A DNA stretch of 64,000 nucleotides from Deltaproteobacteria bacterium (lineage in GTDB: Bacteria > Desulfobacterota > Binatia > UBA1149 > SPBQ01), in the NCBI GenBank assembly GCA_029262375.1, contig JAJCZM010000008.1, positions 193,291-257,290 on the forward strand, given 5' to 3'. Below, piece by piece: positions 1 through 64,000 of the stretch. The position numbers were made by a program, and so were the translations under genes. Within the stretch, counting starts at the first letter, position 1, and each line of letters opens with the position of its first letter. The notes beneath the pieces are model-generated. The model was not told the DNA's origin. It did no database searches and saw only the letters and a program-made list of their open reading frames with translations.

Positions 1-240
1 GGAGACGTTGGTACGTGAACTGGGCTGTGGATAACTGGTGCAGCGAATCGCTTCTGCGCACGCCCGATATTGCTTCTGCCGGTCTCAGGGACGAGTTATG
101 AAGGCGAACGCCCAGGCACCGCACATAACGAGTGTGAGTTGCCGGCCTGAGTTATTAAGTACTTGGCATTGATATCCACAAAGTTGCGCAAGTAATAACA
201 GCAGCAGTAATTAAATTACTCTCTTATTAATAGGTTCCAC
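1..240. promoter_or_regulatory. Candidate oriC / dnaN upstream region with DnaA boxes and an AT-rich stretch
   Basis: Perfect DnaA box TGTGGATAA (revcomp TTATCCACA) at 26-34; near-consensus ATATCCACA at 172-180; AT-rich tract about 191-232 including GTAATT-A-AATTAC at 207-219; located directly upstream of dnaN. Confidence 0.5.
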
Positions 241-1356
241 ATGAACGTAACCATCGAACGTGAAGCGATCCTTCGTATCCTCGGCCGTACCCAAGGCGTC
301 GTAGACAAACGACACTCCATGGCGGTACTCACGAATGCGCTTGTAGAAGTTCACGACAAAGAGATCAGCATCGTTGCCACCGATCTCGAAGTGAGCCTGA
401 AACAAACCGCACCTGCGCAAGTAGGTGAACCCGGCAAAGCCGCTGCCTCTGCGCGAACGCTCTTCGAGATCGTGCGCGAGTCGAGCGCCGATGAGATTCG
501 TCTGCGGACGTTGGACAACCAGTGGGTCGAAGTCTCGTACGGAAAGTCGAACTTCAAACTCATGGGGATCGACCCCGAAGAATATCCCGGCATGCCGAAA
601 GCCGGTGCGAATGGTGCGCAATCGGCGACATTCGAAGTTGCAGCCGGAGACCTCGGCGAAATGGTCAGAAAGACTATATTTGCAGTGTCTGCTGACGATA
701 CGCGTAGCAACCTTGCGGGTGTGTACATCACGAAGTCGAAGAAGAAGAATCAGATCCGAATGGTCGCAACCGACGGTCATCGTCTGGCGGTAATCGATCG
801 TCCGATTACCGGAACGTTGCCGGAAAACGGTGCAATTCTTCCACGAAAAGGTCTGGCTGAGATCGGCAAGATGCTCGGCGAAGAGACGGGCAAAGTCGGT
901 ATCACCGTGTCCGGAAACGAGGCGATGATCACCGTCGGCGATTCGGTTCTTAGCATGCGTTTGGTGGAAGGAAGTTTTCCCGACTACCAAAAGGTAATCC
1001 CGAAAGAGACTCCGAATCGGATGACGGTCTCTCGCGATGATTTCCTACACACGCTTCGCCGTGTTTCGATTCTTTCAAGCGAACGCGCACGCGGCGTCAG
1101 GTTCCGCCTGTCGGAAGGAACGCTCGAGTTGTCCGCCAACAATCCCGACATGGGTGAAGCGAAAGAAGAACTCGCCGTGGACTACGGCGGAGCGGAGATG
1201 GAGATCGGCTTCAATGCGAAGTACCTGATCGATGTTCTCGGTGTCCTGCCGGAGGGCGGCAACGTCGAAATTGGCTTCGGCGATGAACTCTCGCCGGGAG
1301 TCTTGTCGGGCGATGACGCCGGCTACCGCTACGTCGTGATGCCGATGCGAATCTGA
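241..1356 (+). CDS. dnaN: DNA polymerase III subunit beta (sliding clamp)
   Basis: 371 aa; sliding-clamp features including C-terminal YVVMPMRI; position before gyrB. Confidence 0.97.
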   Translation: MNVTIEREAILRILGRTQGVVDKRHSMAVLTNALVEVHDKEISIVATDLEVSLKQTAPAQVGEPGKAAASARTLFEIVRESSADEIRLRTLDNQWVEVSYGKSNFKLMGIDPEEYPGMPKAGANGAQSATFEVAAGDLGEMVRKTIFAVSADDTRSNLAGVYITKSKKKNQIRMVATDGHRLAVIDRPITGTLPENGAILPRKGLAEIGKMLGEETGKVGITVSGNEAMITVGDSVLSMRLVEGSFPDYQKVIPKETPNRMTVSRDDFLHTLRRVSILSSERARGVRFRLSEGTLELSANNPDMGEAKEELAVDYGGAEMEIGFNAKYLIDVLGVLPEGGNVEIGFGDELSPGVLSGDDAGYRYVVMPMRI

Positions 1357-1652
1357 TGGTTGCTAGATCTTTAGCCGGTGCGCGTCGGTCGGTGAAAAGG
1401 ACACCCGGGGGGACCGCGAATTGACGATTCGAGCCACCCGGAACCATCCGTAACCCTGCGAATTTCCCCGCCTGCATACGACCTCGAAATATGGCCGCAA
1501 ATGCAGACGGGACAAGGGTTTTCAGCCCCTACCCAACTTTACTTTAGGGCCCCCCTCTGATACCTTCTCCGAGTTCTCTAGCGGGCCTGCAAAGGCCCCT
1601 ACGGGGCTTCGGTTGATGCGGTCGCGGTGGGGGAAAGTTCCCGTTTTCGTAG

Positions 1653-4190
<2,538 letters not shown>

Positions 4191-4193
4191 TCG

Positions 4194-6758
4194 GTGGCAG
4201 ACACGCCCGAAAAGCAATCCACGATACCCGTCAATATCGAAGACGAGATGCGTTCGTCCTACATGGACTACGCAATGAGCGTCATCATCGGGCGTGCGCT
4301 GCCCGATGTGCGCGACGGTCTGAAGCCGGTGCATCGTCGCGTTTTGTTCGCGATGCAGGATCTCGGCAATAGCTGGAATCGTGGTTACAAGAAGTCGGCC
4401 CGTGTTGTTGGCGACGTCATTGGTAAGTATCACCCACACGGTGACTCTGCCGTGTACGACACGATCGTTCGTCTCGCCCAGGACTTCTCGATGCGCTACC
4501 CGCTCGTCGATGGCCAGGGCAATTTCGGATCGGTAGACGGCGACCCTGCGGCCGCCATGCGTTACACCGAAATTCGCATGTCTCGCATCACGAGCGAGAT
4601 GCTGGCCGATCTCGACAAAGAGACGGTCGATTTCGCGGCCAACTACGACGATACGACTATCGAACCGACTGTGATGCCGTCGCGTGTCCCGAACCTATTG
4701 ATAAACGGTTCGTCGGGCATCGCCGTCGGAATGGCAACCAATGTGCCGCCGCACAATCTACGCGAAGTCGTCGATGCGTTGTTGGCGGTGATCGAGAATC
4801 CGGAACTGACGTCACAGGATCTCATGGCGCACGTGACGGCGCCCGACTTCCCGACCGGTGGCTTGATCTACGGTCGATCGGCGATCTACGACGCGTACAC
4901 GAAAGGCCGCGGCATTCTACAAGTGCGCGCGCTGGTCGATACTGAAACGAACGAGCGTACGGGCCGTTCTCGAATCATCGTCACCGAGATTCCCTATCAG
5001 GTGAACAAGGCGCGGTTGATCGAGAAGATCGCCGAGCTCGTCAACGAGAAGCGAATCGACGGCATCTCCGACCTGCGCGACGAATCGGATCGGCAGGGCA
5101 TGCGCATTGTCATCGAGCTAAAGAAGGACGCGATCGCCGAGATCATCCTCAATCAGCTCTACAAGCACACGCAGATGCAGGATTCCTTCGGTGTGATCAT
5201 GCTTGCGATCGTAGACGGTCGCCCTCGCCTGCTCACGCTCAAGGAGATGCTCACGCTCTTCTTGGAGCACCGCAAAGAGATCGTTACGCGGGCGACTGCA
5301 TTCGATCTACGCAAAGCGGAAGCGCGCTTACACATTCTCGACGGACTGAAGATCGCGCTCGACAATCTCGATGCGATCATCGAGTTGATCCGCAAGTCGA
5401 AAGACGCACCTGCAGCGAAAGCCGAATTGATGAGCCGATTCGATCTCAGTGAGATCCAATCGCAGGCGATTCTCGACATGCGTTTGCAGAGGCTGACCGG
5501 CCTCGAGCGCGACAAGATCATTCAAGAACACAAGGAAACGACGGAGCTGATCGAGCGGCTTCGTAAGATCCTGGCCGACCCGAAAGAAGTTCTGAGTATC
5601 ATCGCGACCGAGCTGGCGGAGATCCGTGAGCAGTACGGTGACGCACGCCGCACGGAGGTCGTCGATGCGACCACCGAGATCAACATCGAGGACATGATTC
5701 AGGAAGAGGACATGGTCGTGACCGTGTCCCACGAGGGCTACATCAAGCGCAGCCCGACTTCGCTGTATCGCTCGCAGCGCAGAGGCGGCCGTGGCAAGAC
5801 CGGCGCAACCGCGAAAGGCGATGACTTCGTCGAGCATATGTTCGTTGCCTCGACGCACTCGTACATTCTGTTCTTCACGAACCGCGGTCGCGTGTACTGG
5901 AAGAAGGTTCACGAGCTACCGCAGGCCGGACGCGCCGCGCGCGGCAAGGCAATCGTCAATCTGGTTACACTCACCGAAGGTGAGAAGATCAGTGCGTTCT
6001 TGCCGGTACGCGAGTTTGTAGACAACAAGTTCATCATGTTCGCGACTGCGCGCGGTACGGTGAAGAAGACTCCGTTGCTCGACTACTCGCGCCCGCGTAC
6101 GAGCGGCATCATCGCCATCAATCTCGACAGCGAGGACGAGCTGATCGCCGTTCGCGTTACCGACGGGAGCCAACAGGTCGCGCTTTCCACGCGCGGCGGT
6201 ATGGCAGTGCGCTTCGAGGAAACCGAAGTGCGATCGATGGGCCGCAACGCCGCCGGCGTCAAGGGCGCCGCTCTTGCACCCGACGATCGCGTAGTATCGA
6301 TGGAAGTCGTGGATCCAGTCGCCACGCTTCTCACTGTCTCGGAGAAAGGTTTCGGCAAACGATCTCCCATCGACGACTACCGTCTCGTGCATCGCGGCGC
6401 GAAAGGCGTGATCACGATGAAGGTCACCGACAAGACCGGTCCGGTCGTCGGTGTACTGCAGATTCGCGATGATGATGACGAACTCATGATCGTCACGGAC
6501 GGAGGAAAGCTGATCCGCATCTCGGCGCGCGACATGCGCGTGATGGGTCGCAACACGCAGGGCGTGCGACTCGTAACGGTCGATGCGAACGATGAGGAAA
6601 TCGTGGCCTCGGTTGCACCGGTGGCACGAGAGACCGAACTCGGCGAAGGTGAGCCGGGCGAGGATTACGAAGACACGGAAGCGCTCGATGAGATCGAGCC
6701 TTCTGATGACGACGATTCCGCACCGGGCGACGACGACGCCGGCACGGACGGCGACTGA
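4194..6758 (+). CDS. gyrA: DNA gyrase subunit A
   Basis: 854 aa; [28 protein letters not shown], catalytic-Tyr region [12 protein letters not shown], GyrA-box-like [10 protein letters not shown]; acidic C-terminal tail. Confidence 0.98.
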
Positions 6759-6769
6759 GCGGGCGAGCG

Positions 6770-7771
6770 TTGAGTTATAAAGTAGCCGTCATCGGAGCGG
6801 GAAGTTGGGGCACAGCCCTCGCGACTCTGCTCGCGGGAAACGGCCACTCGGTCACCATCTGGTCGCGCGGTAAGGAAGTCGCCGACTACATCAACAAGAA
6901 GCACGAGAACCGGGTCTATTTGCCGGGCATTCCGCTGCACGACGAGCTCGTTGCAACCACCGATATCGAGACCGCGCTCGTGGACGCGGCATACGTCGTC
7001 ATGGTCGTACCGTCGCATGCGATGCGTACGACCATGGAACAAGCGGCGCCGTTCATCTCGTCCGATGCGACGGTGATCTCTGCAAGTAAGGGAATCGAAG
7101 ACGATACCTGTAAGACGATGTTCCAGGTCATCGAAGATTGTGGAGTATCGGCCAAGCAGATCGGTGTGATTTCCGGGCCGAGTTTCGCCTCCGAGTTGGC
7201 GTCCGGTCAGCCCACTGTCGTGGTAGCGGCTGCAGAGACGCAGGAGGTCGCAGAAAGCATTCAGCGCCTGTTCGCGTCCCAAGCCTTGCGCGTCTACAGC
7301 AGTACCGACGTCGTGGGAGTAGAGATCGGTGGTGTCGTGAAGAACGTCATGGCGATCGCGACGGGTGTGTCTGACGGCTTGGGGCACGGGCACAATGCGC
7401 GGGCAGCTATCATCACGCGCGGTCTCGCCGAGATCATGCGCTTGGCGATAAAACTCGGAGCACAGCCGGAAACGCTATCGGGCCTCTCCGGTATCGGTGA
7501 CCTGGTGCTGACATGCACCGGCGATCTGTCTCGAAACCGCCAGTTCGGCCTGCGCGTTGGTCGTGGCGAGAAAGTCGACGAGATCCTTGCCGGAATGCGT
7601 ATGGTCGCCGAGGGTGTTCGAAACACCAAGTCGGTCAAGCAACTGGCTGCGCGAGAAGGCATCGAACTGCCAATTGTCGATATCTCGTACGAGGTTCTGT
7701 ACGAGAATCTGGACCCCAGCGAAGCGGTGACGAAGCTGTTCAGTCGTAGCTTGAAGCCCGAGTTCGGCTAG
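6770..7771 (+). CDS. gpsA: Glycerol-3-phosphate dehydrogenase [NAD(P)+]
   Basis: 333 aa; N-terminal GAGSWGTALATLLAGNGHSV, VISGPSFASELA, GLSGIGDLVLTC motifs. Confidence 0.96.
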   Translation: MSYKVAVIGAGSWGTALATLLAGNGHSVTIWSRGKEVADYINKKHENRVYLPGIPLHDELVATTDIETALVDAAYVVMVVPSHAMRTTMEQAAPFISSDATVISASKGIEDDTCKTMFQVIEDCGVSAKQIGVISGPSFASELASGQPTVVVAAAETQEVAESIQRLFASQALRVYSSTDVVGVEIGGVVKNVMAIATGVSDGLGHGHNARAAIITRGLAEIMRLAIKLGAQPETLSGLSGIGDLVLTCTGDLSRNRQFGLRVGRGEKVDEILAGMRMVAEGVRNTKSVKQLAAREGIELPIVDISYEVLYENLDPSEAVTKLFSRSLKPEFG

Positions 7772-7944
7772 TTTGGCGTCCATCCTGGGTTTCCGGGAGA
7801 GAGATCCTGGCGGCCTCTACCTACTCAAGTATGCAATAATGCTTTGAAATGCCGTCTACGGCCGATTTCACCCTCAGCCTGTGCGCTTGGCCTTTCCGAA
7901 TGTCTCCGCTTTAATGGCGCGACCAATTACCTAACGAGGCTACC

Positions 7945-8106
7945 GTGAAGAGGACGTATCAACCTAGCAACGTAAAGCGCCGACGGCGCCACGGCTTTCG
8001 AGCCAGAATGTCGACCCCGGGGGGACGCCGGGTCATTAAGAATCGCAGAGCGAAGGGGCGAACACGGCTTGCGGTCTCAACGCCCGCTAAGCGAAGCCGA
8101 GGGTAG
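7945..8106 (+). CDS. rpmH: 50S ribosomal protein L34
   Basis: Below the ORF-track length cutoff; GTG start; manual translation [53 protein letters not shown]; located before rnpA. Confidence 0.95.
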
Positions 8107-8458
8107 TCGCGATTCGAAGCTCCCGAGACGTAGAAGAATAAGGAAACGTCCGGAGTTTCTGCGCCTACAACGAGGCAATCGAGACAATTTACGAAGAAAA
8201 AGCCCCCACTTTATCCTTATCTATGCTCCCGGCCCTGCGGATGAATGCCGCATCGGGGTTACGGTTACACGGAAGGTTGGCGGCGCAGTGGCGCGCAATC
8301 GGATAAAGCGACGGGTTAGAGAATTTTTTAGATTACACAGACACGAGCTGCAGCCGGCCCATGACCTCTTGATTATCGCGCGGGCAGGCGCGGACACACT
8401 GAGCTTCGAGGATGTCGAATCAGAGTTGGCACACGCATTGGGGCTTCGCCATGAATAG
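8069..8458 (+). CDS. rnpA: Ribonuclease P protein component
   Basis: [21 protein letters not shown] ... [31 protein letters not shown] start overlapping rpmH. Confidence 0.9.
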
Positions 8459-8729
8459 CGAAAGAATTAGCGAAGGCCCCCACGCGCTGAGCCCTCCGAG
8501 AAACGCTCTTACAGAATTGCTGGTCTCAACGCTTCTTTTGTTGATCAGGATTTACCAGCGCGTCGTTTCTCCTTGGATCGGGCCCTCATGCCGATTCCAT
8601 CCTACCTGCTCATCGTATGCTGTCGATGCAATCCGTAAGTACGGACCTTTCGGCGGGACCTTCCGCGCGCTCGCGCGGCTCGGCCGGTGTCATCCACTCT
8701 CGAAGGGTGGATACGACCCGGTTTTGTAA
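8451..8729 (+). CDS. yidD: Membrane protein insertion efficiency factor YidD
   Basis: LLLLIRIYQRVVSPWIGPSCRFHPTCSSYAVDAIRKYGPFGG...RLGRCHPLSKGGYDPV; ORF track 8412-8729, ATG at 8451 preferred. Confidence 0.93.
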   Translation: MNSERISEGPHALSPPRNALTELLVSTLLLLIRIYQRVVSPWIGPSCRFHPTCSSYAVDAIRKYGPFGGTFRALARLGRCHPLSKGGYDPVL

Positions 8730-8769
8730 CTCGAGGCTCTAAGCCGGCAGTGCTCCAAGAGGCTGCTGC

Positions 8770-10395
8770 GTGGAAAGTAGAGCGCTACTAGCATTCGCAC
8801 TATCGCTAGCCATTCTGATTGGCTACCAGGTTCTATTCGGTCCAGAGCAACAGCTCGCACCGACCGGCGGAGCTATGTCGGAACAGGTCGGCGCTGAGGC
8901 GGAAGATACGTCAGGCGTTGGCGGTGTCCCTCAGCATTCGGCCGCTACCACGGTGCAACCGGAGATTCCCGCGTCCTCGATTGCCGAGGGACCCGAAGTA
9001 CTGGAGACGGTTGAGACCGATCTGTATCGCGCGGTGTTTTCGTCGCACGGCGGCCGCATCAAATCGTTTGTTCTCAAGAAATACGCGAGCGATGGAGATC
9101 CAGCGGACGTCTCGGGCGCTAACGGCCGAGAGATGGTCGATGCCGAGCGACTACACCCGTTGGGCATGTACTGGAGCGACGCTTCCGGCGACGTGATGAC
9201 CGATACCGGTATCAACTACACGATCAAGGTAACGCGCAAGGCCGGCCTTGGAACGAGCGTCGTGATGAAAGCGGAGAGTCCGGACGGACATTCGCTCGAA
9301 AAGATTCTTAACCTGACCCACGGCAGCTACGTACTCGATCTCGTCGCAAAAGTTGGAGGGACGCCCCCGCAAACCATCGGTCTGGCTTGGACGCGTAAGA
9401 TTCACGACCTTGGCAGCCGTTTCGGCGGGCTGGAAGGACCTACCGCGTACATCGACCTGGATTTGGAAACCGAGGCGGCCTCGGGGCTCGACGAGCCGGT
9501 TCAGTATTCCGGCCAGACGTCGTGGGCGGGCTACACCGACCACTACTTCCTCGCCGCCCTCTTCCCGGAGCAGCCCACCGCCCTGCGGATGGTTGCGACG
9601 GCGCGCAACGGCGAAGCCCAGTCGACCTTGTGGTCTGACGACGGCAGCGGTCGCGTCGAATTCGGTCTGTTCGTCGGACCAAAAAGTATCGATCTACTCA
9701 AGTCGGTAGGACACGATCTCGAAGAGGCCGTCGACCTTGGCTTCTTTGCGGTCATTGCCCGACCGCTTCTGTGGCTACTCCTGAAACTTCACTTGGTTAC
9801 CGGCAACTATGGCTGGGCCATCGTTTTGTTGACCGTCGGTATTCGCATCGCGTTTTACCCGGTCAACCAGAAGCAGGCTAAGGCGATGAAAGCGATGCAG
9901 CGCATTCAGCCCGAGCTCAAGAAGATTCAGGAGAAGTACAAAGACGACCGCGAGAAGTTGAATCAGGAGATGATGGAGACCTACCGGCGGCACAAAGTGA
10001 ACCCGCTGGCCGGCTGCTTACCGATGGTGGTGCAGCTCCCCGTTTTCCTCGGCCTGTACAACGTTCTGCTGGCGGCAATCGAGTTGCGAGGCGCCCCCTT
10101 CGTATCTTGGATTACCGACCTCTCTCAGCCGGATCGGCTGGGCGCACTCGCGGTTCCTTTTGTGTCGCCGCCGGGGATTCCGGTGATGACGCTATTCATG
10201 GGGGCGAGCATGCTCTTGCAACAAAAGATGATGCCTGCGGGCGGTGATCCGACGCAGCAGCGCATGATGATGTTCCTGCCGCTCATCTTCACGGTCATGT
10301 TTATAAATTTCCCGTCCGGACTGGTTCTCTACTGGTTTGCCAACAACATGATGTCAATTGGGCAACAGTACTTAACGAACCGTTCGACGGCTTAG
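8770..10395 (+). CDS. yidC: Membrane protein insertase YidC
   Basis: 541 aa; N-terminal TM, periplasmic domain, C-terminal YNWGWAI-like segment, QPELKKIQEKYKDDREKLNQEMMETYRRHKVNPLAGCLPMVVQLPVFLGLYNVL. Confidence 0.96.
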   Translation: MESRALLAFALSLAILIGYQVLFGPEQQLAPTGGAMSEQVGAEAEDTSGVGGVPQHSAATTVQPEIPASSIAEGPEVLETVETDLYRAVFSSHGGRIKSFVLKKYASDGDPADVSGANGREMVDAERLHPLGMYWSDASGDVMTDTGINYTIKVTRKAGLGTSVVMKAESPDGHSLEKILNLTHGSYVLDLVAKVGGTPPQTIGLAWTRKIHDLGSRFGGLEGPTAYIDLDLETEAASGLDEPVQYSGQTSWAGYTDHYFLAALFPEQPTALRMVATARNGEAQSTLWSDDGSGRVEFGLFVGPKSIDLLKSVGHDLEEAVDLGFFAVIARPLLWLLLKLHLVTGNYGWAIVLLTVGIRIAFYPVNQKQAKAMKAMQRIQPELKKIQEKYKDDREKLNQEMMETYRRHKVNPLAGCLPMVVQLPVFLGLYNVLLAAIELRGAPFVSWITDLSQPDRLGALAVPFVSPPGIPVMTLFMGASMLLQQKMMPAGGDPTQQRMMMFLPLIFTVMFINFPSGLVLYWFANNMMSIGQQYLTNRSTA

Positions 10396-10402
10396 GAGAC
10401 CC

Positions 10403-11965
10403 TTGATCGCTATGTCCACATCGATCGAAGCACAAGGCGTCACTGTCGACGAGGCAATTCAGTTAGCACTGAATCAACTAGGCGTAGGCCGCGACAGTGT
10501 CGAAATAAAAATACTTCATCATCCCCGTAAGGGCTTTCTCGGAATCGGCGCGCGCCGCGCGAAAGTAGAAGCGACAGTACGTGAAGACGTGCTGGAAGAC
10601 GGCGCGGAATTCGATATGTCCGAAGGTCGCGGTAACCGCCGTCGTCGTCGTCGTCAGCCGCGACATCGCCGCGGTTCCGAGAAATCAGGATCCGAGCGCG
10701 ACTCGGGAGCTTCAACGGGCTCGGCGACTTCGCCAGGCTCGGCAGGTCCAGCACGGGCGGCAGGCTCAGCAGCTTCGGCCAGAGGCCGAGAGCAAACGCG
10801 GGGCAACGAGCAGCGTGGTGGTCGGGACCGCCGCGGCGGTGAACGACGCAGCAACGACAACCGGCGAGATCAGAAGCGCACCAACGGGCAGGACGACGTT
10901 GCGCGAACGGGCGATGCTGCTGCTGCCGATGGTTCCAGCGACGGTCCGGGCGAACAGCGTTCGGGCGGTGGCCGCCGCGGAAATCGTAGAGGCGGTCGCG
11001 GTCGCAGCGGTCGTGGTCGAGGGCAGCAACAGGACGGTCAAGCGGTAGACGGCGAAGCCAAGGTTACCGACGGCGGTACGGGCACACAGCCGGTAAGTGA
11101 AGGTGCGTCGAGCGGGCAGCCCGTGCGCTCTGGTGACGGAGAGCGCACCGGGAATCGAAGCAGAGGGCGTCGTGGTGGTCGCGGACGTGACCGCGGCGAC
11201 CGTGATCAGGCTAAGACGGAGAATCCTGCTGAGCAGGTTGTGCCGGCAACGCCTGTTGCGCCTGAAGTCGAGCCTCCGCGTAGTTCGTTCTTCCAGCCGA
11301 CGCGCACTCCCGCACCCGCACCTACTCGCAGCGAGGCGCCCGCGGCCGCAACGACGCGTTCTGAGAGTGTCGCCGGTACCGGTACTGACGCCGCGGATAC
11401 GGTAGACGCCAACGTGGAAGCACTACCTCTCTCAGAGGTGCGCGAGCGTTGCGAAGAGATCGTCAGCGAGATGCTTCGCCTGATGGGTTTCGAAGCGAAA
11501 GTATCGGCGGAGTGCATGGAGGCGGATGACGAAGTCGTCGTCCACGTCGAAGCGGACGCCGAAGGCCTGCTGATTGGTCGGCGCGGCCAGACGCTCGACG
11601 CATTTGAGCACCTGGTGAATCGAAGCGTCGCAGCCCGCGAGGCGGCCGAGAGTCGAGTCATCATCGATGTCGGTGGATATCGGGATCGTCGCCGAGAGTC
11701 TTTGCTGGAACTCGCTGCCCGTCTCAAAGAGCGCGCCATGCGTGAGGGCCGTCGAGTTCAGGTGAGCCCGATGAGCCCGCGCGATCGCAAGGTCTTCCAG
11801 GATGCGTTCGGCGAGGACAAAGAAGTCAGCACGCGCGCGCTCGGTACCGGTTTCTATCGCAGGGTGCTCATCATTCCTGAGGGTGCCGATGAACGTGAAG
11901 CGACCGGCGAAACGGATGTCATAGATAACGACGATCGACAGTCGACAAGCGACCCGGTCGAATAG
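10403..11965 (+). CDS. Jag/KhpB/EloR-type RNA-binding protein (Jag-N, KH and R3H domains) with long Arg/Gly-rich linker
   Basis: N-terminal Jag_N-like (EAQGVTVDEAIQLALNQLGV...GFLGIGARRAKVEA), KH (DAEGLLIGRRGQTLDAFEHLVNR), R3H-like (VDVGGYRDRRRESLLELAARLKERAMREGRRVQVSPMSPRDRKVFQDAF); position after yidC. Confidence 0.92.
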   Translation: MIAMSTSIEAQGVTVDEAIQLALNQLGVGRDSVEIKILHHPRKGFLGIGARRAKVEATVREDVLEDGAEFDMSEGRGNRRRRRRQPRHRRGSEKSGSERDSGASTGSATSPGSAGPARAAGSAASARGREQTRGNEQRGGRDRRGGERRSNDNRRDQKRTNGQDDVARTGDAAAADGSSDGPGEQRSGGGRRGNRRGGRGRSGRGRGQQQDGQAVDGEAKVTDGGTGTQPVSEGASSGQPVRSGDGERTGNRSRGRRGGRGRDRGDRDQAKTENPAEQVVPATPVAPEVEPPRSSFFQPTRTPAPAPTRSEAPAAATTRSESVAGTGTDAADTVDANVEALPLSEVRERCEEIVSEMLRLMGFEAKVSAECMEADDEVVVHVEADAEGLLIGRRGQTLDAFEHLVNRSVAAREAAESRVIIDVGGYRDRRRESLLELAARLKERAMREGRRVQVSPMSPRDRKVFQDAFGEDKEVSTRALGTGFYRRVLIIPEGADEREATGETDVIDNDDRQSTSDPVE

Positions 11966-11978
11966 CGCTCGTCGAACG

Positions 11979-13355
11979 GTGTATCGCGCGGACACGATTG
12001 TAGCTTGCGCCACGCCCGCTGGGCGTGGCGCAGTCTCAATCGTGCGTATTAGCGGCAACGAAGCATTCGCCGTTGCCGACGTCGTTGCGCAGCCGCACAC
12101 GACGAGTTCGCCGGCCTCCTGGAAACTACACCTCAGTACAGTTCGGAACGCTGACGGTCGGCCCATCGACGATGCACTCGTCGTGCGCATGCCCGGCCCG
12201 CGCACGTATACGGGTGAAGATGTCGTCGAGATTCAATGTCATGGTTCGCCCGTCGTCGTAGAAGCGATCGTGCGTGCGTGTATGGCGGCCGGCGCACGCG
12301 CAGCCGAGCGTGGCGAGTTTTCCCGCCGTGCGGTTCTCAACGGCCGAATGGATCTCACACAGGCCGAGGCGGTTGCGGATCTTATCGACGCACGTGCCAC
12401 AGCCGGCGCACAGTCTGCCTGGAATCAATTGCAGGGAGCACTCTCCGACAGACTCGCGAACTTGCGCGCGTCCATCATCGAAGTGCTTGCGGATATAGAG
12501 GCGAACGTTGACTTCACGGACGAGGAACTACCAACGGAGAATCTTCCGGCCCGTGTGGTGCAAATCGAAGGTGCGTGCGTCGATATCGAATCGATGTTGG
12601 CGACCTTCGCTGTCGGTCGGCGTCAACGTGAAGGACTGCGCGTCGTGATGCTCGGCCCGCCCAACGCCGGCAAGTCGAGTTTGGTAAACGCGTTGCTTGG
12701 CGAGGAACGCATGATCGTTTCCGACGAACCGGGGACAACCAGAGACAGCGTTCATGAGACGGTCGATGTCGCGGGCATCGCCTTGGTCATCACCGATACT
12801 GCGGGCCTACGCGATACGCCGAGCAAGGCAGAAGCGGCGGCGGTCGCACGCACGCACGCTGAAGCAGGCGCTGCCGATATCGTACTCCTCGTGCTCGACG
12901 GCGCGCGTCCGCTCGGCGACGACGACGTTGCGATCGTAGCCGGCGTGCGCCGCGCACGCGGCATCGTCGCAGTCAGTAAGAGCGATCTAGGGTCTGCATG
13001 GAGTATCGTAGACAACGAGGCTCTCGCTTCTTTGCACTGGCCGACGGTGGTTACTTCGTCGCGAACGAGCGCGGGGTGTGACGAATTGCGCGAGTTGTTG
13101 CGCGAGTTTGCGAGTGCCGCTGATGCGGAACTGAGCGAGCCAGTTGTGATCAGTCGTGCTCGGCATCGTAGTGGGCTCGAGCAAACGCGGGATCGATTGC
13201 GTGCCGCTATTGGTTTGCTCGGCGACGAGGGTGCTAGTGAGCTTGCGGCGCTCGAGCTTCGCGCAGCGCTCGATGCGCTAGCGGGTGTGACCGATCCGCT
13301 CGGTAGCGAAGAAGTCCTCGATCACGTCTTCGCCGAGTTTTGTATCGGCAAGTAA
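11979..13355 (+). CDS. mnmE: tRNA uridine-5-carboxymethylaminomethyl(34) synthesis GTPase MnmE
   Basis: DTIVACATPAGRGAVSIVRISG, G1 GPPNAGKSS, DEPGTTRD, DTAGLRDT, C-terminal FCIGK. Confidence 0.97.
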   Translation: MYRADTIVACATPAGRGAVSIVRISGNEAFAVADVVAQPHTTSSPASWKLHLSTVRNADGRPIDDALVVRMPGPRTYTGEDVVEIQCHGSPVVVEAIVRACMAAGARAAERGEFSRRAVLNGRMDLTQAEAVADLIDARATAGAQSAWNQLQGALSDRLANLRASIIEVLADIEANVDFTDEELPTENLPARVVQIEGACVDIESMLATFAVGRRQREGLRVVMLGPPNAGKSSLVNALLGEERMIVSDEPGTTRDSVHETVDVAGIALVITDTAGLRDTPSKAEAAAVARTHAEAGAADIVLLVLDGARPLGDDDVAIVAGVRRARGIVAVSKSDLGSAWSIVDNEALASLHWPTVVTSSRTSAGCDELRELLREFASAADAELSEPVVISRARHRSGLEQTRDRLRAAIGLLGDEGASELAALELRAALDALAGVTDPLGSEEVLDHVFAEFCIGK

Positions 13356-13496
13356 GCAAGCAAGCTTCATCCATCTCGTTTTGACGCCATCGTCGCGCCG
13401 ACCCCCCTCTTAGCGGGGGACCTTCCCTACACGCCGGCGCATGATTCGTATAGGGTCGCCCATTGTCGCCCGCGCCGTGCGTGGTCGTCGGTCAGC

Positions 13497-15362
13497 ATGG
13501 ACGCAACATTTGACGTTATCGTAGTGGGCGCCGGTCACGCCGGAATAGAGGCCGCACTTGCCGCGGCGCGCTCGGGTGCGCGCACGCTCATTCTTACGAT
13601 CAACCTAGACAACATCGGGCAGATGTCGTGCAATCCGGCCATCGGTGGCATCGGTAAAGGCCACCTGGTGCGCGAAATCGACGCGCTCGGCGGCGAGATG
13701 GGACGAGCGATCGACGAGTGCGGCATCCAGTTTCGCCGACTGAACACACGCAAGGGCCCGGCTGTCCAAGCATCGCGCGCGCAAGCAGATAAGGCGCAGT
13801 ACCGGCGCCGCATGAAGCGTGTAGTGGAATCGACGGAGAACCTGTCGGTACTGCAGGCCGAAGTCACCGATCTGATCGAACGTGACGGCCGTGTAGTCGC
13901 CGTCGTGACGGATCACGGGGAACGACTCGGCGCAGGCGCCGTCGTGCTCACGACGGGAACTTTCCTCGAGGGGCTCATGCATGTCGGCGAGCGCAAACAG
14001 TCGGGAGGGCGCGCGGGCGATCGTGCATCGCACGGTCTGAGTGCAGCCCTCGGGCGCCTCGGCTTGGAGACCGGCAGACTGAAGACCGGAACTTGCCCCC
14101 GCCTGGACACGCGTTCGATCGATTACAGCCGTTTGCGCGAGCAGCCCGGCGACGAGCCAGCGCCGTTGTTTTCGTTCGACGGTCCGAGGCCGCTGCTGCC
14201 TCAACTGCCCTGCTACATCACGTACACGAACCAAACGACGCATCGCGTTATTTCGGATAACATAGCATTATCACCAATTTATAGTGGTGAGATCGACTCG
14301 CGTGGTCCCCGCTACTGTCCTTCGATCGAAGACAAAGTGATGAAGTTTCCGGATCGCACGGAGCATCGGATCTTCCTGGAGCCCGAAGGGCTGGATACCG
14401 CCGAGGTTTATCCGAACGGTCTCTCTACCTCCCTACCCTACGATGTCCAGAAGCAGTTCGTGCGGACGATCGTCGGGCTCGAGAACGCGGTGATCGTTCG
14501 GCCGGGCTACGCGATCGAGTACGACTACGTCATCCCTACGCAGCTCTCACCCACTCTCGAAACGCTTGATGTTGCCGGCCTGTTTCTCGCCGGCCAGATC
14601 AACGGAACGACGGGTTACGAAGAAGCCGGGGCGCAGGGCCTGATCGCCGGCATCAATGCGGCTCGCCGAACACGCGGCGAAGATGCCGTCGTCCTGGATC
14701 GCTCAGAGGCCTACATCGGTGTCATGATCGACGATCTCGTCACGCGCGGCGTCGATGGTGAGCCCTACCGAATGTTCACCTCGCGAGCAGAGTTCCGGCT
14801 GCTGCTGCGCGAAGACAATGCGGATCTCCGACTCGCGCCGACGGCGCAGACACTCGGCTTGCTGTCGAGCGAGAGGCGCGAACGACTGGCTACCAAGCAG
14901 GCCGCGATCGCGTCGGCAATGGCCGGACTACGCGAGCGGAAGGTGACTCCCTCCGATGCGGTCAATGCCGCGCTGGCGGCAGGCGCCGAGCCTCCCCTTT
15001 CCTCTCCGTGCTCGGGCTTCGATCTGATGAGACGCCCAGGCCTCGACTACGCGTTCGTAGCGGACCTCTTGGGGCTCGATCGTTGCGATGCGACCGTTGA
15101 GGAGCAGCTCACGATCGCCGCCCATTACGAGGGCTACATCCGTCGTCAGCATGAAGAAGTGCGTCGCATGCGTGGTCTGGAGCGAACTGAGCTTCCGGCC
15201 GGCTTCGACTTCGGCCTTGTGGCCGGCTTGTCGGCAGAGGCCACAGAGAAACTCTCTCTCGCACGTCCGGCTACGCTAGGACAGGTATCGCGAATCAGCG
15301 GCCTCACTCCGGCCGCAGTCTCTGCCCTTGCCATTCATCTGAGGAAAGCGGGGAACGAGTGA
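13497..15362 (+). CDS. mnmG: tRNA uridine-5-carboxymethylaminomethyl(34) synthesis enzyme MnmG
   Basis: [70 protein letters not shown]. Confidence 0.98.
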
Positions 15363-15997
15363 GTTCATCGTCGGCCGAGCACGCGGGTCTTGTCGCCGCA
15401 GCGGCGGAGCTTGGCACTGCCCTGCCCGACCCCCTCGCCCACAAACTCCTCGAGTACCTGGATCTACTTTATCGCTGGAACGCGTCGGCCGGTTTGACGC
15501 GCGTCGATCGCGAGGACGCGGTGCGTCTGCATCTGGTCGATTCGCTCACAGCACTCAATGCACTGCACGGCGCCATGATTGTTGCGGATCTCGGCACCGG
15601 AGGCGGCGTCCCGGGGATTCCCATTGCCATGGTAATGCCGGAGACGAAGTTCTTCCTCGTCGAGACAAGGCGACGCAAGTGCAACTTCCTGCGTGACGTA
15701 GTTCGGACGCTCAGCCTCGCTAACTGCGAGATCGTCGAGGCTGACGCCAGGACTCTGGAAGCCGACTTCTGCGATACGGCGATTGCCCGTGCGTTCATGC
15801 AGCCCCAGGAGATGCTCGAGCTGGCGGCCCAGCTGGCATCTACGCGAGTCGTCCTGATGGCCGGTCCGACCGCCGAGTCGGCCGAGCTGGATGGCCCCAG
15901 CGGCTGGCGGCTATCGGAGGCTTCGCAGTTCGTGCTGCCAGGTGGCGGCGAAGAGCGACAGATCCTGAGCTACACTCATGAGTCGTCCGCCGGCTGA
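15359..15997 (+). CDS. rsmG: 16S rRNA (guanine527-N7)-methyltransferase RsmG
   Basis: Rossmann MTase with [16 protein letters not shown]; start overlaps mnmG stop; precedes parA. Confidence 0.95.
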
Positions 15998-16004
15998 GGC
16001 CGGA

Positions 16005-16020
16005 TGTTTCACGTGAAACA
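16005..16020. promoter_or_regulatory. parS centromere site 1 (TGTTTCACGTGAAACA)
   Basis: Exact match to the 16-bp consensus parS, between rsmG and parA. Confidence 0.97.
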
Positions 16021-16050
16021 AACCATCGTCCCGACGCGCATCTCGACCTG

Positions 16051-16088
16051 AATCCGGAGAATGTTTCACGTGAAACATTCTCCGGATT
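16051..16088. promoter_or_regulatory. parS centromere site 2 (core 16062-16077) inside a perfect 38-bp palindrome
   Basis: AATCCGGAGAATGTTTCAC|GTGAAACATTCTCCGGATT; 19-nt arms perfectly complementary; core is consensus parS. Confidence 0.97.
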
Positions 16089-16238
16089 TCCGGGGTTTTC
16101 GCGTTGCGTGGGGTCGCTGTGCGAAACCGGTGGTCGATTTCCCGACAAGTCCTAGCAATCCATATTTTTGCGTGGTAACTGCTGCAGAAGGCGCGCGGCG
16201 GTTCTCGAACCGCCGGGACGGCGGGACGAGGTGGTGGA

Positions 16239-17063
16239 ATGATGGGAAAAGTCTTTGCGATCGCGAACCAGAAGGGTGGGGTCGGCAAAACCACCACAGC
16301 GGTCAATCTTGCGGCGGCTCTGGCTATGGAGGGCCATCGAACCCTCCTCATCGACTTCGATTCGCAGGGCAGCGCCTCGAGCGGTGTCGGAGCGGGTAGG
16401 GCGGCGGCGCCAACCATCTACGACGTCCTGATCGGACGCGCAGACGCCAGTGACGCATTGCGTCACACCGACATGGCTGAACTGGATATTCTTCCAGCAA
16501 ATCAAGACCTTGCGGGCGCCGAGGTCGAGCTCGTGAACCTCGATTCGAGAGAGTATCGGCTGCGCGGCCGGATCGAGCAGATTCGCTCCGGTTACGACTT
16601 CATCATCATCGATTGTCCGCCGTCGCTCGGAATGTTGACGCTCAATGCCTTGTGCGCCGCGGATGCGGTGCTGGTTCCTCTGCAGTGTGAGTTCTATGCA
16701 CTCGAAGGTCTGAGCGCTTTGGTGGGGACGGTGGAGCGAATCAGCGCCGTCCATAATCCGGATCTGCACATACAGGGGATCCTGCTGACGATGTTCGATG
16801 GAAGAACGTCACTCAGCCGCCAAGTAGCCGAGGAAGTACGCGCTCACTTTGGACCCGTAGTCTTCGACTCGGTAGTGCCGCGTAACGTGCGACTCGGTGA
16901 AAGCCCGTCTCACGGATTGCCGGTGCTGCTCTACGATCCCGCGTCAAAGGGATCGGAGGCGTACCGCTTGGTCGCGAAAGAATTGCTCAACCAGATCGCC
17001 GCGGAAGAACAGGGCGATCGCATGGAAGATGGAGGCGAAGGTGAGGAAGCCCGCCCTAGGTAA
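16239..17063 (+). CDS. parA: Chromosome partitioning ATPase ParA (Soj)
   Basis: IANQKGGVGKTTTAVNLAAALA deviant Walker A, IIDCPPSLGMLTLNAL; adjacent parS and parB. Confidence 0.97.
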   Translation: MMGKVFAIANQKGGVGKTTTAVNLAAALAMEGHRTLLIDFDSQGSASSGVGAGRAAAPTIYDVLIGRADASDALRHTDMAELDILPANQDLAGAEVELVNLDSREYRLRGRIEQIRSGYDFIIIDCPPSLGMLTLNALCAADAVLVPLQCEFYALEGLSALVGTVERISAVHNPDLHIQGILLTMFDGRTSLSRQVAEEVRAHFGPVVFDSVVPRNVRLGESPSHGLPVLLYDPASKGSEAYRLVAKELLNQIAAEEQGDRMEDGGEGEEARPR

Positions 17064-17928
17064 AGGTCTAGACGCGATTCTCGGTGAATCGGCTCCGCCG
17101 CCGCCGATTGCCGCTGCGGTTGCCGCCGACATTGGCGTCGCAAAACCGTCGGGGAGTGCCCTCGAGGTTCCCATCGAACAGGTAACTCCTGGGCGTGCGC
17201 AACCACGACGATTCTTCGACGAGGATGCCCTGGATGAGTTGGCGTCTTCGATTCGACAGACCGGCATCATCCAACCGTTGATAGTGATGGAGCGGCCCGG
17301 CGGTTTTGAACTGATTGCCGGTGAGCGTCGACTCCGAGCGGCATCTCGAGCCGGTTTGGCGACCGTTCCCGTCGTGGTCAAACGCGATGTGGCGGCTAGC
17401 GAATTGGTCGAACTCGCGCTCGTTGAGAATATCCAGAGAGCCGATCTGTCCCCGCTGGAAGAGGCGAAGGCCTATGAGCAGCTCGTCAAGGACTACGGCT
17501 ATACGCAAGAGAAAGTCGCGCAGAGAGTCGGTAAATCCAGGGTCGCGGTTACCAATGCCATTCGACTCCTGAACTTGCCGGCTCCGCTCAGACAAGCGGT
17601 TGAAGAGGGCAAACTTAGTGAGGGGCACGCCCGCGCGTTGCTCGGTCTCGCGACGACGAATGCCCAAGTGGCGCTTGCCCGAAAGGTCATCTCGCGTGGC
17701 CTGAGCGTGCGAGAGACCGAGGAGATGGTGCGACGTTCGGGCGAAACGAAAGCGCCGCCGAAGCAGACAACCGCCGCGGATTCGGCGCGCACGGCGGTCG
17801 AGCGCTCCCTGGAACAAGTGCTGGCGACGAAGGTTCGCATCAAAACGAAAGGGAAGGGCGGTCGAATCGAGATCGACTACTACTCAGATGACGAGCTCAA
17901 TCGGCTGCTAGAGCGGTTCGGATCGTAG
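17041..17928 (+). CDS. parB: Chromosome partitioning CTPase ParB (Spo0J)
   Basis: GTG at 17041 gives VRKPALGKGLDAILGE; IRQTGIIQPLIV, GERRLRAASRAGL, LVENIQRADLSPLEEAKAYEQL. The longer ORF at 16897 is an in-frame extension into parA. Confidence 0.95.
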   Translation: MRKPALGKGLDAILGESAPPPPIAAAVAADIGVAKPSGSALEVPIEQVTPGRAQPRRFFDEDALDELASSIRQTGIIQPLIVMERPGGFELIAGERRLRAASRAGLATVPVVVKRDVAASELVELALVENIQRADLSPLEEAKAYEQLVKDYGYTQEKVAQRVGKSRVAVTNAIRLLNLPAPLRQAVEEGKLSEGHARALLGLATTNAQVALARKVISRGLSVRETEEMVRRSGETKAPPKQTTAADSARTAVERSLEQVLATKVRIKTKGKGGRIEIDYYSDDELNRLLERFGS

Positions 17929-17975
17929 GTTACGTTTTTGACAACCTAACCCTCAAATGGTAGCCGACACACCGT

Positions 17976-18000
17976 GGCTAGCGGTCTCCTACCGCTAGCC
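17976..18000. repeat. Perfect 10-bp stem inverted repeat with 5-nt loop (GGCTAGCGGT-CTCCT-ACCGCTAGCC)
   Basis: Read directly in the parB-atpF' intergenic region; no T-tract follows. Confidence 0.85.
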
Positions 18001-18207
18001 GAAGAACGCCCGATATCGAGTCCATTCAACTTGCTTAGCGGACACAAACACACGACCGAACGCGAGGTCGTCGGCGTCTTGCTAAGGGGGGTCCTGGTTC
18101 CGCGAGTGACTCGAAATGCGGCTGTTTGCACGGGGCGGACAGACGTACGGGAAAATGTGGTCCTAGGCCGTAACCGCTAGAGCAGCGAAGGGGATCGGCG
18201 CTCAATC

Positions 18208-18642
18208 ATGTTGGCGTTCCCGCCTGACATAACCTTTTACATTCAACTGGGGAGCTTTTTCCTACTGCTCTTCATTCTGAATCGTTTGTTGTTTGTTCCG
18301 TACGCGGAGCTGTTGGCGGAGCGTGAGGCGCGCACCGAGGGGGCGAGTCAGGGCGCCGTGGCCGATCGTGCTCACGCGGACGAGCTCGCAGCCAAGATCA
18401 ATGCTGAGTTGTCGATCGCGCGCACGCTAGCGGCAGAAGAAGCCGAGACGATTCGCGTTGCTACGCGAGCCGACGAGGCGAAAATCTTTGCGGCTGCTCA
18501 GGCGGACGCGACCGCTAAGCTGACCCGATTGCGCGGCGAGATCGCCAAGGAAACCGCGAGCGCACGCGATTCCTTACGCGGTGACGCACAAGCGTTGGCC
18601 ACCGAGATGACGAATGCCATCCTCGGTGGAGGCCGTGGGTAG
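18208..18642 (+). CDS. ATP synthase F0 subunit b' (AtpF2-like)
   Basis: Short b-type stalk: N-terminal TM with QLGSFFLLLFILNRLLFVPYAELLAEREART, then a long charged helix; directly before atpF. Confidence 0.85.
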   Translation: MLAFPPDITFYIQLGSFFLLLFILNRLLFVPYAELLAEREARTEGASQGAVADRAHADELAAKINAELSIARTLAAEEAETIRVATRADEAKIFAAAQADATAKLTRLRGEIAKETASARDSLRGDAQALATEMTNAILGGGRG

Positions 18643-18657
18643 AAGGGAGAACAGCCA

Positions 18658-19245
18658 ATGAACCGTTTCATCCTCCGTTCCATCCTCATGCTCGCCCTCG
18701 CCCTCGTCCTGTTGCCTGTAGTAGCAGTCGCTGCCGGCGGCGGCGGTCACCACGAAGCCGATCCTGCGGCGCAGTGGAAGCTCTTCGCCTTCGCTGTTGT
18801 CAATTTTCTTATTTACGCTTTCCTCATGCGCCGTTTTGCCGGCCAGCCGATCAAGGATTTCTTGTCCGGCCGCCGCAGAGAAGTAGCGGATGCGATCGAG
18901 GCAGCGGGTAAGGCAAAGGCCGAAGCCGACAAGATTAAAGCCGAGTTCGAGGCGAAGGCTGCCAAGCTCGAGGAAACGAAGGCCGAACTCATCGAAGAGG
19001 TGAAAGCCATCGCAGAAGCCGAGCACGCGCGGGTGATCGCTGCTGCGAATGAGACGGCTGAGCGGATGCGCCGCGATGCCGAACTCACTGCCGAGTCGGA
19101 CCTTCTGCGCGCACGCCGCGAGCTACGCAAAGAAGCTGCGAAGATCGCCACTGAACTCGCCACTGAAATGATTCGCGGCAAGCTCGATGACAACGAACGG
19201 CAGCGGTTGCTCCGCGACTTCATCGCAAGGGTGGATGCATCATGA
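18658..19245 (+). CDS. atpF: ATP synthase F0 subunit b
   Basis: N-terminal hydrophobic segment, KLFAFAVVNFLIYAFLMRRFAGQPIKDFLSGRRREVADAIEAA, then coiled coil. Confidence 0.92.
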   Translation: MNRFILRSILMLALALVLLPVVAVAAGGGGHHEADPAAQWKLFAFAVVNFLIYAFLMRRFAGQPIKDFLSGRRREVADAIEAAGKAKAEADKIKAEFEAKAAKLEETKAELIEEVKAIAEAEHARVIAAANETAERMRRDAELTAESDLLRARRELRKEAAKIATELATEMIRGKLDDNERQRLLRDFIARVDAS

Positions 19246-19781
19246 TCGCTGGATCCGTAGCCCGTAGGTACGCGAAGGCGCTCTACGAACTCGCGGCCGA
19301 AGAAGGCGCTGTCGCGGACACCGCGGCGGCTCTGTCCGAACTTTCAAGCGCCATACAGTCGCTGGCAGACGGTGTGTTGGCACCGGGTGTTCTCGACGGC
19401 GATGCGCGCCGCAAATTGGGATCCGCGATGGCGGCGCCGATCGGCGCTGACAGCACGCTCGGCAAATTCGTGCGGCTTCTCGCGGAGCGTGATCGCCTTC
19501 TGATTCTTCCCGCGATCTACGAATGGTTTGTACGTATCGAAGACCGGGAGGCCGGTCGCGTGCGACTCACGTTGAAGGCGGCAACGGCTCTCGATCAGAA
19601 TCAGGTCGATGCGGTTGTAGCGGCGTTCGGCAAAGTAACCGACGGCAAGATTGCTGCCGCAGTAGAAATTGACCCTGACCTTCTTGGTGGCGCGCTCGTT
19701 GAACTCGAAGGAAGAGTTTTCGACGGAAGCGTCAAGACAAGACTTACACGCCTGGCCGCTCGCATGGCCGGCGATAGCTAG
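19242..19781 (+). CDS. atpH: ATP synthase F1 subunit delta
   Basis: GSVARRYAKALYELAAEEGAV ... DPDLLGGALVELEGRVFDGSVKTRLTRL; ATGA overlap with atpF. Confidence 0.94.
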   Translation: MIAGSVARRYAKALYELAAEEGAVADTAAALSELSSAIQSLADGVLAPGVLDGDARRKLGSAMAAPIGADSTLGKFVRLLAERDRLLILPAIYEWFVRIEDREAGRVRLTLKAATALDQNQVDAVVAAFGKVTDGKIAAAVEIDPDLLGGALVELEGRVFDGSVKTRLTRLAARMAGDS

Positions 19782-19811
19782 AATCCCAGCGAGCGACCTG
19801 GAGGAGATTAG

Positions 19812-21317
19812 ATGCAGATCAAGGCATCCGAGATCAGCGACATCATCAAGGAACAGATCCGCGAGTTCGGTCAGGACGTAGAAGTCCGAGAGACCGGCCG
19901 GGTTCTGATGACCGGTGATGGTATCGCACGTATTCATGGACTGGACCGCTGTGCCGCGGGTGAACTCCTTGAGTTCGAAGGCGGCGTCTACGGCATGGTT
20001 CTCAACCTCGAAGAAGACAACGTCGGTGCCGCGGTGTTCGGTGATCCCGAATCCGTGACCGAAGGTGCCGAGGTGAAGCGCACCGGTCGTATCGCGGAGG
20101 TTCCGTGCGGCGACGCGCTACTCGGGCGCGTTGTTAACGCTCTCGGCCAACCGATCGACGGTCTTGGCGACATCGCTGCCGCTGGCTCGCGACGTATTGA
20201 AGTGAAGGCCCCGGGCATCAAAGAGCGCCAACCGGTTACGCAGCCGCTGCAAACGGGTATCAAGGCAATCGACTCGATGATTCCGATCGGCCGTGGTCAG
20301 CGTGAGCTCATCATCGGCGATCGCCAGACCGGCAAGACGGCGGTCGCGATCGACACCATCATCAATCAGAAGGGCGGCGACGTGATGTGCATCTACGTCG
20401 CGATCGGCCAGAAGCGATCGACGGTTGCGCAGGTTGTCGAGCGACTGAAGAAGAACGGCGCGATGGACTACACCATCGTCGTTGCTGCCACCGCTTCCGA
20501 GTCGGCGCCGCTTCAGTTCATCGCACCGTACGCAGGTGTCTCGATGGGCGAGTACTTTCGCGACAACGGCAGGCACTGCTTGATCATCTATGATGATCTT
20601 TCGAAGCAGGCGGTTGCGTATCGACAGTTGTCGCTGCTGCTTCGACGTCCTCCGGGCCGTGAAGCGTATCCGGGCGATGTGTTCTACTTGCATTCTCGGC
20701 TGCTCGAACGTGCGGCAAAGATGTCGGACGCAGAGGGCGGCGGCTCGCTTACCGCACTGCCGATCATCGAAACGCAGGCAGGTGACGTGTCGGCGTACAT
20801 TCCGACGAACGTCATCTCGATTACCGACGGTCAGATCTATCTCGAAACGGATCTGTTCAACTCGGGCGTACGACCCGCTGTGAACGTCGGTTTGTCGGTT
20901 TCTCGTGTCGGCGGCGCGGCGCAGATCAAGGCGATGAAGCAGGTCGCCGGTACGCTGCGTCTCGATCTCGCTCAGTTCCGCGAGATGGAAGCGTTCGCGC
21001 AGTTCGGTTCCGATCTCGATGAGGCCACGCAGAAGCAGCTCAAGCGCGGTGCGCGTTTGGTCGAAGTTCTCAAGCAGGGCCAATACGTTCCGCAAGGTGT
21101 CGCGAAGCAGATCGTTGTGATCTATGCCGCGACGAAGGGCTACATCGACGACATCGATTCCGATTCGGTCGGCCGATACGAGGAAGAACTACTCGGCTTC
21201 ATCCAGAAGGACCACGCGGGTCTGCTCGACAAGATCCTTTCAGTTGGCAAACTCGATGACGAGATCGAGGGTGAACTCAAGAAGTCTCTCGAAGAGTTCG
21301 CAGGGATCTTCGCGTAG
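19812..21317 (+). CDS. atpA: ATP synthase F1 subunit alpha
   Basis: [27 protein letters not shown]-like segment, [26 protein letters not shown]. Confidence 0.98.
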
Positions 21318-21323
21318 GAAATC

Positions 21324-23647
<2,324 letters not shown>

Positions 23648-23649
23648 CG

Positions 23650-24048
23650 ATGGCTCTCCGTTTACGCGTAGTGACCCCGACGCGCCTTGCCGTCGATACC
23701 GAGGTGACCGAGCTTACGGCTCCTGGCTCCGAGGGACAGATGGGCGTGCTGCCCTCACACGTTACGTTCCTCGGTCAACTCGACGTAGGCCTCTTGCGTT
23801 ACACTGAGGGTGGGACGTCCAAACAGGTGATCGTTCACGGCGGATATGCCGAAGTGATCGACGATGTCGTCACGATACTGGCCGATCATGCAGAGTTCCC
23901 CGAAGAGATCGACGGCGCGGCCGCAAAGGCCGATATCGAACGCATCAATGGTGAGTTAGCGGAGGAACGTGAAGACACGAATCGCGTCTCCGAGTTGCTC
24001 GGCGAACTCAAGAAAGCGCAGACGCGCGCGGACGCCGCTTCGGCGTAA
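23650..24048 (+). CDS. atpC: ATP synthase F1 subunit epsilon
   Basis: LRVVTPTRLAVDTEVTELTAPGSEGQMGVLPSHVTFLGQL; follows atpD. Confidence 0.95.
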   Translation: MALRLRVVTPTRLAVDTEVTELTAPGSEGQMGVLPSHVTFLGQLDVGLLRYTEGGTSKQVIVHGGYAEVIDDVVTILADHAEFPEEIDGAAAKADIERINGELAEEREDTNRVSELLGELKKAQTRADAASA

Positions 24049-24087
24049 CGCTGGACGCTATGCCGACGCGAAGATAGATAGCGTCGA

Positions 24088-26139
24088 GTGAGCAATACAG
24101 CGCAGCATCGCAATCGACTTGCGGATGAGCCGAGTCTCTACCTGAGACAGCACGGCCACAATCCCGTCAATTGGTATCCTTGGTCCGACGAGGCACTCGA
24201 AAGAGCGCGCTCGGAAGACCGGCCGATCCTACTCAGCATCGGATATTCATCGTGTCATTGGTGTCACGTCATGGAGCGCGAGTCCTTCGAGGACGAACGC
24301 ATCGCGAAGCTGATGAACGACTTGTACGTCTGCATCAAGGTCGATCGTGAAGAGCGCCCCGACCTGGACGGTATCTACATGAAGACGGTGCAGATGATGA
24401 CCGGCCGTGGCGGTTGGCCGATGACGGTCTTTCTTCGTCCGGATCTCAAACCTTTCTATGCGGGAACGTACTATCCCCCGGAAGATCGCGGCAACATGCC
24501 GGGGTTCCCGCGCGTACTTGTTGGAGTCGAGCGCGCATATCGACACGATTCCGAGAAAGTCGGCGAACGTGCGGATCAGATCGTCGAACTCCTCGCGGAG
24601 AGCGGTCGCGGTGACAGCGAAACGGAGTTCGTCGAGGACGAAGCGATTGCGGCGATTGCAGAGAAGCTCGCCGGAGTAATGGACGGTGTTGACGGCGGAT
24701 TCGGCGGTGCACCGAAATTTCCGAACACACTCGCGCTATCGTTTCTGCTCGAGTCATCGCGCGGGCACGGCGACGACGGACATGCGGCACTCGTTAAGGT
24801 AGCTCTCGACAAGATGGCCGCCGGCGGCATCTATGATCACCTGGGCGGTGGATTTCATCGCTACTCCGTAGATCAGTTTTGGCTGGCGCCGCACTTCGAG
24901 AAAATGCTCTACGACCAGGCGCTGATCTCGGATGCTTATCTCGAGGGCTGGCGTCGTTACGGTGAGTCGGCCTACCGCGATGCGGTTTACGGTATCGGCG
25001 ACTACATATGTCGAGAGATGATTGGCGATGGGGGCGGATACTTTGCGACCCAGGACGCCGACAGCGAAGGCGTCGAAGGCAAGTTTTTCGTGTGGACACC
25101 CGACGAAGTTGCGGCTGTCGTAGGTGAGGCTGACGCGGAGATGGTCTGCCGTTTCTACGACGTCACCGACGGCGGAAACTTCGAAGGCAGCAATATTCTG
25201 CATCGTACAATTTCCACCGACGAGCTTGCCGTGATGTTCGAGAGAGGCGAGCACGAGGTCGTGGAAGTTCTGGACAGGGCCAGCGCGGCGCTGTTCGCCA
25301 AGCGAAGTGAGCGCGTCGCACCCGTGACAGATGAAAAGCATTTGTCCGACTGGAACGGCTTGATGATTGGCGCGATGGCGAAAGCCGGCGCAGCGCTCGA
25401 TGAGCCGCGCTTCGTCGATAGCGCGAAAGCCGCCGCAGACTTCGTTCGTCGCGAGATGGTCGCGGATCAGCGTCTCATGCATTTTTACGCGGACGGTGCC
25501 TGTCGCGTTCCTGCGTTTCTCGACGACTATGCTTTCTTCGGGCGAGGCTGTCTGGAGTTGTTCTTCGCCGCGCAGCGACAAGAGGATCTTGAGTCGGCTG
25601 AAATCGCGGCGACGGAAATCATTGATCAGTTCGAGGATGGTGAGTCCGGCGGGTTCTTCTTTACCGCGCGTGACGCAGAATCGCCGCTCATGCGCACGAG
25701 GGATTTGACGGATAGCGCGGTACCTTCCGGCAATGCCGTTGCGACGGAGTTGCTTCTCAGGCTCTGGCAATTGACGGGGAAGGATCGATATCGCGAGATC
25801 GGAGAACGAAGTCTGAACGCGTTGCTTCCGAACGCACTGGCAAACCCCCACGGTGGTGCGCACCTGTTGAACGTCGCGCTGAAACACCGACGCGGTTATG
25901 CGGTGGTTGTCGTGTCCAATAGTGACAGCGAAGGCGGTGTGGCCCTTGTACGTCGTGCGCTGGAGCTCGCGTTGCCGGAACTTTCCGTGCTGCCTTTGAC
26001 GGGGGACGATCCGGTGTGGTTGCCCGAGCCGGTACGCGGAAAGTCGAAGGGTTCCGAGGCGACGGCGTCGGTGTGTCGCGGAACGTCGTGCATGGCCCCG
26101 GTTGCCCGCGCCGATGAACTCGAGGCGCTGTTGGCTTGA
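24088..26139 (+). CDS. Thioredoxin domain-containing protein, YyaL/DUF255 family
   Basis: [70 protein letters not shown]. Confidence 0.93.
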
Positions 26140-27277
26140 GGCGGCGACGCGTCGCCTTTACCGTTGGGATACAGTCGTGAGCATGCGAGTCAGACCACAT
26201 CGGCGTCTTCGAGCTGTTTTCGGAGCGACGTGCGTACTAGCCGGGCTATTCCTTACGTCGGCGCCGACGCCGTCGTTGGCGCAGAACGGCCAGGACGATC
26301 GTGAGCCGCGACAGGTCGTTACGCACTTCTTCGTAGGCGGAACCGGCAAGATTGCCGGCCTACAAACCGTCATCGGCAATAGTCTGACCCATCGCATTCG
26401 CCGTTCGGAGACGTTCCTCGAGATCTCTCGAGAGTATGACGTGGGCTACAACGAATTGGTGGCAGCGAATCCGGGCATCGACCCCTGGGTGCCACCGACC
26501 GGTCGCGACATGCTCGTGCCGGCCGAATGGGTGCTACCTGCCGGTGAGTTCGACGGTTTGGTCGTGAACATCCCCGAGATGAGGATGTACTACTACGTGC
26601 CGTCACCGCGAGCGGGAGCTAAGTCGTCAATGGCTATTACGTATCCGGTCGGACTCGGCCGCCAGGACTGGCAGACGCCGCAAGGCGCGTTTCGGGTTCG
26701 CGGAAAGACGAAGAATCCCGCTTGGGTCATTCCCGAATCGATCAAGGCTGAACGGATCCGTGACTCCGGGTCTACTGAAGACGTTATTCCGGGTGGGCAT
26801 CCTGAGAATCCTCTCGGTAAGTACCGGCTCGAGCTGACTATACCGTCGTACGCGATCCACGGTACCAACAAGATCGGTGGTATCGGGATGCAGGTCAGCC
26901 ACGGCTGCATTCGTATGTTTGCGGAGGATATCGAGGCGTTCTTCCCGCTGGTACAGATCGGTACGGCCGGTCGCTTCGTCTATCAGCCGATAAAACTCGG
27001 TGTTCGACGCGGCCGGGTGATGGTCGAAGTCCACGAAGACATCTACGGCGTTGCTCCTTGGCCCTGGCTCCTAGCGCGCGAGCTGGTCGAGGGCATGGGC
27101 CTGGAACGATACGTGGATGAGAAGAAGCTGGAGGCCGCCGTAGAAGCGTCGAGCGGAATTCCTACCGATGTGAGCTTCGTGGATTGGTCGGCACCCGAAC
27201 CGCAAGAGGCGATTCGCTTCGACAAACGCGGCGATCCCGTGAAGCCGTACGCGGATCAGACTGCTTCAGCGCGCTGA
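26102..27277 (+). CDS. L,D-transpeptidase (YkuD) with LysM-like domain; true start probably about 26177-26183
   Basis: LysM-like [31 protein letters not shown]; YkuD motif [29 protein letters not shown]; signal peptide after the probable start. Confidence 0.9.
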
Positions 27278-27279
27278 TT

Positions 27280-27867
27280 TCACCAGCGAGTCGACACGTA
27301 TACACCGGCGCGCTTACCGCTGATGCGCGGCTTGATGCGGGGCACGTCGATCGGGTCGAACCCGAGCGCTTCGCCACTGCGATTCACGATCGATTCGGTG
27401 ACAGTCGCCATTCCGGCGAACGGCTTCGCTGCGCCCTTCTCCGCTCCATCGGCGAGAGCGGCGACCGTGTCGGCGCTGCGTGTGAGGATAGAGTCCGGGC
27501 CGTACTCTTCCTGAATACGCACGCGGGCCTCTTCCGGATTGGACGGGCTACGGTAGCGTGCCTCCGGAGTGAATTCCCCGGCATCCTCGCGCTTACGTCG
27601 TAGTCCTGCTTCGTACATTGCTCGTCCCAGCGACGCTCGATCGTTAATCCCGCGTACGGCATCGAGGTCGGACGATCTCAAGTTGGATGGGGGGAGGGCC
27701 CCCGGGAGCATGATTTCCAGCTCGGCCGACGCAACTCCGCAGGGTGTTATCTCGCCGATGGATTCGGTTGCGGCGGCCGTTGCTCCCAGCACAAGTGCGA
27801 AGACGAACGCGGCTCCCGATAGGAGGAGTTCATTGGAGAACCGTCCCCCTTTTGGGTCTCGTGCCAT
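27280..27867 (-). CDS. Hypothetical membrane-anchored/secreted protein
   Basis: Start MARDPKGGRF at 27867 (ORF track 27909); hydrophobic ELLLSGAAFVFALVLGATAAA; no recognised domain. Confidence 0.6.
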   Translation of the reverse strand: MARDPKGGRFSNELLLSGAAFVFALVLGATAAATESIGEITPCGVASAELEIMLPGALPPSNLRSSDLDAVRGINDRASLGRAMYEAGLRRKREDAGEFTPEARYRSPSNPEEARVRIQEEYGPDSILTRSADTVAALADGAEKGAAKPFAGMATVTESIVNRSGEALGFDPIDVPRIKPRISGKRAGVYVSTRW

Positions 27868-27911
27868 CCAGACCACGTCACCATGGCGTGGACCGGGCGT
27901 CAAGCTCAATG

Positions 27912-27941
27912 AAAAAAGCCCTCCGCTATGCGGAGGGCTTT
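27912..27941 (-). terminator. Rho-independent terminator downstream of the minus-strand gene at 27979-28407
   Basis: Perfect 12-bp stem AAAGCCCTCCGC-TAT-GCGGAGGGCTTT (27915-27941); on the minus strand it runs into TTTTTT. Confidence 0.88.
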
Positions 27942-27978
27942 GTAGGGACGAAAACCGTCTAGAAAATAAGGTGTTGGG

Positions 27979-28407
27979 CTAGGAGGCTTCCTGAATGAGA
28001 GTCTCTGGTTCCGGAACAACCTCTGCCGCTTCCACTTCGATGAGGCGGTTCGACAGGGGAACGATCCGTGCCGTGGCACGCTTGACCGGAGCACGTTGCT
28101 GACGCCACTTCGAAAGACCGCGCCGGATGTACTCGGGGTGCAGGCTCAGCACTTCGCAGATGTTCTCATAAGAGAACGGCCACTCGCGCTCGCCGGATTC
28201 GATCCAATCGCGTGCGTCGTCAAAGAGAAGGGTCCCGCGCGGGTCACGGGCCAGTGCGTATTTCTGGTAACACTCGACGGCGTCTTGAAGGACGGCGAGC
28301 ATCAGTCGGCGTTCCCGAACCAAACCGCCCTCGCGGGCGAATGCGGCAAAGTACTGTGCCGGTAGTAGAGTGTCGGGCTCAAAGAGATTTACGAATCGAT
28401 CTGCCAT
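27979..28407 (-). CDS. Conserved hypothetical protein, possible HTH-like segment
   Basis: 142 aa; FEPDTLLPAQYF, ERRLMLAVLQDAVECYQKYALARDPRG, WPFSYENICEVLSLHPEYIRRGLSKWR. Resembles an uncharacterised deltaproteobacterial family by recollection, not by search. Confidence 0.75.
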   Translation of the reverse strand: MADRFVNLFEPDTLLPAQYFAAFAREGGLVRERRLMLAVLQDAVECYQKYALARDPRGTLLFDDARDWIESGEREWPFSYENICEVLSLHPEYIRRGLSKWRQQRAPVKRATARIVPLSNRLIEVEAAEVVPEPETLIQEAS

Positions 28408-28492
28408 CAGTTTTCCTCCCGCATCTTGAGGCCGGGTGCGTATTGCAGGTCCCCGTGATGCGTGGCGTCATCTAACACCGTTTCCGGCGCCG

Positions 28493-28521
28493 TTGGAAGA
28501 TGAAATTTCATGAAATAATAA
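28493..28521 (+). promoter_or_regulatory. Promoter-like element (TTGGAA-17 nt-TAATAA) with overlapping palindromes in the spacer
   Basis: -35-like TTGGAA 28493-28498, -10-like TAATAA 28516-28521; palindromes ATGAAATTTCAT (28500-28511) and ATTTCATGAAAT (28505-28516). Confidence 0.4.
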
Positions 28522-28640
28522 CCGTACCCAAATTAGCAATCGTTATCTCCGGCTAAGTGGTGCTGAAGATGCCGATCCCGTGATCGATGGCCAAGAGCCC
28601 CGCAAGTCCCGGTATTCATACCGGTAGTGGGGCATTTTTA
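28522..28640 (+). ncRNA. Candidate small RNA ending in a terminator-like hairpin
   Basis: No supported CDS; hairpins at 28551-28599 and 28597-28633, then TTTTT 28635-28639; lies between a promoter-like element and that terminator. Confidence 0.35.
28597..28639 (+). terminator. Rho-independent terminator-like structure
   Basis: Outer GCCCC/GGGGC (28597-28601/28629-28633), inner CCGGTA-TTCA-TACCGG (28609-28624), T5 at 28635-28639. Confidence 0.6.
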
Positions 28641-28775
28641 GGAGAATTGCCCGGAAAAGGCGGGAGAAGGCGCTACAACCCTACCGCCGTGCCACTGGGT
28701 CGGTGTTAAACCATTGAGGCAAGGGCCGTGTCAAGCGGCTCGAGATGGGACTCTGTGCAATGACGCTGTGTGGCA

Positions 28776-29669
28776 TCAGTTGGGGGGGGGCGAGCACTGG
28801 CTCTTTGTGCGCTGGAGAGGCGCACTGGGCTTGGAAATGGGCGCTGGGAGCATTTCGAGGCGCTCCCGGCCGGGGGTGCGGGTGCGATCGAGCTCACGGC
28901 GCATGGCGGCAATAATCCGATTGGCCTCCTCGGCCAACGCACCATAGAGGCTCTTCTGATGGGCGACCTCGAGGCAGGATGCGAGCACCCGTAGTCTGCC
29001 GGCTAGTCCGCGCCAGCGCGCCTGGGCCCCTCGACTGGGTGCCGTTACGTGGTCATGGCGTGCGCTGGACCAGATCTCCATGTTTTCGCGCAAGATGGCC
29101 GCGGCTTTCTCGTGGTCGGCTTGGTCTACGGCCTTTGCGTAGCGATTGAGTGTGGGATTCTGCTGCGAAGTCGGCGGTCGCCGACCGGGGTCAATGGTCC
29201 GGCCGGCGACTCGCGCACGTGGCAGCACCCCAATAATCGTCCCGATTATCTGTTGACGGGATCCCTGCGTTGGGAAAGGAAGGAGGCTTGGGGCTGCTGG
29301 ACGCATCACGGTTCGCCCGCCGCGGTCATAATCAACCCGCCTAATAGTCTGGCCGTCGCCGTCTTTTACGAGTACGAGGCGTCCTGGAGTGGCTCTTGCC
29401 CCCGGCTCGACGACGATTTGCGCGCCTTTGGGGATGCCGGCTTCCTCAAAGGCGTTGGTCATCGCTCGCAGTACGAACAGCCGCCGCTTTTTCCAGGCGC
29501 CGGACGGGAGTCCCAAGAATTCCTCGAACGCAACCACCGACATGGCCGGGGTTTTTTTGAACGGCGTCCGATTGAACGGTGTTTTGGCGTTGGATTCGAC
29601 TGCACGCGAGTCGGCCAGCTTCGGGCTGCGGCCACGAACGGTGTCGCTAACGGTCTCCAAGTTCGTCAT
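28776..29669 (-). CDS. S24/LexA-fold (peptidase S24-like) domain protein, probably catalytically inactive
   Basis: EAGIPKGAQIVVEPGARATPGRLVLVKDGDGQTIRRVDYDRGGRTVMRPAAPSLLPFPTQGSRQQIIGTIIGVLPRARV matches the S24 beta-barrel pattern; no recognisable N-terminal HTH. Confidence 0.6.
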   Translation of the reverse strand: MTNLETVSDTVRGRSPKLADSRAVESNAKTPFNRTPFKKTPAMSVVAFEEFLGLPSGAWKKRRLFVLRAMTNAFEEAGIPKGAQIVVEPGARATPGRLVLVKDGDGQTIRRVDYDRGGRTVMRPAAPSLLPFPTQGSRQQIIGTIIGVLPRARVAGRTIDPGRRPPTSQQNPTLNRYAKAVDQADHEKAAAILRENMEIWSSARHDHVTAPSRGAQARWRGLAGRLRVLASCLEVAHQKSLYGALAEEANRIIAAMRRELDRTRTPGRERLEMLPAPISKPSAPLQRTKSQCSPPPN

Positions 29670-29735
29670 GGCTCAAAGCCTAGGCGAACATAAGGCGAAA
29701 ATCAATACCTTTTCTTCGCCCCCGCGAAAAGCAGG

Positions 29736-31100
29736 TTACGCAGCGTAGGACGAATACTCCAAAAGTCCGCCAATTTGCCCGTTCCACGGGCCTTTCCAGC
29801 CCTCGATGATCGCATCTGCCGGGCACTTACCGTCGTCGACCATGGCTGCCAGCGGGTCCAGGTAGATGGTTTCGTCTTCGCCTGCGGCGTTCGTTTTCGC
29901 CTGTCGACGCAGCCCTTCGCGGGCGATCCCGACGATCTCCTTCGCGTAGTCCCGGATGGAATGGCGGGGCCCCGGCGCAGCCATGCCATGGCGGGTCGCC
30001 TCCGCGAGTAGCTCGAGTCGCTGGTCGAGTGTCCAGGGGCCGATGACATCCCACGCAGCGTCGAGACAGTCGGCGTCGTAGAACAGTCCTTTCATCAAAG
30101 CCGGAGTGCCCAGCATGAGTGCGGGCGACTGACTATCGGCCGCGCGCACCTCGATGTAGGTCTTCATCCGCGCCTCGGGAAAGAGTGTGGTGAGATGGGT
30201 ACTCCAGTCGTTCAACGTCGCGTGCTCGCCGTCGAGGCCGGTGCGCATGAAATCGCGGAACGTACGGCCGCCCAGTCGTAGTAGTCGATCACCGCGGGCG
30301 AGGAAGTACATCGGCACGTCGAGCGCATACTCGGTGTAACCCCGAAACACAGCATCGCTGTCGAAGGCGAACGGCAATACGCCGCAACGGTCGGCGTCGG
30401 TATCCGTCCAGATGTGCGCGCGGTAGCTCTTCAAATTTGTCAGTTCGCCGTCGACGATCGGCGAGTTAGCCGACATGGCCACGAGCAATGGAGACATTCC
30501 CATGGCGATGCGAAACTTGTCGCGGGCATCGCGCTCGTCTCCATAGTCGAAGTTCGCTTGGACGGTCGCAGTTTGCTGCATCATCCGGTGTCCGAGCTTA
30601 CCGGTTTCTTGCATCACGGAGCGCATGATCCGATAGCGTTCCTTGGGCATCCAGGGGACGTTGGCAATCGGAGTCTTGGGGGTGATGCCCAGGCCGAGAT
30701 AGGCGATACCGAGCTCGTCGGAGACCGCGAGGATCTCGGCGACGTGACGGTCGAGTTCATCTTTTGCGCAATGAAGCGAGTCGCAGATCTCGCCCGACAG
30801 TTCGAACTGGCCGCCCGGTTCCAGCGTGATCGAAGCGCGTCCGTCTCCGAGTGCGATGAGGTTCCCGTCTTCGTAGACGCCCTTCCATTCGCCTCGTTCT
30901 TTGAGAGCGGCGAGCAGCGCGCCGATCCCGGACGGTCCCTCGTACGGTACTGCTTCACCGGTGACCTTATCGACTACCGGCTTTTCGTACTCGACGCCGA
31001 TTTTCCAGTTTTCCTTCGGTGTGCAGCCGTCGTGGAACGTCGCCTCGAGCTGGTCGATCGATGCTATCGCCGGGCTTTCGGAGGGATCATTCGCGCTCAT
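29736..31100 (-). CDS. gshA: Glutamate-cysteine ligase (GCS2 family, plant/proteobacterial type)
   Basis: WKIGVEYEKPVVDK, GDGRASITLEPGGQFELSG, FDYGDERDARDKFRIAMGMSPLLVAMSANSP, FEARMKTYIEVRAADSQ-like segment. Confidence 0.92.
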   Translation of the reverse strand: MSANDPSESPAIASIDQLEATFHDGCTPKENWKIGVEYEKPVVDKVTGEAVPYEGPSGIGALLAALKERGEWKGVYEDGNLIALGDGRASITLEPGGQFELSGEICDSLHCAKDELDRHVAEILAVSDELGIAYLGLGITPKTPIANVPWMPKERYRIMRSVMQETGKLGHRMMQQTATVQANFDYGDERDARDKFRIAMGMSPLLVAMSANSPIVDGELTNLKSYRAHIWTDTDADRCGVLPFAFDSDAVFRGYTEYALDVPMYFLARGDRLLRLGGRTFRDFMRTGLDGEHATLNDWSTHLTTLFPEARMKTYIEVRAADSQSPALMLGTPALMKGLFYDADCLDAAWDVIGPWTLDQRLELLAEATRHGMAAPGPRHSIRDYAKEIVGIAREGLRRQAKTNAAGEDETIYLDPLAAMVDDGKCPADAIIEGWKGPWNGQIGGLLEYSSYAA

Positions 31101-31152
31101 CGCTGCGCAAGCTAGCCGAGGCGACCAACTCTTTCCACGGAGATGGGGAGTG

Positions 31153-31569
31153 TCAGCTCGATTCTACGAGTCGCGGTCGGCCGCTGCCGCAGCCGGAGCA
31201 GAACTTGTCGGACTCGGAGAATGCCGCGCCGCAGCGCACGCAGAACGCGGCCGGCCCGGGTTTGTTCTCTCCGGCGGTCGGCTGCGGGTCCTCGGTTTCG
31301 ACGTGGGACTCGCCGATGGCGTTCATCGCGTCGAGCGCGCGCTCCTCATAGATGCTTCGCAATGCGGCGTGATCGTCGTCGCTCAGTTTTCCCATCGCGC
31401 GATCGAAGTCAGCCTCGCGGATCGCGAGCAGCGCGGCGTTTTTCTCTCGCTCGAGTAGTTCCTCGGCGAGATCCGGGATCGCATCCGCCGCTTCGGTCGG
31501 ACGAAGAAAGGGCAGGGCGATAGCCCCGGCCGATACGAGAATCATGAGTGCGGCCACCACGAACGTCAC
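31153..31569 (-). CDS. Zinc-ribbon membrane protein, CcmI-like, in cytochrome c maturation cluster
   Basis: N-terminal TM, FCVRCGAAFSESDKFCSGCG zinc ribbon; overlaps ccmH end. Confidence 0.65.
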   Translation of the reverse strand: MTFVVAALMILVSAGAIALPFLRPTEAADAIPDLAEELLEREKNAALLAIREADFDRAMGKLSDDDHAALRSIYEERALDAMNAIGESHVETEDPQPTAGENKPGPAAFCVRCGAAFSESDKFCSGCGSGRPRLVESS

Positions 31570-32063
31570 GGGTCGTAGTCCTCCAACTCGTCGCGTAGGC
31601 GATCCCTATCGGCGCTCGAGATTCCGGAATCGCCGTCGTCTTTGGGCGAGTTGCCGGGCTGTGCCGCGATCCGCTCGGGCGTCCAGCGGCGAATAACCAT
31701 GATGACGATGAACCCCGCGCCGAACAGTGCGATGTAAGGGCCGTACCACGCGAGCATGTTGAAGCCTTCGCGTACCGGCGACGACAGTACTTTCTCACCG
31801 TACTCTTTAGCGTACCGGGTGATGATATCCGGTCCTGCCTCGCCGTCGGCCAGGGACTTCGCAATGTCCTCGCGAACCGGGATCGCGAACGAGCACTGAA
31901 GGTGATTGCACGTGTGTACCGTCAGGCCGCAGCCACACTGACACGTGAGCTGTTCCTCAACGGCCTTCTGCGTGCGAGGTGGCTCCGGCGCGCACGAAAA
32001 AGAAAAGACGGCGAGCGCCGCGAACGCACCGACGGCGAGAAATCTATGGAATCGTTTTGTCAC
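31566..32063 (-). CDS. ccmH: Cytochrome c-type biogenesis protein CcmH
   Basis: GTG at 32063 overlapping the ccmF TGA; lipoprotein-like signal, CQCGCGLTVHTCNHLQCSFAIPVREDI, then a C-terminal TM. Confidence 0.85.
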   Translation of the reverse strand: MTKRFHRFLAVGAFAALAVFSFSCAPEPPRTQKAVEEQLTCQCGCGLTVHTCNHLQCSFAIPVREDIAKSLADGEAGPDIITRYAKEYGEKVLSSPVREGFNMLAWYGPYIALFGAGFIVIMVIRRWTPERIAAQPGNSPKDDGDSGISSADRDRLRDELEDYDP

Positions 32064-34051
32064 GCGTGTTCTTGAGTGCGTGCGGTGGCTGCTTCCCGCG
32101 CGCGTTCGCGGCGGCGCGCGCCACTTACGGGGAAAATGCAGATTCCGGTACCTGCGATGATCACGAATCCGCCTATCCAGAACCAAACCACCAACGGATT
32201 GATGTAGGCCTGGAACGTGGCGGTCTTCTCGGGGTCGATAGATCCAAGGATCACGTAGAGATCGTCTCGCCAGGTGGTGCGGAAGTCGACTTCTGTGGCC
32301 GGTTGCTCGGGCTTCCGGTAGAAACGTTTTTCCGGCGAGATGGTCGCGATCTCTTCGTCATTTTCGAAGACGGTGAGCGTCGCAATCATGCGCGCCATGT
32401 GATCGTCGCTGCGATCGACCGCGTCGTCGTAGCGCAGCGTGTATGGGCCGATCGAGAAGCTCTCGCCGGGATCGACGGTGTACATCTCTTCGACGCGATA
32501 GATCGACGACATGGCAACACCGATGAAAATGAACACGACGCCGAGGTGGACGACGTACCCGCCGTAGCGTCGCTGATTCTTGGTCAGAAGAGTGAAGAGC
32601 GCGCTAACATAGTTCTGGCCGACCATCGACACGCGGGCGGCTGCACCGCGATGAAACTCGAGCGTGATCGTGTAGAGCACAAACGCCGAAAACGACACGA
32701 CGAGGACCGCGTTGATGTCTCGCATGCCCGCAAAGAACGCGATGGCTCCGGCGGTAATGCCGAAAAGTGATGGTGCAAGGAAGGTTCTGGCGAGCTTATC
32801 GATAGTCGAGCGGCGCCACGCGATCAGCGGCCCCACGCCCATCAAGAAGAGAAGCGCGATCGCCAGCGGTGCGTTCACCCGGTTGAAGAACGGTGGACCG
32901 ACGGTGATCTTCACGCCGCGTACCCATTCCGAAAGCACGGGAAAAACCGTTCCCCAGAACGTCGCGAAAGCGATTCCCACCAGCAGCAGATTGTTGAACA
33001 GGAACGCGGACTCGCGTGAAAGCATCGAGTCGAGCTGATGCTTCGGGCGAAGTTCAGGTAGACGACGTATGGTCAGGATCGTCGAGAAAACGATTACTGC
33101 GGCCAAGAAAGCCAAGAAGAACGGTCCAAGCCCCGACTGTGTGAACGAGTGCACCGACGAGATCACACCGCTGCGGGTAAGGAACGTGCCGAAGATCGTC
33201 AGGCAGAACGTCAGGATGATCAAGGTCATGTTCCAGACCTTCAACATGTCCTTTCGTTCCTGGATCATTACCGAGTGCAGATAGGCGGTGCCCGTCATCA
33301 AGGGCATGAACGCCGCGTTCTCTACGGGATCCCAAGCCCAGTAGCCGCCCCAGCCGAGAACTTCGTAGGCCCACCGCGCACCCAGGATGTTGCCGCAACA
33401 AAGGAAGAACCAAGCGGCCAATGACCATCGTCGTGACGTACGGATCCAGAGATCGTCGAGGCGGCCGGTGGCGAGTGCTGCGATCGCGAATCCGAACGGA
33501 ATCGTCCAGGTCACGTAGCCGAGATAGAGCGCCGGCGGATGAATCTGCATCCAGTAGTTCTGCAGCAGCGGATTGAGATCCGAGCCTTCGGCAGGAATGA
33601 ACGGCAACTGAGCGAACGGCGGGGTGACGGTGTTGAGCAGTGAGAGAAAGAACGCTCCGACCGTCATGCAGGTCGCGACCACGAAGGGCATGAGGATGCG
33701 ATTACGCTCGCGGTTCTGGAAAATCACCAGCGAGGTCATGCTCGTGAGCAGCAGGGCCCAGAACAGCAGCGAGCCTTCCATGCCTCCCCACAGCGCAGCG
33801 ATGCGGAACCGCAGCGGCAGGGTGCTGCTCGAGTAGCTGGCGACGTACTTCAAGCTGAAGTCGTGTGTGATGAGCCCGTGAACCAGCGCGATCGTCGCGA
33901 TGACGACCATCGCGTGACAGGTATAAGCTGCATGTTCCCCGCTCGCGACGAAGTCTCGGCGGCGATTGAGCCCTCCGTAGACCGACGCGCCGATCGAATA
34001 GACCGCCGCGATCAGTGCGATGAGGACGGCGAGGTTGCCGATCGTGATCAT
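32060..34051 (-). CDS. ccmF: Heme lyase CcmF/NrfE family protein
   Basis: LWGGMEGSLLFWALLL, NPLLQNYWMQIHPPALYLGYVTWTIPF, WAYEVLGWGGYWAWDPVENAAFMPLMTGTAYLHSVM. Confidence 0.96.
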   Translation of the reverse strand: MITIGNLAVLIALIAAVYSIGASVYGGLNRRRDFVASGEHAAYTCHAMVVIATIALVHGLITHDFSLKYVASYSSSTLPLRFRIAALWGGMEGSLLFWALLLTSMTSLVIFQNRERNRILMPFVVATCMTVGAFFLSLLNTVTPPFAQLPFIPAEGSDLNPLLQNYWMQIHPPALYLGYVTWTIPFGFAIAALATGRLDDLWIRTSRRWSLAAWFFLCCGNILGARWAYEVLGWGGYWAWDPVENAAFMPLMTGTAYLHSVMIQERKDMLKVWNMTLIILTFCLTIFGTFLTRSGVISSVHSFTQSGLGPFFLAFLAAVIVFSTILTIRRLPELRPKHQLDSMLSRESAFLFNNLLLVGIAFATFWGTVFPVLSEWVRGVKITVGPPFFNRVNAPLAIALLFLMGVGPLIAWRRSTIDKLARTFLAPSLFGITAGAIAFFAGMRDINAVLVVSFSAFVLYTITLEFHRGAAARVSMVGQNYVSALFTLLTKNQRRYGGYVVHLGVVFIFIGVAMSSIYRVEEMYTVDPGESFSIGPYTLRYDDAVDRSDDHMARMIATLTVFENDEEIATISPEKRFYRKPEQPATEVDFRTTWRDDLYVILGSIDPEKTATFQAYINPLVVWFWIGGFVIIAGTGICIFPVSGARRRERAREAATARTQEHA

Positions 34052-34054
34052 CTA

Positions 34055-34501
34055 TTAGTTCTCGATCGCTTCGGAGGCTGCTCGGTCGGGATAGTTGGGG
34101 TCATCGCCCGGCTCGGCCTCGTACTTGGACGGGCAACTCGTGAGGACGGTGGTGGCTTCGAAGGGGTCGCCTGCAGCGTAGGGGCCTTCGACGACGACGT
34201 CGCGTCCCTCGGCGAACATGTCGGGCAGAATTCCCGTGTAGTGAACTCCGATCGTGCCTTCGCCTTCGATGTCGTCGAGCGTGAAGTGTAGATCGTTCGT
34301 CTTCGAGTCCCAGACCATCGAGTCCTCGGCTACTCTCCCGGCGATACGCAGCGTGGTGCCTGCATATGCATTGCCGCCGGTGACGAATTCACTGACCGTC
34401 ACCATGTACATCTTGGTTTGGTCGACGGCCGTGTAGACCAGGAATCCGACGGTCGAGATGATGATGGCTATGCCGGCGACGAATTTTAGTTGCTGGTTCA
34501 C
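34055..34501 (-). CDS. ccmE: Cytochrome c maturation protein CcmE
   Basis: N-terminal TM plus OB-fold (LRIAGRVAEDSMVWDSKTNDLHFTLDD...VHYTGILPDMFAEGRDVVVEG), CPSKYE. Confidence 0.9.
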   Translation of the reverse strand: MNQQLKFVAGIAIIISTVGFLVYTAVDQTKMYMVTVSEFVTGGNAYAGTTLRIAGRVAEDSMVWDSKTNDLHFTLDDIEGEGTIGVHYTGILPDMFAEGRDVVVEGPYAAGDPFEATTVLTSCPSKYEAEPGDDPNYPDRAASEAIEN

Positions 34502-34595
34502 GTATCGAGACCTCGGTAGCGCCAGTTAGGCGGCGCTGCGCTCTGTCTAAAAAGGTATCGAAAGGGGGTTTCCGCTACAAGCGTGAAACATGGCG

Positions 34596-34784
34596 TCAGT
34601 CGGAGGATTCGCCGTCGGAATCGGCGTTCTCCGGCACCTCGGCAGGCTCACCGGGAAGTCGATAAGCACCGTCGAGCCAGTTGCCCAGGTCGATTAGTTT
34701 GCAGCGCTCACAGCAAAAAGGCGGGAACTGCGTCTCGTTGCGTTCAAACGCCGCCTGGCAAGTTGGACAGGTCATCGATCGCAT
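34596..34784 (-). CDS. DNA gyrase inhibitor YacG-like zinc-binding protein
   Basis: From MRSMTCPTC at 34784: CPTCQAAFERNETQFPPFCCERCKLIDLGNWLDGAYRLPGEP. Confidence 0.85.
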   Translation of the reverse strand: MRSMTCPTCQAAFERNETQFPPFCCERCKLIDLGNWLDGAYRLPGEPAEVPENADSDGESSD

Positions 34785-34860
34785 GGTTGCTCGTGCTCGC
34801 TCATCGTCGCCAGCTTGGCCTATCTCGGGCATATAGCACCACAAGTAGGACATCGCGCTT

Positions 34861-34888
34861 CATGAGACGGCGATGAGACCGTCTCATG
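34861..34888. repeat. Perfect 10-bp inverted repeat (CATGAGACGG-8-CCGTCTCATG)
   Basis: Directly read upstream of the yacG-like gene; a further ATGAGAC copy lies in the spacer. Confidence 0.85.
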
Positions 34889-35152
34889 ACGTGCGAGCAG
34901 ATGCGGACTGACGCACCGTGTGAGTCTAAACAGAGTTCGGACGCACTTGTAAATCGTCCCAAATATCCCGAGATTCAGCAATAACAGGTCACAGACTAGT
35001 ACCTTTGGGATACCGACGGTACGGCGTGGTCACGCCGGAAGAAGCGAAGCGGAGCGCACGAGAGATAGTCGTCGAGTTGGCCGCCCGCGAACCACATCGA
35101 GCGCAGCATCGCATTGATTGGCTGATCCATATACTTCGCGGGGAGGGCGAGC

Positions 35153-36895
35153 GTGAGGACTCTTGAACGTCTGGTCACGGGAATCGAATTGATGCCGACT
35201 CCGAATCTGCGTTCCGTGGCTTCCGTGCTGACCACCGGCATACTTTGCGTGACCCTGCTCGGGTGTTCGGGGGAGAGTCGGTCGACCGATGAGTCCCAAC
35301 CCGATCGTCCCAACATCGTCTTGTTGATCAGCGACGATCATGGCTGGCCGTATTTCGGCTTCATGGGCGATGCGATCGTGCAAACTCCGCACATCGATGC
35401 ACTGGCCGCGCGCAGCGCCGTGTTCCCCTACGGGTTTGTGCACGCGAGCACGTGTCGTCCGTCGTTGATGGCCCTCCTTACCGGGCTGTACGAGGACCAA
35501 TGGGACGATAAGAATCGGACCCTGACTGAGAAGGGACTCCTGTCGCACGTTCAGACCCACGAGTTTCGCGAGATCGACTACTACCGAACGCTGCCGCGGG
35601 AACTTGCGAAAGTGGGCTACGTTTCATTTCAGGGCGGTAAGCACTGGGAGGGAACGTTCTCGGAGGCGGGGTTCACCGCCGGTACGAAGACGGCGCGCGG
35701 GAAGAATATGCTCGAGATGAATGCGCATTCGGGCGGTGCCGCGAAGTTTGCAAGAGAATCGATCGAGGCCGCAACCGAATTCATCGAAGCGTCCGATAAC
35801 CAGCCGTTCTTCATGTGGTTTGCACCGGAACTGCCGCACTATCCTTTGGATGCCGGCGACGAGTTCACGAGTCTGTACGCAGGGAAGGGGCTGACGATGC
35901 TGGCGCAGGCCTACTACGCCAACATCTCGCGTCTCGATGCCCGCGTCGGGGAGCTCCTGGAGTATCTCGATCGGACCGGGAGAAGTGACAACACGCTGGT
36001 AGTTTTCCTTTCCGACAACGGATGGGAGCAGGATCCCTTCGAGAATCGCTTCATGCAGATTGGATTCGGCGGCCCACGCGGCAAGGCATCGGCTTATGAG
36101 CTGGGTTTCCGAACGCCTGTTCTTGTTAGCTACCCGGGTCGCGTCAAACCCCGCCGCGATGAGGGTTTGGTTCTTGGAATCGATTTGTTTGCAACGATGC
36201 TCGATTACGCTGGAGCTCCGCAATTGCGCGATAGGTTCGGCATCAGTCTGCGTGCTCTGCTTGAGGAGGGTGACGGCGAAACGAGGTCGCACGTCGTCGA
36301 GAAAACAGGCGTTGTCCGGGTTCGCGATGAGAAGGAACTGGCGGCGAACGCTGGTAACCCTATGATCAAGCATCCGATGTATTTCGTTCGCACAAGAACC
36401 TGGCGCTACATCTGGAAATACGCGACCGAGATAGAAGAGCTCTACCGCATAGATACCGATCCATACGAACAGGTTGATGTTGCCGCCGACAACAGGGAGA
36501 CGGCCGTAGAACTTCGGGCGTACATCGAGAACTGGCTCGCGGGGCTGCGTGCGCAACGTGATGGATACGATGTCGACGGTGTGGTTCGCGACACATCGAC
36601 TTCACGGCCGGCTGCCGGTTTGAAGCTCGTTCTTAGCGTATCGGCGACTGACAAGCGGAGGATCGAGCGTGAAGCCATCTCTGACAGCGACGGTCGCTTC
36701 GCATTCCGCGATTTGCCGCCGGGTGACTTCACTTTGACGTCCGGGGTTGCCGGTATCACGCTCTCGGCGGCCGGTGACCCGGATAAGAGGGTACGCGTAG
36801 TGTTGCCGCAGGGGGCCATCGGTGGTTTCGTGGCGGTTGGCGCGACCAAGATGCCGGCGGGGGCGCAGGCGGTCGGCTTGCAAAATGATTCCTAA
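35153..36895 (+). CDS. Sulfatase-family lipoprotein with C-terminal carboxypeptidase-regulatory-like domain
   Basis: Lipobox LLGCSG; RPNIVLLISDDHGWPYFG, STCRPSLMALLTGLY, LVVFLSDNGW; C-terminal DGRFAFRDLPPGDFTLTSGVAG. Confidence 0.9.
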   Translation: MRTLERLVTGIELMPTPNLRSVASVLTTGILCVTLLGCSGESRSTDESQPDRPNIVLLISDDHGWPYFGFMGDAIVQTPHIDALAARSAVFPYGFVHASTCRPSLMALLTGLYEDQWDDKNRTLTEKGLLSHVQTHEFREIDYYRTLPRELAKVGYVSFQGGKHWEGTFSEAGFTAGTKTARGKNMLEMNAHSGGAAKFARESIEAATEFIEASDNQPFFMWFAPELPHYPLDAGDEFTSLYAGKGLTMLAQAYYANISRLDARVGELLEYLDRTGRSDNTLVVFLSDNGWEQDPFENRFMQIGFGGPRGKASAYELGFRTPVLVSYPGRVKPRRDEGLVLGIDLFATMLDYAGAPQLRDRFGISLRALLEEGDGETRSHVVEKTGVVRVRDEKELAANAGNPMIKHPMYFVRTRTWRYIWKYATEIEELYRIDTDPYEQVDVAADNRETAVELRAYIENWLAGLRAQRDGYDVDGVVRDTSTSRPAAGLKLVLSVSATDKRRIEREAISDSDGRFAFRDLPPGDFTLTSGVAGITLSAAGDPDKRVRVVLPQGAIGGFVAVGATKMPAGAQAVGLQNDS

Positions 36896-38057
36896 GTTGG
36901 ATGTTCACGCCGGCGGTCCGGCTTTGCGGACCATCTTGGGGCGGGTGTTCCTCGTGCTTGTCGGTCCCATGCTGATCTTGGGTGTTGGTGAACTCGTAAC
37001 GAGTTCGGCGGGGCAGCGCCTGCTCGCGTCCGATCCGCTCTACCTTGCCGGCCAGGAGATGGAGAAGTGCCGATCGGCGCCGTCGCTGGTCGAGTGGTGC
37101 CGGACGAAGAAGCTGGGACCCGGCCAGACTGCGGTGTACACGGTCGGCGGCAGTAGCGTGCAGGGCTATCCAATCCGCATTCAGTCCTTCCCGAAACACC
37201 TCGCCACCGTTCTTCGCCAACGCTCAGGCTCTCGATACGCCGTGCAGAACTTTGGCGCCATGTGCCGCGACAGTATTTTCGTCCGCCAGTGTTTAGCGCA
37301 CTTACAACCCGCCCCCGGCTCGATCGTGGTGCTGTATGCAGGCCACAACGATATGGCCAATTTTGTCGTCCCATGGCCGTCTCTGCGTTACTTGTCGGAA
37401 GAATATCCCGCGCTATTGGAGATCCCTCGGTGGCTTGCCGGTACGCATTTGTATTCTGCGCTCATCGACAAGGGAGGGCGCTGGCCGCAACAGCCGACCT
37501 TGACGCGGCATCGGATGAAGAGCCCGGACTACGAACGCGCTCGTGATTTTGCGATCGAAAAATATACCGAGAACCTGAAACAGATTCTGGATTCGACCCA
37601 AGCACAAGGATCGCGCGTGATTCTGGCAACGCTCGTGAGCAATCTTTACGAATTTCCGTTCCGCAAATCCAAGTGGGATCCGGCGGTGATGAACACAACG
37701 GAGATGGCCCCCGAAAAGCAGAACTGGCAACGAGCTTACCGCGCGGGAATCCGCGCCTTCCGTGAACAGCTCTTTACGGACGCGCTCAGCGAATTCAAAA
37801 TCGCGCGCGACGAGCTCATGGTCGGGCGTGCGCCGAGCATGCTGAATGACCGTATTCGCAGCCTGGCGGCATCCTACCCTCACGTGACCTTGCTCGATAC
37901 CGAGCGGATTCTCGATGAGTTGGGACGTCACGAGGGCATCGGCTGCAACTTCTTCGGGGAGCAAGACTGGTGCGATCAGTTCCACCCCAATCGTCGCCTG
38001 CACGCGATCATTGGCGATCACTTGGCCGCGATAATCGAACGCTTGGACAACGGCTGA
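36885..38057 (+). CDS. SGNH/GDSL-type hydrolase with N-terminal membrane anchor
   Basis: VYTVGGSSVQGYP (block I), VQNFG (II), VLYAGHNDM (III), DQFHPN (V); ATG at 36885 overlaps the sulfatase stop. Confidence 0.8.
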   Translation: MIPKLDVHAGGPALRTILGRVFLVLVGPMLILGVGELVTSSAGQRLLASDPLYLAGQEMEKCRSAPSLVEWCRTKKLGPGQTAVYTVGGSSVQGYPIRIQSFPKHLATVLRQRSGSRYAVQNFGAMCRDSIFVRQCLAHLQPAPGSIVVLYAGHNDMANFVVPWPSLRYLSEEYPALLEIPRWLAGTHLYSALIDKGGRWPQQPTLTRHRMKSPDYERARDFAIEKYTENLKQILDSTQAQGSRVILATLVSNLYEFPFRKSKWDPAVMNTTEMAPEKQNWQRAYRAGIRAFREQLFTDALSEFKIARDELMVGRAPSMLNDRIRSLAASYPHVTLLDTERILDELGRHEGIGCNFFGEQDWCDQFHPNRRLHAIIGDHLAAIIERLDNG

Positions 38058-38166
38058 CTCGAGTCAGCGCGTAGCCGTTTTCAATACCGCCGAGACGTTA
38101 TCGCGCGCGCGTTGCGTTGAGGGTCCTCTGGGCGGGGGCCTCCAAGGAGCACAAACGCTTGAAAAA

Positions 38167-38241
<75 letters not shown>

Positions 38242-38357
38242 ATATTCCGACCCTATATGGGCGAAGCGCCTGATTCGGTCAACCTGGGGGCGCGGGGCCC
38301 TGGTTGGGCGTGCTTGCTGTGTTTGCTCGCGACGGAGCATCTGTTAGAGCCGCTCGC

Positions 38358-38840
38358 ATGTCTGAAGTCGGTAACGCGGAGCCGGGCGAACGCCCGACCT
38401 GGGACGAGTACTTTCTTACGATCACGCGCCAGGTGGCGGAACGCTCGACCTGCGTTCGCGCCAAAGTAGGCGCGGTCATCGTCCGTGACCGGAGCATCTT
38501 GGCTACCGGCTACAATGGTGCGCCGGCCGGGATGCCCCATTGTCTGGACGTAGGCTGCCTCGTCTACGAATCGAAGACGCCCGACGGAAATATCGAAGAG
38601 AACTGTTTCCGTACGATACACGCGGAGATCAATGCGATTGCACAGGCCGCCCGCAACGGCACACGCATTGATGGTGCCGATATTTACGTGACGCACACGC
38701 CGTGTATCCACTGCTTCAAGACGCTGGTGAACACGGGCATCAAGCGCATGTTCTACGCGAAGCCCTACAAGATGGAGACGCTCGACGAATTGCTGCGCAA
38801 CACCGGAGTGGAGCTCATCGGTCTCGTGCCGCCGGGCTGA
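38358..38840 (+). CDS. dCMP deaminase family protein
   Basis: CVRAKVGAVIVRDRSILATGYNGAPAGMPHC, HAEINAIAQAARNG, TPCIHCFKTLVNTGIKR. Confidence 0.93.
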   Translation: MSEVGNAEPGERPTWDEYFLTITRQVAERSTCVRAKVGAVIVRDRSILATGYNGAPAGMPHCLDVGCLVYESKTPDGNIEENCFRTIHAEINAIAQAARNGTRIDGADIYVTHTPCIHCFKTLVNTGIKRMFYAKPYKMETLDELLRNTGVELIGLVPPG

Positions 38841-38843
38841 CCC

Positions 38844-41615
38844 TTAGTCCGAGTCTTTCAGTCCGAGCAGGCTTCGCAGTTCTTTGCCGGTGTGTGAGGC
38901 GGCGCAGTCCGCCACTTCCAATGGGACGCCGGCGACGACGACCTTGCCGCCTCCGTCTCCACCTTCAGGTCCCAGGTCGATGATGTGATCCGCGTGCGAA
39001 ATAAAATCCGTATGGTGTTCGACGACGAGCACGGAGTGGCCGCGTTCGACCAACCCGTCGAGTACCGTGATCAGTGTGTGGATGTCTTGCAGGTGTAGCC
39101 CGGTCGTCGGTTCGTCAAAAATGAAAAGAGAGCCATGCGAGCGACTCTCTTCGGCTAAGAACGCTGCGAGCTTCAGGCGCTGTGCTTCGCCGCCCGATAG
39201 AGTCGAAGTGGATTGGCCCAGTGTGAGATAACCGAGCCCTACGGAGATGAGACAGTCGAGTTTCATGCGCAGCGGCGCGCGCTCGGCGAAGAACTCGCGC
39301 GCATCCTCGATCGTCATGTTGAGCACGTCGTGGATATTCTTGTCGACGTAGCGAACATCGAGAACGCTCTGTTTGAATCGACGACCGGCGCAGTCGTCGC
39401 ATGGCACATCGATGTCGGCCATGAAGTGCATCTCGATCGTGCAGGTGCCGGTTCCCTGACATGCCTCGCAACGACCGCCGACGGTGTTGAAGCTGAACGC
39501 CGCTGCCGTGACCTTTGCGCGCCGCGCGGCCGGTGTGGCCGCGAATAGCTTTCGAACCTCGTCGTAACATTTAAGGTATGTCGCCGGGTTCGAGCGTAGC
39601 GAACGGCCGATCGGGGCCTGGCTCATCATCATGATATCGTCGATACAATCGAAGCCGTCGATGCCGTCGCAAGCACCCGCTTCTTGGCCGCCCAGTGAAC
39701 GCGCCTTGAGAAAGTTCTGGTAGAGCACCTGTTCGACCAACGTAGATTTCCCGGATCCGGACACGCCCGTGACACACACGAGTTGCCCGAGAGGGATCTC
39801 TACCTCGTCGATCGCGAGGTTGTGCTCGCGGGCACCCCTGATCACGATCGACGACTCGACCGATCGCTTACGCTGCTTTTTTTGTCGGTGCAGCGTACGG
39901 ATCAGTAGCAGCCGCCCGGTTGCCGAATCTTGCGACGGCAATCCCGACGGTTTGCCTTCGTACATGATTTCTCCGCCACGCGATCCGCCGCCGGGTCCGA
40001 GGTCGATGACGTGGTCGGCGCCGTTGATCAATGTCGGGTCGTGTTCGACCAGCGCGACTGTATTGCCGGTCTTCGTCAGTCGGCGAAGTACTTTGAGCAG
40101 TCGCTCGCTATCTCTCGGGTGTAGGCCGACCGTCGGTTCGTCGAGTGCATACAGCGTATCCGTTAGCGAGCTGCCGAGTGCGGCAGCCAAGTGGATTCGT
40201 TGGGCTTCACCTCCGCTCAGCGTGCGTGCTTGCCTGTCGAGCGTGAGGTAGCCGAGCCCGACATCGAGCAGGTAGTTCAGACGATTCTTTATCTCGCCGA
40301 GAACAGACGCCGACCGTTCTTTCTGTTCGGTCGTCAGTTTCAGTCGTGCAATCGCTTTGGACAGGTCGATGATGCTGAGCGCGCAGAAGTCGGCGATGTT
40401 GCGACGGCCGATTCGTACCGCGAGCGCTTCCGGTTTCAGGCGAGCCCCTTTGCAGACGCTACAAGTCTTGTAGCTTCGATAGCGCGCGAGAAGGATTCGG
40501 ACGTGCGTCTTGTAGCGGCGTCCTTCGAGCCATTCGAAGAAGCCGACGATACCCGGACTCTCGCGATCCCCTTCCAAGATCCATTTCTTCGCTTCGTCGG
40601 GGAGTTGCGAGTACGGCAACCCCGTCGAGAAACCGTGACGTTTTGCTCCGTCGAGAAAGTCGGACTGAAATTCCGAGTAAGCCGGTGTGCTCCACGGCGC
40701 GACCGCACCGTCTTTGAGCGACAAGCGCTTGTTCGGAATGACTTTGTCGATGTCGATGTCGACAACGCGACCGAATCCTTCGCACTCTGCGCATGCGCCG
40801 AGTGGGCTGTTGAAACTGAACAGATGGGGCGTCGGCTTCGTGTACTCGCGATCGCATTCGCGGCACGTGTATCGCGAATCAAACGTGACGGGCGGTCGCT
40901 TGGCGTCGATGTCGCTCATCGTGACGCGTCCGCCGCCGAGTTGGAATCCGCGCTCGATCGCTTCGTTCGCACGACCGCTCTTCTCTTTCGAAACCGCGAA
41001 GCGATCGATCACGACATCGAGAACATCGCATTCGATGTTTGTCGTTCGGATGTCGTCTATCGGCTTGGCTTCACCGTCGAGCCAGAGCCGCGTGTAGCCC
41101 TGGCGCGTTAGCGCATCGAGTGCGTCGTCATGCGCGGTGCCGTGCAGCGGGATCGAAGCATGGAACGCGACGCGCGTGCCCTCGTCGAGGTTCGTCGCTT
41201 CGGTGGTCGCTGACTCGACCGTATCGGCGGCGACAATCGTTTGGCAGTCGGGGCAGGCCAACGTGCCGGCATGGGTCAGTAGCAGGCGTACGTAGTCGTG
41301 AACCTCGGTGATCGTACCTACCGTGGATCGTGCGTTCTTGATCGAGTTCTTCTGCTCGAGCGCGATGGCGGGAGGGATGTCGGTGATCTTCTCGACGTCG
41401 GGTCGCTCCATTTGTTCGAGGAACAACCGTGCGTAGGTAGACAACGACTGCACGTAGCGGCGTTGGCCTTCAGCGTAGAGTGTGTCGAAAACGAGACTGG
41501 ACTTACCGCTGCCGGAAACACCGGTAACGACCGAGATCTTGCGTCTCGGAAAACTGCAGGTGATACCCTTCAGGTTATGGGTTTGTGCCCCGACGACTTT
41601 GATCGCCCGTTTCAC
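38844..41615 (-). CDS. uvrA: Excinuclease ABC subunit A
   Basis: AIKVVGAQTHNLKGITCSFPR, GVSGSGKSSLVFDTLYAEGQRRYVQSLSTYARLFLEQM, two ABC signature motifs (LSGGEAQRI/LSGGEAQRLKLA), zinc-finger cysteines. Confidence 0.97.
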   Translation of the reverse strand: MKRAIKVVGAQTHNLKGITCSFPRRKISVVTGVSGSGKSSLVFDTLYAEGQRRYVQSLSTYARLFLEQMERPDVEKITDIPPAIALEQKNSIKNARSTVGTITEVHDYVRLLLTHAGTLACPDCQTIVAADTVESATTEATNLDEGTRVAFHASIPLHGTAHDDALDALTRQGYTRLWLDGEAKPIDDIRTTNIECDVLDVVIDRFAVSKEKSGRANEAIERGFQLGGGRVTMSDIDAKRPPVTFDSRYTCRECDREYTKPTPHLFSFNSPLGACAECEGFGRVVDIDIDKVIPNKRLSLKDGAVAPWSTPAYSEFQSDFLDGAKRHGFSTGLPYSQLPDEAKKWILEGDRESPGIVGFFEWLEGRRYKTHVRILLARYRSYKTCSVCKGARLKPEALAVRIGRRNIADFCALSIIDLSKAIARLKLTTEQKERSASVLGEIKNRLNYLLDVGLGYLTLDRQARTLSGGEAQRIHLAAALGSSLTDTLYALDEPTVGLHPRDSERLLKVLRRLTKTGNTVALVEHDPTLINGADHVIDLGPGGGSRGGEIMYEGKPSGLPSQDSATGRLLLIRTLHRQKKQRKRSVESSIVIRGAREHNLAIDEVEIPLGQLVCVTGVSGSGKSTLVEQVLYQNFLKARSLGGQEAGACDGIDGFDCIDDIMMMSQAPIGRSLRSNPATYLKCYDEVRKLFAATPAARRAKVTAAAFSFNTVGGRCEACQGTGTCTIEMHFMADIDVPCDDCAGRRFKQSVLDVRYVDKNIHDVLNMTIEDAREFFAERAPLRMKLDCLISVGLGYLTLGQSTSTLSGGEAQRLKLAAFLAEESRSHGSLFIFDEPTTGLHLQDIHTLITVLDGLVERGHSVLVVEHHTDFISHADHIIDLGPEGGDGGGKVVVAGVPLEVADCAASHTGKELRSLLGLKDSD

Positions 41616-41728
41616 GTCTCAATCTCTCTTGGGCTAGTCCGCCCTCGTATGGTCGCGGGTTCGGAAGAGCCGAAACGCCCGACGCTACCACAGCGCGCCC
41701 TGCTGGCAAGCGGCGGAGAGAAGGCGCC

Positions 41729-42532
41729 ATGACGATCGTCCCGAACGGTTGGGAGCGATTCGTGGGTCTCGACTGCGGATTCGGTGGGCGTGACGATGCA
41801 CCCGCCGCCGGCAAGAGGGTAGTTACGGTGCGCCAGGTGCACGGTAATCGACTCGTTTGCGCCGAGCAGGTGGTCCTCAATCGCGAGCGGGGTCAGCAAG
41901 CGGAACCGCGTGAGCAAGCTGAGCCGCGTGAGCAAGCTGAGCAAAGTGAGCAAGCTGTGAATGACGAGAGCGTCGAGGCCGACGCTCTCAGTGTCGTCTC
42001 CGATGGACTCATGGCAGCGATCCGTACGGCCGACTGCGTTCCCATTCTGCTGGTCGGTCAGCGCGAGCCGCTCGGGCCGGGCCGGCGGAGTGACGGCGCA
42101 GAACCGGGCAATTGCGAGCCTCGTTGGGCTGCGACGGTTCATGCCGGTTGGCGAGGCACGGTGGCCGATATCGTGGGGGTCGCCGTACGAGCGGCCGAAG
42201 CGGCAGGTTTCGCGGCAGATTCGCTGTACGCAGCCATCGGACCGGCGATTGGGCCCTGCTGTTATGAGGTCGGTGAGGAGGTCGCGTCGCGTTTCGAGGA
42301 ACTCGACCTCGACGTCGTTCGATCAGATTCGAAACTGTCGCTCGACTTGCGAGCCGTCAATCGAGTGCTGTTGCTGCGCGCCGGCTTGGAGGCGTCTCGG
42401 ATTCAGTTGTGCGGTCCGTGCACTCGCTGCCATCGTGATCGCTACTGGTCGTTTCGCGCCGACGGGCAGAAAGCTGGGCGTCAACTGAGCTGGATTGGCT
42501 GGGAAGACCGAACGCCTCGTACGGGTCGGTAA
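41729..42532 (+). CDS. Polyphenol oxidase/laccase-domain family (YfiH/PgeF) protein
   Basis: VRQVHGNRLV, IRTADCVPILL, ATVHAGWRGTVADIV, IGPAIGPCCYEVGEEV. Confidence 0.92.
   Translation: MTIVPNGWERFVGLDCGFGGRDDAPAAGKRVVTVRQVHGNRLVCAEQVVLNRERGQQAEPREQAEPREQAEQSEQAVNDESVEADALSVVSDGLMAAIRTADCVPILLVGQREPLGPGRRSDGAEPGNCEPRWAATVHAGWRGTVADIVGVAVRAAEAAGFAADSLYAAIGPAIGPCCYEVGEEVASRFEELDLDVVRSDSKLSLDLRAVNRVLLLRAGLEASRIQLCGPCTRCHRDRYWSFRADGQKAGRQLSWIGWEDRTPRTGR
41892..41957 (+). repeat. In-frame 18-bp tandem repeat inside the PgeF-like gene
   Basis: Units at 41892, 41910, 41928 and a partial unit at 41946 (GTGAGCAAGCTGAGCCGC-type); encodes REQAEP-like repeats. Confidence 0.9.
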
Positions 42533-43301
42533 GCGAGTCGACGACAATTCGGGCCAGATTGCCGGCTTGGTAGCCGTCGATGAGCCGGTGATCGAATGTC
42601 GAGCCGATCGTCATCATAGGAGCGGCGACGATCTCTCCGTCTTTTACGATCGCGCGGTCTATGACCGAACCCACCAGTAGTACGATCGGAACCCGCGATG
42701 CCGGCACCAGGGGCGCAAGCCCGTGTCCTATGCCGAACGATCCCACGTTCGAGACCATCGCCGAGCCGAACTGGTCGAACTCGACGCCGATCTTACCAAG
42801 GTCGAGAAAGAGGTCGTACGTTAAGAATTCGATGACGCGCAAAACGATGCCGAGCAGGCTATGCGGGACTTTTCGTACCGTGCTCTTGGTACGTTCCGAA
42901 CCGGGGTCCCTGTGTTCGAGGACTCGTTTCACGCGGGTCCGCATTTCGTGGGCAATTTCGATCGCGGACTTCGTATCTGCGTTTACGATCTTGAGTCCCG
43001 ACAGGTCTTCACCACCGTCGGTAGCGACCTGGCAATACACGTCCACCGAGTCGCGACGGTACAGCGCGCGCCTTGCGATGATTGCGTTCGCGTCCGGATA
43101 CGCGGCGATGGCCTTCCCGATAGCCATCGCGACCAGATGCGTGATGGTTACGCTGTCCGCATTCCCGGCAGCTCGTTGTCGCGCGTTCAACTCGTCGCGG
43201 TAGGCGAGCGCTCGCGTCATGTCGATCTCGAGATTGCCGTAGACCGTCGGATCGGTCGGGCGGCCCCACATATGAAGTGAGATACGGCGCCAGCTCGACA
43301 T
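42357..43301 (-). CDS. 2-oxoacid dehydrogenase acyltransferase-type (E2 catalytic domain) protein without lipoyl domain
   Basis: MSSWRRIS start at 43301; VTITHLVAMAIGKAIAAYPDANA, SNVGSFGI, FDHRLIDGYQAGNL (HxxxDG). Confidence 0.85.
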   Translation of the reverse strand: MSSWRRISLHMWGRPTDPTVYGNLEIDMTRALAYRDELNARQRAAGNADSVTITHLVAMAIGKAIAAYPDANAIIARRALYRRDSVDVYCQVATDGGEDLSGLKIVNADTKSAIEIAHEMRTRVKRVLEHRDPGSERTKSTVRKVPHSLLGIVLRVIEFLTYDLFLDLGKIGVEFDQFGSAMVSNVGSFGIGHGLAPLVPASRVPIVLLVGSVIDRAIVKDGEIVAAPMMTIGSTFDHRLIDGYQAGNLARIVVDSLTDPYEAFGLPSQSSSVDAQLSARRRETTSSDHDGSECTDRTTESETPPSRRAATALD

Positions 43302-43522
43302 CTTCTTTATACGGGTAAACGCCACAATTAAGGGTTGCAGCTTCGCTTTGTCGAGTGCTGCAGCGCTAGGTATTCCACGTTGCCCGTCCCCATGTCTATC
43401 GACATGTAGCGCAGCGCGTTGGTATTCGTACGATTGCGGGTGACAAGTGAGAAGGACCGAGTATATTCTTGTCGAAGCAGGTGCCCGACCTCGGGACCGG
43501 CGCAAAATAGTCCGGAGCAACA

Positions 43523-43831
43523 ATGATGGCGACTATGGTCAAGCGATTTCTCAGCACCGGCGCACTTGCTGCGTTCGCGACGATGACGATTCTGGCGATT
43601 CCAGGGCAGGCATCGGCGGAAGAGGTCTATACAGACGCGGACTCGGAATACATCCGCGTCGTGTCACGCGTGGTTCAACCCGTCGGCATTGTGCTCGAGG
43701 CAGTGGTGTTTCGCCCCTTCACCGCGTTGATGTCTTGGAGCGATCCCAACATGATTAAAGAAGACCGTGTCGAGCACCCGCGTGTTTGCTACGGGCAACG
43801 TCCGCATCGCGCGTGTTCCAAGCTTAGATAA
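43523..43831 (+). CDS. Small secreted hypothetical protein
   Basis: Signal peptide ending IPGQASAEE; 102 aa; no recognised domain. Confidence 0.65.
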   Translation: MMATMVKRFLSTGALAAFATMTILAIPGQASAEEVYTDADSEYIRVVSRVVQPVGIVLEAVVFRPFTALMSWSDPNMIKEDRVEHPRVCYGQRPHRACSKLR

Positions 43832-43879
43832 GTTCAGGTAGGCCGCGTAGCGGGCTCAGCTGGGCTCAGCCGAGCCGAA

Positions 43880-46099
43880 CTAGCCGCCGCCAACGATCTC
43901 CAGACGCGCGTAGCGCGCGACAAGCTTCTTCATGCCGCCGCGCTGAAACTGCACCACGAGTTTCTCGTCGTCGCCGCTCTTCTCTGTCTTCTTCACGGTT
44001 CCTACCCCGAACATCGGGTGCACGACCTTCATTCCCGTCTTGTAGGTCGCGTTAGGATCCTTGGTCTCGAATTTCTTCACCTCGGCTCGGCCGGGGTCAC
44101 GTCGCTGCTGTTGTGGCGCCCAATCGTCATCGTGCACGATGCGTGTCGCGTTCGTCGCGGCCGCATGCCGTTGTTTGTCGATGAGATCCGCCGGGATTTC
44201 GTCGATGAAGCGCGACGAAAAATTGAACTGTGTCGTGCCATAGAGATGGCGTCGAACGGCATAGAGCAGCGAGAGCTGCTTGCGCGCTCGAGTCATGGCC
44301 ACGTAACAAAGCCGTCGTTCCTCTTCGATGGCGGCGTCGCCGGAATCGGTAGATCGCGAGTGCGGAAAGATTCCTTCCTCCATGCCTGCGACAAATACGT
44401 GCGGGAACTCCAGACCTTTCGAGAGATGGACGGTCATCAGGGTGACGGCTTGCTCACGACTTTCGTAGTTGTCGATCTCCGACGCGAGCGTGATCTGTTC
44501 CAGGAATGCGGCGACCGGCCCGTTGTCGGGCTCTTCGGGATCGAGCTCGCGTTGGTCGAAGTCGGCATCGAAGTTTTGGCTGACCGTCATCAGCTCGCGG
44601 ATGTTTTCGATGCGGGCACGGGCTTCGTCGGTGCCCGCGCCTTCAAGCCAACTGACGTAACCGGTGTCCTCGATGATGCGCGCCAACAGTGAGGTGACCG
44701 AAGCTTCTCCGCGATCGTTGAGCCAGCCCCTCACGATCTCACGGAACGCCCCCACCTTTGCTTTGGCGGCCGATCCCAGCCCCGCCTCGGCCTGTTCATC
44801 GTTGAGGATATCCCAGAGCGTCGAGCCGCGCGCCGTCGCCTCCGCGCGAATCTTGTCCCAGGACACACGGCCGATTCCGCGAGTTGGAACGTTGATGATG
44901 CGCGCGAGCCCGATTTCATCGGCCGGATTCTCGACGAAGCGGAGATACGCAATCAGATCCTTGATCTCTTTGCGTTCGTAGAATCGCGTTGCGCCGACAA
45001 TGACGTACGGCAATCGGCGTCGTACCAACTCTTCTTCAACGGCGCGCGATTGGGCGTTGGTTCGATAGAAGACTGCGGCCTTTCCGCGCTCGTCTCCGAG
45101 TGCGATCAGTTCATCGACGATCCAGCGCGCCTCGTCTTTCTCGTCGGCTGCCGCATACACGCGAACCGCGGGACCGTCTTCGGCCTCGGTCCACATTTTC
45201 TTGGCCATGCGCTCGCTGTTGTTACCGATGACGGCTTGGGCGGCTTTGATGATGTTGCCGGTGGAACGGTAGTTCTGTTCGAGATGGACGATCTTTGCGC
45301 CACCGTAGTCGCGCTCGAATTCCAGAATGTTTCTAAGATCGGCGCCGCGCCAGCCATAGATTGATTGATCGTCGTCGCCGACGACGCAGATGTTCCCGTG
45401 ATGAGCCGCGAGTTGCGAGACCATCAAGTACTGCGAGTGGTTCGTGTCTTGATACTCATCGACGAATACGTAGCGGAAGCGTCGCTGGTATTTCGCGAGT
45501 AGATCGGGATCGAGGCGAAAGACGTCGAGCACGCGCACGATCAGATCGCTGAAATCCATCGCGCCGTTTGCGTGTAGGCGTTTTTGATAGTCGGCGAACA
45601 CCTCGTAGGCTCTGCTGCCGAACATGTCGGTGCGCGGAGAAAGACCATTGCCCGGGACCTTCGCTTCGTGCTTGCAGGCTTCGATGTACGCGCGAATCGC
45701 ATCAGGCGGGAATGTCGAGTCGTCGAGATTGTGCGTCGCGACGATTTCTTTGATGAGTCGAAGCTGATCGTCTCCATCGTAGATGGAGAACGCCGAAGGA
45801 TAGTCGAGGACGTCGCAGTGACGACGCAACAGGCGCGCGCCGATACCGTGAAACGTTCCGGCCCATACATCCTGACCGACGGGTCCGACGAGTGTGGAAA
45901 GTCGTTCGCGTAGCTCGCGTGCTGCCTTGTTCGTGAAGGTAACGGCAAGAATCTCGTGCGGTTGCGCGCGACCTTCCTCGAGCAGTCGCCCGATGCGGTT
46001 TACAAGAACCCTCGTTTTCCCACTGCCCGCGGCGGCGAGAATCAGTAACGCTCCATCACCGTGTTCGACGGCTTCTCTCTGGTGTTCGTTCAGTTGCAT
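43880..46099 (-). CDS. UvrD/PcrA-family DNA helicase
   Basis: LNEHQREAVEHGDGALLILAAAGSGKTRVLVNRIG, VDEYQDTNHSQY, GDDDQSIYGWRGAD, VTLMTVHLSKGLEFPHVFVAGMEEGIFPH. Confidence 0.96.
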   Translation of the reverse strand: MQLNEHQREAVEHGDGALLILAAAGSGKTRVLVNRIGRLLEEGRAQPHEILAVTFTNKAARELRERLSTLVGPVGQDVWAGTFHGIGARLLRRHCDVLDYPSAFSIYDGDDQLRLIKEIVATHNLDDSTFPPDAIRAYIEACKHEAKVPGNGLSPRTDMFGSRAYEVFADYQKRLHANGAMDFSDLIVRVLDVFRLDPDLLAKYQRRFRYVFVDEYQDTNHSQYLMVSQLAAHHGNICVVGDDDQSIYGWRGADLRNILEFERDYGGAKIVHLEQNYRSTGNIIKAAQAVIGNNSERMAKKMWTEAEDGPAVRVYAAADEKDEARWIVDELIALGDERGKAAVFYRTNAQSRAVEEELVRRRLPYVIVGATRFYERKEIKDLIAYLRFVENPADEIGLARIINVPTRGIGRVSWDKIRAEATARGSTLWDILNDEQAEAGLGSAAKAKVGAFREIVRGWLNDRGEASVTSLLARIIEDTGYVSWLEGAGTDEARARIENIRELMTVSQNFDADFDQRELDPEEPDNGPVAAFLEQITLASEIDNYESREQAVTLMTVHLSKGLEFPHVFVAGMEEGIFPHSRSTDSGDAAIEEERRLCYVAMTRARKQLSLLYAVRRHLYGTTQFNFSSRFIDEIPADLIDKQRHAAATNATRIVHDDDWAPQQQRRDPGRAEVKKFETKDPNATYKTGMKVVHPMFGVGTVKKTEKSGDDEKLVVQFQRGGMKKLVARYARLEIVGGG

Positions 46100-46146
46100 G
46101 ATCCGGAGGCGATGCTGCCCGAGCAGCGTGCAGCGGGCAAGGCGTC

Positions 46147-46821
46147 GTGCGCGTAAGAAAAGTGTGCAGGCGGGTTACTTTGTTGGTGCCGCCCGGCGCC
46201 TCGTCTATACCACAGTGCGTGGCCGCTTATATACGCAAGGACGGACCGTACCGAGCCGCCAAGCGCGACGGTTTGCGATCTCGCGCCGCGCCCAAACTCG
46301 TAGATCTGGACAAGCGCTACAAATTTCTGCGAAACGGCGTCAAGGTGCTCGATCTCGGCTGTTGGCCGGGCGGCTGGCTACAGATCGCATCTCGCGCCGT
46401 CGGTCCGAGCGGAAAAGTAGTCGGCGTAGACCTAGAGCCGGTGACCGATCTAGCGCTCGACAACGTGCGCGTACTTCAGGGTGATGTCCTCGAAGCATCT
46501 ACGCGCGAAGCACTCGCAGATGCTCTTGGGGGACGCGCCGACGTTGTCTTATCCGATTTGGCGCCGAACTTGTCGGGTGTGAAAGTCGCTGATCGCGTGC
46601 GACACCTCGAACTCGTAGAGATGGCCGTGGCGCTCGCGGAAGAATTTTTGACCGACGGCGGCGTGTTCGTGATCAAACTCTTCTCCGGCGTTGAGAGCGA
46701 GGCAACCGCGATTCTCAAACAACGCATCGGAAAAGTCGTGAAGTCGCGACCCGATTCCACGCGAAAGGGGTCGTCGGAGATCTATGCGATCGTGCACCGG
46801 CGTCCGGAGAACCGCGAGTAG
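46147..46821 (+). CDS. rlmE: RlmE/FtsJ-family rRNA 2'-O-methyltransferase
   Basis: GPYRAAKRDGLRSRAAPKLVDLD, VLDLGCWPGGWLQIAS, DVVLSDLAPNLSG, GVFVIKLFSG, SSEIYAI; K-D-K-E tetrad visible. Confidence 0.9.
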   Translation: MRVRKVCRRVTLLVPPGASSIPQCVAAYIRKDGPYRAAKRDGLRSRAAPKLVDLDKRYKFLRNGVKVLDLGCWPGGWLQIASRAVGPSGKVVGVDLEPVTDLALDNVRVLQGDVLEASTREALADALGGRADVVLSDLAPNLSGVKVADRVRHLELVEMAVALAEEFLTDGGVFVIKLFSGVESEATAILKQRIGKVVKSRPDSTRKGSSEIYAIVHRRPENRE

Positions 46822-47697
46822 GTGCAGTGGCAAGCGGTCATCGACGTCGTCGGCCCCGTCTTCATCATTGCGGCCGTCGGGTATGTGCTCGGAGCCTTTC
46901 GCTCCATCGATATTGCGCAGCTGACTGATTTCGTCGTCTATCTCGTAGCACCTTGTCTGATCTTCTCGTCACTGACTGCCGATGACCTGGACCTCGAAAC
47001 GATGGGACTGATGGCGGTCGGGGCTACGTGGATCGTGATTTCGGTGGGATTGCTGATGCGTGCGGTCGGCGCGCTTACGGGCAAGCAATTCGGCTCGATG
47101 TATCTCCCGGCGATGTTTCTCAACGCCGGGAACATGTTGTTGCCTCTCTCGTTGTTCGCATTCGGCGAGATCGGTCTGCGCTATGCGATCAGCGTTTTTG
47201 TGACAGTGACGATTCTACAAGGCTCGCTCGGTGTCACGATCGCCTCCGGGAAGCCGTCGCTCGGCGAGGCGTTACGTTTTCCGCACATTTATGCGACCGT
47301 CTTAGCGCTGTTTACTAACAGCAGCGGCGTTCATGTTCCCGCGATGCTCGATCGAGCGATCGGGATGCTCGGCGATACGGCAGTTCCCTTGATGCTCGTT
47401 GCGCTCGGCCTACGACTGCGAACGGTGCGTATTTCGAGTTGGCGCATGCCGATCGTTGCGACAATCGCGCGTATCGGCGGCGGATACGGGATGGGTCTAC
47501 TGTTCGTGTTGCTGGTGGATCTGCCGACGGAGGCGCGTGGCAGCTTGCTGCTCGCGTCCGCGATGCCCGCCGCCGTGGTAACATTCGTGTTCGCCGAAAA
47601 ATACGGCAGGGGCAGTGATGATGTTGCAGCTGCGGTCGCACTCAGTACGTTGCTCTCTGTAGTGACGACACCGCTGCTGCTGGCGTACGGCCTCTAG
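46822..47697 (+). CDS. AEC-family (auxin efflux carrier-like) transporter
   Basis: About 10 TM segments; FVVYLVAPCLIFSSL, LNAGNMLLPLSLFAFG; GTG start adjacent to rlmE stop. Confidence 0.82.
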   Translation: MQWQAVIDVVGPVFIIAAVGYVLGAFRSIDIAQLTDFVVYLVAPCLIFSSLTADDLDLETMGLMAVGATWIVISVGLLMRAVGALTGKQFGSMYLPAMFLNAGNMLLPLSLFAFGEIGLRYAISVFVTVTILQGSLGVTIASGKPSLGEALRFPHIYATVLALFTNSSGVHVPAMLDRAIGMLGDTAVPLMLVALGLRLRTVRISSWRMPIVATIARIGGGYGMGLLFVLLVDLPTEARGSLLLASAMPAAVVTFVFAEKYGRGSDDVAAAVALSTLLSVVTTPLLLAYGL

Positions 47698-47729
47698 CGA
47701 GCACCGAGAAAGTCGAAGGAGCTTCGATC

Positions 47730-48500
47730 ATGCTAACGAACGAATCGCGACGCACGAATCGTGTGAAGGGAAACCGGCTGTGCCTGGCGGTCGTATTTCT
47801 GCAGATCGGCTTTGCACTGCTGCTGCCCATCAATGCAGCCGCTCAACCGAAACGCGAGGAGCCCAGGACCATCGAGGCCGTCGGTCGAGCCACGGTTCGT
47901 GTCGCACCCGACACGCTACGCCTCGTACTCGCTGTTGAGACACGCGCGAAGACGGCGAAGGAAGCCGCAAAGGAGAACGCTCGTCTGAGCACGCGTGTGA
48001 CCTCGGCGTTGGAGAAGATCGTCGGCTCCAAGGGGGAAGTTTCCACTTCGGGATACGCACTACATCCGCGTTACCAGTATCTGAAGTCCGAGCAGCGCCA
48101 AGAGCTCGTCCGATTCACGGCGAACAACTCCGTCTCGGTCACGTCGTCGAGTCTCGATAGCGCCGGATCGTTGATTGATGCCGGAGTGGCAGCGGGCGCA
48201 ACGTCCGTAGGATCCGTCAACTTCACACTGCGCGACGATGAATCCGCGCAGCGGGACGCCGTACTCGAAGCGGGGCGGCGCGCGCGCCGCCGGGTGGATG
48301 CCATCGCCGAATCGCTTGGCGTGAGAGTCGGGGCGCTACGTCACGCCACCAGCGAGCCAATCAGGGCGGATGGGCCGCGGCCGTATATGGCGCGCGGTGC
48401 CGGTGCCATGATGGCGGAGTCCGCCGACGCTTCGACTCCGATTTCCGCCGGAGATATCGAAGTGGTCATGGCCGTCCATGTAGTATTCGAGGTACGCTGA
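47730..48500 (+). CDS. SIMPL domain (DUF541) secreted protein
   Basis: Signal peptide; IEAVGRATVRVAPDTLRLVLAVETRAKTAKEA, GYALHPRYQY. Confidence 0.88.
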   Translation: MLTNESRRTNRVKGNRLCLAVVFLQIGFALLLPINAAAQPKREEPRTIEAVGRATVRVAPDTLRLVLAVETRAKTAKEAAKENARLSTRVTSALEKIVGSKGEVSTSGYALHPRYQYLKSEQRQELVRFTANNSVSVTSSSLDSAGSLIDAGVAAGATSVGSVNFTLRDDESAQRDAVLEAGRRARRRVDAIAESLGVRVGALRHATSEPIRADGPRPYMARGAGAMMAESADASTPISAGDIEVVMAVHVVFEVR

Positions 48501-48532
48501 CGGCTCGGATCGACACGTCCCGGGAGATTTCT

Positions 48533-50002
48533 TTGCATCGCACCTATTCGTCATTGTTTCTCAAGCGCGCGGCAACGATCGTCGTCATCTTGTGCTTCGC
48601 CTTGGGTTGCGAGCCGGCCGGTGTCGAGGCGGAAGCGCCCGCCGTAGTACCGGTCGCGGCCGAGCCGGCGCCGCTCGATGTAGTGGGAGCCGTTGCAGAC
48701 CGGGCGCCTGAGCTACTCAGTGCCTACATTCGAATCGACACCGTCAATCCGCCGGGGAACGAAATCGAAGGCGCTCGTTTCTTGCAGCGCCTGCTCGAGG
48801 CGGACGGAATCGATGCCCAGATCTTCGAGCCGCAACCCGGCCGCGGTAGCCTCTACGCAAGGTTGCGGGGAAACGGATCGAAGCGACCTATTATTTTGCT
48901 GAGCCATATCGATGTAGTGCCGGTGGAGCCCGATGCCTGGAGCCAACCGCCCTTCGAAGGCCTGATTGTCGATGGCGCGGTGCATGGTCGTGGCGCCCTC
49001 GATGCGAAAGGCGTGGGAATCATCCAGGCCCTGGCTGTGATCGCGCTGCGGCGACTTGGCGTAGAAATGGACCGCGATATCATCCTGTTGGCAACGGCGG
49101 ATGAGGAGACCGGAGGCCGAATGGGCGCCGGCTGGTTCGTCGAGAATCAATTTTCACTGATCGCCGATGCCGAGTTCGTCCTGAACGAGGGTGGATTCAT
49201 CCGACGCAGCGAAGGGCGACCGCTCATCTACAATCTCAACGCGGGAGAAAAGGGCCCCTGCTGGTTCGATGTCGTTGCTACCGGAGATCCGGGGCACGGC
49301 TCCCGGCCTGCCGCCGATACGGCTGTGACGCGCCTCGTCGAAGCGTTGGGGAAACTCAGTGCCTGGCAGCGTCCGATCGACGTCGGCCCGGTCGTTGCGG
49401 GCTACTACGCCGCCTACGCCACCCTCGATGAGGAGCATGCCCGACAGTTCCGTCAGCTGGCGAGATCGCTGGAAGATCCGCTATTTCGCGACTGGTTCAT
49501 GAGTGATCCGGTCGCGGCGGCTCTCGTTCAGAACACGATTGCGCCGACAGTCCTGCAAGGGAGTTCGAAAACGAACATCATTCCCGGTGAGGCGCGTGCG
49601 AAGGTCGATTGTCGGCTCCTGCCGGGCCACGATTGCGGGGATTTTCTGGACGACGTCCGTGCCCTGATAGGGAACGAGCATGTTCGTGTCGAGCGTGGTG
49701 CGGTCGCCTTCGGCTCTTCTCAATCGCCGCTCGATAACGCGTTGACTGAAGCCGTGGAAACCGTAGCTGCCAACGACGCTGCCGCTGCGGTGGTGTTGCC
49801 GGGGCTTCAGACTGGGTTCACCGATAGTCACTACTTTCGCGAGAAGGGCATTGCGGCGTACGGATTCGTCCCCATCGTCGTTAGTAATGAGGAACGCGTA
49901 GCGACTCACGGCCCCAACGAGCGGGTTCAAGTCGAAGACCTGCGAGCCGGTGTCGTTCGACTCGTCGAAATTTTGACCGAAGTCGGTGCACGAACGCAGT
50001 AG
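48533..50002 (+). CDS. M20-family metallopeptidase (lipoprotein-like)
   Basis: ILLSHIDVVPVEPDAWSQPPFEG, GRGALDAKG, ADEETGGRMGAGW; lipobox-like FALGCEP. Confidence 0.92.
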   Translation: MHRTYSSLFLKRAATIVVILCFALGCEPAGVEAEAPAVVPVAAEPAPLDVVGAVADRAPELLSAYIRIDTVNPPGNEIEGARFLQRLLEADGIDAQIFEPQPGRGSLYARLRGNGSKRPIILLSHIDVVPVEPDAWSQPPFEGLIVDGAVHGRGALDAKGVGIIQALAVIALRRLGVEMDRDIILLATADEETGGRMGAGWFVENQFSLIADAEFVLNEGGFIRRSEGRPLIYNLNAGEKGPCWFDVVATGDPGHGSRPAADTAVTRLVEALGKLSAWQRPIDVGPVVAGYYAAYATLDEEHARQFRQLARSLEDPLFRDWFMSDPVAAALVQNTIAPTVLQGSSKTNIIPGEARAKVDCRLLPGHDCGDFLDDVRALIGNEHVRVERGAVAFGSSQSPLDNALTEAVETVAANDAAAAVVLPGLQTGFTDSHYFREKGIAAYGFVPIVVSNEERVATHGPNERVQVEDLRAGVVRLVEILTEVGARTQ

Positions 50003-50159
50003 ACGGGCGTCGTCTCGTTGCTTGCAGAAACCATCTAGCCGATAATGCGTGAATTGTGCGCGAATGGTCGCAAACAATTCCAGTGAAACGAACTCGGTCG
50101 GCAAGCGGCGCACCGATGTGCGTCTCGGGAATTGCGGCCTGTGGTGAGGAGGGGCACGC

Positions 50160-51176
50160 ATGGGTGTGGACGGCGTTGGCTCTTCAGGTCTCGATCAGAC
50201 GATTCGAAGCCTGCGGGCGCTGCTAAAGAGTTTCGAGCGCGAAATCGGTTTCGTCGCAGGCCGCGCCCGAGCGGGCTCCGGCGATGTGATCCAAGAGTTC
50301 GCGCGCAGTTTGGCCGGCGCTATTGCCGGTGGCATGTCGGGTGGGGCGTTCGCTATGGCGTCCGGTGGTTTGAGTGGGGTGGCAAACATCGATCTGGCGA
50401 AACTGATTCGTTTACTTACTTCAGCATTCGATCCGACCGCGTTCGCAGCGTCGTTGGCGAAGTTCATCGGTCTGGCCGACGCCAAGAGCCTGGATTCGAT
50501 GCAGCGTGAAGTACTGGCAATTCTCGATGAGCTTGGCCGTGTGCGAGAGCGAGAAATCGCCACCGCCGGCGGGCTCTCTCAACTACGCACCCGTGCCACA
50601 CGTTTTGATGAAGCGCTCGGTGGCTTGGCTCGACTCCAAGGACGGCTGGTCGCGCGCCTCGATGAGCAGGCGACTCGCGGGCACCAGGTCGAGCAGATGG
50701 CCGGTCGGCGCGACGATCACATCACACGGCTCATTCGTGACCACGCCGCCCAGCGTGCGGAGCTCGAAGGCTTGGTACGCCGTGGGGTCGAGTTCGACGC
50801 TCAGGCCAAGGAATCCGCCCGCCGGTTGGAGGTTCTCGAGGTCTCTTCCACTGAAGAGGCCCGAGTCGGCCAACTCGAGGGCCAGTTCGACGATTTGCTG
50901 CGGTCGCAAAAGAATGGAATCCAAAGTGCGATCGAGTCGCTCGACGGTCTGCGCGAAAGGGTGGGTCGTCTCGAAGCACGATCGGCCGAGATGACGCGAG
51001 AAGCGCGTGCCAAGACCGGTAGGCTGGACGCGTTGGCGCGTCATGTTGCCAGCGTCGAGGGGCGGTTGACGACTGCGATTGGCAAAGGCGGCGGAAACGT
51101 CGTTACTGTTGCGGCTCGAAAGATTGAGGATTTTGATCAATCCGAGGCAGGCTCGACCCAAACATCGAGCCCCTGA
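50160..51176 (+). CDS. Hypothetical coiled-coil protein with Gly/Ala-rich hydrophobic segment
   Basis: 338 aa; GAIAGGMSGGAFAMASGGLSG then long charged heptad-rich region; no recognised domain. Confidence 0.7.
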   Translation: MGVDGVGSSGLDQTIRSLRALLKSFEREIGFVAGRARAGSGDVIQEFARSLAGAIAGGMSGGAFAMASGGLSGVANIDLAKLIRLLTSAFDPTAFAASLAKFIGLADAKSLDSMQREVLAILDELGRVREREIATAGGLSQLRTRATRFDEALGGLARLQGRLVARLDEQATRGHQVEQMAGRRDDHITRLIRDHAAQRAELEGLVRRGVEFDAQAKESARRLEVLEVSSTEEARVGQLEGQFDDLLRSQKNGIQSAIESLDGLRERVGRLEARSAEMTREARAKTGRLDALARHVASVEGRLTTAIGKGGGNVVTVAARKIEDFDQSEAGSTQTSSP

Positions 51177-51203
51177 GGCACCAAAGCCCCCGAGGCACTG
51201 AGC

Positions 51204-51848
51204 ATGGATATGAAACTCGCCACCGGCCGAATCGCTACCCTGATCTCGGTCTTTTCTCTCATGGTTGTTGCGCTGTCGGGCGTGACCGGTTGCGACATGT
51301 TCGGCGGCGGCGCCGATGAAGCCGGCGCCCCGACATCGACCGGTGCACCGGCTGCGCCCGCGGCTAGTGGACACGCAATAGAACCCATCGAAGGCATGAA
51401 GTACTACGTCGGCGGTCCGGTCATGGGGCAGGACGAGTACGGTCGCATGCGCGTCAAAGCGTTCAACGGCGAAGTCAAGAAGCCGACGTCGCGCGGTCTC
51501 GTCATCGGACACAAAGTGCTCGACGAGAATCGATTCGAGTTGCGTACGTGGCTCAACGGCGACCCCGTGACTGCGCAGTTCGGATTCGTCGATGAGAATG
51601 GATTGTTCTGGTACGACGAGCGCTCGACCCTCAACGCCGACGGTGTGGTTATCGTTCGCCAGAAGCTGACGTACGATGACGATAAGGAAGTCATGCACTC
51701 GAAGGTCGAGTACATCGATCCCGCCGACGGTGAGATCGTGAAGACCTACGAGAGCGATATTCTGTATCGGCAGGAAGACGAAGAAGAAGACGACGAAAAG
51801 GAAGAGGGCGACGCGGCTGAAGAAGGAACCGCAGAAGACGGCGAGTAG
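51204..51848 (+). CDS. Hypothetical lipoprotein with acidic C-terminal tail
   Basis: Lipobox SGVTGCDMFGGG; tail QEDEEEDDEKEEGDAAEEGTAEDGE. Confidence 0.75.
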   Translation: MDMKLATGRIATLISVFSLMVVALSGVTGCDMFGGGADEAGAPTSTGAPAAPAASGHAIEPIEGMKYYVGGPVMGQDEYGRMRVKAFNGEVKKPTSRGLVIGHKVLDENRFELRTWLNGDPVTAQFGFVDENGLFWYDERSTLNADGVVIVRQKLTYDDDKEVMHSKVEYIDPADGEIVKTYESDILYRQEDEEEDDEKEEGDAAEEGTAEDGE

Positions 51849-51860
51849 TGGAGTACTGAC

Positions 51861-52643
51861 GTGAAAGTTGTTCCGGTTCCACAGCTTGCAGACAACTACG
51901 CTTACCTAGTCATCGATCCAGCCCGTGCGGTTGCAGGCGTGGTTGACGTCGCCGAGGCCGGGCCTGTTCTGGAGGCGGCACGACGGCACGACGTGACGCT
52001 CACTGCGATTCTTTCCACGCACCATCATTTCGACCACGTCGCCGGCAACGAATCGTTACTCGACGAACTTCCAAAGGGCTCTGTGGAGGTCTACGGATAC
52101 TCGGGCGACGCCGAACGAATCCCCGGTATCACCCGGCCGCTAGACGATGGTGAGGAGTTCGAACTTGCCGGCCTTCGTGGCCGCGCGATGTTCATTCCGG
52201 CGCACACGCGCGGACATCTGGCCTACTACTTTGAAGCAGACAAGAGTGTCTTCACGGGCGATACGATGTTCGCGGGCGGATGCGGTCGCCTGTTCGAGGG
52301 CGATGCTGCGCAAATGAAAGCGTCGCTCGAGAAGCTGGCCGCACTTCCTGACGACACGCTCGTGTACTGTGGTCACGAGTACACGCAGGGCAATCTACGC
52401 TTTGCGGCGACATTAGAGCCGAACAACGCAGAACTCGGACGCCGTCGTGAAGAGGTCGACGCGCTCATCGCCTCGGGCAAGCCAAGCGTTCCCACGACCA
52501 TTGCGATCGAGAAACAGACCAACCCGTTCTTGCGAAGCGCGAGTCCCGAACTCGTTGCGTCCGTACAAGCGCAGGTGGCGGGGCTGGGTGCGGATCCAGT
52601 CGAAGTGTTCGCCGCTACGCGCACGCTCAAAGATTCATTCTAG
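51861..52643 (+). CDS. gloB: Hydroxyacylglutathione hydrolase (glyoxalase II)
   Basis: ILSTHHHFDHVAGNESLL metallo-beta-lactamase motif, HTRGHLAYYF, FTGDTMFAGGCGRLFEGDAAQM, YCGHEYTQGNLRFA. Confidence 0.96.
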   Translation: MKVVPVPQLADNYAYLVIDPARAVAGVVDVAEAGPVLEAARRHDVTLTAILSTHHHFDHVAGNESLLDELPKGSVEVYGYSGDAERIPGITRPLDDGEEFELAGLRGRAMFIPAHTRGHLAYYFEADKSVFTGDTMFAGGCGRLFEGDAAQMKASLEKLAALPDDTLVYCGHEYTQGNLRFAATLEPNNAELGRRREEVDALIASGKPSVPTTIAIEKQTNPFLRSASPELVASVQAQVAGLGADPVEVFAATRTLKDSF

Positions 52644-52650
52644 CGCGGCG

Positions 52651-54087
52651 TTAGTCGCGAAGCTGGTACACGACTATCGGCCGAACTGTGTGCGGATACT
52701 GCCGCACTTCGCGTCGCGCATAGTACTGCGATGCCCACCGTTCGAACGCGCGTCGACGCGGACCGGACCATCTTCTTGCGACCACCATGAGGCGTGGCCG
52801 ATCGCGGTCGAGGGCGTCGAGAATTCCGTCGAACTCGCCCGTGGTTGATTGCGCAGCGAAACGATCGACTCCGAACCACATGTAGGGCCACGGCCATACG
52901 CTGTGGCGACCCGTGTGAATCAGTAGCTCGGGATAACTCACAGCCAACACTTTGTCGTTCGGCTCGAGCCGCTCGGCGAAGGTCGCGATGAACGCCGCTT
53001 GCTCTTCGTATGTGATGGGCGGGTAGGCGCGTCCGCTGGCCGGAACCAGCGCTGCAATCAGGCCGGCAAATATGGCGAGTGCGGCGACCCACTCTCGCGC
53101 ACCCGAGCATGCAAGCAGTGCGAACAGTCCGACACCGAGTACCGCGCCGAACATGGGCGCAAGGAGGATCATGTCAGGCCATGCCTGAAAGTTGACGAAC
53201 ATGAAGGCGAGATAGGTGGCGCTCGCAGCCGTCAGAGAAGACGGTAGGAGGTCGCGACGAGTCGATAGGGCGGCGACACACGCGGGCAACATCAGCAGCT
53301 CCGTGGCGTTCCACTCGACTAGTAGTTCGTACAGGTGGACGACCGTGGCGATGGGATCGCGCGAGTGAAGCTTGATGTAGTGAACATTGAATCCTACGGC
53401 CTGAGCGAAGAACTCACCAAGCGCATCGACCGATGCCAGGAAGGCGAGTAGTACGATCGTCGGAATAGCCGCGCCGATTGCGAGGCGCACCGTTGCGCTC
53501 GTGCGCCGTGTATCGTCGTTTCGAAGAATCGACCATTGCGCACCCACTAGAAACGCCAGGCCGGGCTGCCATGTCAGTGTTGCAAGACCGCCGAACACGC
53601 CGGCGACGAGCGGTCGTCTGCGATCCGCCGCCAACAGAGCGGCCAATCCAAATGCGGTTGTTGCGACTTTTGGGCGCACTCCCTCGATAGACGCGATTAG
53701 CCAATGATCGACGGCGAGCATCCACATCGCCGCCGCGGCCGCGGCCTGCCACGGCGCGCGGCGAGCGATCAGCGCGAAGAGCAGAGTCGGTGCGACTGCG
53801 CCCAGCGATACGAACACGAAGTGCGCACCGTCCAAACGAGTGAACCCTAACAATTCGGCGCACGCGGCTCCGGCTCCTCCGAGAAACGCGGCAAGAGGCG
53901 TCTTGTGGAGGAAGATGTCGCGGTACGGCAGCCGCCCGTCAAGCAGGCTGATCGACATGTAGTCCCATGTAGCGGGATCGAGTCCGACGATGCGATTGAA
54001 TGGGTCGAACGAACACAAGATGAGAAACGCCACGACGAAGACGCCGAGGGTCGACCCGAGCGGCGTTCTGCTATTGCTGGGCGTCAC
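52651..54087 (-). CDS. Polytopic glycosyltransferase-like membrane protein
   Basis: DPATWDYMSISLLDGRLPYRDIFLHKTPLAAFLGGAG; multiple TM segments; GTG at 54087 preferred over the track start. Confidence 0.7.
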   Translation of the reverse strand: MTPSNSRTPLGSTLGVFVVAFLILCSFDPFNRIVGLDPATWDYMSISLLDGRLPYRDIFLHKTPLAAFLGGAGAACAELLGFTRLDGAHFVFVSLGAVAPTLLFALIARRAPWQAAAAAAMWMLAVDHWLIASIEGVRPKVATTAFGLAALLAADRRRPLVAGVFGGLATLTWQPGLAFLVGAQWSILRNDDTRRTSATVRLAIGAAIPTIVLLAFLASVDALGEFFAQAVGFNVHYIKLHSRDPIATVVHLYELLVEWNATELLMLPACVAALSTRRDLLPSSLTAASATYLAFMFVNFQAWPDMILLAPMFGAVLGVGLFALLACSGAREWVAALAIFAGLIAALVPASGRAYPPITYEEQAAFIATFAERLEPNDKVLAVSYPELLIHTGRHSVWPWPYMWFGVDRFAAQSTTGEFDGILDALDRDRPRLMVVARRWSGPRRRAFERWASQYYARREVRQYPHTVRPIVVYQLRD

Positions 54088-54547
54088 GAAGTTCGTTCCC
54101 CGGTAGCGATCCGGCGTCAATGCGCCACGAGACTCCATCGTGGCGAAGTACCAGGCGATCGAGGCGCCGGGTACCGTCGTGGAACATTACTACGACGTCG
54201 ACGTCGGCAGTCTCGCCATCGGCGGACCGCTCGGTCGCGTCCGCGTGCGCGACGATGCCGTTTTTCGTCAGGCGATCACCCCATGCGCCGATGCTTCCAT
54301 ATTCGGCGAGTAGGCGCGCGACGCCGGCCGTGTTGCCGAGCATCGCGTGTGCTTCGCCGAAACGTTGGGCGTCGAGTGCGCGGTAGAATTCACGTACGCG
54401 TCGCGACGGTGTGGCGGGTCCGGCGTCGCCGCTGCAGCCGGCATGGACGGTTGAGATGAGCAGCAGCGCCACGAGTAGCGGACCGATTCGGCCGGCCCTC
54501 GATCGAGTCGGCCCGTTTTCGGCTCTTCGCCGCGCGTTCGCTTTCAT
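54071..54547 (-). CDS. Hypothetical lipoprotein, NTF2-like/DUF4878-like fold suspected
   Basis: Lipobox STVHAGCSG; VREFYRALDAQRFGEAHAML ... DGVSWRIDAGS. Confidence 0.65.
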   Translation of the reverse strand: MKANARRRAENGPTRSRAGRIGPLLVALLLISTVHAGCSGDAGPATPSRRVREFYRALDAQRFGEAHAMLGNTAGVARLLAEYGSIGAWGDRLTKNGIVAHADATERSADGETADVDVVVMFHDGTRRLDRLVLRHDGVSWRIDAGSLPGNELRDAQQ

Positions 54548-54618
54548 CGGCTACGAGCATGCCGGAGCCGGAGCGAGCCGCCAAACCGAACGTTGCTGCG
54601 GCGAGCGCTCCGACTAGA

Positions 54619-55242
54619 ATGGCGGTCGTGAAAACCATGATTGGTCTGACGGGGGGGATCGGCTCGGGCAAGTCGACGGTGGCTGCCATGCTTGCCGAGC
54701 GCGGCGCGGTCGTGATCGATGCCGATCGAGTTTCTCATGACGTATATTTGCCGGGCACGGAGGGGCACGATCGCATCGTCGAGCGGTTCGGTAAGGAAGT
54801 CCTCGCGAGCGACGAAACGGTAGATCGTGTCCGCCTCGGCACGATCGTCTTCGACGACAAGCAGGCGCTCGAGGATTTGAACGCCATCATTCATCCATTG
54901 GTTCGCCAAGAGGTTGCGAGGCGACTTCTTGCCGCATCGCAGGAAGACCCTGAAGCGGTTATCGTCGTCGAGGCAGCGCTAATGACCGAAACGGGGTGGA
55001 CGGGAGGATCGGGTACGGTCTGGACCGTGATTGCCGACCCGGATGTAGTCATCGACAGGCTTGTCGAGTTTCGCGGCATGGATTCGACGGACGTTCTGTT
55101 GCGACTGAAAGCGCAGGCCACGAACGACGAGCGACGAAAGTTCGCTAGTGTCGTCATCGAGAACAACGCCTCTCTCGAAGAGCTGGAAGAGAAGGTCGGA
55201 CAACTCTGGATCGAACTCGTCGGGCCCGACGAGGACGACTGA
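54619..55242 (+). CDS. coaE: Dephospho-CoA kinase
   Basis: MIGLTGGIGSGKSTVAAMLAERGAVVIDADRVSHDVY; DLNAIIHPLVRQEV. Confidence 0.95.
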   Translation: MAVVKTMIGLTGGIGSGKSTVAAMLAERGAVVIDADRVSHDVYLPGTEGHDRIVERFGKEVLASDETVDRVRLGTIVFDDKQALEDLNAIIHPLVRQEVARRLLAASQEDPEAVIVVEAALMTETGWTGGSGTVWTVIADPDVVIDRLVEFRGMDSTDVLLRLKAQATNDERRKFASVVIENNASLEELEEKVGQLWIELVGPDEDD

Positions 55243-55248
55243 TCGGCG

Positions 55249-56805
55249 GTGGCTGACATCAATGTCGCTCATCTCATTGCGGACATCGGGCAACGTTACG
55301 CAGACCGCATCGCGCTCATAGATCTATCGGGCGACGAAACACGCAAGCTGACATACGCGCAACTCCTCGGGCGCGTCCGTGCACTCGCGGCCGGCCTGCG
55401 CGTCGAAGGACTGACGTCAGGCGATAGACTTGCCGTGGCTCTCGATAACTCGATCGAGATGGTCCTGACGGAATGGTGTTGCCTACTCGAAGGTTTTGTA
55501 TGGGTCGCGCTCAACGTGCGCTCCTCGCCGGCCGAACTTGGCGAAGTGCTCGAGGATAGCGACGCCGCGATCGTGATCACGAACCGTCGCTACGCCGACG
55601 CGATCCACAGTGCTGCCGGTAAGCGTCGTGTTGTGGTCGTTGCGAGCGAGCAGTGGCGAGCCGTTGTAGAGCCGCGCCGCGACGCCGCGCCTCACCATAC
55701 CGATACGCCGAACGCAGACGATCCCGTGCGCATTCGTTACACTTCCGGGACGTCCGGGCGTGCGAAGGGCGCAGTGTTGACGCGCGGCGGCTACGACGCC
55801 TCGGTCGAGAATGTCTCTTCGGTTATCGGACCGCTTGGTGAGCACGATCTCGTTGCACAGGTCGCACCGATGACACATGCGAGCGGCGCGATGCTGCTCC
55901 CGCACTTGGCGGCCGGTGGCTCGGCTCTGATTCTCGATGGCTTCGACGCGCGCGCGTTCATCGACGCATGCGAGCACTATCGTGTGACGTCGATGTTTTT
56001 GGTGCCGACGATGCTCGTTCGGTTTCTCGCCGCGCTACAGCCGACGGATCGGCTCTCGTCGCTTCGAACCATCGTGTATGGCGGTGCATCGACACCGCCC
56101 GATACGATCGCGAACGCGGTTGAACGTCTGGGTCCGATCTTCGTTCAGATCTACGGCCTCACGGAATCGACCTGGCCGGTCTGCGCGCTGCTCCGGCAGG
56201 AGCACGTCCGCCGCGAAGAGGAATCTCGAGACGACTGGCTCCAGCGACTTGGGTCTTGCGGTCGGCCTACGGCAATCGGCAGCGTTCGAATCGTGGATAC
56301 CGATGGAAACGACGTCGGCCCCGGCGGCCCCGGCGAGCTGTGGGTACGCGGTCGCAACACGATGTCCGGTTACTGGCGAGTGGGCGATGACGGCGGCAAA
56401 GGGCTGGACGCGGACGGTTGGATGCATACGGGCGATGTCGCGGTGCGAGATGAAGATGGGCGCATCACCATCGTCGATCGTTTGCACGACATGATCGTCA
56501 GCGGTGGCTTCAACGTCTATCCGCGAGAGATCGAAGACGCACTCGGGTCGCACGATGCCGTGCTCGAATCGGCCGTCGTGGGTCGCCCCCATGACGAATG
56601 GGGCGAGGCGGTGCACGCCTACGTCGTGCTTAGTGACAGAGCACTCGCTACCGAGCAGGAACTGCGCGAATACGTCGGTGGTCGTGTCGCCGGCTACAAG
56701 AAGCCAAAGAGCATCGAGTTCGTTCCTTCGTTGCCTAAGAACACGTCGGGCAAGATCTTGCGTCGCGTACTGCGCGAGCGAATCCGCGCCGCCGGCTGCT
56801 CTTAG
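55249..56805 (+). CDS. Class I adenylate-forming acyl-CoA synthetase/ligase
   Basis: RYTSGTSGRAKGAVLTRGG, YGLTESTWPVCAL, WMHTGDVAVRDEDGRITIVDRLHDMIVSGGFNVYPREIE, PKNTSGKILRRVLRE. Confidence 0.94.
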   Translation: MADINVAHLIADIGQRYADRIALIDLSGDETRKLTYAQLLGRVRALAAGLRVEGLTSGDRLAVALDNSIEMVLTEWCCLLEGFVWVALNVRSSPAELGEVLEDSDAAIVITNRRYADAIHSAAGKRRVVVVASEQWRAVVEPRRDAAPHHTDTPNADDPVRIRYTSGTSGRAKGAVLTRGGYDASVENVSSVIGPLGEHDLVAQVAPMTHASGAMLLPHLAAGGSALILDGFDARAFIDACEHYRVTSMFLVPTMLVRFLAALQPTDRLSSLRTIVYGGASTPPDTIANAVERLGPIFVQIYGLTESTWPVCALLRQEHVRREEESRDDWLQRLGSCGRPTAIGSVRIVDTDGNDVGPGGPGELWVRGRNTMSGYWRVGDDGGKGLDADGWMHTGDVAVRDEDGRITIVDRLHDMIVSGGFNVYPREIEDALGSHDAVLESAVVGRPHDEWGEAVHAYVVLSDRALATEQELREYVGGRVAGYKKPKSIEFVPSLPKNTSGKILRRVLRERIRAAGCS

Positions 56806-57920
56806 TGACCGGCGCTTCCCGCTACTCCGGCACCCGCGTAGTGCTCTTCGAGGGCCAGATCCAGTAGGCGATTCACAAGGTCGGATAGCTCGAGTCCGCT
56901 CTCGGCCCACAATCGTGGGTACATACTGATGGCGGTGAATCCGGGGATGGTGTTCAGCTCGTTGAGGAAAACGTCTCCACTGGCTTTGTCGATGAAGAAG
57001 TCGGCGCGCGCCATGCCGCGACAACCGATCAGCTCCCACGCGCGCAGTGCGGTAGCGCGAATTTCTGCGGCTTGTCGGTCGCTAACGTCGGCCGGTACGA
57101 TGAGTCCTGCTTCGCTGTCGACATACTTGCTGTCGAAATCATAAAAGCCTTTCCCCATCACGATCTCGCCGGGTGCAGAGATCTCCGGCGCTTCGTTGCC
57201 CAGCAGGGCAATCTCGATCTCTCTCGCATCAATCGCACGCTCCACGATGACACGTCGGTCCCATCGGCGCGCTTCCGCGAGCGCATCCGGGAGATGCTCC
57301 GGCTTCTCGACGTGGGTGATGCCGACCGAGGAGCCGAGGTTCGCGGGCTTGACGAAACAAGGGAATCCGAAGGTGCGGCGAATGAGCGCTTCGACCTCGC
57401 CCGGGCTGTCGTTGCCTGCGGAAATGAACTCGACCTGTGGAAGCTCCGCACCCATGCACAGCGTCTTCATGGCCAGCTTATCCATGGCGAGGGACGATGC
57501 GCGCGCGCCGGCGCCTACGTAGGCGACCCCAATGGTATCCAGATGGCCTTGTAGCGTGCCGTCCTCGCCTCCGGGGCCATGGGTGACGGGGAAGGCCGCA
57601 TCGAGGACGGTGCCGAGCGCAGCGTGGCTCACGGGCGAGGCGCCCGTGTGCATGAACTGTGCGCCCGCGTCAGTGCGCGCGAGGACGACCGGGATTCCGG
57701 AATCCTCGGCGACCTCCACGAGTTCGGTTCGGGCGCGCTCGAGTAGGCTGTCGTAGTCGCCGAGAAGCCATCGACCACTCTTGGTGATCCCGACGGTGAT
57801 CACCTCGTGCCCGGCTTGTTCGATTGCCGGTTTCACGGCGGCAGCCGACCGCACCGAAATCGAGTGTTCGCCGGATATTCCGCCCATCAGCAGGGCAACT
57901 CTCAGGGGTGATTGAGGCAT
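56802..57920 (-). CDS. ddl: D-alanine-D-alanine ligase
   Basis: VALLMGGISGEHSISVRSA, HGPGGEDGTLQGHLD, FVKPANLGSSVGI, RADFFIDKASGDVFLNELNTIPGFTAISMYPRLW. Confidence 0.96.
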   Translation of the reverse strand: MPQSPLRVALLMGGISGEHSISVRSAAAVKPAIEQAGHEVITVGITKSGRWLLGDYDSLLERARTELVEVAEDSGIPVVLARTDAGAQFMHTGASPVSHAALGTVLDAAFPVTHGPGGEDGTLQGHLDTIGVAYVGAGARASSLAMDKLAMKTLCMGAELPQVEFISAGNDSPGEVEALIRRTFGFPCFVKPANLGSSVGITHVEKPEHLPDALAEARRWDRRVIVERAIDAREIEIALLGNEAPEISAPGEIVMGKGFYDFDSKYVDSEAGLIVPADVSDRQAAEIRATALRAWELIGCRGMARADFFIDKASGDVFLNELNTIPGFTAISMYPRLWAESGLELSDLVNRLLDLALEEHYAGAGVAGSAGH

Positions 57921-58099
57921 GGGTTACTTTTTACCACTGTGAGGCCGGCAGGTGAACGCGGCCGGCGAAAGCGGCTGCACAGAGAAGCGATTCTTCATCC
58001 GACGATTAGCATTTGCTTGCGTCTTGGCACTCTCATAAGCCCAGATTCTGTATGGGCAAACGAACTTCAAAATCGTTAATGAACGGCTGGTAAGCACGC

Positions 58100-59020
58100 A
58101 TGCATATCGAAACGCTAAAGATCTTCTGTGATGTGGTTGAGAACCAGAGCTTTTCTCTGGCAGCCTCGCAGAACTTCATCACCCAGTCGGCTGTGAGTCA
58201 GCAGATTCGCGGGCTCGAGGAGCGCTACGGAAAGCGTCTCCTGGATAGGAAGCGCGGCAGTGTCCGCCCAACGGCGGCCGGTGAGATACTGCATCGCGCC
58301 AGCCGGGAAATGCTGCATGTTTTCAACGAGATGGAGGCGCAGCTCCAGGGCCTGAGCAACGTGATCACGGGTAGCATTCGGGTCGGGACGGTCCACAGCG
58401 TGGGCCTGTACGAGCTATCGGAGCCCCTGAAGTCGTATTTTGCCGACTTCCCTCACGTAAACGTCTACCTGGAGTACGACCGAGCCAGCCACATCTACGA
58501 GCAGGTCCTGCGCGGTAACGTTGATCTGGGGATCGTCGCTTATCCGACTGCCCGTGCCCAGATTACGGTGCTGGATTTTCGCACCGATCGCTTGGTCGTC
58601 GTTTGCGCCCCCAGCCATCCGATCAGTGAGCGCGTCGAAGTTCCCGTCACCGAGCTCGATGGCGAGAAATTTGTGGGTTTTGAGAAAGGTATCCCCACGC
58701 GGCAGGCCCTCGATCGGCTGTTCGCGGAGAAAGAAATCAGCGTCCAGTACGTCGCCGAGCTCGATAATATCGAAATGGTGAAGCGCCTGGTGGAAGTAGG
58801 CGCCGGTATTGCCGTGATTCCCGAGAAGGCATGCGTGCACGAGGTGCACTCAGGGTCGCTCGTGAAGATCGAGCTGGCGGATCGAGATCTCACGCGTCCT
58901 ATCGGCATCATTCATCGTACCGGCAAGCACTTCAGCCCGGCAGTCGAGAAGTTCATCGAGTATCTGCAGGCCGAGACCGCGGCAGCGAAACGCGCGGCTG
59001 AAGCCGCCGCGCGCAAGTAG
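58100..59020 (+). CDS. LysR-family transcriptional regulator
   Basis: MHIETLKIFCDVVENQSFSLAASQNFITQSAVSQQIRGLEERYGKRLLDR wHTH; LysR substrate-binding domain. Confidence 0.95.
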   Translation: MHIETLKIFCDVVENQSFSLAASQNFITQSAVSQQIRGLEERYGKRLLDRKRGSVRPTAAGEILHRASREMLHVFNEMEAQLQGLSNVITGSIRVGTVHSVGLYELSEPLKSYFADFPHVNVYLEYDRASHIYEQVLRGNVDLGIVAYPTARAQITVLDFRTDRLVVVCAPSHPISERVEVPVTELDGEKFVGFEKGIPTRQALDRLFAEKEISVQYVAELDNIEMVKRLVEVGAGIAVIPEKACVHEVHSGSLVKIELADRDLTRPIGIIHRTGKHFSPAVEKFIEYLQAETAAAKRAAEAAARK

Positions 59021-59046
59021 CCCGGTAGAAATGACGACGCGTGTGT

Positions 59047-59982
59047 TCAGATCTCGAGATGCGGAAGCACACGTTCGGCGAATAGCGCGAGCGTTTCGGG
59101 CGTGCCGTAGTCACCGAACACGATCGTGAAGTCGCGTACGCCGGTACTTAGCTTCGCGCGCAGGATCTCTGTGATGCGTTCCGGCGTTCCGCAGACGGCC
59201 ATCTCGTCGATGTCTACGAAGCTGCCAATCATCAGTTCTGCCAACTCGCGCTGCTTCTTGTAATCGTCCTCGTCACTTCCCATCACCACCGCGGCTTGTT
59301 CGCTGATCAAGATCTCGGAGGCGTCGCGATCGATCGCGTCGCAATGTCGACGCAACGCATCGAGATGTTCCGCGATCTCCGCAACGGTAGGCATCGAGCA
59401 GTTCCAGGTCTGTGCGTACTTTGCCACCAGACGCATGAGGACGCGCTTGCCGCCGCCGCCGATCGTGATCGGCAACGGGCTTTGCACAGGCTTCGGTGCG
59501 AAGGGCGCGTCGCGAAACGTGTAGTGCTTGCCATTGAAGGTTGTACGCTCGTTGGTGAACAAACTGGTGATGACCTCGAGCGACTCTTCTAGCTGAGCCA
59601 GGCGCACACCGATCGAAGGAAACCCGAAGCCGTAGGCGTCGTACTCTTCCTTCATCCAGCCGGCGCCCATTCCGAGTTCAACGCGGCCGTTGCTGATGTG
59701 ATCGGCGGTCGTCACGGCTTTGGCCAGCAGACCTGGATGGCGAAACGAATTGCAGGTTACCAGGACGCCGATGCGCAGCCGCTCGGTGGCCTCGGCAAGG
59801 CCGGCTACGGTGGTCCATCCCTCGAGAAAATCGAGGTCCGGCGCGCCCCCGGCGATGACGTGGTCGACGACCCAATATCCTTGATATCCAAGCCTTTCCG
59901 CTAGTTTGGCGCGCTCTCTGACGTCCGCGTAGGAGCTGGCCACCTGCGGAATGAACAGTGATACGGTCGCGGTCTCGCTCAT
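59047..59982 (-). CDS. LLM class F420/flavin-dependent oxidoreductase
   Basis: MSETATVSLFIPQVASSYADVRERAKLAERLGYQGYWVVDHV, LGMGAGWMKEEYDAYGF; ATG at 59982 preferred. Confidence 0.92.
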   Translation of the reverse strand: MSETATVSLFIPQVASSYADVRERAKLAERLGYQGYWVVDHVIAGGAPDLDFLEGWTTVAGLAEATERLRIGVLVTCNSFRHPGLLAKAVTTADHISNGRVELGMGAGWMKEEYDAYGFGFPSIGVRLAQLEESLEVITSLFTNERTTFNGKHYTFRDAPFAPKPVQSPLPITIGGGGKRVLMRLVAKYAQTWNCSMPTVAEIAEHLDALRRHCDAIDRDASEILISEQAAVVMGSDEDDYKKQRELAELMIGSFVDIDEMAVCGTPERITEILRAKLSTGVRDFTIVFGDYGTPETLALFAERVLPHLEI

Positions 59983-60175
59983 GATCTGGGGCTCCTGTTC
60001 CGGTTTCCTGCTGCGGTCGGTGCCGGCCTGCATTGCGCTGCGCAACGCATCATAGCCAGGCGGTCTTCTCATCGCACATCACGGCGCCGGTGACGACTTT
60101 GCGGCAGCGAACGTTGCGCGGGTATGCTGCCGAGGTCGCGCGCACAGGCGTACCGACAAGGGCAGTCTCTAGAAT

Positions 60176-60904
60176 ATGGCCGGCAAGAAGAAGAGCGCAC
60201 CGTCGAAAGACAAGCCGTTCAATAATCCGTTCGCGGACAACGCCAAGAAATTGCGCAAGCGCCTGCGCGAACGAACGGCGCGAACGAAAGAATCGTCGTC
60301 CGACAAACACACTGCCGACAACTCGGATTCAAAACCATTGAGCGACGACGATGCGTTCCGCCATGCAATGCACGGTGCGCAACCGATCACTGCACGTGGT
60401 CGTGAAGTAGCGCACACTCCCAAGCCGAACGAAACGGTCAGATTGCGTGCGCACGATGTCGACCCCGACGACGTGATGGACGACAGTAACTTCGACGTGC
60501 GTTTCTCCGATCAGTACCTTCGCGGGGCTTGTCAGTCGGTAAGCAAAGAAACGATCGACAAACTTGCGAACGGAGTGTTCGCGGTGCGTTCCCATGTTGA
60601 CCTACACGGCATGGCGCTGGACGATGCCAAGCAGACGGTCGATGAGTTCCTGACTGACTGTCAACGTCGAGGAGAGCGCTGTGTACTTGTCATTACGGGA
60701 AAGGGTCGTAATTCGCCGCGCCAGGTCGGTGTCTTGCGAGCCGGTATTCCGGAGTGGCTCGCACGGGGGCCGAGCACACGTCGTGTGCTCGCCTTCGTGA
60801 CAGCGCGTCAGTGTGATGGGGGAGAGGGTGCGCTCTACGTGCTTCTCAGGAAGAACGCAGCTCGCAAATCTCGGATCGATGTTGAGTCCGGCGGTGGAAC
60901 CTAA
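60176..60904 (+). CDS. Smr-domain protein
   Basis: VDLHGMALDDAKQTVDEFLTDCQRRGERCVLVITGKGRNS ... VLRAGIPEWL. Confidence 0.92.
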   Translation: MAGKKKSAPSKDKPFNNPFADNAKKLRKRLRERTARTKESSSDKHTADNSDSKPLSDDDAFRHAMHGAQPITARGREVAHTPKPNETVRLRAHDVDPDDVMDDSNFDVRFSDQYLRGACQSVSKETIDKLANGVFAVRSHVDLHGMALDDAKQTVDEFLTDCQRRGERCVLVITGKGRNSPRQVGVLRAGIPEWLARGPSTRRVLAFVTARQCDGGEGALYVLLRKNAARKSRIDVESGGGT

Positions 60905-60910
60905 ATCGAG

Positions 60911-60950
60911 CTTGAAGTCATGCGTATTCGCTTGAAGCTATGCGTGTTCG
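60911..60950 (+). repeat. Two tandem imperfect 20-bp repeats
   Basis: CTTGAAGTCATGCGTATTCG / CTTGAAGCTATGCGTGTTCG (3 mismatches). Confidence 0.85.
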
Positions 60951-61018
60951 AATGACGTTCAAGTCGATGCGGGAACGAGGATTGTGGTGGAGCGGCGTGA
61001 CGTTGGTTCGCGCCGGCG

Positions 61019-62221
61019 GTGGTTGTGGAGGTTCACGCGGTGGAGAAGCGGAGTGGGTCTTGTCGGCTCGTCTATGTAGGCGATGACGGCGACCTGTATC
61101 AGACAGGGCGCACACTAGAGTCCCAACGGCTCACCTGGGGTTGGGACGAGTCAGATTCGGCGGGCAGGCTATACTATGTCTGGCCTTCCTATTCCCCCGA
61201 TGGGCGCCTGGTTGCGTGTTTCGGGGTTCGTCCGGGAGATTCTCCCGAGGCAGGTTTGTACGCTGTCGCTCAAGATGGCGTAACCATGCATGAAATATGG
61301 CGAATGTCGGGCGCCGCTCCCATTTGCGAGAGCTGGTCGCCGGATTCGAGCCGCATCGCGCTCCTTCTCCAGGACGATCTTGGGCTGCGTCTTGAACTAG
61401 CGACGATCAACGATCCCGGTAAGACAGTCGTTCTCGACACCGGCTCGCCTCTTTTCTGGTCGTGGAGCCCTGCCGATGGCTATCTGGCGGTTCACACGGG
61501 CGGTAGCCGGTCCGTCTATGAGGACGCTCGCCTCGCCATCTACGACACCAAGGATGACTGCCGCGAGGTCGCCCAGCTGATTCCCGGTGAATTCCGCACG
61601 CCCGCGTGGTCTCCAGACGGACGCCGGCTCGCCTACGTCGACGCCAGCGACGGACGTACCGAGTGTTTGGCGATCTACCGCATGGATGACGGCGTCTCCG
61701 AGATCGTGCATCCAGTGGAGGGCCACAGCGCTCTATTGTGGTCACCCGACGGTCGATACCTGGCGCATTCACAGGCACTCGGCGAGACGCCGCACATGTT
61801 CACGGGCGTGAACCTGGTCGATGTGCGAACAGGCGTAAGTACCGTTGTCTGTGACGATAGCGTCGTGGGTTTTTTCTGGACGCCCGACGGAAAGCGCCTG
61901 GTGACCATATCGTTCAATGACGAAGGCGGCATGGAATGGTCGGTCATGGACGTCTTGGGAATGCGCAAGACGCTCGATTCGCGCTTCTACCCCACCCGCG
62001 AACTCGTCTACTTCTGTTGGTTCTTTGACCAGTTCGCTGCGTCGCACCCGATCATTTCGGCCGACGGCAACAGTGTGGTGTTTGCCGGGCACATGGCCGA
62101 AGATGGCATCGACCAGCTCGAGGGCGACAGCAGCGTCTACATACAGTCGCTGGTGGACGATTCGCCGCCGCAGCGTCTCGGAGGCGGACACTTCGCCTGC
62201 TGGGACAGCGTTCCGAGATAG
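61019..62221 (+). CDS. WD40-like/TolB-type beta-propeller (PD40) protein
   Basis: Repeated SPDGRLVA, SPDSSRIALL, SPDGRRLAYV, SPDGRYLAH, TPDGKRLVT blades. Confidence 0.8.
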   Translation: MVVEVHAVEKRSGSCRLVYVGDDGDLYQTGRTLESQRLTWGWDESDSAGRLYYVWPSYSPDGRLVACFGVRPGDSPEAGLYAVAQDGVTMHEIWRMSGAAPICESWSPDSSRIALLLQDDLGLRLELATINDPGKTVVLDTGSPLFWSWSPADGYLAVHTGGSRSVYEDARLAIYDTKDDCREVAQLIPGEFRTPAWSPDGRRLAYVDASDGRTECLAIYRMDDGVSEIVHPVEGHSALLWSPDGRYLAHSQALGETPHMFTGVNLVDVRTGVSTVVCDDSVVGFFWTPDGKRLVTISFNDEGGMEWSVMDVLGMRKTLDSRFYPTRELVYFCWFFDQFAASHPIISADGNSVVFAGHMAEDGIDQLEGDSSVYIQSLVDDSPPQRLGGGHFACWDSVPR

Positions 62222-62222
62222 T

Positions 62223-62804
62223 ATGGCACTTCAAACCCAACACTACCTGAGCCTGAGCCGGGTACTGTTGGGCGCGATCGTATTGGTCGAGCTCATCGAT
62301 TCGTCGCAATCGTGGCTCGTACTTCCAGCGGTCGTCGGTGCTGCGGCCGCTGACTGGTTCGACGGCAAGATCGCACGCGCTTCGGGCACCGCATCGATGT
62401 TCGGTCGCCTCATCGACAACCTTTGCGATTTTGCGTTTCTGACGATGTGCTTCGCGGGTTTCGCGATTCAGGAGATATGGAGCCACCCGACTTTGGGAAG
62501 CGCCACGCGCTACTCGGAGCACGCCAACTGGCTACCGCTGGGGTGTTTGGTCGGTGCGTTCGGCATGTATTTGATTCGCTGGGCTGTCTGCAACCGTCTG
62601 GGCGTCGCCCTTGCCCCCTCTACGCGCGGCCACAGCGCGGGCGTATTCAACTACATTCTCGCGCTGCTCGGGGGAGTGGCCGTTGTGCCCGGGATCGAAC
62701 TTACGCGATGGCTGCTAGAGCCGGCGTTCGTCACCGTCGCGTTGCTCAATGCGACCGCCGTATCGGAGAATCTCCTGCTACTCGTTCAAGCGCGTCCGCG
62801 TTGA
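62223..62804 (+). CDS. CDP-alcohol phosphatidyltransferase family protein
   Basis: DWFDGKIARASGTASMFGRLIDNLCD matches DxxDGxxARx8GxxxDxxxD; multiple TM; ATG 62223 (track ORF from 61917 is an extension). Confidence 0.9.
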   Translation: MALQTQHYLSLSRVLLGAIVLVELIDSSQSWLVLPAVVGAAAADWFDGKIARASGTASMFGRLIDNLCDFAFLTMCFAGFAIQEIWSHPTLGSATRYSEHANWLPLGCLVGAFGMYLIRWAVCNRLGVALAPSTRGHSAGVFNYILALLGGVAVVPGIELTRWLLEPAFVTVALLNATAVSENLLLLVQARPR

Positions 62805-62900
62805 CGGTGCGATAGACCGTCCGGCATCGTCATCTCAGGGCCGGCCCATGATCGGGCGTGCATGTACCAACCGCCGGGTATCCGGGCTATGGTCTGCGAC

Positions 62901-63917
62901 ATGAAGACTCTGCGCAGCGTCTGCGCGCGTTCGGCGATCTTTCTCGTGCAGACAGTGTGGTGCGCGGCCGTGTTGTCGTCATGCACGTCCGTGGCGAAGA
63001 GCTACGAGATCCATACCGCCGAGATCGGATGCGAAGAAGCGAACCGAATGATTCACGAGGCGGTACTCGGCATGCGGATGACCGTTACGGGCCTCGGCGT
63101 CGCGAAGCCCGGTTCTCCCGGTTACATCAGCGCGACGCGTACCGACAACCGTGGTCGTATGGACGGAACGGTGAAGCTGCGCTGTGAGTCGGATGGAGTA
63201 CACATCGCCGCGAACCAATCGGGCTTGGGAGGCGACGAGTTCGAACGCGGAATCTTTCTTTCCATCACGGGGCGTGCCGGCCTGGCGGTAGAGCGCGATG
63301 GCCGCGGGACAGGCAGACTCGTCAAGCGAGACAGCCCCGGGCAGTCGTCGTCTACGCGCGCATCCGCAGCCAGCCCGACCTCGTCGGGTAGTTCGAATTC
63401 CACAGCGGCAGCGCCGCGCGAGAAGGTCGTTGGTGTACGGGTTCGACTCGAACCGGTACGCGGTTATGCGACGCTCCTCGACTTCGAAGCCAATCTCGGT
63501 GCCGCAGGTATCCTCCCGGTGCGCATCGACGTCACCAATGGGACGCGTCGCGCCTATGAGTTCGACCCGCGCGATGTAGTACTGCGCCGTACCGGATCGC
63601 GAGACCGTGCGAAGGCGCTGTCCAGTGATCGAGCGATCGCGATTCTGAAAGACGCAAACCTTGCTGCGCTTGGGCTCAAGGGTGCACAGGCCAGTGATGC
63701 GACCGGTCCAGGCGATGCGCTCGCGCCCAGTGAGCTGGGCGACGTCGGTCGAGCCGTCAAAGTCATTCCCTCGCGTGCGGTGCGTGCCAAGCGACTCGGG
63801 CCGGGCGAGACGGTGGAGGGATTTCTGTACTTCCCGCTCGCGCAGTACGATCGGGCTCGGATTCTCATGATAGATTCCGCTACCGGTGAAACCGAAGGAT
63901 TCTTGGTCGAGTTCTAG
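62901..63917 (+). CDS. Hypothetical lipoprotein
   Basis: MKTLRSVCARSAIFLVQTVWCAAVLSSCTS lipobox; Ser/Thr-rich linker and C-terminal beta-rich domain. Confidence 0.75.
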   Translation: MKTLRSVCARSAIFLVQTVWCAAVLSSCTSVAKSYEIHTAEIGCEEANRMIHEAVLGMRMTVTGLGVAKPGSPGYISATRTDNRGRMDGTVKLRCESDGVHIAANQSGLGGDEFERGIFLSITGRAGLAVERDGRGTGRLVKRDSPGQSSSTRASAASPTSSGSSNSTAAAPREKVVGVRVRLEPVRGYATLLDFEANLGAAGILPVRIDVTNGTRRAYEFDPRDVVLRRTGSRDRAKALSSDRAIAILKDANLAALGLKGAQASDATGPGDALAPSELGDVGRAVKVIPSRAVRAKRLGPGETVEGFLYFPLAQYDRARILMIDSATGETEGFLVEF

Positions 63918-63922
63918 TGACG

Positions 63923-64000
63923 ATGAACCAGCTCAGCGATTGTCGTAATGCACGCGAACTTGCCGCTGGTTTCGTGCGCGCCATGCTACTGGTGATTGCG
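63923..64000 (+). CDS. Possible CDS truncated by window end
   Basis: ATG 63923, MNQLSDCRNARELAAGFVRAMLLVIA... open to window edge. Confidence 0.3.
   Translation, partial: MNQLSDCRNARELAAGFVRAMLLVIA

Follow-up and report, generated by a model that had tools for sequence, protein, structure and literature searches.

A probable promoter/operator region of a minus-strand regulator-like gene at a proposed small-RNA locus of an uncultured Binatia genome

Introduction

Does a short intergenic stretch that ends in a terminator-like hairpin encode a small RNA (sRNA) of its own, or does it serve a neighboring gene? The question was raised by the genome of an uncultured member of the Binatia (Binatota), of which we analysed a window of 64 kb (G000:C8:193291-257290; "the window" denotes this whole stretch). 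The candidate sits in the intergenic region 28408-28775, with minus-strand genes on both sides (a gene for a 142-aa protein and an S24/LexA-like gene), and the initial annotation interpreted it as a candidate orphan sRNA gene on the plus strand, equipped with a promoter-like element of its own, a terminator and a possible alternative fold. The absence of a plus-strand gene immediately upstream, on which that interpretation drew, is correct: 27280-27909 and 27979-28407 are both encoded on the minus strand, and the nearest convincing plus-strand gene upstream of the candidate ends at 27277. As the window genome is the single representative of its family (f1) in the comparison set, comparisons begin at the order level.

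Results

Inspection of the proposed promoter recovered TTGGAA (28493-28498), a 17-nt spacer and TAATAA (28516-28521) on the plus strand. The two hexamers score 4/6 and 3/6, i.e. 7/12, a value reached or exceeded by 667 plus-strand sites in the 64-kb window and hence not above chance; a promoter scan of the candidate region returned no 9/12 site. TTGGAA overlaps the complement of a conserved TCTTCCA and TAATAA that of TATTTCAT, and conserved CTAAT and GATAAC sites fall in the first ~20 bases of the supposed RNA. Both the hexamers and the presumed start are thereby contained in a 75-bp array of sites (28473-28547) belonging to the 142-aa gene on the minus strand. A promoter dedicated to the sRNA is thus unsupported and, with its hexamers inside the conserved putative control region of an opposite-strand gene, so is the sRNA itself.

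Regions upstream of orthologues of the 142-aa gene (27979-28407, minus strand) were alignable only across a block near the gene. There, conserved sites stand at fixed spacing: GATAAC (28542-28547), CTAAT (28532-28536), TATTTCAT (28510-28517) and TGTTA (28473-28477), corresponding on the gene's strand to the pattern GATAAS-N5-CTAAT-N14-TNTTTCAT-N32-TGNTA (75 bp; 28547-28473 in the window). Upstream of the 142-aa gene and on its strand, the array scored 17-22 out of 22 in 12 of 13 genomes of the order and, among seven loci of family f11, 20-22 in five and 12 and 14 in the other two, compared to shuffle maxima of 12-16; as the pattern had been derived visually from sequences of the window and of f11, these scores are high partly by construction. 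One genome of the order, L026, lacks the block. A search of 145 whole genomes for the first half of the array, allowing at most one mismatch, yielded seven sites, all upstream of members of the 142-aa gene family and on the same strand, as established by comparing their coordinates with the gene-family search results; one of the seven belongs to family f6, which was not used in deriving the pattern. An earlier, stricter array pattern gave no matches.

A structured RNA within the conserved block was rejected, given the lack of covarying pairs and a folding energy of -0.3 kcal/mol. Being conserved, fixed in spacing and linked to one gene without covariation, the block fits DNA binding sites rather than structured RNA; its sites, conserved at fixed spacing upstream of the 142-aa gene and on its strand, are as expected of a promoter/operator region. 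Its promoter scores in the window and relatives are weak and alike on both strands (plus strand 7-8/12, gene strand 6-8/12), so that divergent firing is possible; that the block is linked to a single gene, always in the same orientation, favors the gene strand. By eye, family f11 (L029-L036) carries TTGCNN ~15 bp before the GATAAG of the array, an element that, in this family, may itself constitute the promoter of the gene and that was not seen, again by eye, in the window's order.

In the window's order, the next element after the array is the palindrome ATGACGCNNYGCATCA (28471-28456, minus strand), a probable operator conserved in 12 of 13 genomes. Its start lies at a distance of 46 bp from TATTTCAT in 11 genomes and of 47 bp in one. 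The palindrome also occurs in four f2 genomes (L071-L074), 38-39 bp upstream of a TTGACA that precedes an operon in which a MerR-type regulator gene immediately precedes the gene for a paralogue of the 142-aa protein; in the window genome, no good copy accompanies the equivalent operon (L078:1075-2541). Probably, then, the palindrome is the operator of a factor that would also act at this MerR/paralogue operon. Copies in mnmG of family f3 (L075-L077) were dismissed as a coding coincidence.

Each of the 148 Binatia genomes searched has matches to the 142-aa protein, in most cases several; the window genome alone has ten matches, and paralogues are represented by L062-L070. Searches of Pfam and NCBIfam returned no family above cut-off, and sequence and fold searches of the PDB gave no credible match. 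The AlphaFold model is helical (mean pLDDT 74.9, >90 in residues 31-100). A sub-threshold helix-turn-helix (HTH) hint, together with the MerR linkage, suggests a DNA-binding role for this regulator-like protein. Downstream of its gene, on the same strand, lies a perfect 10-bp-stem terminator with a T6 run (27917-27939, minus strand).

On the far side of the intergenic region, the S24/LexA-like peptidase-domain gene (28776-29669, minus strand; Pfam PF00717) would be the antisense target of any plus-strand readthrough. A counterpart, ~30-41% identical, is found next door in nine order relatives. The two genes are adjacent in most order relatives, and the S24/LexA-like gene diverges fast at this identity compared to its 142-aa neighbor, which is 70-88% identical. 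Distal to the 142-aa gene, a promoter-like TTGACA-N18-TTTAAC (28734-28705, minus strand) matches at 10/12 positions; of the 13 order genomes, eight have an exact TTGACA upstream of the gene and five have none within 500 bp of it.

The terminator-like hairpin of the candidate (28597-28639, plus strand) proved to be as strong as initially annotated: GCCCC (28597-28601) pairs with GGGGC (28629-28633), and T5 follows at 28635-28639. With -20.3 kcal/mol over 37 nt, it is one of two plus-strand sites in 64 kb that combine T5 with an energy of at most -20 kcal/mol, as compared to 0.075 expected per strand from shuffles; by energy alone, T5 not being required, it is unexceptional. A simpler terminator scan missed the hairpin, probably because of an internal loop. 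Its stable GC-rich stem directly before a T run on the plus strand is that of an intrinsic (Rho-independent) terminator, from which it differs in having no upstream plus-strand gene to serve, in the internal loop of its stem and in its occurrence in a single genome. No counterpart was detected in 12 order relatives, nor was a repeat family of the hairpin found within its own genome.

The alternative fold, in which GGCT (28551-28554) was to pair with AGCC (28596-28599) in competition with the terminator stem, fared differently. Both tetranucleotides are present, but the helix has a pairing probability of 0.0 and, when forced, costs 11.5 kcal/mol (-26.7 vs. -38.2 kcal/mol for the free fold); in the nascent RNA, the forced fold reaches -14.7 vs. 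-21.4 kcal/mol. Attenuator-type folding was therefore rejected as not competitive.

Sequence conservation stops at the block and does not extend through the RNA. The sole part of the proposed transcript outside the block (28548-28640) has no counterpart in relatives: the RNA body found no credible DNA match in 57 relatives, a search of 58 genomes with the intergenic region returning only itself and three short, chance-level matches, and neither body nor hairpin is conserved in relatives of the order. No Rfam family was matched at strict or loose thresholds. The candidate resembles an independent bacterial sRNA gene in being intergenic, short, non-coding and terminated by a hairpin-like element, but differs from one in its lack of conservation and of an Rfam family; its independent promoter is putative. 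Of the initial proposal, the terminator-like hairpin without an upstream plus-strand gene holds, while a dedicated promoter and the alternative fold are unsupported; an orphan sRNA may exist but lacks support.

Discussion

Based on the comparisons above, we consider it probable that 28456-28547 serves the minus-strand 142-aa gene as its promoter/operator region, with a lineage-specific plus-strand terminator beside it. The block is conserved, regularly spaced and linked to one gene, conservation at the RNA level is lacking and the adjacent hairpin is strong. We infer protein binding, start sites and a role for the terminator: the array blocks at their fixed spacing would be bound by RNA polymerase and at least one regulator, the adjoining palindrome would act as the operator for a factor shared with the MerR/paralogue operon, and the hairpin would stop divergent transcripts from the AT-rich block, or antisense readthrough, before they reach the S24-like gene. 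The region resembles a regulated bacterial promoter with an operator palindrome in its short, regularly spaced blocks, its palindrome and its single target gene on one strand; it differs in that the binding factor is putative and that searches with the protein family gave no confident domain, sequence or fold match. Counting against this explanation are the gene-strand promoter score, which is no better than that of the plus strand, the genome L026 without the block, and the window genome's own MerR operon, in which a good palindrome is missing.

Since promoter scores of the block are as poor in one direction as in the other, we retain, as unlikely, a lineage-specific sRNA (~28528-28639, plus strand) that would fire divergently from the block, perhaps regulated by the palindrome-binding factor, and end at the terminator. 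It would give a real terminator without a plus-strand gene something to terminate, the block's plus-strand scores hold up at 7-8/12 in relatives, the distance of 37 bp between the palindrome and the plus-strand -35-like hexamer is near the 38-39 bp that separate the palindrome from TTGACA at the MerR operon, and folding of the RNA is somewhat better than that of shuffled sequences (z -2.3). However, the hexamers are weak, body and hairpin are absent in relatives and without an Rfam match, conservation ends at the block rather than within the RNA, and the array is linked to the gene on the minus strand. Less likely still is the extended version, in which the factor binding the palindrome, perhaps the MerR partner, would drive both the 142-aa regulator and an oppositely oriented, terminated sRNA towards the S24-like gene.

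Could the hairpin instead act on the minus strand, in a long 5′ leader transcribed from the distal TTGACA promoter (28734-28705)? The 10/12 match of that site, the recurrence of TTGACA in eight of the 13 order genomes and a leader that folds better than shuffles (z -2.9) speak for it, but only the plus-strand side has a T run, neither leader sequence nor hairpin is conserved between families, and in five order genomes no TTGACA occurs within 500 bp, making this very unlikely. We assign the lowest probability of all to a chance structure with no role: a hairpin with no relatives, confined to one genome, would suit it, as similar structures do arise by chance when judged by energy alone, yet a compact stem with T5 is expected only 0.075 times per 64-kb strand, and this one is positioned within a short intergenic region.

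Under the promoter/operator reading, a weak sRNA call gives way to a feature with better support, a control region of fixed spacing before a regulator-like gene family, which extends beyond the window's order to f11 (array) and f6 (first half). As the case shows, control sites can mimic an orphan RNA gene when the strand opposite to theirs is read. Should the divergent 142-aa regulator/sRNA unit be true after all, it would represent an undescribed regulatory circuit of Binatia. Together, the array, the palindrome and the MerR partner operon offer a concrete entry point to the gene regulation of an uncultured phylum.
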